From Streptomyces sp. NBC_01294 (GTDB lineage Bacteria; Actinomycetota; Actinomycetes; Streptomycetales; Streptomycetaceae), in NCBI RefSeq assembly GCF_035917235.1, contig NZ_CP108423.1, positions 806,001 to 870,000 on the forward strand: a stretch of DNA of 64,000 nucleotides, given 5' to 3'. The notes under the pieces are model-generated. The model searched no databases. It had not been told where the DNA came from and saw nothing but the letters and a program-made list of their open reading frames with translations. Made by a program: the position numbers and the translations under genes. This document shows positions 1 through 64,000 of this stretch, piece by piece. The number at the start of each line of letters is the position of its first letter. Within the stretch, counting starts at the first letter, position 1.

Positions 1-7
1 GAGAACG

Positions 8-670
8 ATGGGCGAGGACGAGACCGGGCAGTCACGCAAACGCTCACCGTGGGGCGTGCTCGCCCTGGTCATGCTCAGCGGCCTCGCCATGGTGCGCAAC
101 GGTGTGGAGGCCGACGACGGACCGCCCCAGCCCACCGCCGCCTCGGCCGTGGCGGTGACGGCCGATCAGCTGCCGGCGAACCCGCCGATGGCCCCGGCCG
201 GCATGGAGGCGCTGGAGCACTCGTCGGTGCAGCGCATCCGGATTCCCACGATCAACGTGGACGCGCCGGTGATGACGGTCGGGCTGGACGAGGAGGGCTG
301 GATCGAGGCGCCGCCCCCGCAGGACCGCAACCTGGCCGGCTGGTACCTCAACGGCATCTCCCCCGGCCAGCGGGGCTCGGCGGTGATCGTGGGTCACGTG
401 GACAACGCCCAGGGCCCGACGGTCTTCTACGGCCTGGGCTCGGTCAAGCCGGGCAGCCAGGTCGAGGTCGAGCGGTACGACGGGCGCACGGCGGTGTTCG
501 AGGTGTACGGCGTGGAGGTGTTCTCCAAGGAGGCGTTCCCCGGAGCCCGGGTGTACGGGGACACCGGGCACCCGGAGCTCCGGGTGATCACGTGCGGCGG
601 CGGATACTCCAAGGGCCGGGGCTACGACGGCAACGTGGTCGTCTTCGCCCGCATGGTGGCGACCCGCTGA
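8..670 (+). CDS. Class F sortase
   Basis: A sortase is a cysteine transpeptidase that acts outside the membrane; class F enzymes are the common stand-alone type in actinomycetes and their substrates are poorly known. The product is 220 aa with a single N-terminal hydrophobic segment (about residues 15-31) that would anchor it. The catalytic domain covers about 75-218: the catalytic His is in VGHVDN, the Cys in ITCGG, and the Arg in the last strand (VVFARM). Length is normal for class F. The gene starts seven bases inside the window, so its upstream region and any substrate gene are not visible. It converges on the deacetylase, with a shared hairpin between them. The family call is secure; the substrate is unknown. 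Confidence 0.9.
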   Translation: MGEDETGQSRKRSPWGVLALVMLSGLAMVRNGVEADDGPPQPTAASAVAVTADQLPANPPMAPAGMEALEHSSVQRIRIPTINVDAPVMTVGLDEEGWIEAPPPQDRNLAGWYLNGISPGQRGSAVIVGHVDNAQGPTVFYGLGSVKPGSQVEVERYDGRTAVFEVYGVEVFSKEAFPGARVYGDTGHPELRVITCGGGYSKGRGYDGNVVVFARMVATR

Positions 671-720
671 ACCGGGGCCGGGCCGGTGTCCGGCGCGTCC
701 GCCGGGACCGGGTTCAGCGG
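664..720. terminator. Bidirectional hairpin between convergent genes
   Basis: Two 10-base arms, CCGCTGAACC at 664-673 and its exact complement at 711-720, enclose a GC-rich loop that can itself fold (CCGG pairs). The arms contain the stop codons of the sortase gene and of the convergent deacetylase gene, so the structure could end transcripts from both sides. There is no T-run, which is usual for actinomycete terminators. Confidence 0.55.
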
Positions 721-1604
721 CGCGGCGGCGTCGGGAAGGCCGGGAGGGTCATCCGGTAGCCCCGGGCGAGGAGTTGCGGCAGGTAGGAGGAGATCGCCTG
801 GACGCTCTGCGTGCGGTTTCCGCCCGCGTCGTGGGACAGCACGATCGCCCCGGGGCCGGCGCCGCCCAGGACCCGGGAGACGATCGTGGCGGCCCCGGCC
901 TCCTGCCAGTCCAGGGTGTCCACGGTCCAGGCGAGCGGCTCCATGCCCAGCTCGGCCCCGATCTCGAAGGCGGCCCGGTTCCACGCCCCGTACGGCGCCC
1001 TGAACCACAACGGCGCCTCGCCGAGCGCCTTTTGTACGACCTCGCTCGTACGGCCGATCTCGGAGGCCAGGGCGGGCCGGCTGAGCTTGGGGATGAGCGG
1101 GTGGGTCCAGGTGTGGTTGCCGATGACGTGTCCCTCGGCGGCCATCCGGCGCATCAGGTCCCGGTTCTCCACGGCCATCTCCCCGCAGACGAAGAACATG
1201 GCGCGTACGTCGTACCGGGCGAGGGTGTCGAGGATGCCCGGGGTGTAGCGGGGGTCGGGCCCGTCGTCGAAGGTGAGCACCATGGCGCTCGCCGTGGCCT
1301 CGTCGGCCGGGAGCTCCAGGATCGGCCGGGTCCGGACGGCCGGCTTGACGGCGGCCGGCCGGGCGGGGGCCTCCGATGTCATGGGGCGCAGCCGGTAGGA
1401 CTTCTCGGACAGCCGCTGGGCGGACATCCCCGGCGCTCCCGCCGCGGGGTTCGGTCCCGGCCCGGCCGCGGGTCCGCCCGCCCCCGGCGCGGCGGGCATG
1501 CCGCCCTCACTGCCCGAGGTGATCAGTCCGGCGGCTGCGACTCCGAGGAGGACAGCGGTACGCAGGACCGCCCGCCGCCCTACTGTCGGCTCGTCATTTT
1601 TCAT
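714..1604 (-). CDS. Secreted polysaccharide deacetylase (CE4 / NodB family)
   Basis: CE4 enzymes remove N- or O-acetyl groups from chitin, peptidoglycan or similar polymers using a metal held by Asp-His-His. The 296 aa product starts with a twin-arginine-like export signal (GRRAVLRTAVLLG), then an Ala/Pro/Gly linker to about residue 95. The NodB domain follows with motif 1 TFDDGPDP (catalytic base and metal Asp) and motif 2 HVIGNHTWTHP (the two metal His); later motifs (RAPYGAWN, LSHDAG) are present. The start at 1604 has only a weak ribosome site. It converges on the sortase. The substrate cannot be read from sequence; a cell-wall or chitin role is inferred. Confidence 0.88.
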   Translation of the reverse strand: MKNDEPTVGRRAVLRTAVLLGVAAAGLITSGSEGGMPAAPGAGGPAAGPGPNPAAGAPGMSAQRLSEKSYRLRPMTSEAPARPAAVKPAVRTRPILELPADEATASAMVLTFDDGPDPRYTPGILDTLARYDVRAMFFVCGEMAVENRDLMRRMAAEGHVIGNHTWTHPLIPKLSRPALASEIGRTSEVVQKALGEAPLWFRAPYGAWNRAAFEIGAELGMEPLAWTVDTLDWQEAGAATIVSRVLGGAGPGAIVLSHDAGGNRTQSVQAISSYLPQLLARGYRMTLPAFPTPPRR

Positions 1605-1694
1605 TCTTACTACGTATCAACGACACCGCCACAGATGTCGAGAGGCACGGACGCACCCCGTTCCCGTCACCCGCTCGGCCCAGCCCTCCCTTGG

Positions 1695-4600
1695 TCAGCC
1701 GCGGCGCACCAGGGGGAACGGGAGCGTCTCTCGGATCGTCAGGCCCGTGAGGAACATGACGAGGCGGTCCACGCCGATGCCCAGGCCGCCCGTCGGCGGC
1801 ATCGCGTACTCCAGGGCGTCCAGGAAGTCGTTGTCGAGTTCCATGGCCTCCGGGTCGCCGCCCGCCGCGAGCAGGGACTGGGCGGTGAGGCGGCGGCGCT
1901 GTTCCACCGGGTCGGTGAGCTCCGAGTAGGCGGTGCCCAGTTCGGTGCCGAAGGCGACCAGGTCCCAGCGCTCGGCGAGCCTCGGGTCCACGCGGTGCTG
2001 GCGGGTGAGCGGGGAGACGTCGGTGGGGAAGTCCTTGTAGAAGGTGGGGAGCTTGGTCCGCTCCTCCACCAGCCGCTCGTACATCTCCAGGACCACGTCG
2101 CCCCGGGTGTCCTCGGGGGCGTGAGGGACGCCCGCCCGGTCGCACAGCCTGCGCAGCACGTGCTCCTCGGTGTCCGCGTCGACCTCCTCGCCGAGGGCCT
2201 CGCCGATCGCCCCGTACATGGTCTTGACCGGCCAGGTCCCGGAGATGTCGTGGACCACGAGCTTCCCGTCCGGTCCGGCCTTGTGGGCGATGGGCGAGCC
2301 GAAGGCGGCGGTGGCGGCGCCCTGGATCAGTTCGCGCGTGAGGTCGAGCATCACGTCGTAGTCGGCGAAGGCCTGGTAGGCCTCCAGCATCGTGAACTCG
2401 GGGTTGTGCTTGTAGGAGACGCCTTCGTTGCGGAAGGTGCGGCCCATCTCGAAGACCTTCTCCATGCCGCCGACGCAGAGCCGTTTGAGGTACAGCTCGG
2501 GCGCGATCCGCAGGTACAGGTCGAGGTCGTAGGCGTTGATGTGCGTGCGGAAGGGACGGGCGTTGGCGCCGCCGTGGATCTGCTGGAGCATCGGGGTCTC
2601 GACCTCCAGGTAGCCGCGGTCGAGCAGTCCCTGGCGCAGGGCCTGGACGGCGCTGGAGCGGGCCCGTACGACGTCCCGCGCCTCGGGGCTCGCGACGAGG
2701 TCGAGGTAGCGGCGCCGGACCCTGGCCTCCGGGTCGGCGAGGCCCTTGCGCTTGTCGGGGAGGGGGCGCAGGCACTTGCCGGTGAGCTGCCAGGACCGGA
2801 CCACGAGGGACAGTTCGCCGGCCTTGCTGGCCCCGACCTCGCCGCTCACGAGCACGTGGTCGCCGAAGTCGACCTGGGAGGTGAAGGAGTCCAGTACCCC
2901 GGCCCCGGCCTCGTCGCGGGTGAGCATCAGCTGTATGTCGCCGGACCAGTCGCGCAGGACGGCGAAGACCACGCCGCCGAGGTCGCGCACGATCATCACG
3001 CGTCCGGCGAGGGTGGCCTGTTCGCCGGTCCGGGCACCGGGCGGGTGGCTTGGGTGCTCGGCCTTCAGCAGGGCGACCGTGTGGGTGCGCTGGGCGATGC
3101 CCACCGGGTAGGGGTCGGTGCCGGACGCCCGGATGCGCTCCAGCTTGGCGTGACGGACGCGGACCTGCTCGGGCAGCCGTTCGACCGGGACTCCCGCGCC
3201 CTCCTGCTCGACGGCGTCCAGGCCCAGCGCGTCGATGGGGGGCAGCCCCTCGGTGGTGACGGGGGCGGTGAGGCCCTTGGGGTGGCCGTTGCCCCACAGG
3301 GTGCGCAGGCTGGGTACGGAGACGAAGCCCTCGGCGATGCCGGAGGCGAGGCTGACCCGGGCGAGCGAGCCGGCGTCCTGGTAGCAGAGGAACCGCGGGT
3401 ACCACTCGGGGCCGTACTTGACGTTCGAGCGGTACAGCGCCTCCAGCTGCCACCAGCGGGAGAAGAAGAGCAGCAGCTTGCGCCACAGCTTGAGGACGGG
3501 TCCGGCGCCGATCCGGCCGCCCTCCTCGAAGGCGGAGCGGAAGACGGCGAAGTTGAGGGAGATCCTGCGCACGCCGAGGCCGGGGGCCGCGGCGCACAGC
3601 TCGGCGACCATGAACTCCATGACCCCGTTGGGGGCCGTGCGGTCGCGGCGCATCAGGTCGAGGGAGATGCCGTCCTTGCCCCAGGGGACGAAGGAGAGCA
3701 GGGCGATCAGCTCGCCCTGGCCGTCGAAGGCCTCGACCAGCAGGCAGTCCCCGTCGGCGCGGTCGCCGAGCCGGTCCAGGGCCATGGAGAAGCCGCGCTC
3801 GGTCTCGGTGTCCCGCCAGCGGTCGGCCCGGTCGACGATGGTCTGCATCTCGTCCTCGGAGAGGGCCGAGTGGCGGCGGATGAGGGTGGTGGCGCCGGTC
3901 CGGCGGACCCGGTTGACGGCCTGGCGGGTGACGCGCATCTCGCGGCCGTCGAGGTCGAAGTGGGCGACGTGCAGGATGGCCTCGTCGCCGAGCTGGAGCG
4001 CGCTCAGTCCGGAACGGGCGTAGGCGGTGGCGCCGTCCTCGGAGGCGCCCATGACGGCGGGCGCCCAGCCGTAGCGGCGGGCCACGACCAGCCAGGCGTC
4101 GATGGCGGGGGTCCAGGCGGCGGGGTCGCCCACCGGGTCGCCGCTGGCGAGGCAGACGCCGGCCTCGACGCGGTAGGTGACGGCGCCCTTGCCGTTGGGG
4201 GCGAAGACGACGGCCTTGTCGCGGCGGGTGGCGAAGTAGCCGAGGGAGTCGTTGCGCCCGTAGGCGCCGAGAAGGGCGCGGATGCGGGGCTCCTCGTCCC
4301 CGTGCAGGGCGGCGGTCAGGCGCTGGGAGCGGAAGAGGGTCATGGCGGCGTTCAGCAGGGCGAGGGCGCCGAACAGGCCGAGCAGGAAGGACAGCGGGCG
4401 GGGCGGGCGGCCGTCGAACTGCCGGGCCGAGAAGAGGCCGCCGAAGACCTCCTTGGCCGCCCAGTCCAGCCACTGGCCCCTGGGCAGGGTGCCGGGGAAG
4501 AGGGCGACGAGCCCCCAGCCCACGAGGACGGCGGCGAGCAGGCCGAGGCCGAGCACGATCAGGGCGTGCCACAGGGCCCCGGGCCGGGAGGCGGCGTAGA

Positions 4601-4997
4601 ACTCGTTGCGGGCGGCGATCAGCACGGCCGTGGCGGCGACGGCGATGGCCATGGAGGGGACGCCGATCCAGTAGTCGCCGACGGCCATGTCCAGCACGTC
4701 GTCGACCATGAGCAGGCCCAAATAGGTGATGACGATCCACCAGGCGACCTTCTTGCGGGTGCCGAGGGCCGCGGCGAGCAGGAAGAGGAAGACCGCGTAG
4801 GCGAGGTTCGCGCTGACCGGGACGACGATCAGGTCGAGGAACCGCACGACGTGCCGCAGGAGGCGCCGCAGCGTCGGGGAGAGCGAGAGGAGCGCGCACA
4901 GCAGGCCGAGCGCTCCGAAGAACGCGCCGAATCCGTCGGGCACCCGGTTCAGGAAGCGGTTCCGGGTCCCGCGCGTCTGCTCCACGGTGGCACTCAT
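1695..4997 (-). CDS. lysX: LysX: lysylphosphatidylglycerol synthetase fused to lysyl-tRNA synthetase
   Basis: LysX makes Lys-tRNA and transfers lysine to phosphatidylglycerol, lowering envelope charge and protecting against cationic peptides. The product is about 1100 aa. The N-terminal third has several membrane helices, the middle a DUF2156/MprF-type transferase domain, and the C-terminal half a class II LysRS with an OB-fold and catalytic core (motif 2 around FEMGRTFRNEGVS, motif 3 around GLGIGVDRLVM). This is the full mycobacterial-type LysX layout. An in-frame GTG lies 9 bases before the chosen ATG; neither has a strong Shine-Dalgarno sequence. It is probably additional to a housekeeping lysS elsewhere. 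Confidence 0.93.
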   Translation of the reverse strand: MSATVEQTRGTRNRFLNRVPDGFGAFFGALGLLCALLSLSPTLRRLLRHVVRFLDLIVVPVSANLAYAVFLFLLAAALGTRKKVAWWIVITYLGLLMVDDVLDMAVGDYWIGVPSMAIAVAATAVLIAARNEFYAASRPGALWHALIVLGLGLLAAVLVGWGLVALFPGTLPRGQWLDWAAKEVFGGLFSARQFDGRPPRPLSFLLGLFGALALLNAAMTLFRSQRLTAALHGDEEPRIRALLGAYGRNDSLGYFATRRDKAVVFAPNGKGAVTYRVEAGVCLASGDPVGDPAAWTPAIDAWLVVARRYGWAPAVMGASEDGATAYARSGLSALQLGDEAILHVAHFDLDGREMRVTRQAVNRVRRTGATTLIRRHSALSEDEMQTIVDRADRWRDTETERGFSMALDRLGDRADGDCLLVEAFDGQGELIALLSFVPWGKDGISLDLMRRDRTAPNGVMEFMVAELCAAAPGLGVRRISLNFAVFRSAFEEGGRIGAGPVLKLWRKLLLFFSRWWQLEALYRSNVKYGPEWYPRFLCYQDAGSLARVSLASGIAEGFVSVPSLRTLWGNGHPKGLTAPVTTEGLPPIDALGLDAVEQEGAGVPVERLPEQVRVRHAKLERIRASGTDPYPVGIAQRTHTVALLKAEHPSHPPGARTGEQATLAGRVMIVRDLGGVVFAVLRDWSGDIQLMLTRDEAGAGVLDSFTSQVDFGDHVLVSGEVGASKAGELSLVVRSWQLTGKCLRPLPDKRKGLADPEARVRRRYLDLVASPEARDVVRARSSAVQALRQGLLDRGYLEVETPMLQQIHGGANARPFRTHINAYDLDLYLRIAPELYLKRLCVGGMEKVFEMGRTFRNEGVSYKHNPEFTMLEAYQAFADYDVMLDLTRELIQGAATAAFGSPIAHKAGPDGKLVVHDISGTWPVKTMYGAIGEALGEEVDADTEEHVLRRLCDRAGVPHAPEDTRGDVVLEMYERLVEERTKLPTFYKDFPTDVSPLTRQHRVDPRLAERWDLVAFGTELGTAYSELTDPVEQRRRLTAQSLLAAGGDPEAMELDNDFLDALEYAMPPTGGLGIGVDRLVMFLTGLTIRETLPFPLVRRG

Positions 4998-5271
4998 GGT
5001 TCGCACTGTAGGGAGGGCAGCGCCGGTGCGCGCGCCGAGCCGGACGGGGGCATCGCCTGCCCTCGGTGGGCGCGGCGCAGGAGCTGATGGCGGACGCGGT
5101 GGGGGGCGGCGCCTCCGAGCGGGCGGGCCACCGCATCGTGGGCTCGGCGGCGATCCGCCTGGTCAGGGCGGGTCGCCGGCGGCCCGTCACGGTGGTTCCC
5201 CGGGGAGTGTCCGGCCGATCGGGCCGGACCCGCGCGGCCCGGCACGATCCGACGGACACGCCCCCGGGCCG

Positions 5272-6468
5272 CTACTTGGCCATCGTCAGTCCGTCCTTGG
5301 CGGCGCCGCGGCTGAGGACCGCCTCGCTGATGTCGTCCCGTGCGCTCTCGTAGTCGTCCCGGCCGGGGTCCTTGGCGAGGGCGTCGGGGAGGTGGACCAC
5401 CCGGCCGATGGACAGGTCCATCATCTGCGGCACGAACTCGGCCTTGGTGACCTGCCAGCGCTGTCCGGCGGCGGCCGGCGGGGCGAAGGTGAAGCGGCCG
5501 ATCGAGCCGTAGTTGCCCCGCAGGTCGCGTGCGCCCGTGTAGTTGAACATCTCGCCCGCGACCTGGTCGCCCATGCCGTAGACGATCCAGGTCCCGTTGA
5601 CCTTCTCGTAGGGCTGCGGGATGTGCGCGTGCGTGCCGAGGATCAGGTCGATGTCGGGCCGGCCCGCGGTCTGCGAGGCGGTCAGCGCCTTGCCCAGCGA
5701 CAGCTGCGTCTCGTCCGGCTCGGTCTGCCACTCCGTGCCCCAGTGCACGCTGACCAGCACCACGTCCGCGCCCGCGGTACGGGCCGCCCGCGCATCCGCG
5801 ATGATCTTGTCCTGCTTCATCAGGTTGACCGCCCACGGCTGGCCCTCGGGCAGCGGGTAGCCGTTGGTGTCGTAGGTGTAGGCGAGGTGCGCCACCTTGG
5901 CGGAGCCCGCCGTGTACGTGGTCACCGTGGCCGCCTCGGCCGCCGTACGGGCCGAGCCGGCGTGCTTCAGGCCGACCTTGTCGAAGCGGTCCAGCGTACG
6001 GCGCAGTCCCGCGCTCCCGTCGTCGAGCGTGTGGTTCGAGGCCGTGGAGCAGCCGTCGTACCCGGCGTCCTTCAGCCCGTCGGCGACGTCCGGCGGGGAC
6101 TTGAAGGCGGGGTAGCCGGAGAACGGACCGCCCTCCTCCCCGTAGATGGTCTCCATGTGGCAGAGGGCCAGGTCGGCCGCCGAGACCACGGGCTTGACCC
6201 CGGAGAACATCGGCCTGAAGTCGTAGCCGTCGCCCTCCGCGTCGTTCGCCGCCCGCTGGATGACGGAGGTGTGCGGCAGTACGTCGCCGCTCGCGACCAG
6301 GGTGAAGCCCTTGGCGGCGGGGGATCCGGCGACGCCGGAGGGAGCCGGTCCGCCGGATTCCCCGAGGCGGGCCGGTGCGGAGCCGCCGCTGCCCGAGCAT
6401 CCGGCGGCGGCGGACAACAGGAGGGCCGACAGGAGGGCGACCGCCCGCGGCCGGGTTCGCTTGCTCAT
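5272..6468 (-). CDS. CapA/YwtB-family lipoprotein (poly-gamma-glutamate synthesis type)
   Basis: CapA-like proteins have a metallophosphatase fold and are linked to poly-gamma-glutamate or capsule synthesis, though most actinomycete members are uncharacterised. The 398 aa product starts with a lipoprotein signal: basic MSKRTRPR, a hydrophobic core and lipobox AAGC. The CapA domain (from about residue 55) begins with TLVASGDVLPH and contains SNHTLDDG and GTHAHIPQPYE, the usual metal-ligand motifs. The ATG at 6466-6468 is preceded by GGGAGCTG at good spacing; an upstream extension is open but lacks a site and would bury the lipoprotein signal. No other capsule genes are adjacent, so the polymer is unknown. 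Confidence 0.85.
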   Translation of the reverse strand: MSKRTRPRAVALLSALLLSAAAGCSGSGGSAPARLGESGGPAPSGVAGSPAAKGFTLVASGDVLPHTSVIQRAANDAEGDGYDFRPMFSGVKPVVSAADLALCHMETIYGEEGGPFSGYPAFKSPPDVADGLKDAGYDGCSTASNHTLDDGSAGLRRTLDRFDKVGLKHAGSARTAAEAATVTTYTAGSAKVAHLAYTYDTNGYPLPEGQPWAVNLMKQDKIIADARAARTAGADVVLVSVHWGTEWQTEPDETQLSLGKALTASQTAGRPDIDLILGTHAHIPQPYEKVNGTWIVYGMGDQVAGEMFNYTGARDLRGNYGSIGRFTFAPPAAAGQRWQVTKAEFVPQMMDLSIGRVVHLPDALAKDPGRDDYESARDDISEAVLSRGAAKDGLTMAK

Positions 6469-6869
6469 CTGCCCAGCTCCCTCATTGGCGTGACTAGTAC
6501 GACCATCTGATATCTGATCACCTGCAATCCATACACCTGGACGCTTCAAGTCAAGGAACGGATCCGCCTGCCGGACACACGCCCACCCCAACGGCGGACA
6601 CGGGCCGCCCCGCCGGCCGCCGCCCGGCTGCTCCGCCGACCGCCCCGGGCCACCGCGCCGGCCGCTCCCCCCGCACCGCTCTCCGCGCCGCTCCCCCTGC
6701 CGTTCGCCGCGCCGTTCGACCGTTCACCGCCCGGCACGGCCGCCCGGCGGACGACCCGGGTGCTTGGGCGCAACACCGGGGCCTGACGGTTCCCGGGTGG
6801 CTCCGTGCAGGTCAGGGTGGACGTGTCGCCTCCCCCATGGCCCCCCACCCACCCCGGAAGGAGCCACAC
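6469..6869. promoter_or_regulatory. Divergent intergenic region (CapA-like / sigma factor)
   Basis: This 401-base stretch separates the divergent CapA-like and sigma factor genes. The part near 6500-6545 is unusually AT-rich for this genome, including GATATCTGATCA, and is the likely promoter of the CapA-like gene. The part from 6560 to 6800 is very GC-rich and low in complexity. No confident gene or operator was recognised. Confidence 0.3.
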
Positions 6870-7409
6870 GTGCCCCTCTCCCCCACCCTCCCGCGCACGG
6901 ACCCCGAGGCGCTGGCCGAACTCCAGCGCGACCACGGGCGGGCCCTGTTCGGTTTTCTGCTCGGCCTCACGGCCGGGGACGCCCAGCGCGCGGAGGACCT
7001 CGTACAGGAGACCCTCGTACGGGTCTGGCAGCACCCGGAAGCCCTGGAGAGCGGGCACGACTCCATGCGGCCCTGGCTGTTCACGGTGGCCCGGCGGCTC
7101 GCGATCGACGCCCGGCGGGCCCGGCTGTCACGGCCGCTGGAGGTGGACCCGGAGGGACTGGAGCAGGCGCCCGAACCCGAGGACGCGGTGGCCGGCTCGG
7201 TCACGGCGATCGACGTCCGGCGGGCCGTGGGGTGCCTGGGCCCGGAGCACCGCGAGGTGCTGATGCAGGTCTACTTCCGGGACCGGTCGGTGGCCGAGGC
7301 CGCCGCCGAGCTCGGCATCCCCGCCGGCACCGTCAAGTCCCGTACGTACTATGCCCTTCGGGCCCTGAAAAAGGGCCTCCAGGGGTACGGGTACGGTCTC
7401 GGCGCCTGA
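6870..7409 (+). CDS. ECF-type RNA polymerase sigma factor
   Basis: A group 4 sigma factor that would direct RNA polymerase to a small promoter set. The product is about 179 aa. Region 2 (about residues 15-85) contains AEDLVQETLVRVWQHPE and the sigma4-type HTH (about 115-170) contains VAEAAAELGIPAGTVKSRTYYALRAL, both canonical. The GTG at 6870 is preceded by AAGGAG with about 7 bases of spacing; an ATG 33 bases upstream has no site. No anti-sigma gene follows, unlike SigK/SigL-type pairs, so its control is not evident. The downstream gene is an unrelated conserved protein. Confidence 0.9.
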   Translation: MPLSPTLPRTDPEALAELQRDHGRALFGFLLGLTAGDAQRAEDLVQETLVRVWQHPEALESGHDSMRPWLFTVARRLAIDARRARLSRPLEVDPEGLEQAPEPEDAVAGSVTAIDVRRAVGCLGPEHREVLMQVYFRDRSVAEAAAELGIPAGTVKSRTYYALRALKKGLQGYGYGLGA

Positions 7410-7587
7410 GCCCGCGGCACGGGGAAGGGGTCGGGGAGCGCCGCGAACGGACGCTAACCGGACATAAAACGCATCGAATTCGACATCAGACCGTCCAAGT
7501 TGAGTAAACCTCCCCCACTCCGTGAGCCGCTCGGTGAAGGCTCGGGGCTGACGACGGGACGCTCGACGCGCGGGAGAAGGTGGAACG

Positions 7588-8103
7588 GTGCAGCCCGAGG
7601 GTATGAACGGCACCAGTGACGGCGGGCTCGCGGTGCCCATGGCTTGGCTCTACGCCGAGTACATCGCAGACGAACTGCTGCGCACGGGCCGGCTGATCCC
7701 GGTCAGCACCCTGGAGTTCCGGGCCGGACGGGACACGCTCGCCCTGACGATCTACCTCTCGGACGCCGCCGGCGAGCTCTCCGGGATCCGGGTGGTCTCG
7801 CAGCTCGACGAGTGGATGTCCCTGACGGCGTACGGGCATCCCTGGCGCGACTGGGTGGACACCCGGTTCCTCGCGCTGGGCGAGGAGGCCCGCGAGCGCG
7901 GCCGCGGCGAGGAGCCCGACCTGGAACTGGCCCGGGCGGCGTGGCGCTGGCTGGACCGCACCGAGCTGTTCGCCACCAACCTCGACCCCGGGCGCCACGG
8001 CCACGACGACACCCCGACGGGCCTGGACGAGAACGCACGGGTGTGGACCCCGGCCTGGCAACTCGGCCTGCCCCTGGGCCACTTGGCGATGCACCTGTTC
8101 TAG
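7588..8103 (+). CDS. Conserved hypothetical protein, Streptomyces type
   Basis: I do not recognise a named domain. The product is about 171 aa, acidic and soluble, with no signal peptide or membrane segment. It is rich in Trp and aromatic residues (DEWMSLTAYGHPWRDW, AWRWLDRTELF). The coding pattern (strong third-position GC) supports a real gene. The start is either MQPEG at 7588 (GTG) or the ATG at residue 6; a GGAGAAGG sequence lies about 9 bases upstream of 7588. It stands alone between the sigma factor gene and a convergent membrane-protein gene. Confidence 0.6.
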   Translation: MQPEGMNGTSDGGLAVPMAWLYAEYIADELLRTGRLIPVSTLEFRAGRDTLALTIYLSDAAGELSGIRVVSQLDEWMSLTAYGHPWRDWVDTRFLALGEEARERGRGEEPDLELARAAWRWLDRTELFATNLDPGRHGHDDTPTGLDENARVWTPAWQLGLPLGHLAMHLF

Positions 8104-8140
8104 GCGGTTCGCCCCGGGAGAACCTGGCCCGAGGGCCTGC

Positions 8141-8530
8141 CTACGGGGACCGCTCGGCCGGATCCATCACCAGGCCGGTGAAATCCGCCTCGTTGCGCTC
8201 CGCCCGGGTGACGTACCACCGGGCGATGAGCCACATCACCGGATACACCAGCAGACCGAGCACCACCCAGACCAGCGGCCCCGCCGTGGCGTGCGGCAGC
8301 GCGAACACCAGCGGCAGCGTCCCGACCAGCAGGACGAGTGCGGCCAGCGCCCCGAGGCCGGCGCGCAGCTGGCTGCGCATGAGGGCCCGTACGTAGGTGG
8401 CCCCGAGGGTGGTCTGTTCGGAGATCTCCGAGCGGGCGGGAGTGTGCGCGGGCGCCCGGCGGCGGGCGCCCCGGGGCACCCCGGTGACGATCTCGCGCCG
8501 GGGCGGCGACGGCTGCTGCTCCTCGGCCAT
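8141..8530 (-). CDS. Small two-helix membrane protein (DUF485-like)
   Basis: The 129 aa product has a polar, basic N-terminus (about 60 residues) and two hydrophobic segments (about 63-82 and 87-106, VWVVLGLLVYPVMWLIARWYV), followed by a short charged tail. The layout and the RWYVTRAERNEADF stretch resemble small DUF485-type inner membrane proteins, but there is no permease partner nearby, so the family call is tentative. The ATG at 8528-8530 is chosen because hydrophobic and charged features fit from there; open sequence upstream is unlike protein. Confidence 0.6.
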   Translation of the reverse strand: MAEEQQPSPPRREIVTGVPRGARRRAPAHTPARSEISEQTTLGATYVRALMRSQLRAGLGALAALVLLVGTLPLVFALPHATAGPLVWVVLGLLVYPVMWLIARWYVTRAERNEADFTGLVMDPAERSP

Positions 8531-8556
8531 GGTGCCGGAGTCTACGCAGCGTCCGG

Positions 8557-9417
8557 CTATTTGAGGAGGCGCGAGAGCCGCCGGTCGGCGAGCGGCTTCC
8601 CGCCGGTCTGGCAGGTGGGGCAGTACTCCAGCGAGGAGTCGGCGAAGGACACCGAGCGGACGGTGTCCCCGCACACGGGGCACGGCTCCCCGGCCCGGCC
8701 GTGCACCCGCAGGCCGCTCTTCTTCTCGGCCTTGAGCTGTCCGGCGGCCACCCCGTGGGCCCGGCCGACGGCTTCGCGCAGGGTGTCCCGGACGGCCTCG
8801 TAGAGCCGGGTGAGCTGTTCCTCGTCGAAGGACGCGGCGAGCTTGAACGGTGAGACGCGGGCCGCGTGCAGGATCTCGTCGCTGTAGGCGTTGCCGATGC
8901 CCGCGATGACGCTCTGGTCGCGCAGGACGCCCTTGATCTGGCGCTTCTCCCCCGCGAGCAGCGCGGCGAAGGCATCCCGGTCGAAGCCCTCGGCGAGCGG
9001 GTCGGGGCCGAGGCGGGCGATGCCGGGCACCTCCTGCGGGTCGTGGACCACGTACACGGCGAGGCGCTTCTGGGTCCCGGCCTCGGTGAGGTCGAAGCCG
9101 CCCCCGCCCTCGAGGACGACGCGCAGCGCGAGCGGCCCCTTACCGGGGCGCGGCGGCTGTGCGGGCAGGGAGTCCTGCCAGCGCAGCCAGCCGGCCCGGG
9201 CCAGGTGGGTGACGAGGTGGAGCTCGCCGATCCGCAGGGACAGGAACTTGCCGTACCGGTCGGTGGTCCCGGCCGGCTGTCCTTCGAGGGCGGTCAGCGG
9301 CGGGTCGTACGTCTTGAGCACGCTCACCGCGAGCGGGAGGACGCGCTCGACCACCCGCCCGGTGAGGTGCTCGTCGAGGTACTCCCGCAGGGCCTCGACC
9401 TCGGGCAGTTCCGGCAT
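8557..9417 (-). CDS. Fpg/Nei family DNA glycosylase / AP lyase
   Basis: Base-excision repair enzyme that removes oxidised bases and cuts the abasic strand. The 286 aa product begins MPELPEVEAL: the Pro after Met is the Schiff-base nucleophile and the adjacent Glu the catalytic acid, as in all Fpg/Nei enzymes. A helix-two-turn-helix region lies at about 150-220 (IAGIGNAYSDEIL), and the C-terminus has a zinc finger, CPVCG and YCPTCQ. The start is fixed by the PELPEVE motif. Its mid-region resembles the actinobacterial Nei-like paralogues more than classical MutM, so 8-oxoguanine specificity should not be assumed. Confidence 0.93.
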   Translation of the reverse strand: MPELPEVEALREYLDEHLTGRVVERVLPLAVSVLKTYDPPLTALEGQPAGTTDRYGKFLSLRIGELHLVTHLARAGWLRWQDSLPAQPPRPGKGPLALRVVLEGGGGFDLTEAGTQKRLAVYVVHDPQEVPGIARLGPDPLAEGFDRDAFAALLAGEKRQIKGVLRDQSVIAGIGNAYSDEILHAARVSPFKLAASFDEEQLTRLYEAVRDTLREAVGRAHGVAAGQLKAEKKSGLRVHGRAGEPCPVCGDTVRSVSFADSSLEYCPTCQTGGKPLADRRLSRLLK

Positions 9418-9552
9418 GGTCCCAGCCTGCCGCCGCCTCAGGCGAACCGCGAGCCGGGCACCGGGCCGGGCGATGCGGTTCCCCGGGAAGCCGGGCGGAG
9501 GCCGGGATGCTGGGCAACGGCGCATCCGCCCGGCCCGGCAGGGCCGCCGCGC

Positions 9553-11598
9553 CTACCCCATGACGAACTCGCACCACACGCACTTGCCGCCGCCCCGCGG
9601 CTCCACGCCCCACACGTCCGCCAGCCGGTCGATCAGCATCAGGCCCCTCCCCGAGACCCCCGCCTCCCCCGCCTCGCGCCGTCGCGGCAGCGCGCTGGAG
9701 CGGTCCTCCACCTCGACCCGCAGCCTGCGCTGATGGCCCGCGAGGACCCGCAGGGTGACGATGGCGGGGCCGTCCGTGTGCATCAGGGCGTTCACGATCA
9801 GCTCGTCCGCGACCAGTTCGATCTCGTCGGCCCGTTCCCGCGCGCCCCACGCGCGCACCGCCGCCCCGATCATGTGGCGGGCCGCCACCAGGGCCTCCGG
9901 GTCGCCCGGTGCCACGTGCTGCTGCAGGCGGCCGCCGCCCCGGGGGGCGGCCACCACCCGGCGGCGCAGCAGGAGCAGCGCCATGTCGTCGTCGCCGCCC
10001 CGTTCGTCGACGATCTCGCACAGCCGGTCCGCCAGGTGCTGCAGGTCCGCCGGTCCGCTGCGGATGTGGGAGGTCAGCAGGTGGATCCCGTCGTCGAGAT
10101 CGGCTCCGGGCTGTTCCACCAGGCCGTCGGTGCACAGCAGGAGCGTTTCTCCCGGGTCCAGTTCCACCGTGGTCACCGGGTACTCCAGACGCCCGAACTC
10201 AGCCGAGAGTCCGAGCGGCATCCCGCCGGCCACCGGGAGCCGGTGGCAGTCCCCGTCCCGGGTGCGCAACAGCGGGTCGATGTGGCCGGCCCGGACCAGT
10301 TGGAGGACGCCCGTCGAGAGGTCGGCCTCCACGTAGGTGCACGTCGCGAAGCGTTCGGTGTCCAGCTCGTGCAGGAAGACGGAGGCGCGGGCCATGACCG
10401 TGCCGGGCGAGTGCCCTTCGGCGGCGTACGCGCGCAGCACGATCCGCAGCTGGCCCATGACCGCCGCCGCGTGCGTGTCGTGGCCCTGGACGTCGCCGAT
10501 GACGGCGCCGACCCGGCCGCCCGGCAGCGGGATGACGTCGTACCAGTCGCCGCCGATGTCCTGGCCCATCCGGGCGGATCGGTACCGTACGGCGATCTCC
10601 CCGCCGGGCACCTCGGGGATCCGCCGCGGCAGCATGGCCTGCTGCAGGCCCTCGGCCAGGTCGTGCTCCTGCTCCAGGAGCATGGCGCGCTGGAGGCTCT
10701 GCGCGATGCTGCTGCCGAGCGCGACGAGCAGGTTGCGCTCCTCCTGGGTGAAGCCGTCCTTGTCCTGGTAGAGCAGGCCGATCGCGCCGATCGGGCGGGC
10801 CTGGGCGATGAGCGGCAGATAGGCGGCCGCCGAGATCCGCATGTACGAGATCTTCGTCCAGAGCGCGGGATAGTCCTCGGCGAACTCTTGCGCCGAGTCG
10901 AGGAAGCGCGGCTGGAGCGAGCGGACGACCTCGCTCATCGGGTACTGCTCGTCGATGCGGGTGTAGCGGGTGCCGGGGACGAAACTGCCGTCCGGCCCTT
11001 CGGCCACGAGGTGGATCCGGCCGGCTTCGACGAGGCCCATCACCATGCCCATCGAGCCGAGCCGCTCCAGGCCGTGGGCGTCGCCGAGCGCGTCGATGAC
11101 GTCCTGCACGGTGCGGGCGTGCGCGAGCGCCGCCGTGGTGCTCTCGACCACCGACGTCTGGCGGCGCCGTTCCTCGTCGAGGCCGAGCCGTTCCGCCGAG
11201 TGGCTGAGCTCCTCGGTCGCGTCCCGGACGATGCCGATGATCCGGTACGGGCGCCCGTCCGGGCCGCGCAGGACGCGGCCCTGGGTGTGCGTCCAGCGCA
11301 GCCGCCCGTCGCGGCAGCGGATGCGGAAGTAGGCGCCGTAGCTGTCCACCCCGCTCTTGAGGGCGGAGGAGACGAGGGCGTCGAGCCGGGCCGCCTCGGC
11401 GGGCGGGACGCGCGGGGCGAGGGACTCGGGCCGGCCGTCGTAGTCCTCGGGGGGCGTGTCGAAGACGTCGAGGGCCGCTTCGTCCATGTGCATGAGACCG
11501 GCGACGAGGTCCCAGTCGAAACTGCCCATGCGGTTGAGCGAGAGCGACCGGTCCGGGTGTGCGGGCCAGTCGTCCGGCAGCGATACGGTGGTCGGCAC
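9553..11598 (-). CDS. PAS-GAF-SpoIIE phosphatase with anti-sigma-type kinase domain
   Basis: A multidomain regulator of the partner-switching type common in Streptomyces. The product is about 681 aa. In order: PAS domain (about 20-140), GAF domain (about 165-325), PP2C/SpoIIE phosphatase (about 340-535, with GDWYDVIPLPGG and VIGDVQGHD), and a C-terminal HATPase_c domain (about 555-680, ELVADELIVNALMH and GRGLMLIDRLADVWG). Such proteins dephosphorylate anti-sigma antagonists and may also phosphorylate them. No membrane segment is seen, so it senses in the cytoplasm. The GTG at 11598 follows GGTGGA; another in-frame GTG lies 18 bases upstream. Partner genes are not adjacent. Confidence 0.88.
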   Translation of the reverse strand: MPTTVSLPDDWPAHPDRSLSLNRMGSFDWDLVAGLMHMDEAALDVFDTPPEDYDGRPESLAPRVPPAEAARLDALVSSALKSGVDSYGAYFRIRCRDGRLRWTHTQGRVLRGPDGRPYRIIGIVRDATEELSHSAERLGLDEERRRQTSVVESTTAALAHARTVQDVIDALGDAHGLERLGSMGMVMGLVEAGRIHLVAEGPDGSFVPGTRYTRIDEQYPMSEVVRSLQPRFLDSAQEFAEDYPALWTKISYMRISAAAYLPLIAQARPIGAIGLLYQDKDGFTQEERNLLVALGSSIAQSLQRAMLLEQEHDLAEGLQQAMLPRRIPEVPGGEIAVRYRSARMGQDIGGDWYDVIPLPGGRVGAVIGDVQGHDTHAAAVMGQLRIVLRAYAAEGHSPGTVMARASVFLHELDTERFATCTYVEADLSTGVLQLVRAGHIDPLLRTRDGDCHRLPVAGGMPLGLSAEFGRLEYPVTTVELDPGETLLLCTDGLVEQPGADLDDGIHLLTSHIRSGPADLQHLADRLCEIVDERGGDDDMALLLLRRRVVAAPRGGGRLQQHVAPGDPEALVAARHMIGAAVRAWGARERADEIELVADELIVNALMHTDGPAIVTLRVLAGHQRRLRVEVEDRSSALPRRREAGEAGVSGRGLMLIDRLADVWGVEPRGGGKCVWCEFVMG

Positions 11599-11623
11599 CG
11601 ATCCACCATGACACACGGGCCGG

Positions 11624-12961
11624 TCAGGCGCTCTCCAGCGGGTAGCCCTCGTCCGAGGGCTGCGGCTGCAGGTCGGGGTCGGCGTACGGGTCGGCGTACG
11701 GGTCGTGGGGATCGCTCGGCTGGACGGTCGATCCGTCGGGGTCCAGAGGGAACTCCTGGTCGCCCGGATCCTGCGTCGTCAGGTCGGACGGGATGTCCGA
11801 GGGGACGTCGTACGGGGTGTCGGAGAGGTCGTCGGAGGGCAGGTCGGAGGGCAGGTCGGAGAGCTCGCCCGAAACGTCCGGGGGGATCTCGGACTGCGGC
11901 TGCTGCGGCCGGGTGGCCGGGTCCGAGGGCACGCCCGGGCTCGGCAGCCTGTTCTCGCCCGGTGCGCTCTGCGAGGCGGGCGGATTCGTCGGGCAGTCGG
12001 TCGCCCCGCTCCCCGGCGCGCTCGGGCCGCCGTCGGGCGCGGCGGACGGCGAGGTGGGCGGCAGGCTGCGGTCCCGGCCGTTCTCGTCCGGGCGCCGGCA
12101 CGGGTCGGCGGACGCGGCCCCGGGCGGGGTGACGGGTCCGTTGGGGATGCCGTTCGCCGGGTCGTACGGGGGCACCACCTGCGGGGCCCGGTCCTGGGCG
12201 CCGTCGTCGCCCCGCTTGCGCTCGATCCAGGTGTTGTCGGCGATGTTGACGATCACCAGGTTGTTGATCACATGGGTGGTGGGTTCGATGACGACGACCT
12301 GGTTGGGCTGGTAGCCGCTCCAGGGGTCGCCCTTGTGCACCGGGGAGCCCTTGGGGGCGCGCGGTGAGGCCAGCGGGTTTCCGCAGCCGCAGCGGACCCG
12401 GGGCATCCCGTGGTCGTCGACGAGGACGGCCGTACCGGCCTGCAGGACGGACTGGAAGCTGTCGGCGCGGCCGTCCCGGAAGCCGTGGTTGGTGACCCGG
12501 GTGTCGGCGCGCAGGACGACGGGCGTGAGGCCGCGCAGGTAGTCGGGGAGGGTGGCCTGTTCGATGTCCGAGGCCTGGGCGAAGGCGCGGGCCTTGGCGT
12601 TGTCGGCGGTCAGGAAGCGGACCTGCTGTTCGACGTCGCAGCTGCCGAGCCGCTGGGTGCCGCCGTACAGGCCGGGGGTGGCCGCGTTGACGGTGCGGAT
12701 GCCCTGTCCCGTCGGGTTGGGCAGCGGGGGCTGTACGGGGGCCGACTCGGCGGTGGCCGAGGAGGCGGTGAAGGGGTCGCGGCCTGCGGCGGCCACGGGC
12801 TGGAGGTGGACCTCCTGGCTCTCGGATCCGGGCGCGCCCTTCGGCTCGTCCGAACCGCCGCACGCCGCGGCGAACAGCCCGAGGAGGGCGAAGAGGGCGG
12901 CGCCGGCCGGTCGGTGACGGCGCGACGCCTGACGAGGTGTCGGAAGTGACGGTGCGTGCAC
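11624..12961 (-). CDS. Secreted lipoprotein, DUF6777-type
   Basis: Function unknown. The 445 aa product starts with a basic segment, a hydrophobic core and a lipobox (FAAACGGS), so it is exported and probably lipid-anchored. The globular part (about residues 75-285) has paired Cys (RCGCGN) and matches my recollection of a streptomycete family with DUF6777. The C-terminal third is low-complexity Pro/Ser/Asp, including repeats of the form SDLPSD and PSDIPSD (near 11790-11870) and DPYADPYADP. GTG at 12961 is preceded by GGGAGA at normal spacing. It is divergent from the YndJ operon, sharing an intergenic region with two TTGAAC palindromes. Confidence 0.75.
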   Translation of the reverse strand: MHAPSLPTPRQASRRHRPAGAALFALLGLFAAACGGSDEPKGAPGSESQEVHLQPVAAAGRDPFTASSATAESAPVQPPLPNPTGQGIRTVNAATPGLYGGTQRLGSCDVEQQVRFLTADNAKARAFAQASDIEQATLPDYLRGLTPVVLRADTRVTNHGFRDGRADSFQSVLQAGTAVLVDDHGMPRVRCGCGNPLASPRAPKGSPVHKGDPWSGYQPNQVVVIEPTTHVINNLVIVNIADNTWIERKRGDDGAQDRAPQVVPPYDPANGIPNGPVTPPGAASADPCRRPDENGRDRSLPPTSPSAAPDGGPSAPGSGATDCPTNPPASQSAPGENRLPSPGVPSDPATRPQQPQSEIPPDVSGELSDLPSDLPSDDLSDTPYDVPSDIPSDLTTQDPGDQEFPLDPDGSTVQPSDPHDPYADPYADPDLQPQPSDEGYPLESA

Positions 12962-13036
12962 GTGAATCTCCCTTTTCGCCCCGGTTGCTTCCTCTTGTCT
13001 GCCGCATCCTCGCGAGAGCCGCAACCGGAGCGCGTC

Positions 13037-13091
13037 TTGAACATGTTCAAGGAACGCCTTAGGATCACCATCGTGAGTTGAACGCGTTCAA
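13037..13091 (+). promoter_or_regulatory. Promoter with two TTGAAC-N2-GTTCAA palindromic operators
   Basis: TTGAACATGTTCAA (13037-13050) and TTGAACGCGTTCAA (13078-13091) are perfect 14-bp palindromes with centres 41 bp apart, about four helical turns. The first supplies a -35 box TTGAAC, followed after exactly 17 bases by TAGGAT at 13060-13065, a good sigma-70-type -10. The second lies just beyond the expected start of transcription. A dimeric repressor (TetR- or MarR-like in style) binding both would silence the YndJ operon. No such regulator gene is next to it. Confidence 0.7.
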
Positions 13092-13124
13092 GGCGTTCGG
13101 CCGCGGCATTGGGGGGAGTCCAGG

Positions 13125-14012
13125 GTGACGGCACTGGTGAACGTGATCGTCACCCTGGGCATGTTCTGCGTCGTCCCGGCCGGCCTGCGCCTGATCGACC
13201 CGGTGGGGCTCCGCCGGACCGCCCGGCTCTGGCCGCTGCTCGCCTCCCCCGGGGCGCTGTGCCTCTGGCTGCCGCGCGGTGGTGCCGCCACGGCGCTCGC
13301 CGCGCTGTACGCGGCGGCCTGCCTGACACTGGCGGCGCGTGCCCCGGTCCGGCTGCTGCGCGGCCGCTCCCTCGCCCCGCCCGAGATCGCGGTCGCCACC
13401 GCGCTGGTCTCGCCCTCGATCGCCGGGACCGCCCTGGTCGCCGAGCGCGCCGGGTACCGGCTGTTCGGCTTCGACCTCGACATCCTGGCGCTGACCGTGC
13501 CGCACTTCCACTTCGCCGGGTTCGCGGCCGCCCTGGTCGCCGGGCTGGTGTGCCGATCCGCCCGGAGCCGAGACCCCGAAGGCCGATCCGCCCGCGGCCG
13601 AGGCCTCCGGGACCGGTCCGGCGGCGGGCTGCCGCACTGGGCGGCGTACAGCGTGCCCGCGGGCACCCTGCTCGTGCTCCTCGGCTACTTCGTCGGCGAC
13701 TGGGCGGAGCTGGTGGGCGCGGTGGTCCTGACCGGCGGGATGTGGGCCGTGGCCCTGCTGACCTGGCGGGACGTCCGGCCCGCCGCCCGGGACCGGGGCA
13801 CGCGGACGCTGCTCGCGACCTCGGCGGCCGTCCTGGTGGCCACGATGCTGCTCGCCCTGTGGTGGGCGGCCGGCGAGGCCACCGGGATCGCCCACCCCAC
13901 CCTGACCTGGATGGCCGCCACCCACGGCCTCGGAAACGCCCTCGGATTCGCCCTGTGCTCGGTGCTGGCCTGGCGCCGACTGACCGCAGACCGACAGGAG
14001 ACCACGCCATGA
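13125..14012 (+). CDS. YndJ-family multi-pass membrane protein
   Basis: The 295 aa product has about eight to nine hydrophobic helices, beginning right at the N-terminus (MTALVNVIVTLGMFCVV). The motif HFHFAGFAAAL in the middle and WMAATHGLGNALGFALC near the end match the YndJ family, whose function is not established. A polar, Arg-rich loop lies near residues 145-165. GTG start at 13125. Its stop overlaps the ATG of the DUF1990 gene (ATGA at 14009-14012), so translation is coupled. Expression is probably controlled by the paired palindromes upstream. Confidence 0.8.
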   Translation: MTALVNVIVTLGMFCVVPAGLRLIDPVGLRRTARLWPLLASPGALCLWLPRGGAATALAALYAAACLTLAARAPVRLLRGRSLAPPEIAVATALVSPSIAGTALVAERAGYRLFGFDLDILALTVPHFHFAGFAAALVAGLVCRSARSRDPEGRSARGRGLRDRSGGGLPHWAAYSVPAGTLLVLLGYFVGDWAELVGAVVLTGGMWAVALLTWRDVRPAARDRGTRTLLATSAAVLVATMLLALWWAAGEATGIAHPTLTWMAATHGLGNALGFALCSVLAWRRLTADRQETTP

Positions 14013-14542
14013 CCCGCCTCATCAGCGCCGGCCGGGACACCGTCAGCTACCCCGACCGGGGCGCGACGGCCCACCGGCCGCTGCCCGCCGGCTACCACCA
14101 CCTCCACCACCGCACCCGCCTCGGGCACGGCCGGGCCGTCTTCGAGGCCGCCGGCACGGCGGTGACCACCTTCCACGCGCACCGGACCTCGGGCATGCGG
14201 GTGCGGGCCGACGCCGGCGCCGCCCGGCCCGGCAGCCGGGTGGTCGTCGGGATCGGCTTCGGCCCGCTGCGGATCGACGCTCCGTGCCAGGTGATCTGGA
14301 CGGCGTACGAGCCCGCCCGCATCGGTTTCGCCTACGGAACGCTGGCCGGCCACCCCGAGTGCGGGGAGGAGTCCTTCCTCGTGGACATCGACCCGGACGG
14401 CACGGTGTGGTTCACGGTGACCGCCTTCAGCCGCCCGAACAGCTGGTACACCCGGCTCGCCGGCCCGGCGGTCCCCTTCCTCCAGCTGCGCTACGCACGA
14501 TGGCTGGGGCACCACCTGCGCAAACTGGCCTCCGCGCGCTGA
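14009..14542 (+). CDS. DUF1990 family protein
   Basis: The 177 aa product has no signal or membrane segment. It contains the family features ALGYHHLHH-like YHHLHHRTRLGHG near residue 30, VVVGIGFGPLRIDAPCQVIW in the middle, and FTVTAFSRPNSWYTRLAGP near the end. DUF1990 proteins are common in actinobacteria and plants and have no settled biochemical role. The start ATG overlaps the YndJ stop by 4 bases, and the lipase maturation factor gene follows 20 bases later, so the three form one operon. A joint role in membrane lipid handling is only an inference. Confidence 0.82.
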   Translation: MTRLISAGRDTVSYPDRGATAHRPLPAGYHHLHHRTRLGHGRAVFEAAGTAVTTFHAHRTSGMRVRADAGAARPGSRVVVGIGFGPLRIDAPCQVIWTAYEPARIGFAYGTLAGHPECGEESFLVDIDPDGTVWFTVTAFSRPNSWYTRLAGPAVPFLQLRYARWLGHHLRKLASAR

Positions 14543-14562
14543 CCGGTCCGATACTGGAGGCG

Positions 14563-16002
14563 ATGGACTGGTTCACGGCGCCCGGATACTGGCTCGCCCG
14601 GCTGGTCTTCCAGCGGGCCCTGGCCGGTGTCTACCTCGTCGCCTTCATCGGGGCCGCCCTGCAGTTCCGGGCCCTGATCGGGGCGCACGGCATGCTGCCC
14701 GTGCCGCGCTACGTGCGGTACGTGCCGTTCCGGCGCGCCCCGAGCCTGTTCCAACTGCGCTATTCCGACCGGCTCTTCGCGGGCTGCGCGTGGGCGGGGG
14801 CGGGGCTGGCCGCCGCGCTGGCCGCCGGGGCCGGGGACGAGGTGCCGCTCGGCGCGGCCATGGCGATGTGGGCCGTGCTGTGGCTGCTCTACCTCTCCAT
14901 CGTGAACGTGGGGCAGACCTGGTACTCCTTCGGCTGGGAGTCGCTGCTGCTGGAGGTGGGCTTCCTCGCCGTGTTCCTCGGCAATGCGCGGGCCGGGCCG
15001 CCGGTGCTGGTGCTGTGGCTGCTGCGCTGGGTGCTCTTCCGCGTGGAGTTCGGTGCCGGGCTGATCAAGATGCGCGGGGACTCCTGCTGGCGCAGACTGA
15101 CATGTCTGTACTTCCACCACGAGACGCAGCCGATGGCGGGGCCGCTGAGCTGGTTCTTCCACCATCTGCCGAGACCGCTGCACCGGGTCGAGTGCGCGGC
15201 GAACCACGTGACCCAACTGGTTATCCCGGTGCTGTTGTTCACGCCGCAGCCGGTGGCCTCGTACGCCGCCGGGATCATCATCGCGACACAGCTGTGGCTG
15301 GTGCTGTCGGGCAATTTCGCCTGGCTGAACTGGCTGACGATCACGCTGGCCGTGTCGGCCGTGGACTTCACCGGGCTCGCGGGCGCTCCCCCGGCGGCCG
15401 CCTCGCGGCCGGCTCCGGTGTGGTTCGTTGTCCTGGTCTGTGCGGTGACCGCGCTGGTGCTGTTCCTCAGCCGGCACCCGGTGCTCAACATGATCTCGCG
15501 CCGGCAGGTGATGAACCGCTCCTTCGACGCGCTGCACCTGGTCAACACCTACGGGGCCTTCGGCTCGGTCGGCCGGGTCCGTTTCGAGGTGGTGGTGGAG
15601 GGCACCGCGGACCGGGTGCCGCGTGCGGACGGCGCCTGGCAGGAGTACGGCTTCAAGGGCAAGCCGGGTGAACTGCGGCGGATTCCGCGCCAGTTCGCCC
15701 CGTACCATCTGCGGCTGGACTGGCTGATGTGGTTCGCGGCCATCTCGCCCGGCTATGCGCGGGACTGGTTCGGACCATTCGTGGAGCGGCTGCTCGCGGG
15801 CGACCGGGACACGCTGCGGCTGCTGCGCCACAACCCGTTCCCGCACGCGCCGCCCGTCTACGTCCGGGCCCTGCTGTACCGCTACCGCTTCACCACGTGG
15901 CGGGAGCTGCGCGAGACGGGAGCCTGGTGGCACCGCACGCTGGTGCGCGAGTACCTCCCGCCGACCCGCCTCGCGGATGCGCGGCTGTCGGAGCCCGAGT
16001 AG
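14563..16002 (+). CDS. Lipase maturation factor family membrane protein
   Basis: Related to vertebrate LMF1/2, which help fold secreted lipases; the bacterial role is unknown. The 479 aa product has several membrane helices in its first 330 residues (for example LAGVYLVAFIGAALQF) and a soluble C-terminal domain (about 345-475). Family motifs include WYSFGWESLLLEVGF, FRVEFGAGLIKMRGD, CLYFHHETQPM and VNTYGAFGSVGR. ATG at 14563 is preceded by CTGGAGGCG. It is the last gene of the YndJ-DUF1990 operon. It lies just ahead of a short tandem repeat. Confidence 0.9.
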   Translation: MDWFTAPGYWLARLVFQRALAGVYLVAFIGAALQFRALIGAHGMLPVPRYVRYVPFRRAPSLFQLRYSDRLFAGCAWAGAGLAAALAAGAGDEVPLGAAMAMWAVLWLLYLSIVNVGQTWYSFGWESLLLEVGFLAVFLGNARAGPPVLVLWLLRWVLFRVEFGAGLIKMRGDSCWRRLTCLYFHHETQPMAGPLSWFFHHLPRPLHRVECAANHVTQLVIPVLLFTPQPVASYAAGIIIATQLWLVLSGNFAWLNWLTITLAVSAVDFTGLAGAPPAAASRPAPVWFVVLVCAVTALVLFLSRHPVLNMISRRQVMNRSFDALHLVNTYGAFGSVGRVRFEVVVEGTADRVPRADGAWQEYGFKGKPGELRRIPRQFAPYHLRLDWLMWFAAISPGYARDWFGPFVERLLAGDRDTLRLLRHNPFPHAPPVYVRALLYRYRFTTWRELRETGAWWHRTLVREYLPPTRLADARLSEPE

Positions 16003-16005
16003 CGC

Positions 16006-16050
16006 GGCCCCCGCTGTGGAGACCCCCGCTCCGGCGACCCCCGCTGCGGG
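16006..16050. repeat. Three imperfect 15-bp tandem repeats
   Basis: Units at 16006-16020, 16021-16035 and 16036-16050 share a core CCCCCGCT followed by a GG pair, with a decayed fourth copy after 16051. They lie immediately downstream of the lipase maturation factor gene and are not obviously coding. Confidence 0.6.
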
Positions 16051-16117
16051 GACCCGCCGGTCCGGGCAGCGCCCCCGGTGCGGGTGGCACGGGGGCGCTC
16101 GGTACCCGCTGCGCGAA

Positions 16118-16291
16118 TCAGTCGATGCCGGGCAGGATGTGCGATTCCGCCAGGTCGTCCTCGTACCCCGCCAGTCGGATCGGGGCGGATCGTGCCCAGA
16201 CTTCGAGGCTTCCGAGCTCGTCGGTTCGCGGCTTCGCCCGCGAGCCCGTCCGCTCCAGAAACGTCGGTTCGGGCTTCGTCTTTTCTGTCAC
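16118..16291 (-). CDS. Small acidic peptide, unknown
   Basis: A 57-residue product starting at GTG 16291, preceded by GAAGGAG at ideal spacing. The sequence is hydrophilic at the N-terminus (TEKTKPEPTF), with a central LEVWARSAPIRLAGYEDD and an acidic end (HILPGID). No signal peptide or helix is seen. The clear ribosome site and coding-like composition argue that it is real. The leader-then-core look recalls a ribosomal peptide precursor, but no modification enzyme is nearby, so that remains speculation. Confidence 0.5.
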   Translation of the reverse strand: MTEKTKPEPTFLERTGSRAKPRTDELGSLEVWARSAPIRLAGYEDDLAESHILPGID

Positions 16292-16567
16292 CGCGCACTC
16301 CTTCGCGTAACCCGGCATGCGGACCGCGTGCCGGCCAAGGGATAAAGGGTTTCCGGACGCGGTGGCGCCTTGGTGGAGCGCGGCCCGGATCGGGGCCGTC
16401 TTGATGCCCCAGAGTACACATATGAGCGGACCTCCGCTCGATAGGAAGGTAAAACCCGCTGCGCCCTCTTAGTTTCGTCCCGAGTTCAGCAAGTCGTAGG
16501 TCGGCGGGTACGTGACGGATGGTCTGCTCGACCCCGGATGTGCGGGGCGTGACGGAGGAGGTCGGCG

Positions 16568-17095
16568 GTGGCGAGGTTCCGGGTGCCGGAGGCCGAAGTG
16601 CCGTACGTCACAAGCGTGCTGGAGCTGATGGATCTTCTCCATGCCTGCCCCGACGATCACGGTCTGCGGACCGCGGCGCTGCTGCGGCGCTCACACCCCG
16701 CCGACAAGGAACTCCAGCTCGCGGGCCTGGTGCACGACCTCGGCCGGCTGCTCCGTCCGAGTGAGCGGGCGGGGCGCGCCCTGCTGGCCGCGGAGGCGGT
16801 CCGCCCGCTGCTGGGCGAGCGCGTGGCCCGGCTGGTGCGCCTGCTCGCGCCCGCGGGCGGCTCCGGCGGGGGCCGCGAGGAGGCCTGCGACGACGGCCAT
16901 GCCGACGCCGACGCGGTGGCCACCCTGCGCCAGGCCGGCGAAGCGGCCGCGGCGTCCGGTCTGGACGCGGGCGTACTGGAGGACTGGCGGCCGCTGCTGG
17001 AACTGGTCGCGGCCCGGGCCCACCCGGCGGTGCCCGCCGGGAACGCGATCGACCCCCTCGGTCCGCCGAGGGGGTCGATCGCGGGACTCCCGTAG
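16568..17095 (+). CDS. HD-domain protein (inositol oxygenase-like fold)
   Basis: The 175 aa product contains an HD motif (LAGLVHDLGRLL, about residues 56-67) preceded by HPADKELQL, the arrangement of small HD phosphohydrolases or inositol-oxygenase-like proteins. Later metal ligands are less clear: CDDGHADADAVATL offers His and Asp. No membrane segment. GTG at 16568 follows GGAGGAGG. The final codons lie inside a perfect 18-bp hairpin, so the gene's end and its terminator overlap. Substrate unknown. Confidence 0.72.
   Translation: MARFRVPEAEVPYVTSVLELMDLLHACPDDHGLRTAALLRRSHPADKELQLAGLVHDLGRLLRPSERAGRALLAAEAVRPLLGERVARLVRLLAPAGGSGGGREEACDDGHADADAVATLRQAGEAAAASGLDAGVLEDWRPLLELVAARAHPAVPAGNAIDPLGPPRGSIAGLP
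17044..17083. terminator. Perfect 18-bp hairpin inside the end of the HD gene
   Basis: Arms at 17044-17061 and 17066-17083 are exact complements with a 4-base loop. The stem ends only 10 bases before the stop codon at 17093-17095, so it is translated as well as transcribed. It is the strongest hairpin noticed in the window and would serve as terminator towards the convergent SDR gene. Confidence 0.7.
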
Positions 17096-17132
17096 ACACG
17101 GGATCCGCAGCGGTCAGGAGGGCCGCGGGTTT

Positions 17133-17182
17133 CCGGGGCCACCGGGGCCACCGGGGCCACCGGGGCCACCGGGGCCACCGGG
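17133..17182. repeat. 9-bp tandem repeat, about 5.5 copies
   Basis: CCGGGGCCA is repeated five times perfectly from 17133 to 17177, with a partial sixth copy. It lies between the HD gene stop and the stop of the convergent SDR gene, so it is not in a recognised coding sequence. Read on either strand it would give collagen-like GPP or APV repeats. Copy number may vary by slippage. Confidence 0.85.
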
Positions 17183-17189
17183 TCGCGGG

Positions 17190-18677
17190 CTACCAGTTCG
17201 CGGGGGCGTAGTCCTTCAGGAAGACGCCGAACAGGTCCTCGCCGGCCTCGCCGCGGACGACCGGGTCGTAGACCCGGGCCGCGCCGTCGACCAGGTCGAG
17301 CGGGGCGTGGAAGCCCTCCTCGGCCAGGCGCAGCTTGTCGAAGTGCGGGCGCTCGTCCGTGATCCAGCCGGTGTCGACCGAGGTCATCAGGATGCGGTCG
17401 GTCTGGAACATCTCCTGGCCGCTGGTCCGCGTCACCATGTTCATGGCCGCCTTGGCGGCATTGGTGTTCGGGTGCCCCGCGCCCTTGTAGCCGCGGCTGA
17501 AGACGCCCTCCATCGCCGAGACGTTGACGACGTACGCCCGCCCGCTGGACGCCTTCCGGGCGGCCTCCGCCATGGCCGGCCGAAGTGCGCTGATCAGGAT
17601 GAACGGCGACGTGTAGTTGCACAGCTGGGTCTCGAGCAGCTCCACCGGGGAGATCTGGTCGATGGTCTGCACCCAGGTGTTGCTGTCGACGACGTCGGGC
17701 AGCAGGCCGCCCGCGTCGATGGCGGTACCGGCGAGGTGCCGCTCCAGACTGGCGTTGCCCGCGACCAGGGCGAGGTCGGCCACCTTCTGCGCCTCGAGCC
17801 CGCTGACCCCGACGGGCAGCGCCGCCAGGCCGTCGACCGCGCCGGAGTTGAAGGCGCCGATGACGTGGTGGGCGGGGAGCTCACCGGCGGGCAGCGGGGC
17901 GGACTCGCCCTCGACCAGCGCCGCGTAGGCGGTGGGCAGGCGGCGCACGGTCTGCGTCGCGTTGTTGATCAGGATGTCGAGCGGACCGGCCGCCGCCACC
18001 TGGTCGGCGAGGGCCACGGCCTGGGCCGGGTCGCGCAGGTCGATGCCGACGACCTCCAGGCGGTGCATCCAGTCCGCCGAGTCCTCCATCGCCTTGAAGC
18101 GGCGGATGGCGTCCTTGGGGAAGCGCGTGGTGATCGTGGTGTGGGCGCCGTCGCGCAGCAGCCGCAGTGCGATGTACATGCCGATCTTGGCCCGGCCGCC
18201 GGTGAGCAGCGCGCGCTTGCCGGTGAGGTCTGCGCGGGCCTCCCGCCTGGCCCGGTTCTCGGCAGCGCACTCCTGGCAGAGCTGGTGGTAGAAGAAGTCG
18301 ACCTCGACGTACCGCGTCTTGCAGATGTAGCAGGAGCGCGGCCGCTGGAGTATCCCGGCGATCCGGCCGGACTCCGTGACCGAGGAGGGCAGGATGCCCT
18401 CGGTCTCGTCGTCGATGCGCTCGGCGGAGCCGGTCGCGGTCGCCTCGGTGACGGCCTTGTCGTTGGCGGTCTTGGCGGCGCGGCGCTCCTGGCGGCGGCG
18501 CTGCTTGACCGTGCGGTAGAGGCCGGCGGTGGCGCGGCGCACGGTGATCGCGTCGGGGTGGTCGACGTCGAGCTTGTCCAGCTCGTCGATCACGCTGAGG
18601 CAGAGGGCCAGCCGATCGGGGTCGATGCCCGGCCCGTAGGCCTGCCCCTGGTCCTGGCTGTCTTCGGTCACCGTCAT
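17190..18677 (-). CDS. SDR-family protein with N-terminal Cys motif and altered active site
   Basis: The 495 aa product has an N-terminal extension of about 150 residues with CYICK and CQEC (about 119-145), a possible zinc site, followed by a short-chain dehydrogenase Rossmann domain from about residue 158. The nucleotide loop is LTGGRAKIGMYIA and the NNAG position reads INNAT. At the catalytic YxxxK the sequence is TNAAK, so the usual Tyr is Thr. This suggests altered chemistry or a non-catalytic role. Length is nearly twice a typical SDR. ATG at 18677 follows AAGGAACG. It is divergent from the DMT transporter gene. Confidence 0.75.
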   Translation of the reverse strand: MTVTEDSQDQGQAYGPGIDPDRLALCLSVIDELDKLDVDHPDAITVRRATAGLYRTVKQRRRQERRAAKTANDKAVTEATATGSAERIDDETEGILPSSVTESGRIAGILQRPRSCYICKTRYVEVDFFYHQLCQECAAENRARREARADLTGKRALLTGGRAKIGMYIALRLLRDGAHTTITTRFPKDAIRRFKAMEDSADWMHRLEVVGIDLRDPAQAVALADQVAAAGPLDILINNATQTVRRLPTAYAALVEGESAPLPAGELPAHHVIGAFNSGAVDGLAALPVGVSGLEAQKVADLALVAGNASLERHLAGTAIDAGGLLPDVVDSNTWVQTIDQISPVELLETQLCNYTSPFILISALRPAMAEAARKASSGRAYVVNVSAMEGVFSRGYKGAGHPNTNAAKAAMNMVTRTSGQEMFQTDRILMTSVDTGWITDERPHFDKLRLAEEGFHAPLDLVDGAARVYDPVVRGEAGEDLFGVFLKDYAPANW

Positions 18678-18882
18678 GGCCGCTGCGTTCCTTGATCCCT
18701 CGTCCGCATCCGCCTGCTGCGGAAGTCCTCAAAAGGGAAACTGTACGGATCGCAGGCGCCCGGAGCCAAACCCGCTTCCGGGGTCCTCACGCACCGCGAG
18801 CACGTCGTCGCCGTACGGGGCGGAACGGTGACTCAGGGGCACGGCGGCGGTCGCTTTGCGCATCCGCAAGCACCACGCTGCG

Positions 18883-18906
18883 TACTCCCGTACTACGCCG
18901 GGAGTA
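18883..18906. promoter_or_regulatory. Inverted repeat in divergent promoter region
   Basis: TACTCCCG (18883-18890) and its complement CGGGAGTA (18899-18906) are separated by 8 bases, in the gap between the divergent SDR and DMT transporter genes. It could be an operator for either gene. The rest of the 289-base gap shows nothing else clear. Confidence 0.35.
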
Positions 18907-18966
18907 TGACCGATCACCACCTGTGGGCTGAGGAATAGCGCAGTGGGGTCGGGCATTGTGGAGCGT

Positions 18967-22761
<3,795 letters not shown>

Positions 22762-22767
22762 CGCCGC

Positions 22768-22959
22768 TCAGCTCCAGGGCCCGGGCTGCGGGATCGGCGC
22801 GGGCCCCGGCGGCGGCGGTACCGGGTCCGGTTCCGGGACGGGTCCGGGCACGGGCGGCACGGGGCGCGGGATCGGCGCGGGGTCCGGGAACGGGTCGGGC
22901 GTCGGAGTCGGATCGGGCTCGGGGACCGGTGGCTGCGTCTCTTCGAGTTTTCGCACCAT
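22768..22959 (-). CDS. Small proline-rich protein
   Basis: A 63-residue product starting MVRKLEETQPP and then nearly all Pro with Asp, Glu, Gly and Ile in PEPDPTP-like repeats. It has no membrane or signal segment. The start ATG at 22959 has only a weak GGGAAAG site. It ends six bases from the convergent gndA stop. Repetitive composition makes gene calling uncertain, but the clear non-repetitive start followed by an uninterrupted frame supports it. Function unknown. Confidence 0.45.
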   Translation of the reverse strand: MVRKLEETQPPVPEPDPTPTPDPFPDPAPIPRPVPPVPGPVPEPDPVPPPPGPAPIPQPGPWS

Positions 22960-23020
22960 GTAGGGCACTTTCCCGCGATTTCGCCGGGTACGCCCGGTGC
23001 ACCCCAACGAGGGTGCGCCC

Positions 23021-23674
23021 CTACGAGACGGCCGCCAGGGCGAGACCGGCGGCCAGGCCCGCGGCCGGGCTGGCCAGCACGGGGATCCGGGTCGTGACGA
23101 GCTCCGCGGCGCCGGCCATGGAGACCTGGGCGAGCACGATGACGTCGGCGTCGGTGACGGCGTCGGCCGCCGCGGCGACACGGGCGAGACAGCCGGCGCC
23201 GTCCCCCGCCTCGAAGCACTCCCAGGCCCCGGCGACCAGCTGCGTACGGATCGACACGGGCCGCTCGCCCGCCTCCTCGGCCAGCAGCCGCACGGTCGGG
23301 GCGAGGGTCGACTCCAGGGCGGCCAGTACGGCGATCCGCGTACCGGCCGCGGCGCCGCCGGCCGTGCTCACCGCCGCGGCGGCCATCGGCCGGTCCACCC
23401 GCAGCACGGGGGTGCCGAGCGCCGGAGCCAGGGACTCCGCGGTCGCCCCGATGGTCGAGCAGGTGACGAGCGCGGGCCCCGGCCCGGCGTCGGCGAGCAG
23501 CCGCATCAGGTCCGGGGCCACCGCCCCGGGCCCTTCGGCGCGGGCCCGGTCCAGGAGCTGCGGCGCCACCAGGTGCCGGAGCACCGCGCCCGGGTGGTGC
23601 CGGTCGCGCAGCGCGTCGAAGACCGGGACGTGCACGGGCGAGGTGTGCAGCAGGAGCAGGCCGGGCGCCTTCAC
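23021..23674 (-). CDS. Asp/Glu racemase-like protein
   Basis: The 217 aa product belongs to the aspartate/glutamate/hydantoin racemase fold. The first catalytic Cys is visible in VTCSTIG (about residue 72). The second Cys, normally in a TVxLGCTH-like motif, is replaced: the equivalent segment reads VIVLAQVSM with no Cys. A true two-base racemase is therefore doubtful; a maleate-isomerase-like or other one-Cys reaction is possible. GTG start at 23674 overlaps the GNAT stop by 4 bases (GTGA), so the two are translated together. Confidence 0.75.
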   Translation of the reverse strand: MKAPGLLLLHTSPVHVPVFDALRDRHHPGAVLRHLVAPQLLDRARAEGPGAVAPDLMRLLADAGPGPALVTCSTIGATAESLAPALGTPVLRVDRPMAAAAVSTAGGAAAGTRIAVLAALESTLAPTVRLLAEEAGERPVSIRTQLVAGAWECFEAGDGAGCLARVAAAADAVTDADVIVLAQVSMAGAAELVTTRIPVLASPAAGLAAGLALAAVS

Positions 23675-24054
23675 CAGAGGGCGGGGTCGGAGTCCAGCTG
23701 CGCCTTGGCCGCGGCCACGACCCCGGCCGGAGCCGCGGGCGCCCGGTCGGGGTGCCGGGCGGCCCAGCTCGCCGCGTACGGGCAGAGCGGCACCACGGGC
23801 ACGCCCTCGGCGGCGGCGATCCCGTAGAAGGTCTCCACCAGCCCGCCTGCGATCCCGCGGCCCTCGTGGCCCTGCTCGACCACCGTGTGCACCGCCACCA
23901 GGGCGTGGGGGGCCTCGGCGAGCACGAAGTAGGCGATGTAGCCGACCGCCGCCCCGTCCTCGACGGCGAGCAGCCGCCCGGCCTTCCGCTCGTCCCGGAA
24001 CTCGATCGGCGCGCTCTGGCTCTGGCTCTGATCCTGACCCTGGCTGTGCGGCAT
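23671..24054 (-). CDS. GNAT-family N-acetyltransferase
   Basis: The 127 aa product matches the short YjdJ-type GNAT group. A Gln/Ser-rich N-terminus (about 15 residues) precedes VEDGAAVGYIAYFVL, and the acetyl-CoA loop is HTVVEQGHEGRGIAGGLVETFY. PYAASW near residue 92 is a typical C-terminal motif of this group. Start ATG 24054. It lies 15 bases after panD and is coupled to the racemase-like gene, so panD, GNAT and racemase-like genes may form one transcript. Substrate unknown. Confidence 0.8.
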   Translation of the reverse strand: MPHSQGQDQSQSQSAPIEFRDERKAGRLLAVEDGAAVGYIAYFVLAEAPHALVAVHTVVEQGHEGRGIAGGLVETFYGIAAAEGVPVVPLCPYAASWAARHPDRAPAAPAGVVAAAKAQLDSDPALW

Positions 24055-24069
24055 GGTCCCCGACTCCCC

Positions 24070-24489
24070 TCAGACAGCCACCGCGTGGGGGCTGCGCTCC
24101 TGGTCCGTACCCGGCACCGGGGCGGAGGGATCCGCACCCAGTTCGACGATCCGGTTGTCGCCGTCCACGTGCACGACGCGGGGCTTCAACGCTCGGGCCT
24201 CGGCGTCCTCGACCTGCGCGTAGCTGATGAGGATGACCAGGTCCCCGGGGTGCACCAGATGCGCGGCGGCGCCGTTGATCCCGATGACCCCGGACCCGCG
24301 CTCCCCTTCGATGACGTAGGTCTCCAGCCGCGCACCGTTGGTGATGTCCACGATGTGGACGAGCTCCCCGGGCAGCAGGTCCGCCGCGTCCAGCAGATCG
24401 GCGTCGACGGTCACGGAGCCGACGTAGTGCAGGTCGGCCTGCGTCACGGTGGCCCGGTGGATCTTGGACTTGAACATTGTCCGAAACAT
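24070..24489 (-). CDS. panD: Aspartate 1-decarboxylase precursor
   Basis: Makes beta-alanine for pantothenate and coenzyme A. The 139 aa product starts [25 protein letters not shown]; self-cleavage occurs at Gly-Ser in YVGSVTVD to give the pyruvoyl group. Other family motifs: [29 protein letters not shown]. Start ATG 24489 follows CGGGAGT at about 7 bases. A second, diverged copy of the first codons and the upstream region lies 39 kb away at 63787-63950 in the same orientation, making panD the likely insertion site of the island described in the findings. Confidence 0.96.
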
Positions 24490-24630
24490 GAAATAACTCC
24501 CGATATGTCTGCTCCCTGCCCGCTTCACGCAGGTCAAGGGCGGTCCCGGCAGCCTACAACCGTTCGCAAGTTCGGTCAGCTTTCCCCAGGTCTTCCAGGA
24601 CTCATGCTGACCGATTGCCGACTTCCCTGA
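24469..24630. repeat. Left copy of panD 5'-region direct repeat
   Basis: Covers the first seven panD codons and about 140 bases upstream. It aligns without large gaps to 63787-63950; by eye roughly four of five positions match, including TCTGCTCCCTGCC, GCAGGTCAAGGGCG, CCGGTCAGC-like and GCTGACCGAT segments. Sequence similarity ends at about 24630. The remaining gap to 24858 shows no gene I can support. Confidence 0.8.
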
Positions 24631-24857
24631 TGCACCATCACGCTGCTGGAGTGTCGTGTTCCGGGAGCCCTCTGCTTCGACGGCAGCGTGGGATCAGCGC
24701 CTCTGGGCCTGCTGGTCGCGGAGTGCACAGGCGCCGCAGACGGTGCACATACCGGGCTTTCAGTTCCATACCTGGAGCGCGAGCAGCGCAGCACTAGTGA
24801 CCTGAGTCAGCACGCCTGTCACCGGTGTGCCATGCAGGCGGCGCGAGTCGACCTAAT

Positions 24858-25215
24858 CTACTGCGAGTTGCCGCCGCCGATCTGCCCCTGAAACTCCTCT
24901 CCAGCCTGCTTGGCGGCCTTCTCCGATCCGCTTACCCGCCTACTTGGTCGGGCCTTCGGGGCCCGCTTGCCCGTGTTCATCTCGGGCACGGCCTTCCTTA
25001 CGCGAATGGTCATGGCATCGAGGTCCACGTCCTTCCGCTGCAGCTCGGCCTGCTCCTCCGGACGCATCGGGCCGTGGGCGCCGAGGAAGCCCCTCAGCCG
25101 CCATCGGATGCCGATCGCCTCGGCCAGCGCATCGACCTGCGTCACCGTCGCGATCTCCCGCTCCGGAGCAACCTCTTTCCCGGCGCCCTTGACCCGGCGC
25201 CGGTGTCCGCGGTGG
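24858..25215 (-). pseudogene. Tyrosine integrase remnant
   Basis: Translation of the minus strand gives GAGKEVAPEREIATVTQVDAL, then LAEAIGIRWRLRGFLGAHGPMRPEEQAELQ, KDVDLDAMTIRVRKAVPE and MNTGKRAPKA. This is the middle of an actinobacterial phage/ICE tyrosine integrase around the first catalytic Arg (in PMRPEE), followed by the beta-sheet segment and KSRAGRR-like region now altered. The rest of the catalytic domain (HxxR, Tyr) and the N-terminus are missing, so it is inactive. It lies 230 bases inside the left panD repeat, where an integrase of an inserted element is expected. Confidence 0.75.
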
Positions 25216-25261
25216 CGTCGTAGTGCTTCGGTCCGTACCCACGATGAAAGTCCACGAAAGA

Positions 25262-25296
25262 GAGGAACCCCAGCCGACGCACGGCTGGGGTTCCTC
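25262..25296 (-). terminator. Hairpin terminator after the GH10-GH62 gene
   Basis: GAGGAACCCCAGCC (25262-25275) and its exact complement (25283-25296) form a 14-bp stem with a 7-base loop, about 105 bases beyond the stop codon of the xylanase gene. Confidence 0.8.
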
Positions 25297-25352
25297 GAGG
25301 CGGTGAGTATCGGTCAGCAGGTGGAGTTGCCCGTGCCGTAAACCGCTCGTCT
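25262..25352. repeat. Copy A of a 91-bp tail module
   Basis: Nearly identical to 51973-52063. Both lie just downstream of a GH62 gene. Besides the hairpin, each encodes on the minus strand a short tail ending AVYGxGNSTC and a stop, in which x is Thr here and Val in copy B. It looks like the last codons plus terminator of a lost secreted enzyme gene, copied twice with the GH62 genes. Confidence 0.75.
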
Positions 25353-25400
25353 CCGCGCTGGCAGGCCGCCCCGAATCGCGATCACCGTGGATCGGGCAGG

Positions 25401-28260
<2,860 letters not shown>

Positions 28261-29820
28261 TCAAAGAGCGGTGGCCCAGGCCTTGCGCACGATGAAGGAA
28301 GCCTGGCCGGCGAAGGCCCGAGTGCCGTCGGAGCCGTCGAGCCAGATGCCACCGTCGCGGTGGCGGAGGACCGATCCGGGATAGTTGTGCGCATGCAGGG
28401 TTACCGACCCGGCGACCGCTCCGGGGTGCGGACAGAAGGTGGCGTCTTCACGGAACAGTTCGCTGCCGTCGTTGGTGCTCAGCCGTAGCCGCAGGTCTCG
28501 ATGGCGCAGATAGCGGCCGTCGGCGGCGCGGAAGGTGACGCACCGTGTGTCGGCCAGCCCCTGGATGACCACGAAGGTGACCCGCTGCCGCGTCTGCGCG
28601 CTGCTGGACGCGGAGACTCGGCCGAGCGTCGCGAAGTCGTCGGCATACGTGAGGTACAGGGAGGGGTCGTCCACGGACTGCAGCGACTGTGCGCCCAGCG
28701 GAACAGTGCCTGGGACGGCGGACGGACTCACCGGGGACGGTCCGTCCGACGTGGTGGTGCGCGACGGGACCGGCGTGGGATTGCCGACGGTGGGAGCGGC
28801 GATGACGCCGGGCTCCCTATGCGCCGGTTCGGGCCAGGTCGCGTAGGTGGCGGCCCCGGCGATGAGCACCGCGCCGGTGGCGAGGCTCACCAGCGGTTGA
28901 GCGGTCACCGCGTGGAGTTTGCCGATCAGCGCGCTGTGCAGACTGCCTCCCGCCGTCGCCGTGCCGACGGCGACGTGTGCCGTGGCCAGCCCGGCGGCGC
29001 TCGCGGCCGTACCCGACAGCAGGCCCTTGGCGGCCAGCGCCGCGATGAGTCCGGCCGGGACGGTCAGCGTCGCGAGGCTGAGGAGCAGTAGTTCGGCCGG
29101 AACCCGTTCTGTCGTCGTCGCCGTGCAGACCGGGCAGTCGCGTGTGTGCCGCGCGATCCGCTTGCGCCACACCGATGCAGGGAGACCGTCCCAGCCGACG
29201 ACGGTCTCGTCCAACTGCGGACAGCGCGGGTCGGCCTCCAGCGCGGCGACGATCGTCCGGCTCAGTTCCAGCTGCTCGCGCATGCGTTGCAGGCGTACTC
29301 CGACGTGGGGAACAGTGAGCCCCGTCGCGGCGGCGATGTCGTCACGACTCAGCGAGCCGGCGCGTTCCTGCCACCACAGCGACAGCAGCACCCGATGGTC
29401 CGGGTCGAGCCACCGGCCGGCTTCGGCAACCTGACGGCGCTCGTCCGACACATGCAGACGCAGGATCGTCACGTCCTCGGGTTCGGCGCCGGCGTCCGGT
29501 ATCTGGTGTGCCTCGTCGATGACCGTGGTCCGGCCGGCGAAGGTGCGTTGCCGCTGCCAGTGGGTGTTGATCTGGCGGAGCGTGATCGACACCAGCCAGG
29601 ACCGGAAGCTCTCCGGGGCACGCAGGGCAGGCAGGTCGCGCACCACGCGCAGCAGGGTTTCCTGGACGACGTCGTCGACGTCGGCATGTCCGCTCAGCGC
29701 TCGCCTGACGATGTTGTAGAGCAACGGCAGGTACGCGGCGATCAGCTCCTCGCGCGCCCGATCGTCACCGGCCTGCGCCGCGACGACCAGCCCCGCGTGG
29801 TCCGCATCCATGAGCCCCAT
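28261..29820 (-). CDS. ECF sigma factor fused to zinc motif, membrane helices and AbfB arabinose-binding domain
   Basis: The 519 aa product appears to be a one-protein sugar-sensing sigma factor. Sigma2 spans about 10-95 (DVDDVVQETLLRV) and sigma4 about 135-190 (SRDDIAAATGLTVPHVGVRL). Then HTRDCPVC (225-232), the HxxxCxxC of zinc anti-sigma domains, hydrophobic segments at about 243-265 and 308-327 (a weaker one at 270-290), a Pro/Ser/Thr linker (330-375), and an AbfB/CBM42 beta-trefoil (about 375-515) with YLRHRDLRL and VLRHRDGG, the His/Asp-type arabinose-binding motif. The sigma part would be cytoplasmic and AbfB outside. ECF factors with such C-terminal extensions are known (ECF53-like groups). 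ATG at 29820 follows GGGAGGTGGGA. Targets are probably the flanking xylanase and xyloglucanase genes. Confidence 0.85.
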   Translation of the reverse strand: MGLMDADHAGLVVAAQAGDDRAREELIAAYLPLLYNIVRRALSGHADVDDVVQETLLRVVRDLPALRAPESFRSWLVSITLRQINTHWQRQRTFAGRTTVIDEAHQIPDAGAEPEDVTILRLHVSDERRQVAEAGRWLDPDHRVLLSLWWQERAGSLSRDDIAAATGLTVPHVGVRLQRMREQLELSRTIVAALEADPRCPQLDETVVGWDGLPASVWRKRIARHTRDCPVCTATTTERVPAELLLLSLATLTVPAGLIAALAAKGLLSGTAASAAGLATAHVAVGTATAGGSLHSALIGKLHAVTAQPLVSLATGAVLIAGAATYATWPEPAHREPGVIAAPTVGNPTPVPSRTTTSDGPSPVSPSAVPGTVPLGAQSLQSVDDPSLYLTYADDFATLGRVSASSSAQTRQRVTFVVIQGLADTRCVTFRAADGRYLRHRDLRLRLSTNDGSELFREDATFCPHPGAVAGSVTLHAHNYPGSVLRHRDGGIWLDGSDGTRAFAGQASFIVRKAWATAL

Positions 29821-29950
29821 TCCCACCTCCCTCAGGGGAGCGATCCGCCGAGCACGGCGCCACACCCTAGTGTCGGCAAGGGTATGCGGCCAAAGCCTGT
29901 GCCTTGGGTCACTGGAACGGCCCGCGCCGAATTGGACGGCCCGGTACCGC

Positions 29951-29964
29951 GCGTTGATCAACGC
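29951..29964. promoter_or_regulatory. 14-bp perfect palindrome between ECF-AbfB and GH74 genes
   Basis: GCGTTGATCAACGC is a perfect palindrome in the 288-base divergent gap between the ECF-AbfB gene and the GH74 gene. It differs from the LacI operator of this island. It may be an operator for either gene; nothing else in the gap stands out. Confidence 0.4.
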
Positions 29965-30108
29965 CTACCGCACCACGAGGTGACCTGAAAAGAGTTCCCG
30001 GCTCAAGGCAACCCTTTGCGGGGCCTGTGACCACAAGGAGTCGGACCCGGCCGTTGCGGTCGCTGGATCCACCATTCCCTCTGGTGGCATGCAAGGAGAA
30101 CACCCCCC

Positions 30109-32733
30109 ATGAAGAACCCCACGAACGGCGGGCGCCGCGGGCGTCACCGCCGTCGCTGGACCGCGACCGGTCTGCTGCTCGGCGTGCCCGCCGTCCTCGT
30201 GCCGTACCTCCTGTTCGTGCAGGAGGACTCGCAGGCCGCGACGGTCGACGGCAATGCCTACTACAGGCTGATTTCCGTACGCAGCGGGAAGGTGATTGAC
30301 GTCAACGCCTTCTCCACCGCCGACGGCACCCGCATCCAGCAGTGGACCGACCAGAACACCGCCAACCAGCAGTGGAGGCTGAGACCCACCGGGGACGGCT
30401 ACTACGAGCTGGTGAACCGCAACAGCGGCAAAGTGCTGGGCATAGCGGGCAATTCGACTGCCCAGACGGCCGCCGCCGAGCAGCAGACCGACGGCTCCTC
30501 CACCTCCCAGGAGTGGCGGATCGACGATGTGAGTGGTTCCGACGCCGTCACCTTCACCTCCCGCGGGAGCGGCCAGGTCCTGGACGTCTCCGGAGGCTCC
30601 ACGGCCGACGGCGCGGGAGTCATCCAGTATCCCGGCAAGGGCAGCACCAACCAGCAGTGGAAGCTGGTGAAAACGGCCGGGACCCAGGCGGTCGGGGCCG
30701 GACCGTACACGTGGAACAACGCGCAGGTCGTGGGCGGCGGTTACGTCACCGGGCTGGTGTTCAACCCGCGGGAGAAGGGTCTGCTGTACGCGCGCACCGA
30801 CATGGGCGGCGCCTACCGCTGGGACGTCGCGGCCGAGCAGTGGATCCCGCTGACCGACTGGCTCGGCGAGAAGGACTGGAACCTTCTGGGCATCGATTCG
30901 CTGGCCACCGACCCCGTCGACCCCGCGCGGCTCTACCTCGCGACGGGCACCTACACCAACAACTGGGCTGGCAACGGCGCGATCCTGCGCTCCACGGACC
31001 GGGGCCGCACCTTCCAGCGCACCGACCTGCCCTTCAAGCTGGGCGCCAACGAGGACGGCCGCGGGGCGGGCGAACGACTGGCGATCAACCCCGCAGAGAA
31101 CGGCACCCTGCTGCTGGGCACCCGCAAGAACGGCCTGTGGCGCAGCAGCGACCACGGCGTGACATGGAGCCAGGTCTCCTCGTTCCCCGTCAAGGACGGG
31201 GCGAGCAGCGGCGCGGGCATTTCCTTCGTGACGTACGGCCCGGCCGGAAGCAAGACGATCTATGTCGGCGTCGCCGACAAGTCCACCTCCCTGTACCGCT
31301 CCACCGACGGCGGCAGCACCTGGCAGGCCGTCTCCGGGCAGCCCACCGGCCAGATGCCGCAGCACGGCGTGCTCTCCGGTGACGGCTCGCTGTACCTGAC
31401 GTACGCCAACACCGTCGGACCCAACGGCGCGACGGCGGGTTCGGTGTGGAAGTACACGCCGGCGGGCGGGGCGTGGAAGAACGTCTCCCCGTCCAGCGGC
31501 AGCTACGGGTTCTCCGGTCTGGCCGTCGACCCGCAGAAGCCGTCCACGGTGATGGTCACCACCCTCGACCGCTGGTGGCCCGAGGACGAGCTCTACCGGA
31601 GCACCGACGGCGGCACGACCTGGAAGGCGCAGGCCGCGAAGTCGGCGCGGAGCGCCTCCGCCGCTCCTTATGTCGGTACCGGCATCGGGCACTGGATGAC
31701 TGCCCTAGCCATCGATCCCTTCGACTCCGGGCACGTGCTGTACGGCACCGGCAGCGGCATCTGGCGCAGCAAGGACGCCATCGCCACCGACAGCGGCGGC
31801 ACCAGCCACTGGACCGCGGGGGCCCGCGGGCTGGAGGAGACCGCGCTGATGGACGTGATCGCCCCGCCCGGCGGCGCCACCGTCATCAGCGCCATGGGCG
31901 ACCTGGGCGGTTTCCGCCACGACTCCCTTACCAGGGTGCCCGCAGGGCGGCTGGACAATCCGATGATGATCACCAGCACCGACATCGACTTCGCCCAGTC
32001 CAACCCCTCGGTGATGGTCCGCGTCGGCCGTGGCGGCGCGCAGGACGGCGCCTACTCCACCGACGGTGGCAGCAGCTGGAACGGCTTCAAGGCAGAGCCG
32101 GTGGGCAGCGCCGACAGCGGCCATGTCGCGCTCGCGGCGGACGGCTCCGCCATCGTCTGGACCCAGGCCGGCCAGGCCCCGTATCGCTCGACCGACAAGG
32201 GGGCGAGCTGGTCGAAGGCCAGCGGCCTGGGCACCGGCGCCGTGGTCGTCGCCGACCGCTCCTCGGCCAGTACCTTCTACTCACTGACCGGCGGCACGCT
32301 CCACGCCAGCACCGACGGCGGCGCGACCTTCACCGCCCGCGCCGCCAACCTGCCCGCCGGCCGGCTCACGGCCGCCCCCGGCATCGCCGGGGACCTGTGG
32401 ATCGCCGACGGTGCCAGGGGGCTGCTGCACTCCACCGACGGCGGCCGCAGCTTCACCACGCTCCAAACGGTGCAGTCCGCCTCCGCCCTCGGCTTCGGTA
32501 AGGCCGCGCCGGGCGGCGCCTACCAGGCCCTGTACCTGATCGGTACCGTCAAGGACGTCACCGGAGTCTTCCGCTCCACCGACAAGGGCGCCACCTGGCT
32601 CCGCGTCAACGACGACGCCCACCAGTGGGGCAGCATCGGCGGCGTCGGCGTCATCGCCGGCGACCCCGACACCTACGGCCGCGTCTATGTCGGCACCAAC
32701 GGACGCGGCCTCCAGTACGGCGACCCGTCCTGA
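30109..32733 (+). CDS. CBM13-GH74 xyloglucanase
   Basis: GH74 enzymes cut xyloglucan, an inverting reaction carried out between two seven-bladed propellers. The 874 aa product has a basic N-terminus and signal-like hydrophobic segment (about 18-37), a ricin-type CBM13 (about 48-190, QQW motifs) and GH74 (about 200-874). The paired catalytic Asp lie in ARTDMGGAYRW (D231) and AMGDLGGFRH (D598); many STDGG/SxDxG blade repeats follow. The N-terminal binding domain is unusual, since Streptomyces GH74 proteins more often carry a C-terminal CBM2. ATG at 30109 follows AAGGAG. It diverges from the ECF-AbfB gene. Confidence 0.9.
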   Translation: MKNPTNGGRRGRHRRRWTATGLLLGVPAVLVPYLLFVQEDSQAATVDGNAYYRLISVRSGKVIDVNAFSTADGTRIQQWTDQNTANQQWRLRPTGDGYYELVNRNSGKVLGIAGNSTAQTAAAEQQTDGSSTSQEWRIDDVSGSDAVTFTSRGSGQVLDVSGGSTADGAGVIQYPGKGSTNQQWKLVKTAGTQAVGAGPYTWNNAQVVGGGYVTGLVFNPREKGLLYARTDMGGAYRWDVAAEQWIPLTDWLGEKDWNLLGIDSLATDPVDPARLYLATGTYTNNWAGNGAILRSTDRGRTFQRTDLPFKLGANEDGRGAGERLAINPAENGTLLLGTRKNGLWRSSDHGVTWSQVSSFPVKDGASSGAGISFVTYGPAGSKTIYVGVADKSTSLYRSTDGGSTWQAVSGQPTGQMPQHGVLSGDGSLYLTYANTVGPNGATAGSVWKYTPAGGAWKNVSPSSGSYGFSGLAVDPQKPSTVMVTTLDRWWPEDELYRSTDGGTTWKAQAAKSARSASAAPYVGTGIGHWMTALAIDPFDSGHVLYGTGSGIWRSKDAIATDSGGTSHWTAGARGLEETALMDVIAPPGGATVISAMGDLGGFRHDSLTRVPAGRLDNPMMITSTDIDFAQSNPSVMVRVGRGGAQDGAYSTDGGSSWNGFKAEPVGSADSGHVALAADGSAIVWTQAGQAPYRSTDKGASWSKASGLGTGAVVVADRSSASTFYSLTGGTLHASTDGGATFTARAANLPAGRLTAAPGIAGDLWIADGARGLLHSTDGGRSFTTLQTVQSASALGFGKAAPGGAYQALYLIGTVKDVTGVFRSTDKGATWLRVNDDAHQWGSIGGVGVIAGDPDTYGRVYVGTNGRGLQYGDPS

Positions 32734-32819
32734 CCCCACCGCCCGAGCGGTGCCGCAGGCACACAACGGCCTGCGGCACCGCCATGGCTCAGGGACCTTA
32801 CGAGGCGTGGTCCGTCCTC

Positions 32820-32932
32820 CGGTTCCGCACCGGGGCGGACCAGTAGAACTTGCCCTTGCGATAGGCGACGTGGCCGGGCCAGGCGAAGGTGGCCAGACTC
32901 ATGGACGAGCCTTCGTCGGTCCAGTTGGCCAT
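32820..32932 (-). pseudogene. GH43-like gene fragment
   Basis: A minus-strand frame starting at ATG 32932 reads ANWTDEGSSMSLATFAWPGH then VAYRKGKFYWSAPV, matching the first blade of GH43 xylosidases/arabinofuranosidases (W-T-D, then NGKFYWY-like). After that, similarity is lost. Only about 38 codons survive, so this is a relic, between the GH74 gene and a GH62 gene. Confidence 0.6.
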
Positions 32933-33036
32933 GTCGCCGTATGAGCGTCGGCCCTTTCGCGTGACTCGGGCGGGCTCGGCCTTCCGCCGAGCCCGCCACG
33001 CCGGCTCCATTCCGGAGCCGGACCCGTGTCACGGCG

Positions 33037-34521
33037 TTAGCGCTGCAGTGTCAGCAGAGCCGGTCGGTAGGGCCATTGTCCGTATTCGCCGCCGGAGTTG
33101 GGGTCGCGTCCCTGGTAGAGGAACTGCAGGTTGCAGGGATCGACGGTGAAGGTCTGATCGGCGCTGGTGCGGATCAGTTCGCCATGGCTGATGTCGTTGG
33201 TCCAGGTGGCGCCACTGTTGGCCTTGCCGGCGAAGGAGTTGCTCTCGGTCGCGGCCTGGGGTGTCCATGAGCCGTTCAGGCTGGTGGCCGTGAACGAGCG
33301 GAAGTAGCGGCCCTGCGAGCCCCTCGCCTCGACGAGCATGAGGTAGCGGTCCTGGCCTTGGAGCTTGTAGACCTGCGGGGCTTCGAACAGGTTGTCCGCC
33401 GTATCGCTCATGATCGTCGTGTAGTTCGAGCCGAAACTGCTCGGGAAGTTCCCGATCGGCATACTGGCCCGGTAGATCTTGCCGTTGTCACCGGCGAAGA
33501 ACAGGTACATGTTCGTGCCGTCAGCGATGAGCGTCTGGTCGATGGGGCCCGTGGTGGAGCCGGTGATGCTTCCGGTGAAGAGCACCTGCTGTGAGGACCA
33601 GCCATTGGGGTTGGACGGGTCGCTCGACGTCCGGTAGGAGAAGGCGCTCCCGCCTCCCCACTGGTAGGCGAGCACCCAGATGTTCTTCGGCGCGAAGTAG
33701 AAGAGCGTGGGCGCGACAACGGAGTTCGACATCGTGTTCTGGCCGGCCGAGGCCATCTCCGGCCAGTTGGTGAACAGGCCGAAGTTCATCGAACCCCAGC
33801 CCGCTCCCGTTCCCGCGGCGCCGTGCGTCGTCGCATAGACGAGATGCTTGCCGTTGTAGGGGGCGACGGTGAAGTCCTTGAGCGAGGCCCACCCGGACTT
33901 GGGCTGCGCCAGCGCGCCCGTCGAGGTCCAGCGGTAGCTCGACGGAAGTGCGCACGCGCCGGGGTTGCCGCCGCCGACCTTGACGAGCTGCCACTGCTGG
34001 TTGGTGCCGCCCCAGTCGTCGTACTGGACGATGTTCGCGTTGTCGGCGGTGGAGCCGCCTTGCACTTCGAGGGCCTTGTTGCTGTGGCGCGCGATGAGCC
34101 TCACGTAGCCGTCCGAGCTGTCGGCCAGCCGCCACTGCTGGTTGGTGGCGTTCACGTCGGCCCACTGGACGATCGAGACCCCGTTCGCCGTGGCCCCGTT
34201 CTGAACGTCCAGCACCTTGCCGGAGTGGCGGGACTTGATGCGGTAGTAACCGCCGCCGGAGTCGACGAACTGCCACTGCTGCTGGTTCTGATCGTTCCTG
34301 GTCCACTGGGTGATGCGGGCGCCGTCGTTGGTCGCCAGGTTGTAGACGTCCAGGGCCTTGCCGCTGGTGCGGTTGACCAGCACGTACGAGGCGTTGGTGT
34401 CGATGATCGGCGCCGCGCCCGCGGGCTGGACACTAAGGAAAGTGGCCAGGAGCAGCAAGGGCGCGAGGACGGCGAGCAGGCGTCGCCTCAGGTGGACCGG
34501 GGATGGTTGGCGAAACCACAT
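33037..34521 (-). CDS. CBM13-GH62 arabinofuranosidase
   Basis: Releases L-arabinofuranose from arabinoxylan. The 494 aa product has a signal peptide (about 1-37, [15 protein letters not shown]), a ricin-type CBM13 with three repeats (about 42-185; QQW in each), then GH62 (about 195-494; [27 protein letters not shown]). The GH62 part closely resembles the other two GH62 domains in the window, but the binding domain is of a different subtype (SGKALDV/SGKVLDV). ATG at 34521 follows AAAGGAG at 9 bases. The frame stays open upstream into a truncated GH30 gene, so a longer product cannot be excluded. Confidence 0.9.
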
Positions 34522-34851
34522 CAGAAGAGCTCCTTTGGGGGGTGGGGGTGAGGTGACTCCGGCGAACCGCGGAGCGGCCGCGTTGGGGGGGGGCGGGGAC
34601 GGGATAGGTGTGAAGGCGGCCGCACATGCCGAAGCGTTGGTGCTCCAGGCGTGACACACCTCGCGCTGCTTGGCCGGGCTGAGGCCGCGTGCGCCGTGCA
34701 GCAGGTCGGCCCGCTGGAAGGCCATCGAGAAGCCGAATCCGTCTATGGGCTGGAGCTCGGCGCGGAAGTCGATGCCGGGTCGCGCGGGGGCGGCCACAGC
34801 CTGCGTTGTTAGCGCTAACAGTATTGCTGTCAATGCGGTCAGGCGATTCAT
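34522..34851 (-). pseudogene. Truncated GH30 family gene, in frame with the GH62 gene
   Basis: From ATG 34851 there is a full signal peptide ([20 protein letters not shown]) and the first conserved segment of a GH30 enzyme: [16 protein letters not shown] and [14 protein letters not shown]. After about residue 66 similarity stops and a Pro-rich stretch runs on without stop into the GH62 gene. About 400 residues of GH30 are missing. Codons 12-16 contain the LacI-type operator and a TTA codon, rare in Streptomyces. It follows the MalG-type permease gene by 36 bases. Confidence 0.65.
34807..34820. promoter_or_regulatory. LacI-type operator TGTTAGCGCTAACA (intragenic)
   Basis: Perfect 14-bp palindrome, identical to the site at 53692. 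It lies within the signal-peptide codons of the truncated GH30 gene, 32-45 bases after its start, and 286 bases upstream of the GH62 start. Confidence 0.75.
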
Positions 34852-34887
34852 GACGTCTCCCCGGGGGTGGAGGTCACGCGGGACGGG

Positions 34888-35718
34888 TCAGCCCTTGGTG
34901 GCGCCCGCGGTGAGGCCGCCGACCAACTGCCGCTCGGCGACGGCGTAGAAGGCGAGGGCGGGGACCATGGCGAGCACGATGTAGGCGAGGACGAGCGCGT
35001 AGTCGGTCGAGTACTGGCCCTGGAACTGCTGGACTCCGACCGGGATCGTCTGCCATTTCGGGTCGTTGAACACCAGCAGCGGCAGGAAGAAGTTGTTCCA
35101 GCTCGCGACGATCGCGAGCACCGACACCGTGCCGAGCGCCGGACGCGCCATCGGCAGCAGGATCTTCCAGAAGAAGCGGAACTTGCCGCAGCCGTCCATG
35201 ATGGCCGCCTCCTCGACCTCCGCTGGGATGGTCCGAAAGAAGCCGCGCAGAATGATGATCGTCATGGGGAGCCCGAAGGCCGCCTGCGGGAGGATCACTC
35301 CGAGCGGGTTGTCGAGCAGGTCGAAGTTCCGCAGCAGCAGGAACAGCGGCAGGACGGCCACCGCGAACGGGAACATCAGCCCGATCGTGAACAGCGTGTA
35401 GAACAGCTCCCTGCCCCGGAAGGCGTAGCGGGCCAGTACGAACGCCGCCATCGCGGAGACCGCCACCGTGCAGCATGCCGTGCCGACCGCGATGCCCGCG
35501 CTGTTGGCGATCTGCCGCCAGAACATTCCGTCGCCGAGGATGCCGGTGTAGTTGCCGGTCTTCCAGTGCTTCGGCAGCCCGAACGGGTTGGTCGTCAGCT
35601 CGCCGGTGCTCTTGAACCCGGAGATCACCGCGTAGACCAGCGGCACGACGACGAACGCGCCGATCAGCCAGACCACGGCGTGCAGCGACAGGCCGCGTGC
35701 CGTCCTGCGGGCGTTCAT
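34888..35718 (-). CDS. Carbohydrate ABC transporter permease, MalG type
   Basis: Inner-membrane subunit of a CUT1 sugar importer. The 276 aa product has six predicted helices and the EAA loop (EEAAIMDGCGKFRFFWKILLP, about 185-205) that contacts the ATPase. ATG 35718 overlaps the stop of the upstream MalF-type gene by 4 bases. That partner is truncated and there is no binding protein or ATPase nearby, so the importer is almost surely non-functional unless subunits come from elsewhere. Confidence 0.88.
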   Translation of the reverse strand: MNARRTARGLSLHAVVWLIGAFVVVPLVYAVISGFKSTGELTTNPFGLPKHWKTGNYTGILGDGMFWRQIANSAGIAVGTACCTVAVSAMAAFVLARYAFRGRELFYTLFTIGLMFPFAVAVLPLFLLLRNFDLLDNPLGVILPQAAFGLPMTIIILRGFFRTIPAEVEEAAIMDGCGKFRFFWKILLPMARPALGTVSVLAIVASWNNFFLPLLVFNDPKWQTIPVGVQQFQGQYSTDYALVLAYIVLAMVPALAFYAVAERQLVGGLTAGATKG

Positions 35719-36065
35719 CGGCCACCTCCCGAGGTGACGGCCCCGCTCAGGTCACGGCGGAGCACGTAACGCTGGTAGAAGAGGGAGAAGACCAGGCTGA
35801 TCATGAACAGCACCACGCTGATCGCACTGGCGTAGCCGACCTGGTAGCGCTTGAACCCGAACTGGAACATCGAGATCGCCATCGTCTCGGAGGAGTGGTT
35901 GGGCCCGCCCGCGGTCATGACCCAGACGAGGTCGAAGAGCTGGATGGCACCGATGACCGAAAGGAAGACGCTGATCCGGATCGTCGGGCCGAGCAGCGGC
36001 AGCGTCATCCGCTGGTCACCCGCGAAGCTCCAGCCGAGGGTCCACCCGGAGATCGCCGAGGTCAC
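35715..36065 (-). pseudogene. MalF-type permease, N-terminal part lost
   Basis: Only about 116 C-terminal residues remain: the EAA-loop end (TLPLLGPTIRISVFLSVIGA), then IQLFDLVWVMTAGGPNHSSE and the last two helices. A complete protein is about 290-310 aa, so the first 180-190 residues are missing. Similarity breaks at about 36065, next to DNA I cannot assign (36066-36164) before araD. The break marks a deletion joint that also removed the binding protein gene normally found upstream. Confidence 0.82.
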
Positions 36066-36164
36066 GCAAGTTGCCTGAACCGGTAGTTGACCGCCTTATA
36101 TCCGAGAACAGGCCGACTACCACCACAGCTTCGGCGCACGTTGAACCGGAGACGGTGCGCGGCT

Positions 36165-36902
36165 TCAGACGCTCGGGGTGTGAGGGACGTTGCCGTAATA
36201 GGCGTCCGGTCCGTGCTTACGGGTGAAGTGTCGCTCCAGCAGGTGCTTCGGCGGTTCGGAGGCTTCCCCGAGGCGGGACCCCAGCGCCAGCGTGTGCAGC
36301 GCCATCTCCGCCACGGCCTCGCAGACGATGGCGTTCTCCAGCGCAGCCTTCGCGGTGGCACCCCAGGTGAAGGGGCCGTGCCGTGAGACAAGCGCGCCGG
36401 GGACCTCGTCGGCCCGCCGGGGGTCGCCGTCGAGCCGGGCTACGATCACCTGTCCGGTGTTGTACTCGTAGTCCCGCGCGCACTGCTCGGCGGTCAGGTC
36501 CTCCGTCACGGGGACGGGCCCGTTGAAGGTGTCGGCGTGCGTCGTACCCAGTACGGGGATCGGGCGGCGCGCCTGGGCGAAGGCGACGGCGTGCGTCGAG
36601 TGCGTGTGGGTGACGCCGCCGATGGAGGGGAAGGCACGGTAGAGGCACCGATGGGTTTCGGTGTCGGTGGACGGCCTGAGGTGTCCCTCGACGACCCGCC
36701 CGTCCTCCAGCGCCACCACCACCAGGTCCTCTTCCGTCAGGTCGGCATAGGAGACCCCGGACGGCTTGATGACGAAGACGCCGGCGCCTCGGTCCACTCC
36801 GCTGACGTTTCCCCAGGTGAGGGTGGCCAGACCGGCCTCCGGGATGCGCAGGTTGGCCGCGAGGACCTCACGACGGAGGTCCCCCAGGAAGGTCTCGCTC
36901 AC
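36165..36902 (-). CDS. araD: L-ribulose-5-phosphate 4-epimerase
   Basis: Last step of bacterial L-arabinose catabolism, converting L-ribulose 5-phosphate to D-xylulose 5-phosphate. The 245 aa product is a class II aldolase-type zinc enzyme: substrate loop TWGNVSG and KPSGVSY, zinc His in HTHSTHAVAFAQ, a further His in SRHGPFTWG, and DAYYGN with the likely catalytic Tyr near the end. GTG start at 36902. Two LacI-type operators lie 149-238 bases upstream, between araD and the divergent regulator gene, so it should be under that regulator. Confidence 0.94.
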   Translation of the reverse strand: MSETFLGDLRREVLAANLRIPEAGLATLTWGNVSGVDRGAGVFVIKPSGVSYADLTEEDLVVVALEDGRVVEGHLRPSTDTETHRCLYRAFPSIGGVTHTHSTHAVAFAQARRPIPVLGTTHADTFNGPVPVTEDLTAEQCARDYEYNTGQVIVARLDGDPRRADEVPGALVSRHGPFTWGATAKAALENAIVCEAVAEMALHTLALGSRLGEASEPPKHLLERHFTRKHGPDAYYGNVPHTPSV

Positions 36903-37050
36903 TACGCTCTCACCGTCTCTCCGGCATGCGCGGCGGGCTTCTCCGGGACCGGCGTCCGGCAGGCCCCGCGGCCGCGCATGAGTGGGCTGGACTCATCGGG
37001 GGGCCGCTCCAGACATCGCAGCTGGCCTGCCTCAGCCGCCCCGATCAGAT

Positions 37051-37064
37051 TGTGAACGCTAACA
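37051..37064. promoter_or_regulatory. LacI-type operator TGTGAACGCTAACA
   Basis: First of two sites in the araD/lacI-type divergent region. It matches the island operator, with flanking T and A extending the symmetry to 16 bases. Confidence 0.75.
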
Positions 37065-37126
37065 ACCAGCAATCTCAAGAGGTACGAGAAGATTGCTGCC
37101 CACAACATGCGATCAACGCTGCATAA

Positions 37127-37140
37127 TGTGAACGCCAACA
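37127..37140. promoter_or_regulatory. LacI-type operator TGTGAACGCCAACA
   Basis: Second site in the araD/regulator gap, exactly 76 bp from the first (about seven helical turns), so two dimers would sit on the same DNA face and could form a loop. It lies 85 bases before the regulator start and fits autoregulation. Confidence 0.7.
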
Positions 37141-37224
37141 TCCATACCTGGTCGACAATCTTCCGGTCGGTCCGAGATGTGTGCGGACCGCGGCTGGTTC
37201 GATACCTTGAGGAAAGGCCGCTCG

Positions 37225-38301
37225 ATGAGGAAAGGAAGAGAGTTGACCCAGCTCCCAGACGTCTCGCGAGCGCCCACGATGACGGACGTCGCGCGCGTCG
37301 CCGGCGTGTCCCATCAGACCGTTTCACGGGTGCTCAGCGACCACCCGAACGTCAGCGCCAAGACTCGGGCCGCGGTGACACAGGTCATCGAGCAGCTGGG
37401 GTACCGCCGCAACTCGGCGGCCCGGGCTCTGGCCACCCGCCGAACCCACACGCTGGGCGTCATCGCGGTGAACACCACTCTGCACGGGCCCGCCAGCACC
37501 GTGGCGGGAGTGCAGGAGGCCGCTCGGGACCGCGGCTACCTGACGTCCGCCGTCACGCTTCGCACCGCCACGCAAACGGCCCTCGCCGAAGCCATGCAGC
37601 ACCTCGCCGGGTGGGGCGTGGAGGGGATCGTCGCCGTCACTCCGCAACGCGCCGCGGTGCGCGCCCTGGCCGCACTGGAAGCACCGTGCCCCGTGGTCAC
37701 CGTGGAAGGCGGCCACACCCTCGACCTGCCGGGGGTGTCGCTGGACCAGAACCTCGGCGCCCGCATGATCACGGAGCACCTTCTCGCGTCGGGCCACGCC
37801 ACCGTGTGGCATGTGGCGGGGCCCCCCGACTGGCTCGAGAGCGAGGCCCGCACACAGGGGTGGGAGGACGCGCTGCGCGATGCCGGCGCCGAGGTGCCGC
37901 CCGTGCTGCGCGGCGATTGGAGTCCGCTGTCGGGATACCAGGCCGGCCAGCAGCTGGCGGGTCGGGTCCTGGCATCACGAGGGCAGGGAGCGGGCCTCAC
38001 CGCGGTGTTCGTCGCCAACGACCAGATGGCCCTCGGTGTCCTACGGGCCCTGCGGGAAGCGGGCCTGCGCACGCCGGAGGACGTGGCGGTCGCCGGCTTC
38101 GACGACATCCCCGAGGCGGAGTTCTTCCCGCCCCCGCTGACGACGATCCGCCAGGACTTCGCCTCGCTCGGCCGCGACAGCATCGGGCTGCTCCTGGACC
38201 ACATCGAGGGCAGGACCGACGAGTCGACCCACCTGGTGGTGGCGCCCGAGCTCATCGTGCGCGCCAGCACGGCCCGAAGGATCGCTCCACCGGGCGCATG
38301 A
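37225..38301 (+). CDS. LacI-family transcriptional regulator
   Basis: The 358 aa product has an N-terminal HTH (TMTDVARVAGVSHQTVSRVLSD-like, about residues 18-40), a hinge helix (NSAARALATRRT) and a periplasmic-binding-fold effector domain (about 75-350; GFDDIPEAEFFPPPLTTI near the end). The effector is probably L-arabinose or a derivative, judged from the neighbours. ATG 37225 follows AGGAAAGG; in-frame codons upstream lack a site. It is the only LacI-type gene in the window, while eight matching operators lie around the island transcripts. Hence it is the likely repressor of them all, including itself. Confidence 0.92.
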   Translation: MRKGRELTQLPDVSRAPTMTDVARVAGVSHQTVSRVLSDHPNVSAKTRAAVTQVIEQLGYRRNSAARALATRRTHTLGVIAVNTTLHGPASTVAGVQEAARDRGYLTSAVTLRTATQTALAEAMQHLAGWGVEGIVAVTPQRAAVRALAALEAPCPVVTVEGGHTLDLPGVSLDQNLGARMITEHLLASGHATVWHVAGPPDWLESEARTQGWEDALRDAGAEVPPVLRGDWSPLSGYQAGQQLAGRVLASRGQGAGLTAVFVANDQMALGVLRALREAGLRTPEDVAVAGFDDIPEAEFFPPPLTTIRQDFASLGRDSIGLLLDHIEGRTDESTHLVVAPELIVRASTARRIAPPGA

Positions 38302-38444
38302 CCCCCACGTGCCCGGCGGTTGACCCCTCTCGGAGGAAGCCGGGCCCCGGGGGCACCTCGTACGGGGGAAGCCTGCGCACGCACCAAATCCGCTGTCCGG
38401 TGCCCCCCGGCACCGGACAGCGGCTACGGCCGCCACCGCCCCTC

Positions 38445-39569
38445 TCAGGCGGCGACCGTGGTGAAACTGTGGATGGTGGTCGACCGGTACAGCTCGCCCG
38501 GGCGCAGGACGACCGTCGGGTAGTCGGGGCGGTTCGGGGAGTCCGGGAAGTGCTGGGTCTCCAGCGCGACCCCCGCGTAGGCGTGGTACGGCCTGCCCGC
38601 CTTGCCCGTGATGTCACCGGTCAGGCCTTGCGCGGTGTAGACCTGGATGCCCGGTTCCGTGGTGCGCACCTCCATGCTGCGGCCGGATGCGGGGGCGTAC
38701 AGCACAGCGGCCTTACGAGGACCGGCTCGCCGGGCGCCGTCGAGGACCCAGTTGTGGTCGAAGCCTCCGCCGGCGAGAGCCAGTTGCGCCTCCGTATGGG
38801 TCAGGACGTCGGAGAGACGCCGGTGCCGGCGGAGGTCGAACGGGGTGTCGCTGACCGGGCGGTGAGGGCCGTCGGGGATCAACTCGGCGTCGACCGGGGT
38901 GTAGAGGGGGGCCGCGACCTGGAGGTGGTGGGCCAGGACGTTGCCGCGCCCCTCCCCTTCGAGGTTCCAGTAGGCGTGGTTGGTGAGGTTGACGATCGTC
39001 GGCGCGTCGGCGACCGCCTGGTACGACATCGTCAGGTTGTCGTCGCGGTCCAGCGTGTAGGTGAGGCGCACGTTCAGTGCACCGGGGAATCCCTGGTCAC
39101 CGTCGGGGCTGTGCAGGAACAGGCGGACACCGGTGCGGTGCGCCGAGTGGAAGGGTTCGCACCGCCACAGGCGCTGGTCGAACCCGTCGGGACCACCGTG
39201 CAATGTGTGCCCGGTCTCCTGGGTGGCGAGCTGGTGGGCGACTCCGTCGACGACGAGCCCTCCGCGCGCGATGCGGTTGGCGTAACGGCCCACCGTCGCA
39301 CCGAAGTAGCGTGCGGAGCCCTCGCAGGCGGCGGGGTCGCGGGGCGCGAGTACCACGTCGGCGGTGTGGCCCCAGCGGTCCGGCAGGATCAGGGAACGGA
39401 GCCGGGCGCCACGCGTGTGGACCTCCGCGCGGGCCCGGCCGGGGAAGCCGAACCGCCACCTCTCCCCCGTTCCGCCATCGTCCAGGCGCAGGGGGCGGGC
39501 CGTCCGCGGACAGGCGGCCGTCTGTCCGGGCTCGGCGGCCTGGTCGACAGATTCGTATGCGTGTTCCAT
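38445..39569 (-). CDS. galM: Aldose 1-epimerase
   Basis: Interconverts alpha and beta forms of sugars entering metabolism. The 374 aa product is a galactose-mutarotase-type protein with catalytic His in LTNHAYWNLEG and Glu in ALETQHFPDS, plus GRYANRIA and TLHGGPDGFDQ. About 30 N-terminal residues are unlike the family. ATG 39569 follows AGGGAATA. It is the last gene of the YtfQ-type transporter operon, so here it probably acts on arabinose rather than galactose. It converges on the LacI-type gene. Confidence 0.9.
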   Translation of the reverse strand: MEHAYESVDQAAEPGQTAACPRTARPLRLDDGGTGERWRFGFPGRARAEVHTRGARLRSLILPDRWGHTADVVLAPRDPAACEGSARYFGATVGRYANRIARGGLVVDGVAHQLATQETGHTLHGGPDGFDQRLWRCEPFHSAHRTGVRLFLHSPDGDQGFPGALNVRLTYTLDRDDNLTMSYQAVADAPTIVNLTNHAYWNLEGEGRGNVLAHHLQVAAPLYTPVDAELIPDGPHRPVSDTPFDLRRHRRLSDVLTHTEAQLALAGGGFDHNWVLDGARRAGPRKAAVLYAPASGRSMEVRTTEPGIQVYTAQGLTGDITGKAGRPYHAYAGVALETQHFPDSPNRPDYPTVVLRPGELYRSTTIHSFTTVAA

Positions 39570-39691
39570 GGCGGTATTCCCTGGAAGTCGGTCCGCCGGC
39601 GGGCGCGCCGGGAGGCAAGCTGTGATCGCGGCGCGCGAACGCGGTGGCGCGGGCTGGTGGGCTGCGGAGCCGGGGTCAGTCGGCGGCAGGG

Positions 39692-40714
39692 TCAGTCGGC
39701 GGCAGGGCGGCGGCCGATCATCAGGCGTTGCAGCACGATGAACACGAGCAGCAGGGCGCCGATGACGATCCGGGTCCACCAGGAGCTGAGCGTGCCCTGG
39801 AAGTTGACCACGGTCTGGATCGTGCCGAGGACCAGCACGCCGAGGGCGGTGCCCAGGACGAAGCCGGAGCCTCCGGTCAGCAGCGTGCCGCCGATCACGG
39901 TCGCGGCGATCGCGTCGAGTTCCATGCCCATGGCGTGGAGGGCGTAGCCGGAGAGCATGTAGAAGGTCAGCATCAGGCCGCCGAGCGCGGAACAGAGGCC
40001 GCTGACGGCGTATACGGCGATCTTGGTGGAGCCCGCCGGAAGACCCATCAGGCGTGCGGAGGACTCGTTGCCGCCCAGCGCGTACACGTTGCGGCCGAAG
40101 CGCGTGTGGTGCAGTACGACGAAGGCGATCACCAGTACGGCCAGGGCGATGACCACCGGGATCGAGACGAACAGTCCTCCCGGGCCGTACAGCCGGGTCT
40201 GCGCGATTCCCGCCGTGGTGGGGTCGCTGATCGTGATGGATTCGGTGCTGATCGTGTAGCAGAGCCCGCGGGCGAGGAACATGCCGGCCAGGGTGACGAT
40301 GAACGGCTGGATCTCGAAGGTGTGGATGATCCAGCCCATGAGCGTCCCGCTCGCGGCTCCGACCAGCAGGACCAGTGGAATGACGGTGGCCAGGGGCCAG
40401 CCGTGCGACTCGACCAGCCAGGCGGTGAGCATGGTCGACAGGGCCACCATGGAGCCGACGGACAGGTCGATGCCGCCGGTGAGGATGACGAAGGTCGCCC
40501 CGACGGCGACGACCAGGAGGAATCCGTTGTCGATCAGCAGGTTCAGTACGACTTGCGCGGAGAGGAAGCCCTCGTAGCGCACCGATCCGACGCCGAACAT
40601 GACGGCCAGCAGGACGGCCGTGACGATCAGTGGGATACGGGTGCGGGTGCGCGGGGACACGGTCGCGAAGGGGCGGGTGAGGTGCGCGGCGGCGCTCGCG
40701 ATGCCGGTAGTCAT
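39692..40714 (-). CDS. yjfF: Sugar ABC transporter permease, YjfF type
   Basis: One of two membrane subunits of a CUT2 importer. The 340 aa product has about eight to ten helices, with the BPD_transp_2 motifs VGATFVILTGGIDLSVGSMVAL and LGGNESSARLMGLP. It resembles YjfF, the second permease of the E. coli galactofuranose importer. ATG 40714 follows GGAGGT and overlaps the preceding permease stop by 4 bases. Two different permeases form a heterodimer in this transporter type. Confidence 0.9.
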   Translation of the reverse strand: MTTGIASAAAHLTRPFATVSPRTRTRIPLIVTAVLLAVMFGVGSVRYEGFLSAQVVLNLLIDNGFLLVVAVGATFVILTGGIDLSVGSMVALSTMLTAWLVESHGWPLATVIPLVLLVGAASGTLMGWIIHTFEIQPFIVTLAGMFLARGLCYTISTESITISDPTTAGIAQTRLYGPGGLFVSIPVVIALAVLVIAFVVLHHTRFGRNVYALGGNESSARLMGLPAGSTKIAVYAVSGLCSALGGLMLTFYMLSGYALHAMGMELDAIAATVIGGTLLTGGSGFVLGTALGVLVLGTIQTVVNFQGTLSSWWTRIVIGALLLVFIVLQRLMIGRRPAAD

Positions 40715-41811
40715 GCGCGTACCTCCTGCTGCTGCGGGGCGGCGCCCGCCGTGGTGTGGGATCGGGGAGTGGTCGTCCTGCGGCGGCGCAGGACCTTGGC
40801 CCGGAAGACCGGGGACTGCACGAGGCAGACGACGATGACGACGAAGGCCTTGAAGACGAGGGTGGTCTCGGGTGGGACGCCGAGGGTGTAGACGGTGGTG
40901 GACAGGGTCTGGATGATCAGGGCGCCCAGGACGGTGCCGCCGAGGGAGAAGCGTCCTCCGGTCAGGGCGGTCCCTCCGACGACGACGGCGAGGATCGCGT
41001 CGAGCTCGATCCACAGTCCGGCGTTGTTGCCGTCGGCGCTGGAGACGTTGGAGCTGATCATCAGCCCGGCGACGGCGGCGCACAGCGCGCTGAAGACGTA
41101 GACGAGGGCGAGGAGACCGCCGGCCCGGATGCCGACCAGGCAACTGGCGGCGGGGTTGCCGCCGACGGACTCGATCAGCATGCCGAGTGCGCTGCGGCGG
41201 GTGACGAGGGCGGTCAGCGCGACGAGGGCGGCCGCCAGGAGGACGGCGAACGGGAAGGTCAGCCAGTAGCCTCCCCCGATCATTTTGTAGGGGGCGCTGG
41301 TCACCGTGACGATCTGGCCGTCCGTGATCAGCTGGGCGACGCCTCGGCCCGCGACCATGAGGATCAGGGTGGCCACGATGGGCTGCACCCCCAGCCCGGA
41401 CACCAGGAAGCCGTTGGCCAGGCCCAGCACGAGTGCGACGCCGAGTGCGAGGGCTACGGCCGTGAGCATGGTGGCGACACTGCCGGGACGCGCGGCGGTG
41501 GAGATGTGCCCGCAGGCGAGGGCGCCGGCGATGGCGACGGTGGAACCCACCGAGAGGTCGATCCCGCGGGTGGCGATGACCAGGGTCATGCCGAGCGCCA
41601 CCAGGATGAGGGGCGCGCCGAACTGCAGGATGTCGATGAGGCTGCCGTAGAGGTGGCCGTCGCGTACGCGGACGGAGAAGAAGTCATGGTGGAACGCGAG
41701 GTTGCCGAGGAGCAGGGCGAGCAGGATGAGCGCGGGCCACAGCAGGCGGTGGCCGGCCAGCCGTCTCCCGATCGCGGCGGCCGCCTCGGACTTGGCGGGC
41801 TGGGTGGTCAT
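40711..41811 (-). CDS. Sugar ABC transporter permease, YtfT type
   Basis: Partner of the YjfF-type permease. The 366 aa product has about ten helices, ALGMTLVIATRGIDLSVGSTVA and VGGNPAASCLVGI motifs, and a basic C-terminal tail (VLRRRRTTTPRSH) in the cytoplasm. ATG 41811 overlaps the ATPase gene stop by 4 bases (ATGA), so the operon is translationally coupled. Confidence 0.9.
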   Translation of the reverse strand: MTTQPAKSEAAAAIGRRLAGHRLLWPALILLALLLGNLAFHHDFFSVRVRDGHLYGSLIDILQFGAPLILVALGMTLVIATRGIDLSVGSTVAIAGALACGHISTAARPGSVATMLTAVALALGVALVLGLANGFLVSGLGVQPIVATLILMVAGRGVAQLITDGQIVTVTSAPYKMIGGGYWLTFPFAVLLAAALVALTALVTRRSALGMLIESVGGNPAASCLVGIRAGGLLALVYVFSALCAAVAGLMISSNVSSADGNNAGLWIELDAILAVVVGGTALTGGRFSLGGTVLGALIIQTLSTTVYTLGVPPETTLVFKAFVVIVVCLVQSPVFRAKVLRRRRTTTPRSHTTAGAAPQQQEVRA

Positions 41812-43367
41812 GAGTCCGTTCCGGTGGCGATGGTCGTGAGGAGGCGTTCGGGCGTGACGGTGTCGTCGTTCGCGAGGGTGGCCACCATGCGGTGGTCCCG
41901 GAGCACGGCGATGCGGTGGCTCAGGCGCAGGACCTCTTCGAGTTCCGCCGAGATGAACAGCACGGCGGTGCCTTCGCCCGCCAGGCGGGCCACGAGTTTC
42001 TGGATCTCCGCCTTGGCTCCGATGTCGATGCCCCGGGTGGGTTCGTCGAGGATCAGGAGCCGGGGTGCGGTCAGCAGCCAGCGCGCGAGGAGGACCTTCT
42101 GCTGGTTGCCTCCGCTGAGGTGGCGCACCTGCGCTTCGGGGTCGGCGGGGCGGATGTCCAGGGATTCGATCCAGTGCCGTGCCAGTTCGTCCTGTTTCGC
42201 ACGGGCCAGCGGCCTGGTCCAGCCGCGGGCGGCTTGCAACGCGAGGATGATGTTCTCGCGGACCGTGAGCTCGCCCACCAGTCCCTCGGACTTGCGGTTC
42301 TCGGAGCAGAACGCGATGCCCCGGGCGATGGCGTGGCGGGGGGTGCGCAGGAGTACCTTCTTGCCCTCGATGCTCACTTCTCCGGCGTCCGCGCTGTCCG
42401 CGCCGAACAGGAGGCGCGCCACCTCGGTCCGGCCCGAGCCCAGGAGGCCGGCCAGTCCGATGACCTCGCCGGCGTGGATGTCGAGGTCGTACGGTTCGAT
42501 CGAGCCCGCACGGGTCAGCTGTCGTGCCTGGAGGAACGGCTCGCCGGCCGCCCGTTCGGCCGCCTCCTCATGGGCACGGCTGGACAGCTGGTCGAGGGTG
42601 GCCAGTTCTCCGCCGATCATGCGCTGCACCAGCGTCACCGGGGTGAGTTCACCGATGGGGTACTCGCCTTCCAGGCGCCCGTTGCGCAGGATGGTGACGC
42701 GGTCGCAGAGATCGAATACCTGGTCGAGGAAGTGTGTGACGAACAGGATGGCCACACCGCGGTCCCGCAGGCGCCGCACCAGGGTGAAGAGCTGGGCGAC
42801 CTCCTCGCGATCCAGGCTGGAGGTGGGTTCGTCCAACACGAGCACCTTCGCCGAGACGTCCACCGCCCGGACGATGGCGACCAGTTGCTGCACCGCCAGG
42901 GAGTGCGAGTCGAGCAGACTGGTGACGTCCAGGTCGAGGTCCAGTTCCGTCAGCAGCTCTGCCGCCCGCTGCCGCATCGCGGACCAGTGGATGAGGCCGA
43001 ACCGGCGCGGTTCGCGCCCGATGAGGATGTTCTCGGCGACCGAGATGTTCGGGCAGAGGTTGACCTCCTGGTAGACGGTGCTGATTCCGGCCCGCTGCGC
43101 CTGGAGGGGGTCCGTGAACGCGTGGGGCCGGCCGTCCACGAGGATGGTGCCGCCGTCGGCCGAGTGGACGCCGGTGAGCACCTTGATCAAGGTGGACTTC
43201 CCGGCGCCGTTCTCGCCCATCAGGGCGTGCACCTCACCGGGGAAGAGCCGCAGGGCGACTCCGTCGAGGGCGAGCACGCCCGGGAACCGCTTGCGGATGT
43301 CGTGGGCTTCCAGGACCGGGCGCGGGCCGCCGGCGCCCGTGGGCGGCGGGGTGGACGGCGATGCCAT
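41808..43367 (-). CDS. Sugar ABC transporter ATP-binding protein, YtfR type
   Basis: Energising subunit with two fused ABC domains, as in all CUT2 importers. The 519 aa product has a full Walker A in the first half (GENGAGKST) and LDEPTSSLD, while the second half has the usual degenerate Walker A (LLGSGRTE) and a good signature LSGGNQQKV with [14 protein letters not shown] 43367 follows GAGGAGGGCGG. The gene follows the binding-protein gene by 94 bases. Confidence 0.93.
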   Translation of the reverse strand: MASPSTPPPTGAGGPRPVLEAHDIRKRFPGVLALDGVALRLFPGEVHALMGENGAGKSTLIKVLTGVHSADGGTILVDGRPHAFTDPLQAQRAGISTVYQEVNLCPNISVAENILIGREPRRFGLIHWSAMRQRAAELLTELDLDLDVTSLLDSHSLAVQQLVAIVRAVDVSAKVLVLDEPTSSLDREEVAQLFTLVRRLRDRGVAILFVTHFLDQVFDLCDRVTILRNGRLEGEYPIGELTPVTLVQRMIGGELATLDQLSSRAHEEAAERAAGEPFLQARQLTRAGSIEPYDLDIHAGEVIGLAGLLGSGRTEVARLLFGADSADAGEVSIEGKKVLLRTPRHAIARGIAFCSENRKSEGLVGELTVRENIILALQAARGWTRPLARAKQDELARHWIESLDIRPADPEAQVRHLSGGNQQKVLLARWLLTAPRLLILDEPTRGIDIGAKAEIQKLVARLAGEGTAVLFISAELEEVLRLSHRIAVLRDHRMVATLANDDTVTPERLLTTIATGTDS

Positions 43368-43461
43368 CCGCCCTCCTCTCATGTGTGGGGTGGTGGAGCG
43401 GGCTCCGGATGGTGAAGGAGGCACCGGAGCCGGGCCTCCTCCGGCACCGGAACCTGTCGCG

Positions 43462-44460
43462 TCAGTAGTTCCGGGAGGGCAGGGCGGCCGCGGCCTGGTC
43501 CTGCGTGAAGACGCCCTCCTGGGTCTCGACCCGGGTCGGCACGTTTTCCCCCGCCACGACCTTCTTTGCCAGTTCCATCAGCTGGTCGCCGAGCATCGGG
43601 TTGCACTCCACCACGACGTTGATCTTGCCCTCGGTCATGGCGACGAAGGCGTCCTTGATTCCGTCCACCGAGATCACCTTGATGTCCGTACCAGGCTTCT
43701 TGCCGGACTCCTCGATGGCCTGGATGGCGCCGAGGGCCATGTCGTCGTTGTGGGCGTAGAGGACGTCGATGTCCTTCTGGGACTTAAGGAACGCTTGCAT
43801 GACCTCCTTGCCCTTGGCGCGGGTGAAGTCGCCCGTCTGCGAGGCAACGATCTTGAACTTGCCGTCGGTGCGGATGGCGTCGGCGAAGCCGGCCTTGCGG
43901 TCGTTGGCGGGTGCGGAGCCCGTGGTGCCCTGGAGCTCGACGATGTTGACCGGACCCTGCTCGTTCGCGTACGCGCCGGTCAGCCACTCGCCGGCGGACT
44001 TGCCCTCCTTGACGAAGTCCGAGCCCAGGAAGGTCTTGTAGAGGGAGGTGTCCTTCGTGTCCACGGCCCGGTCGGTGAGGATGACCGGGATGCCCGCGTC
44101 CTTGGCCTCCTTGAGCACCGTGTCCCAGCCGGACTCCACGACCGGCGAGAAGGCGATCACGTCGACCTTCTGCTGGATGAAGGTGCGGATCGCCTTGATC
44201 TGGTTCTCCTGCTTCTGCTGCGCGTCGGAGAACTTGAGTTCGATCCCGGCCTTCTTCGCGGCCTCCTGGACGGACTTGGTGTTGGCGGTACGCCAACCGC
44301 TCTCGGCGCCGACCTGGGCGAAGCCCATGGTGATCGTGCCGCCGGAGCCCGTCTTGGCCCCGGAGGCCGGGGCGGAGGCGGGACCCTCGGTCGAGCAGGC
44401 GGTCAACGCCGAGGAGGCGAGAAGGGCGGCGGTGAGGACGAGGGCTGCTCTGCGAGCCAT
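43462..44460 (-). CDS. Sugar-binding lipoprotein, YtfQ type
   Basis: Substrate receptor of the CUT2 importer encoded after it. The 332 aa product has a lipoprotein signal (lipobox TAC after SSAL) and a periplasmic-binding-protein fold (about 40-332). Motifs SGWRTANTKSVQEAA, ILTDRAVDTKDTSLY and ECNPMLGDQL resemble YtfQ, a galactofuranose-binding protein; with arabinose catabolic genes around it, arabinofuranose or arabinose is the likelier ligand (inference). First gene of a five-gene operon (binding protein, ATPase, two permeases, galM). An operator at 44594 overlaps its probable promoter. Confidence 0.92.
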   Translation of the reverse strand: MARRAALVLTAALLASSALTACSTEGPASAPASGAKTGSGGTITMGFAQVGAESGWRTANTKSVQEAAKKAGIELKFSDAQQKQENQIKAIRTFIQQKVDVIAFSPVVESGWDTVLKEAKDAGIPVILTDRAVDTKDTSLYKTFLGSDFVKEGKSAGEWLTGAYANEQGPVNIVELQGTTGSAPANDRKAGFADAIRTDGKFKIVASQTGDFTRAKGKEVMQAFLKSQKDIDVLYAHNDDMALGAIQAIEESGKKPGTDIKVISVDGIKDAFVAMTEGKINVVVECNPMLGDQLMELAKKVVAGENVPTRVETQEGVFTQDQAAAALPSRNY

Positions 44461-44593
44461 GACGGGTGTCCTTTCGGGGGCTACGGATGAGGCTCCGCAC
44501 GGCCGGTGCCGGGCTGTGCCCGCGGTCAGGGGCGTGGCGGGGCCGGGGGCGGGGTGACAGGAGCGGGATGCTCTTGAGGGGGCGCCGTCGCAT

Positions 44594-44607
44594 TGTGAGC
44601 GCTAACA
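44594..44607. promoter_or_regulatory. LacI-type operator TGTGAGCGCTAACA at the transporter promoter
   Basis: On the minus strand a TTGAGA -35-like box (44616-44621) is followed after 17 bases by TCACAA/CACAAT as -10. The operator fills the spacer and overlaps this -10, ideal for repression. It is 134 bases upstream of the binding-protein start. Confidence 0.75.
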
Positions 44608-44833
44608 AGCCGGGTTCTCAACCCCTTTGCACGCGTTACCTGTCCGTTACCGCGTCACGTGCGGCGACAAGGCGGACTCCGTCCGTTCGCGCGACCATCG
44701 ACCCCGCTACTCGAATCGGAGACCTCAACCCGCCTCGAATCAACCAAACATCAAGGCGAGGCCCCGTATACGAAGGCCGCCGGACCAAGGGGGCCTCCCA
44801 CATGATCCACGCAGACCTCTTGCCTATCGACAT

Positions 44834-44847
44834 TGTTAGCGCTCACA
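44834..44847. promoter_or_regulatory. LacI-type operator TGTTAGCGCTCACA upstream of araB
   Basis: The second operator of the 494-base divergent gap between the transporter operon and araB, 240 bp from the first. It precedes the chosen araB start by 108 bases. The rest of the gap shows no gene. Confidence 0.75.
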
Positions 44848-44954
44848 CTGCAAGCTCATTGGGTCCACCGCCGACCGCCAGGATGGTCGGGACGGCATCT
44901 CCGGCTGCCGGGCCGCGCCGCGTGCCGCCCACGGCTCCTTCGAAAGGCACTCTG

Positions 44955-46649
44955 TTGACGTCACCCCATCTCCTCGCGCCCACCCCTCCTTCCGAGGAAT
45001 CGGAGCAGTACACGGTCGGCGTCGACTTCGGCACATTGTCGGGCCGCGCCGTGGTGGTGCGGGTTCGCGACGGTCAGGAACTGGCCGCGGCGGTCCACGC
45101 CTACCGACACGGCGTCATCGACCGGTACCTGCCGCAAGGCGGTGCGCCGCTGCCTCCGGACTGGGCCCTGCAACACCCCCAGGACTGGCGGGACGTACTG
45201 CGTCACGCCGTCCCGCAGGCCCTGGCGGCGGCCGGGATCGATCCCGCCGCGGTGATCGGCATCGCCACCGACTTCACCGCCTGCACCGTCCTGCCCACGC
45301 TGACCGACGGGACTCCCCTCGCCGAGACCGAGCTCGCCGGACGGCCCCACGCGTGGCCCAAGCTGTGGAAGCACCACGCCGCCCAGTCCCACGCCGACCG
45401 CATCAACGAACTCGCCCACGCCCGCGGGGAGAAGTGGATCGCCCGCTACGGCGGCCGCATCTCCGCCGAGTGGCAGTTCGCGAAGGCGCTCCAGGTCCTG
45501 GAGGAGGATCCGCTCGTCTACGAAAGCTGCGCGCGGTGGATCGAGGCCGCCGACTGGATCGTGTGGCAGCTCACCGGAACCGAGTCCCGCAACGCCTGCA
45601 CCGCCGGATACAAGGGCATCCACCAGGACGGCGCCTACCCTAGCGAGGAGTACCTGGCCGCGCTGAACCCCCGGTTCGCCGACTTCGCACGCACCCGCCT
45701 CGAGTTCCCCCTCTCCGCTCTGGGCTCACGAGTGGGCTCGCTCAGTACGGAGGCGGCAGCGTGGACGGGGCTGCGGCCCGGCATCGCCGTGGCCGCGGGC
45801 AACGTCGACGCCCATGTCACCGCGGCGGCGGCCCAGGCCGTCGAGGACGGACAACTGCTCGCCATCATGGGGACCTCCACCTGCCACGTCGTGAACGCCC
45901 CCGTCCTGGCCGACGTCCCCGGCATCTGCGGGGTCGTGGCCGGCGGGGTCGTCGAGGGAGCCTACGGCTACGAGGCGGGCCAGAGCGCGGTCGGCGACAT
46001 CTTCGCCTGGGTGCTGGACCAAGGCGTCCCGTCGGACTACCTCGCCGAGGCCGCCGAGCGCGGCGAGGACCTGCACACCCTGCTGACCCGGAAGGCCGCC
46101 GGCCAGCCGGTCGGCGGACACGGACTGGTCGCCCTCGACTGGCTGAACGGCAACCGTTCGGTCCTCGTCGACCACCACCTCTCCGGAGTCATCGTGGGTC
46201 TCACCCTCGCGACCCGCCCCGAGGACGTCTACCGCGCACTGCTCGAAGCCACCGCGTTCGGCACCCGCGTCATCGTGGAGACCCTGGAAGCAGGCGGCGT
46301 ACCAGTCCACGAGTTCATCGTCGCGGGCGGACTGGCCAAGAACGAACTGCTGATGCAGATCTACTCCGACGTGCTGCGCCGCCCCGTCTCCCTCGCCGCG
46401 TCCGACCAGGGCCCCGCCCTCGGATCGGCCATCCACGCCGCCGTAGCCGCCGGCGCGCACGCCGACGTACGGACGGCCACCGCCGCCATGGGCCGCCGGC
46501 TGCCGGCCGTCTACATGCCCGACGCCCCGCGGGCCGACGCTTACGACGCCCTCTTCGCCGAATACAGGCTCCTGCACGACCACTTCGCCACTGGTGGCCT
46601 GCTGCACCGCCTGAGGCACATCCGCGACACGACCCACACCGCGGGCTGA
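44955..46649 (+). CDS. araB: Ribulokinase
   Basis: Phosphorylates L-ribulose, second step of arabinose catabolism. The 564 aa product is an FGGY-family kinase: phosphate loop [13 protein letters not shown] near the N-terminus, IMGTSTCHV in the middle, and [17 protein letters not shown] with the adenosine-binding region. Length fits AraB. I choose TTG 44955 because AAAGG lies 8 bases before it and the operator at 44834 then sits in the promoter region. An ATG at 44803 would add 50 unlike residues and place the operator inside the gene. araA follows after 83 bases. Confidence 0.93.
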
Positions 46650-46732
46650 CCCCCGCCCCCGCTTTCGTTCACGAATCCCCACCCGCGCGCCGCCCTCACC
46701 AGCGCTGCGGGACGTCACCTTCAGGAGTCCAT

Positions 46733-48244
46733 GTGCCCAGCCGAACATTCCCCGCCCAGGAGATCTGGTTCCTCACCGGCAGCCAAGGCCTGTACGGGGA
46801 GGAGACGCTGAAGCAGGTCGCCGATCAGTCGCGGCAGATCGCCGCCGCGCTGGCCGACGCCTCCGGCATTCCCGCGCGTGTGGTGTGGAAGCCGGTCCTG
46901 ACCGACGCCGACGCCATCCGCCGGGTGTGCCTCGACGCGAACGCCGACGACCGGTGCATCGGGCTCATCGCCTGGATGCACACCTTCTCGCCGGCCAAGA
47001 TGTGGATCGCCGGACTGGACGCGCTGCGCAAGCCCTTGCTGCACCTCCACACCCAGTCGAACGTGGCCCTGCCCTGGGACACCATCGACATGGACTTCAT
47101 GAACCTCAACCAAGCCGCCCACGGAGACCGCGAGTTCGGGCACATCCAGACCCGTCTCGGCGTACCCCGCAAGACCGTGGCCGGCCACGTCACCGATCCG
47201 GTGACGAGCGCACGCGTCGCGGTCTGGGCGCGGGCGGCCGCCGCACGATCCGAACTGGCCACCCTCAAGGTCGCCCGCTTCGGCGACAACATGCGCGACG
47301 TGGCCGTCACCGAGGGCGACAAGGTCGAGGCCCAGCTGCGCTTCGGCGTCTCCGTCAACACCTACGGCGTCAACGACCTGGTGGAGGTCGTCGACAGCGC
47401 GGACGAGACCGAGGTGGCTTCCCTCGTCGAGGAGTACGCCGACCTGTACGACCTGGCGCCGGAACTGCGACCGGGCGGCGAACGGCACGACGCGCTGCGT
47501 TACGCGGCCCGCATCGAAGCCGGCCTGCGCACCTTCCTCGAAACGGGCGGCTTCGGAGCCTTCACCACCAACTTCGAGGACCTGGGCGGACTGCGCCAGC
47601 TGCCCGGCCTCGCCGTGCAGCGGCTCATGGCCCAGGGGTACGGCTTCGGAGGAGAGGGCGACTGGAAGACCGCCGTCCTGCTGCGCGCCCTCAAGGTGGC
47701 TGCCGCCGGTCTCCCGGGCGGCACCTCCTTCATGGAGGACTACACCTACGACCTGACACCCGGCAACGAGCTCATCCTCGGCGCGCACATGCTGGAAGTC
47801 TGCCCCACCATCGCCGCCGCCAGGCCCAGCTGCGAGATCCACCCCCTCGGCATCGGCGGGCGCCAGGACCCGGTGCGCCTGGTGTTCGGCGCGGCCCCCG
47901 GACCGGCCGTGGTGGTCGGGCTCGCCGACCTCGGCGACCGCTTCCGCCTGATCGCCAACGACATCGACGTGGTGGCGCCCCCTCACCCGCTGCCCGCCCT
48001 GCCCGTCGCCCGCGCGGTCTGGCGGCCCCACCCCGACCTGCGGACCTCCACCGAATCCTGGCTGACGGCCGGAGGACCGCACCACACCGTCCTCAGCACC
48101 GCCCTCACCTCCGACCACCTCGACGACCTGGCGGAGATGCTCCGCCTGGAACTCGCCCTCATCGACGAGACCACCACCCCGAGGCAGTTCCGGCGCGATC
48201 TGCGCTGGAACCAGGCCTACTACCGGCTGGCACTGGGGCTGTGA
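46733..48244 (+). CDS. araA: L-arabinose isomerase
   Basis: Converts L-arabinose to L-ribulose, the first catabolic step. The 503 aa product has the family start [17 protein letters not shown] and catalytic Glu in [13 protein letters not shown] and [11 protein letters not shown], with metal His further on ([10 protein letters not shown]) and in [10 protein letters not shown]. Length is normal. GTG 46733 follows AGGAG; a nearby ATG at 46731 is out of frame. It forms an operon with araB. With araD 9 kb away, the full araBAD pathway is in the island. Confidence 0.96.
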
Positions 48245-48326
48245 ACCGCTCGAAGCCCGGGGCGTCCCGCCGTCACGGCCCAGTTCTCGTGTTAGCTGCC
48301 GCCAAGTGGCGAGTAACACTGAGTAA

Positions 48327-49240
48327 CTACACGGGGCTGCGGTCGCGCTGCTGAAGAGCGGCGAAGTCGTCGTGCGCCGCCTCGACGGCCTCGGGGTACG
48401 CGCGGGTCTTCTCGTGCTCGGCGAGCGCCCGGTAGATGCTGGCCACGGACGGGTGCTCGCCCTTGCGCTTGCCGGTGGGGATGATCAGGTCGGGCTGGAT
48501 CTGCTCGACGGACTCGCCGAGTGCCTTGCGCCGCAGCACGGGTGCAGCATGTCGTCGGTGATGACCGGGGGCCGGCCGCCGTACTTGCCCTTGCGGGCCG
48601 CGGTGTCGAGCCCTTCCAGCGTCGAGTCGCGGATGGCCTCCCGCTCGGTCTCCGCCATCGCCGCGAAGAAGCCGAACAGGAGCTTGCCCGGCCCGGTGGG
48701 GTCGTAGATGCCGGGCAGCGGTCCGGCGAGCATCTCCAGCACCAGGCCGTGCTCGGTCAGATGGTCGGCGAGGGCGGTGAGCTCGGCCGCGTCCCGTCCC
48801 AGCCTCTTCATCTCGTACACCGTGAACAGGACCCGGCAGTGTGGGGCGTGCGCCTTGATCTCCCGGGCGGTCTTCAGCGCCTCCTCGAAGGCGGGGCGGA
48901 CCTTGATGCGGGTGCTGATCTTCTCGCTGAAGACCTTGTCCCTGTCGATGCCGTGCTTGGCGAGCGCGTCCAGCTGCGAATCGAGTTCCTGCCCAAGCGT
49001 CGAGCAACGGGCGTAGCCGATGCGGATGTCCGCGCTCGGCAGGTCCGGATCGACCGCGGCGGGCACCGGAGCCCCGGGCCGCCACTGCTGGCCGGGTCCA
49101 CGGTCGGCCGGCGTCTGTACCCGCAGCTCCTTCGCGAGCTTGGGCACCTTGGTGAAGCGGCCGGTGTGGTACGCGCTGGCGACCGCTCCGCTGCGCGAGC
49201 GGCACGGCGAGCCGGGAGCCACCTTGCACTTCGGGCACGG
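48327..49240 (-). pseudogene. Frameshifted serine recombinase (resolvase family)
   Basis: Site-specific recombinase of the family with an N-terminal zinc-ribbon-like CPKCKVAPGSPC segment, then a resolvase domain: RIGYARCSTLGQELDSQLDAL (catalytic Ser), VYEMKRLGRDAAEL and FAAMAETEREAIRDSTLEG. The frame breaks after KYGGRPPVITDDMLHP (near 48545); the HTH tail resumes in another frame as RKALGESVEQIQPDLI and SVASIYRALAEHEKT. A one- or two-base indel explains it. The catalytic domain could still be made without the DNA-binding tail. It lies beside the hydrolase/PadR/oxidoreductase set and may have brought it in. Confidence 0.82.
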
Positions 49241-49295
49241 ATGGCGTTCGACGAGATCGGCTTCCGACCCGGCGGGCGGGGAAGGCTCCGGCCGG

Positions 49296-50102
49296 TCAGT
49301 CAGTCAAGTCGGCGGCGAAGGCGGTGATGGCGTCGGCGAGGGCGTGCGGGCCGGTGAGGAAGGCGTCGTGGGCTTCGCCGGGGATCTCGACGAGGCGGGC
49401 GTCGGGCAAGGCCTGGTGCAGGCGGCGGGAGACGTCGGTCAGCCAGCGGGGGCTGAGTTCGCCGATCACAAGGAGGGTCGGGATGTCGAGGGTGGCGAAG
49501 CGGGTGAGGTCATCGCCGAAGCTGTCCATCGCGCGCATCTCGCGGGCCCATGTCGGGGTCATGGACGCGCGGATGGCCCAGAACGGGGTCTGGCGGAACT
49601 CCTCGATGGCCTCGTCGGGGAGCTTCAGGAAGTTCCGCAGCCCGAGGGTGAGGGCCTGGTCGAGGTCGCCGGCCTGGACGGCCTCCTCGAAGGGGGCGAG
49701 AGCGTCGCCGCCGACGGGGCCGCTCAGCGGGATCGGGGGCTCGTAGAGGATGAACGCCGCCGGGGGCTGGTGCAGGGCGTGGGCGAGGGTGACCAGTCCG
49801 CCGTAGGAGTGGCCGAGCAGGATCGCGTCAGGGCCGGCGAGGTCGAGAACGGCGGCGATGTCGTCGGCCTCCCGCTGGATGGTGTGCTCGCTGTTGTCGC
49901 CGCTGGCGCCCCGGCCGCGGCGGTCGATCGCGTAGGTGGTGAAGTGCGGAGCCAGCAGGTCGGCGAGGAGCTGCCAGTCCTGGGATGCGTTGAGGGCACC
50001 CGGGGAGACGACCAAGGGGCGGCCCTGGCCGGTAACCGTGACGGCGATCTCTGTTCCGTCGGTGGAGGTCACGCGGGCCTGGCGGGGGGTAGCGGCAGTC
50101 AT
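49296..50102 (-). CDS. Alpha/beta hydrolase
   Basis: The 268 aa product has the canonical fold: oxyanion region VVSPGALNASQDW, nucleophile elbow GHSYGG (Ser about residue 98), acid in LVIGELSPRW region and His in GEAHDAF near the C-terminus. No signal peptide, so it is cytoplasmic. ATG 50102. It is divergent from the padR-type gene with a double-palindrome operator between, so it is probably regulated with it. Substrate unknown; no link to sugar use is evident. Confidence 0.88.
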   Translation of the reverse strand: MTAATPRQARVTSTDGTEIAVTVTGQGRPLVVSPGALNASQDWQLLADLLAPHFTTYAIDRRGRGASGDNSEHTIQREADDIAAVLDLAGPDAILLGHSYGGLVTLAHALHQPPAAFILYEPPIPLSGPVGGDALAPFEEAVQAGDLDQALTLGLRNFLKLPDEAIEEFRQTPFWAIRASMTPTWAREMRAMDSFGDDLTRFATLDIPTLLVIGELSPRWLTDVSRRLHQALPDARLVEIPGEAHDAFLTGPHALADAITAFAADLTD

Positions 50103-50188
50103 GATCTTCTTCCTTGTGCGGCCGGGCGGCGGCCCACCCGGGGCGGCCTTGCGGGCGGTACGGAGGAGGCGCCTCCAAATTCACCGTA

Positions 50189-50220
50189 ACATCGAAACGA
50201 TGTACACATCGTTTCGATGT
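50189..50220. promoter_or_regulatory. Nested palindromic operator in the hydrolase/PadR gap
   Basis: ACATCGAAACGATGT (50189-50203) and its exact complement (50206-50220) are separated by AC. Each 15-base arm is itself a 6-bp palindrome (ACATCG/CGATGT) around AAA or TTT. So there are two dimer sites 17 bp apart in a larger perfect inverted repeat. It ends 14 bases before the padR start. Confidence 0.85.
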
Positions 50221-50234
50221 GAGATCCTGGGGTC

Positions 50235-50810
50235 ATGCTTGAACTCGCCATACTCGGCTTCCTCGCCGAAGGCCCCCTGCCCGGTCACGAGCTGCGCCGC
50301 CGCATCACGCACCTGACCGGCTACAGCCGTCCGGTCAGCGACGGCACCCTCTACCCGGCGATCAACCGGCTGACGAAGGCCGGCCTTATCGAACGGCGCC
50401 GCGCACCCGAGGCGGGCGGCGGCCGGTACGTGCTGAACCTGACCGCGGCAGGACGCGAGGACATGCTGCGGCGGCTGCGGGAACCGGCCGAGCACGAGAT
50501 CACCGACTTCTCCCGCTGGTTCGTGATCCTGGCGTTCCTCTCACTGCTGCCCAACAGTGCCGAGCAGCACGCCGTGCTGCGACGCCGCCTGGACTTCCTG
50601 GAGGCCCCCGCAGGCTTCTTCTACGACGGTGACACCCCGCTGCGCGCCGAGCAGGTCACCGACCCTTACCGGCGCGGCATGCTGCTCACCGCCCGCGCCA
50701 CCAGCCGCGCAGAACGCGCCTGGCTCCACGAGATCCTGGACGGCGACGGCAGCCGAGCAGCGGACGAACAGCCCCACCCGCAGACCCACACCCGTGATCG
50801 GAAGGACTGA
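50235..50810 (+). CDS. PadR-family transcriptional regulator
   Basis: The 191 aa product has a PadR winged-helix domain (about 1-90; LAILGFLAEGPLPGHELRRR, SDGTLYPAINRLTKAGLIE) and a C-terminal helical dimerisation part (about 95-175). Such proteins usually repress a divergent gene and themselves, released by a small aromatic or drug. ATG 50235 lies just after the double palindrome. It is followed after 2 bases by the oxidoreductase gene, forming an operon. Confidence 0.92.
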   Translation: MLELAILGFLAEGPLPGHELRRRITHLTGYSRPVSDGTLYPAINRLTKAGLIERRRAPEAGGGRYVLNLTAAGREDMLRRLREPAEHEITDFSRWFVILAFLSLLPNSAEQHAVLRRRLDFLEAPAGFFYDGDTPLRAEQVTDPYRRGMLLTARATSRAERAWLHEILDGDGSRAADEQPHPQTHTRDRKD

Positions 50811-50812
50811 AC

Positions 50813-51793
50813 ATGCTTGCGTCCTGGTACGACCAGCAGGGCCCGGCCACCGAAGTGCTCCAGTTCGGTGAGCTGCCCGACCCCACCCCCGGCCCCGGTG
50901 AGGTCCGTGTCCGCGTCACCGTCTCCGGCGCCAACCCCGGCGACACCAAGAAGCGGCGGGGCTGGACCGGCTCGGCCATGCCCTATCCGCGGGTGATCCC
51001 GCACAGCGACGCCGCCGGCATCATCGACGCCGTGGGCGACGGCGTCGACGCGCGCCGCGTCGGGACGCGCGTGTGGGTGTACGGCGCCCAGTCCTACCGC
51101 CCCTTCGGCACCGCCGCCCAGTACACCGTCGTCCCCGGCGACCTCGCCGTCCCCCTGCCCGACCACCTGTCCGACGATCTCGGCGCGAGCCTGGGCATTC
51201 CCGGTATCACCGCGCACCGCACTGTCTTCGCCGACGGTCCCGTCGACGGCAAACTGGTGCTGGTCAACGGCGTCCTCGGCGGGGTCGGCTCACTGGCCGC
51301 CCAGCTCGCCCGCTGGGGCGGCGCCACGGTCATCGGCACCGTCCGCCGCAGCACCGAACTGAACCGGATCGACCCCGCAGTCGTCTCCCACGCCGTCGCC
51401 CTCGACTCAGGCGACCCCGCCGCCGCGATCCGCGCCCACGCACCCGACGGCGTGAACCGGATCATCGAGGTTGCCCTGTCCGACAACGCCGACCTGGACG
51501 ACGCCGTCGCCGCGAACGGCGCGGTCATCGCCGCGTACGCCACCCGCGACGACCGCACCAAGATCCCGTTCTGGACCCTGCTGTTCAACAACGTCACCCT
51601 GCGCCTGCTCGGCAGCGACGACTTCCCCGCCGCGGCCAGGCGCCAGGCCGCCCGCGACCTCACCGCCGCGGCCGCCGTCGGCGCCCTCACCGTCGATGTC
51701 GGCGACCGCTTCCCGCTCGCCGACATCGCCAAGGCCCACGACCGCATCGACGCCGGCGGCCGCGGCCGTGTACTGGTCGACATCCCCCAGTAA
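50813..51793 (+). CDS. Zinc-free MDR oxidoreductase (quinone reductase type)
   Basis: A medium-chain dehydrogenase/reductase, probably NADPH-dependent and acting on quinones or enones. The 326 aa product has the N-terminal GroES-like part (ELPDPTPGPGEVRVRV, VIPHSDAAGIIDAVG) and a Rossmann domain (VLVNGVLGGVGSLAAQLARW). Structural zinc Cys are absent, as in the quinone reductase group. It follows padR directly and is likely induced by the same signal. A role in detoxification is inferred. Confidence 0.88.
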   Translation: MLASWYDQQGPATEVLQFGELPDPTPGPGEVRVRVTVSGANPGDTKKRRGWTGSAMPYPRVIPHSDAAGIIDAVGDGVDARRVGTRVWVYGAQSYRPFGTAAQYTVVPGDLAVPLPDHLSDDLGASLGIPGITAHRTVFADGPVDGKLVLVNGVLGGVGSLAAQLARWGGATVIGTVRRSTELNRIDPAVVSHAVALDSGDPAAAIRAHAPDGVNRIIEVALSDNADLDDAVAANGAVIAAYATRDDRTKIPFWTLLFNNVTLRLLGSDDFPAAARRQAARDLTAAAAVGALTVDVGDRFPLADIAKAHDRIDAGGRGRVLVDIPQ

Positions 51794-51805
51794 AGAAACT
51801 CCGGC

Positions 51806-51898
51806 GTGACCTCCGACGTCGACGCCGCCGCCCGCCGCGGCATGGCCTTCGAGCAGCTGGACCAGCTCGCCCTCGAACACCTCCTCGGCGCCCGCTGA
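51806..51898 (+). pseudogene. 30-codon fragment after the oxidoreductase gene
   Basis: GTG 51806 opens a short frame, [20 protein letters not shown] and ALEHLLGAR, ending at TGA 51898. The preceding codons (RNSG) are also open up to the oxidoreductase stop. It reads like the C-terminal end of a lost gene of the inserted set. I cannot name the family. Confidence 0.3.
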
Positions 51899-51972
51899 GC
51901 CGGTGCACCCAAGAGCCGGGCCGTGGCGTTCCACGGCCCGGCTCCGCCGCGCCTTGGCCGCCGGTACAGGAT

Positions 51973-52007
51973 GAGGAACCCCAGCCGATGCGCGGCTGGG
52001 GTTCCTC
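51973..52007 (-). terminator. Hairpin terminator after the third GH62 gene
   Basis: The same 14-bp stem as at 25262 (GAGGAACCCCAGCC and complement 51994-52007) with a changed 7-base loop, about 105 bases past the GH62 stop. Confidence 0.8.
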
Positions 52008-52063
52008 GGTGCGGTGAGTATCGGTCAGCAGGTGGAGTTGCCCACGCCGTAAACCGCTCGTCT
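51973..52063. repeat. Copy B of the 91-bp tail module
   Basis: Direct counterpart of 25262-25352, also downstream of a GH62 gene, with a few base changes and the AVYGVGNSTC tail on the minus strand. Confidence 0.75.
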
Positions 52064-52111
52064 ACGCGTCGACGGACCGCACCCCATCGCGATCACCGCG
52101 GTTCAGGCGGG

Positions 52112-53788
<1,677 letters not shown>

Positions 53789-54454
53789 TCACTGAAGTAG
53801 ATCAGGACGGTCAACCACACGGGGATTTGATGGAGTTGAGGCCCAGAAGGTCGGCCTCAACCCGTAGCGGCACGGCACTGCCCACCTGAAGTCAAGCGAC
53901 TGCGCCCGCGCACGATCCCCTCCGCTGGCTCGTCGTCACACTGTTCCCGCAGACGACCTCGCCGAGGTTGCCTTACAAGGCGATCGAGTCGCGAATCCCC
54001 ATGGGCGGTCGAGTCGTCGCGGGGCTCCGGGCGGCCAAGTTGCCTAAGCCATACCAACTGCAACAGGCAACGAGCCATACCCAGAGCCCCTGGGCTCCGG
54101 CGGTCCTACGAATGAGCGGTCCGAACCCGCAGTAAAAACGTAAGACCAGGCAACCAACCCCGGGCGCCCAGGTCGTGTACGCCGCGGTGGCCGAGACCGA
54201 GCAGCAAGTACCGTGCCTGGTAGCCGCCTCGGGCCCCGGATCTGTTCTCCACCGCAGCCATGGGACCCTCAGCCGGCTGCTGGATCCGACCGCGACGTGC
54301 GGCACGGAACCGACACGCCGGGCGGGGCGGGCCCCGCGAAACCCCGTCACACTCCCGTCCTCGAGCAGACGAACGGCCGACGGTAGGCTGGCGGGCGCCC
54401 AGAACCAAGATCCGGTCCACTCGTGGTTGCCCCAACGGCGATCCGAACAGACCC

Positions 54455-54483
54455 TTGACGGCACACTTGTGAGCGTTAACACT
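54455..54483 (+). promoter_or_regulatory. chvE promoter with LacI-type operator TGTGAGCGTTAACA
   Basis: The operator (54468-54481) follows a -35-like TTGACG (54455-54460); with a 17-base spacer the -10 would be AACACT (54478-54483). The operator thus covers the spacer and start of the -10. It lies 146 bases before the chvE start. Confidence 0.7.
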
Positions 54484-54626
54484 CAGGTATCGCCAGGCCG
54501 GAGCCGCCGCGAACCCGGACTTCGCACAGTGCGAGGAGACGACTCCCGGCCGGCCCCGCTCAACCGCTTCCGGCTTCTCCCAACCGGGTCGCACCGTGCC
54601 GGTCGCGGAACATCACTGGAGGAACT

Positions 54627-55721
54627 GTGCGGAAGCTTTCAGCGGGCCTTGTCACCCTGGGTCTGACGCTGTCGCTGGCAGCCTGCGGCCAGAGCGCCAA
54701 CGGAGCAGGCGAGGGTGGGGCCGGCGGGGAGGCCAAAGGCGGCCTCGTCGGCATCGCGATGCCGACCAAGTCGTCGGAGCGCTGGATCAACGACGGCAAC
54801 AACATGGTCAAGGAGTTCCAGGCCAAGGGTTACAAGACCGATCTCCAGTACGGCGACAACGTCGTGGAGAACCAGGTCTCCCAGGTGGAGAACATGATCA
54901 CCAAGGGCGCCAAGCTGCTGGTGATCGCCGCCATCGACGGTTCCTCGCTCACCAACGTGCTGCAGAAGGCCGCCGACGCCCACATCCCCGTCATCTCCTA
55001 CGACCGGCTGATCCGCGGCACCGGGAACGTCGACTACTACGCGACCTTCGACAACCACAAGGTCGGCGTCCTCCAGGGCAGTTACATCGTCGACAAGCTC
55101 GGCCTCAAGGACGGCAAGGGCCCGTTCAACATCGAGCTGTTCGCCGGCTCGCCGGACGACAACAACGCGACGTTCTTCTTCAACGGTGCGATGAGCGTCC
55201 TCAAGCCGTACATCGACGACAAGAAGCTGGTCGTGCAGAGCGGCCAGACCTCCTTCAACCAGATCGCCACGCTGCGCTGGGACGGCGGCCTCGCCCAGTC
55301 CCGGATGGACAACCTGCTGAGCAAGTCGTACACCGCCGCCCGCGTCGACGCCGTGCTCTCGCCGTACGACGGCATCTCGATCGGCATCATCTCCTCGCTC
55401 AAGGGCGTCGGCTACGGTGCCGGCCAGCCCATTCCCGTCGTCACGGGCCAGGACGGCGAGCTGGCCTCGGTGAAGTCGATCATCGCGGGCGAGCAGACCC
55501 AGACCGTCTACAAGGACACCCGCCAACTGGCCAAGTCCGCAGTCCAGATGGGCGACGCGCTGCTGACGGGCGGCAAGCCCGAGGTCAACGACACCGGCCA
55601 GTACAACAATGGCGTCAAGACCGTACCGGCGCAGCTGCTCCAGCCGGTCAGCGTCGACAAGGAGAACTACCAGAAGGTCCTGGTGGACAGCGGCCAGTAC
55701 ACCGCGGACCAGCTCAAGTAG
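54627..55721 (+). CDS. chvE: Multiple-sugar-binding lipoprotein, ChvE type
   Basis: Binding protein of a CUT2 importer for monosaccharides such as arabinose, xylose and galactose. The 364 aa product has a lipoprotein signal (lipobox LAAC, about residue 20) and a periplasmic-binding fold. Motifs [38 protein letters not shown] and [14 protein letters not shown] are typical of ChvE/XylF-type proteins. GTG 54627 follows GGAGGAA. First gene of a three-gene operon with operator upstream. Confidence 0.93.
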
Positions 55722-55823
55722 CCCACGGAGCCCGACCGACGGGTCCGGCGACGACGAAACGGCGGTGCGACGCCCACGGGACCGCCCGGCGCCGCACCGC
55801 CCCGACGATACGGATGCACAACC

Positions 55824-57371
55824 ATGGCCCGACCCGTTCTCGAGATGCGGTCGATCAGCAAGACGTTTCCCGGTGTGAAGGCCCTCTCCGAGGTCAACCT
55901 CACCGTCACCGCGGGTGAGGTGCACGCCGTCTGCGGTGAGAACGGCGCCGGCAAGTCCACGCTGATGAAGGTACTCAGCGGGGTCCACCCCCACGGCGGC
56001 TACCAGGGCGAGATCTACTTCGAGGGCGAGCCCTGCCGGTTCCGGGACATCCGGGCCAGCGAGCAGCGCGGCATCGTGATCATCCACCAGGAACTCGCGC
56101 TGGTGCCCTACCTGTCCATTGCCGAGAACATCTTCCTCGGCAACGAGCACGCCACCCGGGGCGTCATCAGCTGGCACAAGACGCTGACCCACGCCGCCGC
56201 ACTGATCCGGCAGGTCGGACTCGACGAGAGCCCGCACACCAGGATCGCCGATCTCGGCGTGGGCAAACAGCAGTTGGTCGAGATCGCCAAGGCGCTCGCC
56301 AAGAAGGTCAAGCTGCTCATCCTGGACGAGCCGACGGCCGCCCTGAACGACGAGGACAGCCGCAAGCTGCTCGACCTGATCCTCGAACTCAAGGCACAGG
56401 GCATCTCCTGCATCCTCATCTCGCACAAGCTGAACGAGATCGCCCGGGTCGCCGATGCCGTCACCATCCTGCGCGACGGGCGGACCATCGAGACCATCGC
56501 GATCGGTCCCGAGGGCATCTCCGAGGAGCGGATCATCCGCGGCATGGTCGGCCGCGACCTGGAACACCGCTACCCCGAGCGCGCCTCCGAGATCGGCGAG
56601 GTCGCCTTCGAGATCGAGGACTGGAGCGTCCAACACCCGATCGACCACCGGCGCAAGGTGGTCGACGGCGTCTCCCTCAACGTCCGTCGAGGCGAGATCG
56701 TCGGCATCGCCGGCCTCATGGGCGCAGGCCGCACCGAACTGGCCATGAGCGTCTTCGGCCGCTCGTACGGGCGGTGGACCGGCGGCCGGGTGCGGCTGGA
56801 CGGCCGGGAGATCCGTACCCGGACGGTGCCGGAGGCAATCGGGCACGGCATCGCGTACGTGACCGAGGACCGCAAGCAGCTCGGCCTCAACCTGGGCGAC
56901 GACATCAGCCGGAACATCTCTCTGAGCGCCCTGGGCAAGGTCGCCCGGCGGGGCTGGGTCGACCGGCACGAGGAGGCCCGGAGCGCCGAATCGTTCCGCC
57001 GGAGCATGAACATCAAGGCCCCCTCGGTGTTCGCGGAGACCGGCAAACTCAGCGGCGGCAACCAGCAGAAGGTCGTCCTCAGCAAGTGGATCTTCGCCGA
57101 GCCTGAGGTGCTGATCCTCGACGAGCCCACCCGGGGCATCGACATCGGCGCCAAGGCGGAGATCTACACCGTCATCGCCGAACTCGCCGCCCAGGGCAAG
57201 GCGGTGCTCGTCATCTCCTCCGAACTCCCCGAACTCCTGGGCCTGTGCGACCGGATCTACACCATGGCCGAAGGCCGGATCACCGGTGAGGTCAACCGCG
57301 CGGAAGCCACCCAGGAATCCCTCATGCGGCTCATGACCATGAGCGCGGCATACCCCGACAAGCAGGTGTGA
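55824..57371 (+). CDS. mmsA: Multiple monosaccharide ABC transporter ATPase
   Basis: Double-ABC ATPase of the ChvE system (GguA/MmsA type). The 515 aa product has Walker [10 protein letters not shown], then [19 protein letters not shown] typical of this subfamily, a first-half [10 protein letters not shown], and in the second half [12 protein letters not shown] and [14 protein letters not shown] with [11 protein letters not shown]. It follows chvE by 102 bases. Confidence 0.94.
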
Positions 57372-57374
57372 GGC

Positions 57375-58610
57375 ATGGCCCAGACCAAGACCACCCCAGA
57401 CACCACGCCCCGCACACCGGAGCCCGGCCGACGACCGTCGGCCGGTGCCGTACTGGCCCGAGCGCTGCGCGGCAACCTGCGCCAGTACGGGATGCTGCTC
57501 GCGCTGGCGCTGATCGTGCTGCTGTTCCAGTTCTGGACGGGCGGCATCCTGCTCCAGCCGCTCAACATCACCAATCTGATCCAGCAGAACGGCTACATCC
57601 TCATCCTGGCCATCGGCATGATGATCGTGATCATCGCCGGGCACATCGACCTGTCGGTCGGGTCGCTCGCCGCCTTCGTCGGGGCGGCCGCAGCGGTGAT
57701 GATGGTCAAACACCACGCGCCGTGGCCCGTGGCGCTGGTGGCCGCGCTGCTGATCGGCGCTCTCGCCGGAGCCTGGCAGGGGTTCTGGATCGCCTATCTC
57801 GGGATCCCCTCATTCATCGTCACGCTGGCCGGCATGCTGCTGTTCCGCGGGGGGACCCAAATCCTCCTGCAGGGCCAGTCGGTGGCGCCGTTCCCCAAGG
57901 GCTTCCAGAACATCAGCAGCGGCTTCCTCCCCGCGGTCGGCCCCCACACCAACTACCACAACCTCACCCTGCTGCTGGGCCTCGTGGTGCTGGCCGTCGC
58001 GATCCTGCAGGAGGTGCGCGGACGGCGGCGGGCCGCCTCGTACGGGCTGGAACCGCTCCCGACCGGTCTGTTCCTGGTGAAGCTCGGCGCGATCACCGCG
58101 GCCGTGGTGGCCTTCACACTGCTGCTGGCCAGCTACCACGGGGTGCCGATCGTCCTGCTGATCCTCGGCGTCCTGCTGGTCGGCTTCGGATACGTGATGC
58201 GCAACTCGATCCTCGGCCGGCACACCTACGCCATCGGCGGAAACGAGGCGGCGGCGAGGCTGTCCGGGGTGAAGAGCAAGCGGGTCGTCTTCCTGGCCTT
58301 CGTGAACATGGGCGTCCTCGCGGCCCTGGCCGGGATGGTGTTCGCCGCGCGGCTCAACGCCGGTACCCCACAAGCCGGCATCAACTTCGAGCTGGAGGCG
58401 ATCGCCGCCGCCTTCATCGGCGGCGCCTCCGCGAGCGGCGGTGTGGGTACCGTCCTCGGTGCGCTGACCGGCGGGCTGGTGCTGGGCGTGCTGAACAACG
58501 GCATGTCGCTGGTCGGCGTGGGTACCGACTACCAGCAGGTGATCAAGGGCCTGGTACTGCTGGCGGCCGTCGGCTTCGACGTCTACAACAAGCGCAAGGC
58601 CGGAGCCTGA
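57375..58610 (+). CDS. mmsB: Multiple monosaccharide ABC transporter permease
   Basis: Single permease of the ChvE system, forming a homodimer. The 411 aa product has about ten helices with LAIGMMIVIIAGHIDLSVGS and IGGNEAAARLSGVKSK motifs; the length of about 400 is typical of the MmsB/XylH group and longer than ribose-type permeases. It follows mmsA by 3 bases. It completes a second importer, so the island carries two CUT2 systems. Confidence 0.94.
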   Translation: MAQTKTTPDTTPRTPEPGRRPSAGAVLARALRGNLRQYGMLLALALIVLLFQFWTGGILLQPLNITNLIQQNGYILILAIGMMIVIIAGHIDLSVGSLAAFVGAAAAVMMVKHHAPWPVALVAALLIGALAGAWQGFWIAYLGIPSFIVTLAGMLLFRGGTQILLQGQSVAPFPKGFQNISSGFLPAVGPHTNYHNLTLLLGLVVLAVAILQEVRGRRRAASYGLEPLPTGLFLVKLGAITAAVVAFTLLLASYHGVPIVLLILGVLLVGFGYVMRNSILGRHTYAIGGNEAAARLSGVKSKRVVFLAFVNMGVLAALAGMVFAARLNAGTPQAGINFELEAIAAAFIGGASASGGVGTVLGALTGGLVLGVLNNGMSLVGVGTDYQQVIKGLVLLAAVGFDVYNKRKAGA

Positions 58611-58665
58611 CCCCTGCCCCTGCCCTTCCTCGATGCCGCCGCCCGCACGAGGAGGGGTGCCTCGC

Positions 58666-59013
58666 CTACCGGAGGCACGCCTCCCGCAGCTCCGCTCGCA
58701 CGTCGACGATCCGCTCGAAGAAGAACTCGTGCTCGAGGAAGGAGACGTCGTACTCATGCCCCGGGTACGGCGGGATCAGCTGAGCGGCCTGGACCAGCCG
58801 CCGGCCCGCCCGGAGCGCCGCCACCCCCGACTCGTACGGCGGCTCGTCACTGTCGCCCGTGGTGGGCGAGGTGCGGCCCGTGCCGTCGTACAGCGACCAG
58901 CCCACGACAGGGGAGTCCAGCGCCGAGGTGGCCAAGTAGAGGACCAGCACCTGCTGCCGCAGCACCGGCGCGGCGCCTTGCGCCCGCTCGGGGAGGATAG
59001 CTCCGGTCGTCAT
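58666..59013 (-). CDS. Conserved hypothetical protein (partial unit)
   Basis: A 115 aa product starting at ATG 59013, overlapping the stop of the PhyH fragment by 4 bases. Sequence: QQVLVLYLATSALDSPVVGW, SLYDGTGRTSPTTGDSDEPP and YDVSFLEHEFFFERIVD. I do not recognise the family. The coding pattern is good and the overlap suggests an old operon with the dioxygenase gene. It may itself be intact. Confidence 0.5.
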   Translation of the reverse strand: MTTGAILPERAQGAAPVLRQQVLVLYLATSALDSPVVGWSLYDGTGRTSPTTGDSDEPPYESGVAALRAGRRLVQAAQLIPPYPGHEYDVSFLEHEFFFERIVDVRAELREACLR

Positions 59014-59432
59014 GCCTGTGCCTCCGCCGGGCGGTTGGAGACCCCACCAGTCGGTCTTGGCCGCGCGGTTCTGGAGCGGCCGGTGTCGGACTCGTTGATC
59101 CGCCGGAGGTGGCTGCCCGGCACGGTGAGCGTTCCGCCCATCTCCAGCGTCACCGCCTGCGGAAAGTACATCAGCTGCACGTCGAAGGCGTCCGGCCGGA
59201 CGTCGATGACGGCGTCCCCGCGCAGCGGCTGCGCTTCGCCGCCGTGGGGCTCGCGGGTGTGCACGAAGTGGTGGTCCACCCAGGGCTCCGGGCCCACGAG
59301 GCTGTGCAGGGCCCCTGCCACCTGCGGAAGTTCCAGCAGCCGACGGACGAAGGATCCCTGCGCATAGGCCTCGGACAGCGGCGTCCCGTACCGCACCGGC
59401 GGCACCCCCTCGGTGTTCATTTCCGCCAGCAT
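59010..59432 (-). pseudogene. Phytanoyl-CoA dioxygenase-like gene, truncated
   Basis: About 140 codons. PEPWVDHHFVHTREPHGGEA, DVRPDAFDVQLMYFP and LEMGGTLTVPGSHLRRINES match the middle of PhyH-type Fe(II)/2-oxoglutarate oxygenases. The frame then runs into unrelated residues after NESDTGRSR, so the distal iron His and the C-terminal sheet are missing, as is much of the N-terminus. It is a relic. Confidence 0.6.
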
Positions 59433-59611
59433 CCGTGCCGCCCAGCCCGTTTCCCCGCACTCCCTCGCTCAGTGAGCGGACCGATTCGGGACACCGCTGC
59501 CCGGCCGCCCTGAAGGACCCGCCGCGCGCCTGCTTCCCACCGTCGGCAACCTTTTCGCGTCCTGCGGCGACAAGGCAGTGCACCTCGACTCGGATCTTCG
59601 AACGGACGGAC

Positions 59612-60562
59612 ATGCAGACTGCACGGCAGGCCGCGCGGCAGCGCAGGCATAGACACAGGCTGATGCTGGGGACGGCAGTGATACTGACCACCGCGGGCCT
59701 CCTCTTCTACCTGGTGACGGCCATGCTCCCCGGCCCCAAGGCCGGGGCAGGCGCTGGGGCCGACGTGGCCGCCCCCGCCGCCACCCCTGCGGGAGCCGCG
59801 CCTTCGGCCCCGACGAGCCCAGCGCCCCCGGCGGCCAGCTCACATGCCGCGGCACCCCCGAGCGCGACCGCCGCAGCGACCACTGCGGCGACGCCAACGC
59901 CTTCGGCGAAGGAAACCCCACCGGCGGCATCCACCCCGGCACCGTCGGCAGGACGCATCCGGCCGGGTACCACCTACAAGGGCGTCGCCACCGCCTACGC
60001 CGCCGCCGACGGCAACGGCGCCTGCCTGTTCGGCCCGAGCGACGACCTCATGATCGCGGCGATGAACACCACCGACTACGAGTCGTCCAGGGCCTGTGGC
60101 GCGTACGTGCGCGTCCGCGCCGCGAACGGCGCCTCGATCACGGTCCGGATCACCAACGAATGCCCGCTCCCCTGCGCGCCCGGACAACTGGACCTCAGCG
60201 AACAGGCCTTCGCGAAACTGGCCGAGCTCAAGGTCGGCCGCATCCCGATCACCTGGAGCCTGGTGAGCCCCCGCACGTCCGACACCCTCTCCCTCCGGTA
60301 CAAGACAGGGTCCAGCGCCCACTGGTGCGGCATCCAGGTGATCGACCACCGGAATCCGGTCGCACGGCTGGAGGTACGCACCGGCAAGGGCTGGCGGCGA
60401 CTGCCCCGTACCGACTACAACTACTTCCTCTCCTCAGACGGCGGTGGGTGCGGCGGCGCGATAAGGATCACCGACATCTACGGAGAGCAGTTGACGGTCG
60501 ACGGGACAGCGCTGCTGCCGAACGTCGCACAACCGACCAGGGTCCAGTTCGCCGCGCACTGA
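59612..60562 (+). CDS. Bacterial expansin (EXLX type)
   Basis: Expansins loosen plant cell walls without hydrolysis by binding cellulose and xyloglucan. The 316 aa product has a basic N-terminus and one hydrophobic segment (about 18-40), an Ala/Pro/Ser/Thr linker (about 45-120), a double-psi barrel (about 120-225; ATAYAAADGNGACLFGP, ACGAYVRV, TNECPLPCAPGQLDLS with the conserved Asp) and a CBM63-like domain (about 228-316). ATG 59612. Its N-terminus may act as a membrane anchor or signal peptide. It lies just before the SigE-type gene and fits the island's role in attacking plant walls. Confidence 0.9.
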   Translation: MQTARQAARQRRHRHRLMLGTAVILTTAGLLFYLVTAMLPGPKAGAGAGADVAAPAATPAGAAPSAPTSPAPPAASSHAAAPPSATAAATTAATPTPSAKETPPAASTPAPSAGRIRPGTTYKGVATAYAAADGNGACLFGPSDDLMIAAMNTTDYESSRACGAYVRVRAANGASITVRITNECPLPCAPGQLDLSEQAFAKLAELKVGRIPITWSLVSPRTSDTLSLRYKTGSSAHWCGIQVIDHRNPVARLEVRTGKGWRRLPRTDYNYFLSSDGGGCGGAIRITDIYGEQLTVDGTALLPNVAQPTRVQFAAH

Positions 60563-60648
60563 AACCTCACCGCGGCGGGGTGGCGGAGCCGGGGCACGCC
60601 GCATCGGCGCGCCCCGGCCAACCGGGCACTGGTACGCTGCCGCCCGGA

Positions 60649-60662
60649 TGTTAGCGCACACA
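60649..60662. promoter_or_regulatory. Possible LacI-type operator TGTTAGCGCACACA
   Basis: Differs from the araB operator at one position. It lies 27 bases before the SigE-type start and 86 bases after the expansin stop. The weakest of the eight sites by symmetry. Confidence 0.5.
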
Positions 60663-60688
60663 TTTCGCGGAGGGGACGACCAACGGAC

Positions 60689-61222
60689 ATGGTCCTCGAT
60701 GACGCGTCCGCGGAGTTCCACGACTTCTTCGAACGCCACTATGCCGAACTCGCCCGGTTCGCCCATCTCCTGACGGGCGAGGCGGACGGCGCCGACGATC
60801 TGGCCGCGGACGCCCTGATCGCACTGTGGCAGCGCTGGGACCGGCTGCGCCGGGCCGAGTACCCACTCGCCTACGCCCGTGGCGTGGTCGCCAACCTGGC
60901 ACGGTCACGGATCCGCAGCACGGTGCGCGAGCGCCGCCGGATCGCCCTGTTCTGGTCCCGCGGTGCGGAGCCGTTGCACGGTCCGGACGTGGCCGCCGTG
61001 GTGGACGTGCGGACCGCTCTCGCCCGATTGCCGTTCCGGAAGCGGTCGTGCGTGGTCCTGCGGCATGCCTTCGACCTGTCGGAGAGGGACACCGCTCTGG
61101 CGCTCGGAATATCGGTCGGTACGGTGAAGAGCCAGACCTCGAAGGGGATGGCCGAGCTGGAACGGATGCTGGGCAGCACAGGAGCAGCCGGGGAACTGTT
61201 GGCGGGGAGGAGGAGCCGTTGA
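60689..61222 (+). CDS. SigE-family ECF sigma factor
   Basis: The 177 aa product belongs to the actinobacterial SigE-family ECF group. Region 2 has GADDLAADALIALWQRWDRL and region 4 ERDTALALGISVGTVKSQTSKG. ATG 60689. Its stop overlaps the TTG start of the next gene (TTGA), as in sigma/anti-sigma pairs of this group. A possible LacI-type operator in its leader would tie it to arabinose. Targets unknown; the expansin next to it is a candidate. Confidence 0.9.
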   Translation: MVLDDASAEFHDFFERHYAELARFAHLLTGEADGADDLAADALIALWQRWDRLRRAEYPLAYARGVVANLARSRIRSTVRERRRIALFWSRGAEPLHGPDVAAVVDVRTALARLPFRKRSCVVLRHAFDLSERDTALALGISVGTVKSQTSKGMAELERMLGSTGAAGELLAGRRSR

Positions 61223-62040
61223 ACGAGGAACTCACCGGGCGGCTGCGCGCGGCCGCCGAGGCCCACCAGCCCGATCGTGCCCGGATCCTGACACGCGTGG
61301 AACGCGGCATGTCCGGTGCCCCCGTCCGCCACCGCGAGTCCTCGGGCGCGAGGCCCTGGCCCAGGATCGCGCTCGCTTCCCTGGCTGCGGCCGGCACTCT
61401 GGCGGTCGGCGGCTTCGCCGTCGCCGCCATCGTCCAGTCGCCGCCGGCCCGGCCGGACGTCTCGGCCACCCCCGCCGCGCCGTCGGCGCCGTCCGGGACG
61501 CCCCGGTCGACACCATCGGCGCCAGCGACACCGTCGGCGCCAGCCACCGGCCGCCCGACCACGCCGGACCGTTCGTCCCCGGCGGGCCCCAGCCCTTCTG
61601 CGTCAGGCGCCGCAGGCGGCTCGGCCCGGCCCGGCGGCGCGCACGTCCAGGACGGGCCTCTGTCGTCGGCCGGCTCCTTGGGCACGAACAGCAACAGCTT
61701 CTGGGCGCAGAGCAACATCACCCTCAAGTCCACCCAGCCGCTTACCGCGCTCACCGTGGAACTGCGCATCGCGCAGACCGGCGCAGTGCAGAGCACCGGC
61801 AGCTGGCGGACGCTGCCCCCCGAGGATTTCACCGTCACCGTGCAGAACGAGGGCGGAGCAGTGGTCTACCGCTGGATCCTCAAGCCGGGCCGCACGGTAC
61901 CGGCCGGACAGCATGTCTTCGCCGGCCAGTACAACCACGCCGCCGGCGCACGCGAGGTCGAGCACGACGGCTACCTCGTCGACGCCAACGGTCCCCGCGG
62001 CGCCCTCTCGGTCTGGGGCGGCTTCACCCCGCCAGGATGA
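61219..62040 (+). CDS. Membrane-anchored extracytoplasmic protein, possible anti-sigma/sensor
   Basis: The 273 aa product has a short cytoplasmic part (about 1-45, ELTGRLRAAAEAHQPDRARI), one membrane helix (about 49-70), a Pro/Ser/Thr linker (75-140) and an external domain (about 145-270; WAQSNITLKSTQPLTALTVE, FTVTVQNEGGAVVYRWILKP, FAGQYNHAAGARE). The cytoplasmic part has the style of SigE-family partner proteins. The external domain reminds me of a beta-sandwich carbohydrate-binding fold but I cannot name it. TTG start 61219 overlaps the sigma gene stop. Confidence 0.7.
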   Translation: MNEELTGRLRAAAEAHQPDRARILTRVERGMSGAPVRHRESSGARPWPRIALASLAAAGTLAVGGFAVAAIVQSPPARPDVSATPAAPSAPSGTPRSTPSAPATPSAPATGRPTTPDRSSPAGPSPSASGAAGGSARPGGAHVQDGPLSSAGSLGTNSNSFWAQSNITLKSTQPLTALTVELRIAQTGAVQSTGSWRTLPPEDFTVTVQNEGGAVVYRWILKPGRTVPAGQHVFAGQYNHAAGAREVEHDGYLVDANGPRGALSVWGGFTPPG

Positions 62041-62044
62041 GGCC

Positions 62045-62845
62045 ATGCCCGCAGTCCTGGGCGAAGCCACCCAGGACTGCGGCGTGTTCGTCCAGATGTC
62101 CGGCGCTCGCGCCCTGGGACGTCTTGCACACGCTCGGCCGGGCCATCGCCCTGTCTCGGCGAGAAGCCGGCCGCGGGCTTGCGGAGCACTGAGGTGCCTG
62201 AAGTACCGCCAGGCTCTGACGGTCCGCCGGTATCCGGATCACCTGATCTCGATCGTCCCTGCCGACACCGCTCTGCGGGCCGGCTGGGCCCTCACCAGCC
62301 GTGACTCCGGACCACGCTCCGGCTACCGCTACCGGCCGCGGTTCCTCGCCGAGGTCTGGAAGCCCGGAGAGCCGTCGACGACGACAACATCTACCCAGGA
62401 ATCCAGCGGCCCGCCGTAGGCGACGAACCGCCGGTGTCTGAGCCAGGGTTCCACGTCCAGCCCGAGCATTATCCGTGGTTTCGGCGGGTCCTCGCCCGAA
62501 CCGCCGCCTCCGGCCTGACGGCCTTCGCCGGAGATGGCAAGGCCACCGCGCAGTACCTGACCAAGAGGCAGGGACAGCGCCACTTCACGGGCGGCCGGAT
62601 CCATGCCGCCACCGACAGCATCCAGGACGCATGCGTACAGCTCCACGGCATCGACTTCGTCGGCACCGATCAGGTCCTCCGTCTCAACAGGACCCGGGTC
62701 GAGGCGTTCTCCGGAGTCGCGAAGGGCCTCTTCCGCCATCTCGAGAACGGCCAGTTGGAGCGGTACCGCACCGAGGTCCACGCCCAGCGGAAGACATGGC
62801 CGCTGCTCGGATGGGACTCGAAGTGGGACGACCCCGTCTCCAGCT
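62045..62845 (+). other. Unrecognised, probably decayed coding DNA
   Basis: Two open stretches in different frames are visible: one ending at 62419 (YPDHLISIVPADTALRAGWA, SGYRYRPRFLAEVWKPGEP) and one from 62434 (YPWFRRVLARTAASGLTAFA, GRIHAATDSIQDACVQLHGI). Both look protein-like but I recognise neither, and they have no good start signals. They may be two pieces of accessory genes. Confidence 0.35.
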
Positions 62846-62860
62846 CACAGGGCCCGTCTG

Positions 62861-63623
62861 TCAGGCGTCCCGGCGCTCCCCGTACCCGGCCAGCTGCACA
62901 CGTAGCCGCTCCGCCTGGGTCTCGGCCCGGCGCAGTCGGCGCTCCAAGACAGCGCGAGCCCGCGGCGGGTTTTCGGGCTTCGGCGCCTCATTGCGGGGAA
63001 CGAGCCAGCCCACGCGCTGATACGCGACGATCGCGCGAGCGTGGGGACACGTATGGCAAGACCGTTCCGGCCTCGGACGCGGCCAGCCTGCCGCCAGCAT
63101 CCGGCGGATGTGATCACGTTGGTGTTCGGATTGAAGCATCGGGTCTGAATCCCAGATCTGCTCGAATTCCTCGATCATCTGTTTCACCCTTGTGTCCTCG
63201 GCCAAGCCCGGCCCATCATCGGGTTTCCAGTCGAGGGCTGGCGCTACGACCTCTTCGACGTGTCCGCAGGCCAGCGTCGATGTCGCGGTAGGGGGCATCA
63301 GCGGAATCATCGTGCCGGCAGTACACCTGTCCCGACGGCAATGCTTCACCATCCCCGAGAGCACGCCACTGCCTCTCGCTCGGCGGGGTGCAGTCGTCCG
63401 GTGTCAAGAGCTCCTTGACGCAAGCGCAATCCAGCTGAACCCGCCAGCGGTAGTACCGGTCCGGGTCCGGTGCGAAGAACGGCCACAGCACCGGAGGAAT
63501 CCCCCTGCGGCGATCGGAGTTGAACTTCTCGTACCCGCGCAGGATGTCCGTGCGCCGCTTCGCCCGGCTGGGAAGCCGGCGGGCTACAGCGGGTGGGTGC
63601 GCACCTACGGCGGGGTCGGCCAT
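62861..63623 (-). pseudogene. Frameshifted actinobacterial accessory protein gene
   Basis: The first part (ATG 63623) reads RTDILRGYEKFNSDRRRGIP, PFFAPDPDRYYRWRVQLDCA and GQVYCRHDD; near 63285 the frame is lost and continues in the next frame as TLACGHVEEVVAP, RSCHTCPHARAIVAYQRVGW and LRRAETQAERLRVQLAG. CxC/CGH and CHTCPH suggest zinc sites. The two halves together resemble a family I recall from Streptomyces accessory DNA, with a stretch between them shortened. Function unknown. Confidence 0.6.
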
Positions 63624-63786
63624 GTTCGAGTCACGGCGCGCCGACAAGCCCCCTGCGCCAGCAGCATGCGCGACCGCCGGCTGGTGTGCCTCCGTGAACA
63701 ACCCACGGGGCTGATGCTGACCGATTGCTGACCAAAGCCCCGACTCCACGCCGCTGACCTGCGGAAACGTCCAGATGCCAGATGTC

Positions 63787-63950
63787 GGACTTGAACATGG
63801 TCCGAAGCATGAATTAACTCCCGGTTCGTCTGCTCCCTGCCTGCTTCCCGCAGGTCAAGGGCGTTCCCCGGAGCCTGCAACGATCCGCCTGTCCGGTCAG
63901 CTGCCCCGGGGCCCATGAGGACTCACGCTGACCGATGGCCGACTCGTCCG
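63787..63950. repeat. Right copy of panD 5'-region direct repeat
   Basis: Aligns with 24469-24630 in the same orientation. The minus-strand start reads LRTMFKSDIW instead of [10 protein letters not shown], after which panD similarity ends, so there is no second panD gene. A separate short match, ATGCTGACCGATTGC, occurs at 63715-63729 and 24605-24619. The copy reaches nearly to the window end. Confidence 0.8.
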
Positions 63951-64000
63951 ACGCATCCGGACCGACCCGTCATTCGACCCATATGTCCAGCAGCTGATCG

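What the first reader, a model, noticed from the sequence alone, without database searches (positions are those of the whole stretch)
28261..29820. Single-protein arabinose-sensing sigma factor: ECF sigma - zinc motif - membrane helices - AbfB domain
Directly visible: sigma2 and sigma4 motifs, HxxxCxxC, at least two hydrophobic segments, a Pro/Ser/Thr linker and a C-terminal AbfB trefoil with two RHRD motifs. Family knowledge: zinc anti-sigma domains hold ECF factors inactive, AbfB (CBM42) domains bind arabinofuranose side chains, and ECF groups with C-terminal extensions including carbohydrate-binding domains exist (ECF53-like). Inference: the protein detects arabinoxylan outside the cell and is cut to release the sigma part, with the xylanase (same strand, downstream) and the divergent xyloglucanase as targets. 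It resembles the SigI/RsgI logic of Clostridium but in one chain.
Basis: partly seen in the sequence, partly recalled or inferred. Interest (0 to 1): 0.85.

Follow-up and report, generated by a model that had tools for sequence, protein, structure and literature searches.

The report
One-protein plant-fibre-sensing sigma factor
A soil bacterium carries a single membrane protein that joins a gene switch to a domain expected to bind arabinose-decorated plant fibre, and it nearly always travels next to an enzyme that digests that fibre, so it probably turns that enzyme on when the fibre is present.

Summary
The protein is real but lies on the minus strand (29820 to 28261, 519 aa): ECF sigma, zinc anti-sigma motif (C200, H225, C229, C232), probably one membrane helix, Pro/Ser/Thr linker, AbfB (CBM42) domain. 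This architecture class is known (actinobacterial ECF52/ECF53-type factors). The new evidence is genomic. In 40 of 41 loci (40 orthologues plus window) a GH10-containing xylanase, usually GH10-CBM13-GH62, lies 210-613 bp downstream on the same strand; GH74 xyloglucanase is near in 29 of 41; other neighbours differ. The sigma-xylanase pair is also on three plasmids. In 61 same-genus genomes the enzyme with both GH10 and GH62 parts at 77% identity or more occurs in the same 8 genomes as the sigma, adjacent in 8 of 8. Three more diverged xylanases without the sigma lack the upstream DNA blocks of sigma-linked ones. Sigma relatives (42-56%, one 38%) carry other outer domains; some polysaccharide-type ones sit beside matching enzymes, but CAP and unknown types do not, and the family-wide test is not significant. 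The predicted shared promoter of the two hydrolases was not found. Topology, ligand, cleavage and regulation are inferred. ECF52 membership was not met; ECF53 was not testable. Verdict: new variant of a known kind with a well-supported candidate target.

The parts
28261..29820 (-). sigma-ZAS-TM-AbfB gene, 519 aa (P0001)
   Evidence: translation; Pfam/NCBIfam; AlphaFold model
29545..29745 (-). sigma region 2 (residues 26-92)
29269..29361 (-). sigma region 4 helix-turn-helix (about residues 154-184)
   Evidence: weak Pfam region 4; TIGR02937 spans it
29125..29223 (-). zinc anti-sigma motif C200 ... H225xxxC229xxC232
   Evidence: invariant in 52 of 52 and 41 of 41
29029..29100 (-). hydrophobic stretch 241-264, interpreted as a cytosolic helix of the anti-sigma domain, not a membrane span
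   Evidence: short broken helices in the model; in CAP-type relatives it is followed by long or basic loops
28828..28893 (-). probable single transmembrane helix (310-331)
   Evidence: hydropathy and charge comparison in relatives; charge rule inconclusive inside the AbfB clade; not a confident helix in the model
28687..28827 (-). Pro/Ser/Thr-rich linker (332-378)
   Evidence: sequence
28288..28686 (-). AbfB / CBM42 beta-trefoil (379-511)
   Evidence: Foldseek to CBM42 structures; Cys427/Cys463 and H440/D459 conserved
28046..28114 (-). conserved blocks upstream of the xylanase: ATAACGCTTTTTGCCTGCGAGATGCATCAC (28085-28114) and CTTTTCCGTTACGAG (28046-28060)
   Evidence: alignment; positions; co-occurrence with the sigma
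27770..27925 (-). 51-aa leader ORF whose stop overlaps the xylanase start (ATGA)
   Evidence: same overlap in 33 of 41 loci
25401..27773 (-). GH10 - ricin-type CBM13 - GH62 xylanase/arabinofuranosidase, 790 aa, presumed target
   Evidence: Pfam; linkage
30109..32733 (+). CBM13 - GH74 xyloglucanase, divergent here
   Evidence: PDB xyloglucanases, best E 5e-191; linkage
33037..34851 (-). CBM13 - GH62 arabinofuranosidase nearby (my gene caller starts it at 34521)
   Evidence: Pfam

Best explanation
A self-contained sensor-regulator. The N-terminal ECF sigma factor is held inactive by a zinc anti-sigma domain in the same chain. A single membrane helix and a Pro/Ser/Thr linker place the C-terminal CBM42 (AbfB) domain outside the cell, where it binds arabinofuranose side chains of arabinoxylan. 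Binding leads to release of the sigma part, probably by regulated intramembrane proteolysis. The freed sigma drives the neighbouring xylanase gene (GH10-CBM13-GH62) and, where it follows in the same direction, the GH74 xyloglucanase. Shown here: domain anatomy, conserved zinc-type ligands and pocket residues, linkage to the xylanase, and co-occurrence of the sigma with specific DNA blocks upstream of the xylanase. Inferred: topology, ligand, cleavage, and that the blocks hold the sigma's promoter.
For: Domains. Zinc-type ligands invariant in 52 of 52 and 41 of 41. Foldseek: AbfB part against CBM42 of RsgI5 9fnk, TMt 0.89, rmsd 1.4, and A. kawachii AbfB 1wd3; sigma part against entries such as SigW-RsiW 5wuq. 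H440, D459, Cys427 and Cys463 in 40 of 41; the missing row is L070, whose gene is split over two frames. The two cysteines align with positions 384 and 422 of the AkAbfB chain. Xylanase downstream in 40 of 41 loci, GH74 near in 29 of 41; every other neighbour cluster is shared by at most 5 loci. Sigma-xylanase pair on three plasmids. Reverse test: of 61 genomes, 8 have the sigma, and the enzyme with both GH10 and GH62 parts at 77% or more is in the same 8, adjacent in 8 of 8. Upstream blocks A1, A2 and C far above shuffled controls in 6 of 8 further sigma-linked loci, weaker in L196, only C in L193; none above the shuffled maximum in 3 of 3 xylanases without sigma. Basic residues before exceed those after the membrane stretch in 44 of 57 relatives, 8 ties, 5 contrary (43 of 56 without the truncated L144).
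Against: Inside the AbfB clade the charge rule does not decide topology: net charge of the loop above that after the helix in 12 of 41, 12 ties, 17 opposite. No promoter motif was found shared between the sigma, xylanase and divergent GH74 upstream regions, so the divergent GH74 may have another regulator and the sigma may not regulate itself; by eye the sigma's upstream region looks like an ordinary vegetative promoter. The xylanases without sigma are also more diverged (66-72%), so absence of the blocks may be plain divergence. GH10 or GH62 parts alone at 77-86% occur without the sigma in G401, G414, G427, G437 and G439. Counts are not corrected for relatedness. L163 has an extra gene between sigma and xylanase. 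No binding, cleavage or expression data.
Confidence: 0.68

Rival explanations
1. The AbfB domain is cytosolic: both hydrophobic stretches span the membrane, so the C-terminus returns inside and senses an imported arabino-oligosaccharide or serves another role.
For: Two hydrophobic stretches in this protein; charge rule undecided within the AbfB clade.
Against: In relatives the membrane stretch is preceded by more basic residues than follow it in 44 of 57; loops of about 190 and 248 residues lie between the two stretches in L152 and L154; the model breaks the first stretch into short helices; the AbfB cysteine pair fits an oxidising compartment, though it may simply be a family trait.
Confidence: 0.12
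2. The sigma is not the activator of the xylanase; the two merely travel together on mobile DNA, and the conserved upstream blocks bind another regulator, such as a repressor.
For: Block A2 holds the palindrome GATGCATC (by eye); no promoter shared with sigma or GH74. Two of three sigma-less xylanases (L186, L188) lie beside a different sigma module, so the enzyme can be under other control. Block A2 exceeded its shuffled maximum upstream of the GH62 at 33037 and of the SigE-family gene, but those matches have 3 mismatches and their number in the window is at chance (7 against 7.86).
Against: Linkage in 40 of 41 loci in otherwise differing surroundings and 8 of 8 in the reverse test; the blocks are missing where the sigma is missing.
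Confidence: 0.2
3. AbfB is only an anchor: it tethers the protein or cell to plant fibre, and sigma release responds to something else, such as membrane stress or general proteolysis.
For: CBM domains often act as anchors (family knowledge); relatives with CAP or unknown outer domains show no matching hydrolases in the neighbours scanned.
Against: Two other AbfB-bearing sigma proteins lie near AbfB- or GH43-bearing genes (L148, L173/L175), and beta-helix ones lie beside pectinases in 2 of 3 scanned.
Confidence: 0.15

Closest known systems
ECF52 sigma factors (SCO4117 of S. coelicolor; PMC5826349, passages seen)
   Same: ECF sigma, zinc finger, membrane region, proline-rich extension and C-terminal carbohydrate-binding domain in one chain; activation by proteolysis proposed
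   Different: SCO4117 has a pfam13490 zinc finger and an smart00776 (NPCBM) module. The genome's own protein of that architecture (L184) shares 22% over 81 aa with this sigma part; no zf-HC2 Pfam hit here. SCO4117 acts on development and antibiotics.
ECF53 sigma factors (PMC8999054, PMC10766802, passages seen)
   Same: Fused zinc-finger anti-sigma part, one or two membrane helices, long extension; some members predicted to carry hydrolase or carbohydrate-binding domains
   Different: Membership not tested: no reference sequence or group model was available. The paper searches made here showed no AbfB member with a linked target.
SigI/RsgI of Clostridium (Acetivibrio) thermocellum, especially RsgI5 with CBM42 (9fnk; PMC6116742, passage seen)
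   Same: Outer CBM42 said to sense arabinoxylan, membrane anti-sigma, plant-fibre hydrolase genes as targets
   Different: Two separate proteins there; no RsgI N-terminal family hit here; here one chain with ECF sigma and zinc motif.
IutY of Pseudomonas putida (ECF243; PMC8999054, passage seen)
   Same: Sigma fused to a membrane anti-sigma part and released by proteolysis (experimentally characterised there)
   Different: Gram-negative siderophore signalling; no glycan domain.

Membership tests
ECF sigma factor | sigma regions 2 and 4 without region 3 | tested here: met
   Sigma70_r2 and TIGR02937; region 4 weak in Pfam; model helices
Zinc anti-sigma (ZAS) domain | HxxxCxxC plus an upstream ligand | tested here: met
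   C200, H225, C229, C232 invariant in 52 of 52 and 41 of 41; no Pfam zf-HC2 hit; zinc binding itself not tested
CBM42 / AbfB | Pfam AbfB over cut-off and beta-trefoil fold | tested here: met
   136.9 bits; Foldseek TMt 0.88-0.90 to isolated CBM42 chains
CBM42 / AbfB | binds arabinofuranose | not testable with these tools
   pocket residues H440 and D459 conserved; their role in AkAbfB is recalled
ECF52 | NPCBM domain and sigma part close to SCO4117 | tested here: not met
   AbfB instead; 22% over 81 aa to the genome's NPCBM-bearing sigma L184; SCO4117 itself was not available
ECF53 | match to the published group model or to reference WP_030276194.1 | not tested
   reference sequence not retrievable with these tools; three papers on the classification not held
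ECF53 | fused zinc anti-sigma part, 1-2 membrane helices, long C-terminal extension | tested here: met
   feature list from PMC8999054; these features are shared with ECF48 and ECF52 and do not single out ECF53
SigI/RsgI | separate anti-sigma protein with RsgI N-terminal domain | tested here: not met
   single chain, no such Pfam hit at E up to 1

The most novel reading that the evidence does not exclude
Actinobacteria hold one sigma family whose outer domain has been exchanged in evolution (AbfB, CAP, beta-helix/Pel9A-like, Glyco_hydro_cc, GH99-like, an unknown domain), and the polysaccharide-type members travel as mobile sense-and-degrade cassettes, so that the outer domain predicts the substrate of the neighbouring enzymes: arabinoxylan for AbfB, pectin for the beta-helix type, possibly beta-1,3-glucan for Glyco_hydro_cc.
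Probability: 0.45. Interest if true: 0.75.

Novelty: new variant of a known kind. Interest (0 to 1): 0.6.

Why it matters
[quoted passage not shown] This locus supplies a concrete, testable pair: a putative ligand class, a single target gene or operon that moves with the sensor, candidate upstream DNA blocks found only where the sensor is (among the loci examined), and natural controls (xylanases without the sensor). It could also serve as a compact one-gene glycan-responsive switch.

Tried and rejected
Shared promoter: an exact dyad search over the sigma, xylanase and divergent GH74 upstream sets found none. Weight-matrix scans of the xylanase blocks in the sigma/GH74 intergenic region were negative. 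Further GH62/GH10 genes: block B passes the shuffled 95% level, below the maximum, in two homologous GH62 upstream regions. My scan of the GH62 at 33037 covered only bases beyond 34851; repeated over 34450-35350, block A2 exceeded its shuffled maximum there (13.6 against 8.8) and also upstream of the SigE-family gene (13.1 against 11.9); these are 3-mismatch matches whose number in the window is at chance, so I do not count them. The L189 row used a wrong region and is not used; the right region is negative. A GH74 upstream motif GGCAACC..TGACCACAAGG occurs once in the genome. By eye AACxCTTT-like strings are shared, but I could not support this.

General 'outer domain is homologous to a neighbour' test: 10 of 67 loci against 7.3 expected when neighbours are swapped, so not significant over the family; CAP types dominate. 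Scanned neighbours of CAP and unknown (FPSSW) types include FUSC, a PH-domain protein, GDPD and adenosine deaminase. Beta-helix L171 has no pectinase among its annotated neighbours. L136 was never Pfam-scanned (one search failed); its two upstream neighbours fall in the same blast cluster as those of L135.

ECF52 membership not met. L182 and L183, tried as ECF52 candidates, end in CAP-type sequence.

Rows dropped: of 60 paralogue regions, 57 had the gene called (L114, L130, L138 not); L144 is a truncated gene (292 aa) beside GH95, counted but left out of the sensor comparison. Of 18 plasmid records, 17 were fetched (H6 not); L179 (partial match) was not used; gene calling failed for L170 and L173, and these two were scanned from the annotated coordinates. 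Genes were called by a home-made GC-frame script. L196 prints 'NO sigma' only because of a 70% threshold; it has the sigma at 69%. L190 and L192 are the same genomes as L041 and L055, from which the matrix was built, so they are left out of the 'further loci' count.

Literature: PMC searches. 'AbfB' with 'sigma factor' and 'Streptomyces' gave 0 papers. Papers were seen only as passages around search terms; the library lacks most subscription papers.

Full report
What is there. The ORF is on the minus strand, 29820 to 28261, 519 aa. Its order is sigma region 2 (26-92) and region 4 (Pfam weak; TIGR02937 22-185), a zinc motif, two hydrophobic stretches, a Pro/Ser/Thr linker and AbfB 379-511. The AlphaFold model is confident for the sigma and AbfB parts (mean pLDDT 70.6; residues 272-370 below 50). 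Foldseek places the AbfB part with CBM42 domains: RsgI5 9fnk (TMt 0.89, rmsd 1.4), CBM42A 3kmv and A. kawachii AbfB 1wd3; and the sigma part with entries of sigma/anti-sigma complexes such as SigW-RsiW 5wuq. The genome search found one AbfB domain in the whole genome, so here the domain seems to be used only in the sigma protein.

Anatomy of the switch. C200, H225, C229 and C232 are invariant in 52 of 52 aligned relatives and 41 of 41 loci. The protein has exactly five cysteines: these three and Cys427/Cys463 in AbfB. The last two align with chain positions 384 and 422 of AkAbfB, which I recall as a disulfide (C401-C439 in mature numbering). H440 and D459 align with chain positions 399 and 418 of AkAbfB, which with an offset of 17 are H416 and D435 (role in arabinose binding recalled). 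They are kept in 40 of 41; the exception is L070, whose gene is split over two frames. D489 is kept in 39 of 41 and H487 in 38 of 41.

Topology. Two spans would bring AbfB back into the cytosol. In relatives with other outer domains the region before the membrane stretch is basic: basic residues before exceed those after in 44 of 57, 8 ties, 5 contrary (43 of 56 without the truncated L144); mean 6.7 against 1.5. The first stretch (VPAEGLLVGLALVPV-like) directly follows the zinc motif, and in L152 and L154 it is separated from the second by about 190 and 248 residues. I therefore read it as a cytosolic helix of the anti-sigma domain and assign one membrane span (310-331), C-terminus out. Within the AbfB clade itself the charge rule is inconclusive (12 for, 12 ties, 17 against, of 41), and for the window protein the simple count is a tie.

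Linkage to the target. Forty named orthologue loci plus the window were compared. A GH10-containing xylanase homologous to 25401-27773 (Pfam GH10, CBM13, GH62 in the window protein) follows on the same strand in 40 of 41, after 210-613 bp; some copies differ, for example L046 and L054, whose second half is only about 44% alike. GH74 is near in 29 of 41: 24 in the same direction, 41 bp behind the xylanase in 14 of the 23 measured, and 5 divergent as in the window. The one locus without the xylanase, L040, has GH74 in its place behind the same upstream block. Every other neighbour cluster is shared by at most 5 loci, so the genes stay together in differing surroundings. The sigma-xylanase pair also lies on plasmids of Streptomyces sp. 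NBC_01001 (with an SMI1/KNR4 gene between), sp. NBC_01431 and S. globosus.

Reverse test. Of 61 same-genus genomes, 8 have the AbfB sigma. The enzyme with both its GH10 and GH62 parts at 77% or more is in the same 8 and adjacent in all 8; in G429 it appears to lack CBM13. Parts alone at 77-86% (GH10, or CBM13-GH62, or GH62) occur in G401, G414, G427, G437 and G439, which lack the sigma. Three others (G410, G443, G406) have the enzyme at 66-72% with no sigma in the 14-17 kb fetched. I did not correct these counts for relatedness, and two of the 8 genomes (G399, G429) are also among the 40 loci.

Upstream blocks. The sigma-xylanase intergenic region holds blocks conserved across the loci, among them ATAACGCTTT..TGCC.GCGAGATGCATCAC and TTTTCYGTTACGAG. 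Ten sigma-linked loci were scanned; two (L190, L192) belong to the set the matrix was built from. In the other eight, blocks A1, A2 and C score far above shuffled controls in six, are weaker in L196, and only C remains in L193. In the three sigma-less xylanase loci none exceeds the shuffled maximum. TTTTCYGTTACG matches exactly in 43 of 196 fetched loci, all 43 holding this sigma; 18 further loci with the sigma lack the exact string (several loci are duplicate or short stretches of one genome).

The wider family. In a tree of 54 sigma parts, this protein has 42-56% identity (one CAP row 38%) with sigma proteins ending in CAP, Glyco_hydro_cc, beta-helix/Pel9A-like, GH99-like, AbfB of other clades or an unknown domain, apart from the genome's own ECF52-like NPCBM protein (22% over 81 aa). 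Sensor types mostly follow clades; AbfB sits in two places, though one origin is not ruled out, and the beta-helix type is spread. Neighbours fit the outer domain in several polysaccharide types: L148 (AbfB) beside an AbfB gene and a GH43-AbfB gene; L135 (beta-helix) beside pectinesterase and pectate lyase genes; L141 (beta-helix) beside a pectinesterase-GH28 gene; L158 (Glyco_hydro_cc) beside a thaumatin-family gene and an M64 peptidase; L169 (GH99-like) beside a gene with a GH99 match below the cut-off; L173 of Cellulosimicrobium (AbfB) with a beta-helix gene next door and GH43 four genes away. Against this, L171 (beta-helix) has no such annotated neighbour, CAP and unknown types do not fit, and the family-wide test is not significant (10 of 67 against 7.3). 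Among the best 120 listed in each of two searches, relatives with Glyco_hydro_cc, beta-helix or CAP domains come from several actinobacterial genera.

Relation to known systems. It works like RsgI5-type CBM42 sensing, but in one chain, and it has the anatomy described for ECF52/53. ECF52 was tested by domain and sequence and not met; ECF53 is plausible but was not tested. Activation by proteolysis is the published expectation for these groups (PMC8999054, passage); I have no direct evidence for it here.

Noticed in passing
window 27770-27925, minus strand: A small leader ORF (51 aa, [12 protein letters not shown]...RGES) ends inside the xylanase start codon (ATGA overlap). The same 4-base overlap is found in 33 of 41 loci, lengths 12-74 aa; in three loci it is read into the xylanase frame, in one the stop falls 2 bases before, in four none was found. 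It may couple translation; it is annotated as a hypothetical protein in NZ_CP109497.
   Followed up: partly
window 59435-62040, plus strand: Expansin-like (DPBB) gene, SigE-family sigma (60689-61222) and a membrane protein with Pro/Ser/Thr linker and an outer domain without Pfam match (61219-62040). The same sigma and partner occur near the AbfB-sigma cassette in 5 of 40 loci and on plasmid L163, and upstream of the sigma-less xylanase in L186 and L188: perhaps a two-protein counterpart.
   Followed up: partly
window 52112-53485, minus strand: A further GH62 with CBM13 in the window; the genome's three matches to the xylanase at E <= 1e-60 all lie in this window.
   Followed up: no
L144 9078-9956: A sigma of this family cut short at 292 aa beside a GH95-CBM13 enzyme: a likely decayed sensor.
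   Followed up: no
window 29864-29894, minus strand: TTTGGC - 19 - TAGGGT upstream of the sigma gene, with spacing of 17-19 in relatives by eye, looks like a vegetative-type promoter rather than autoregulation.
   Followed up: no
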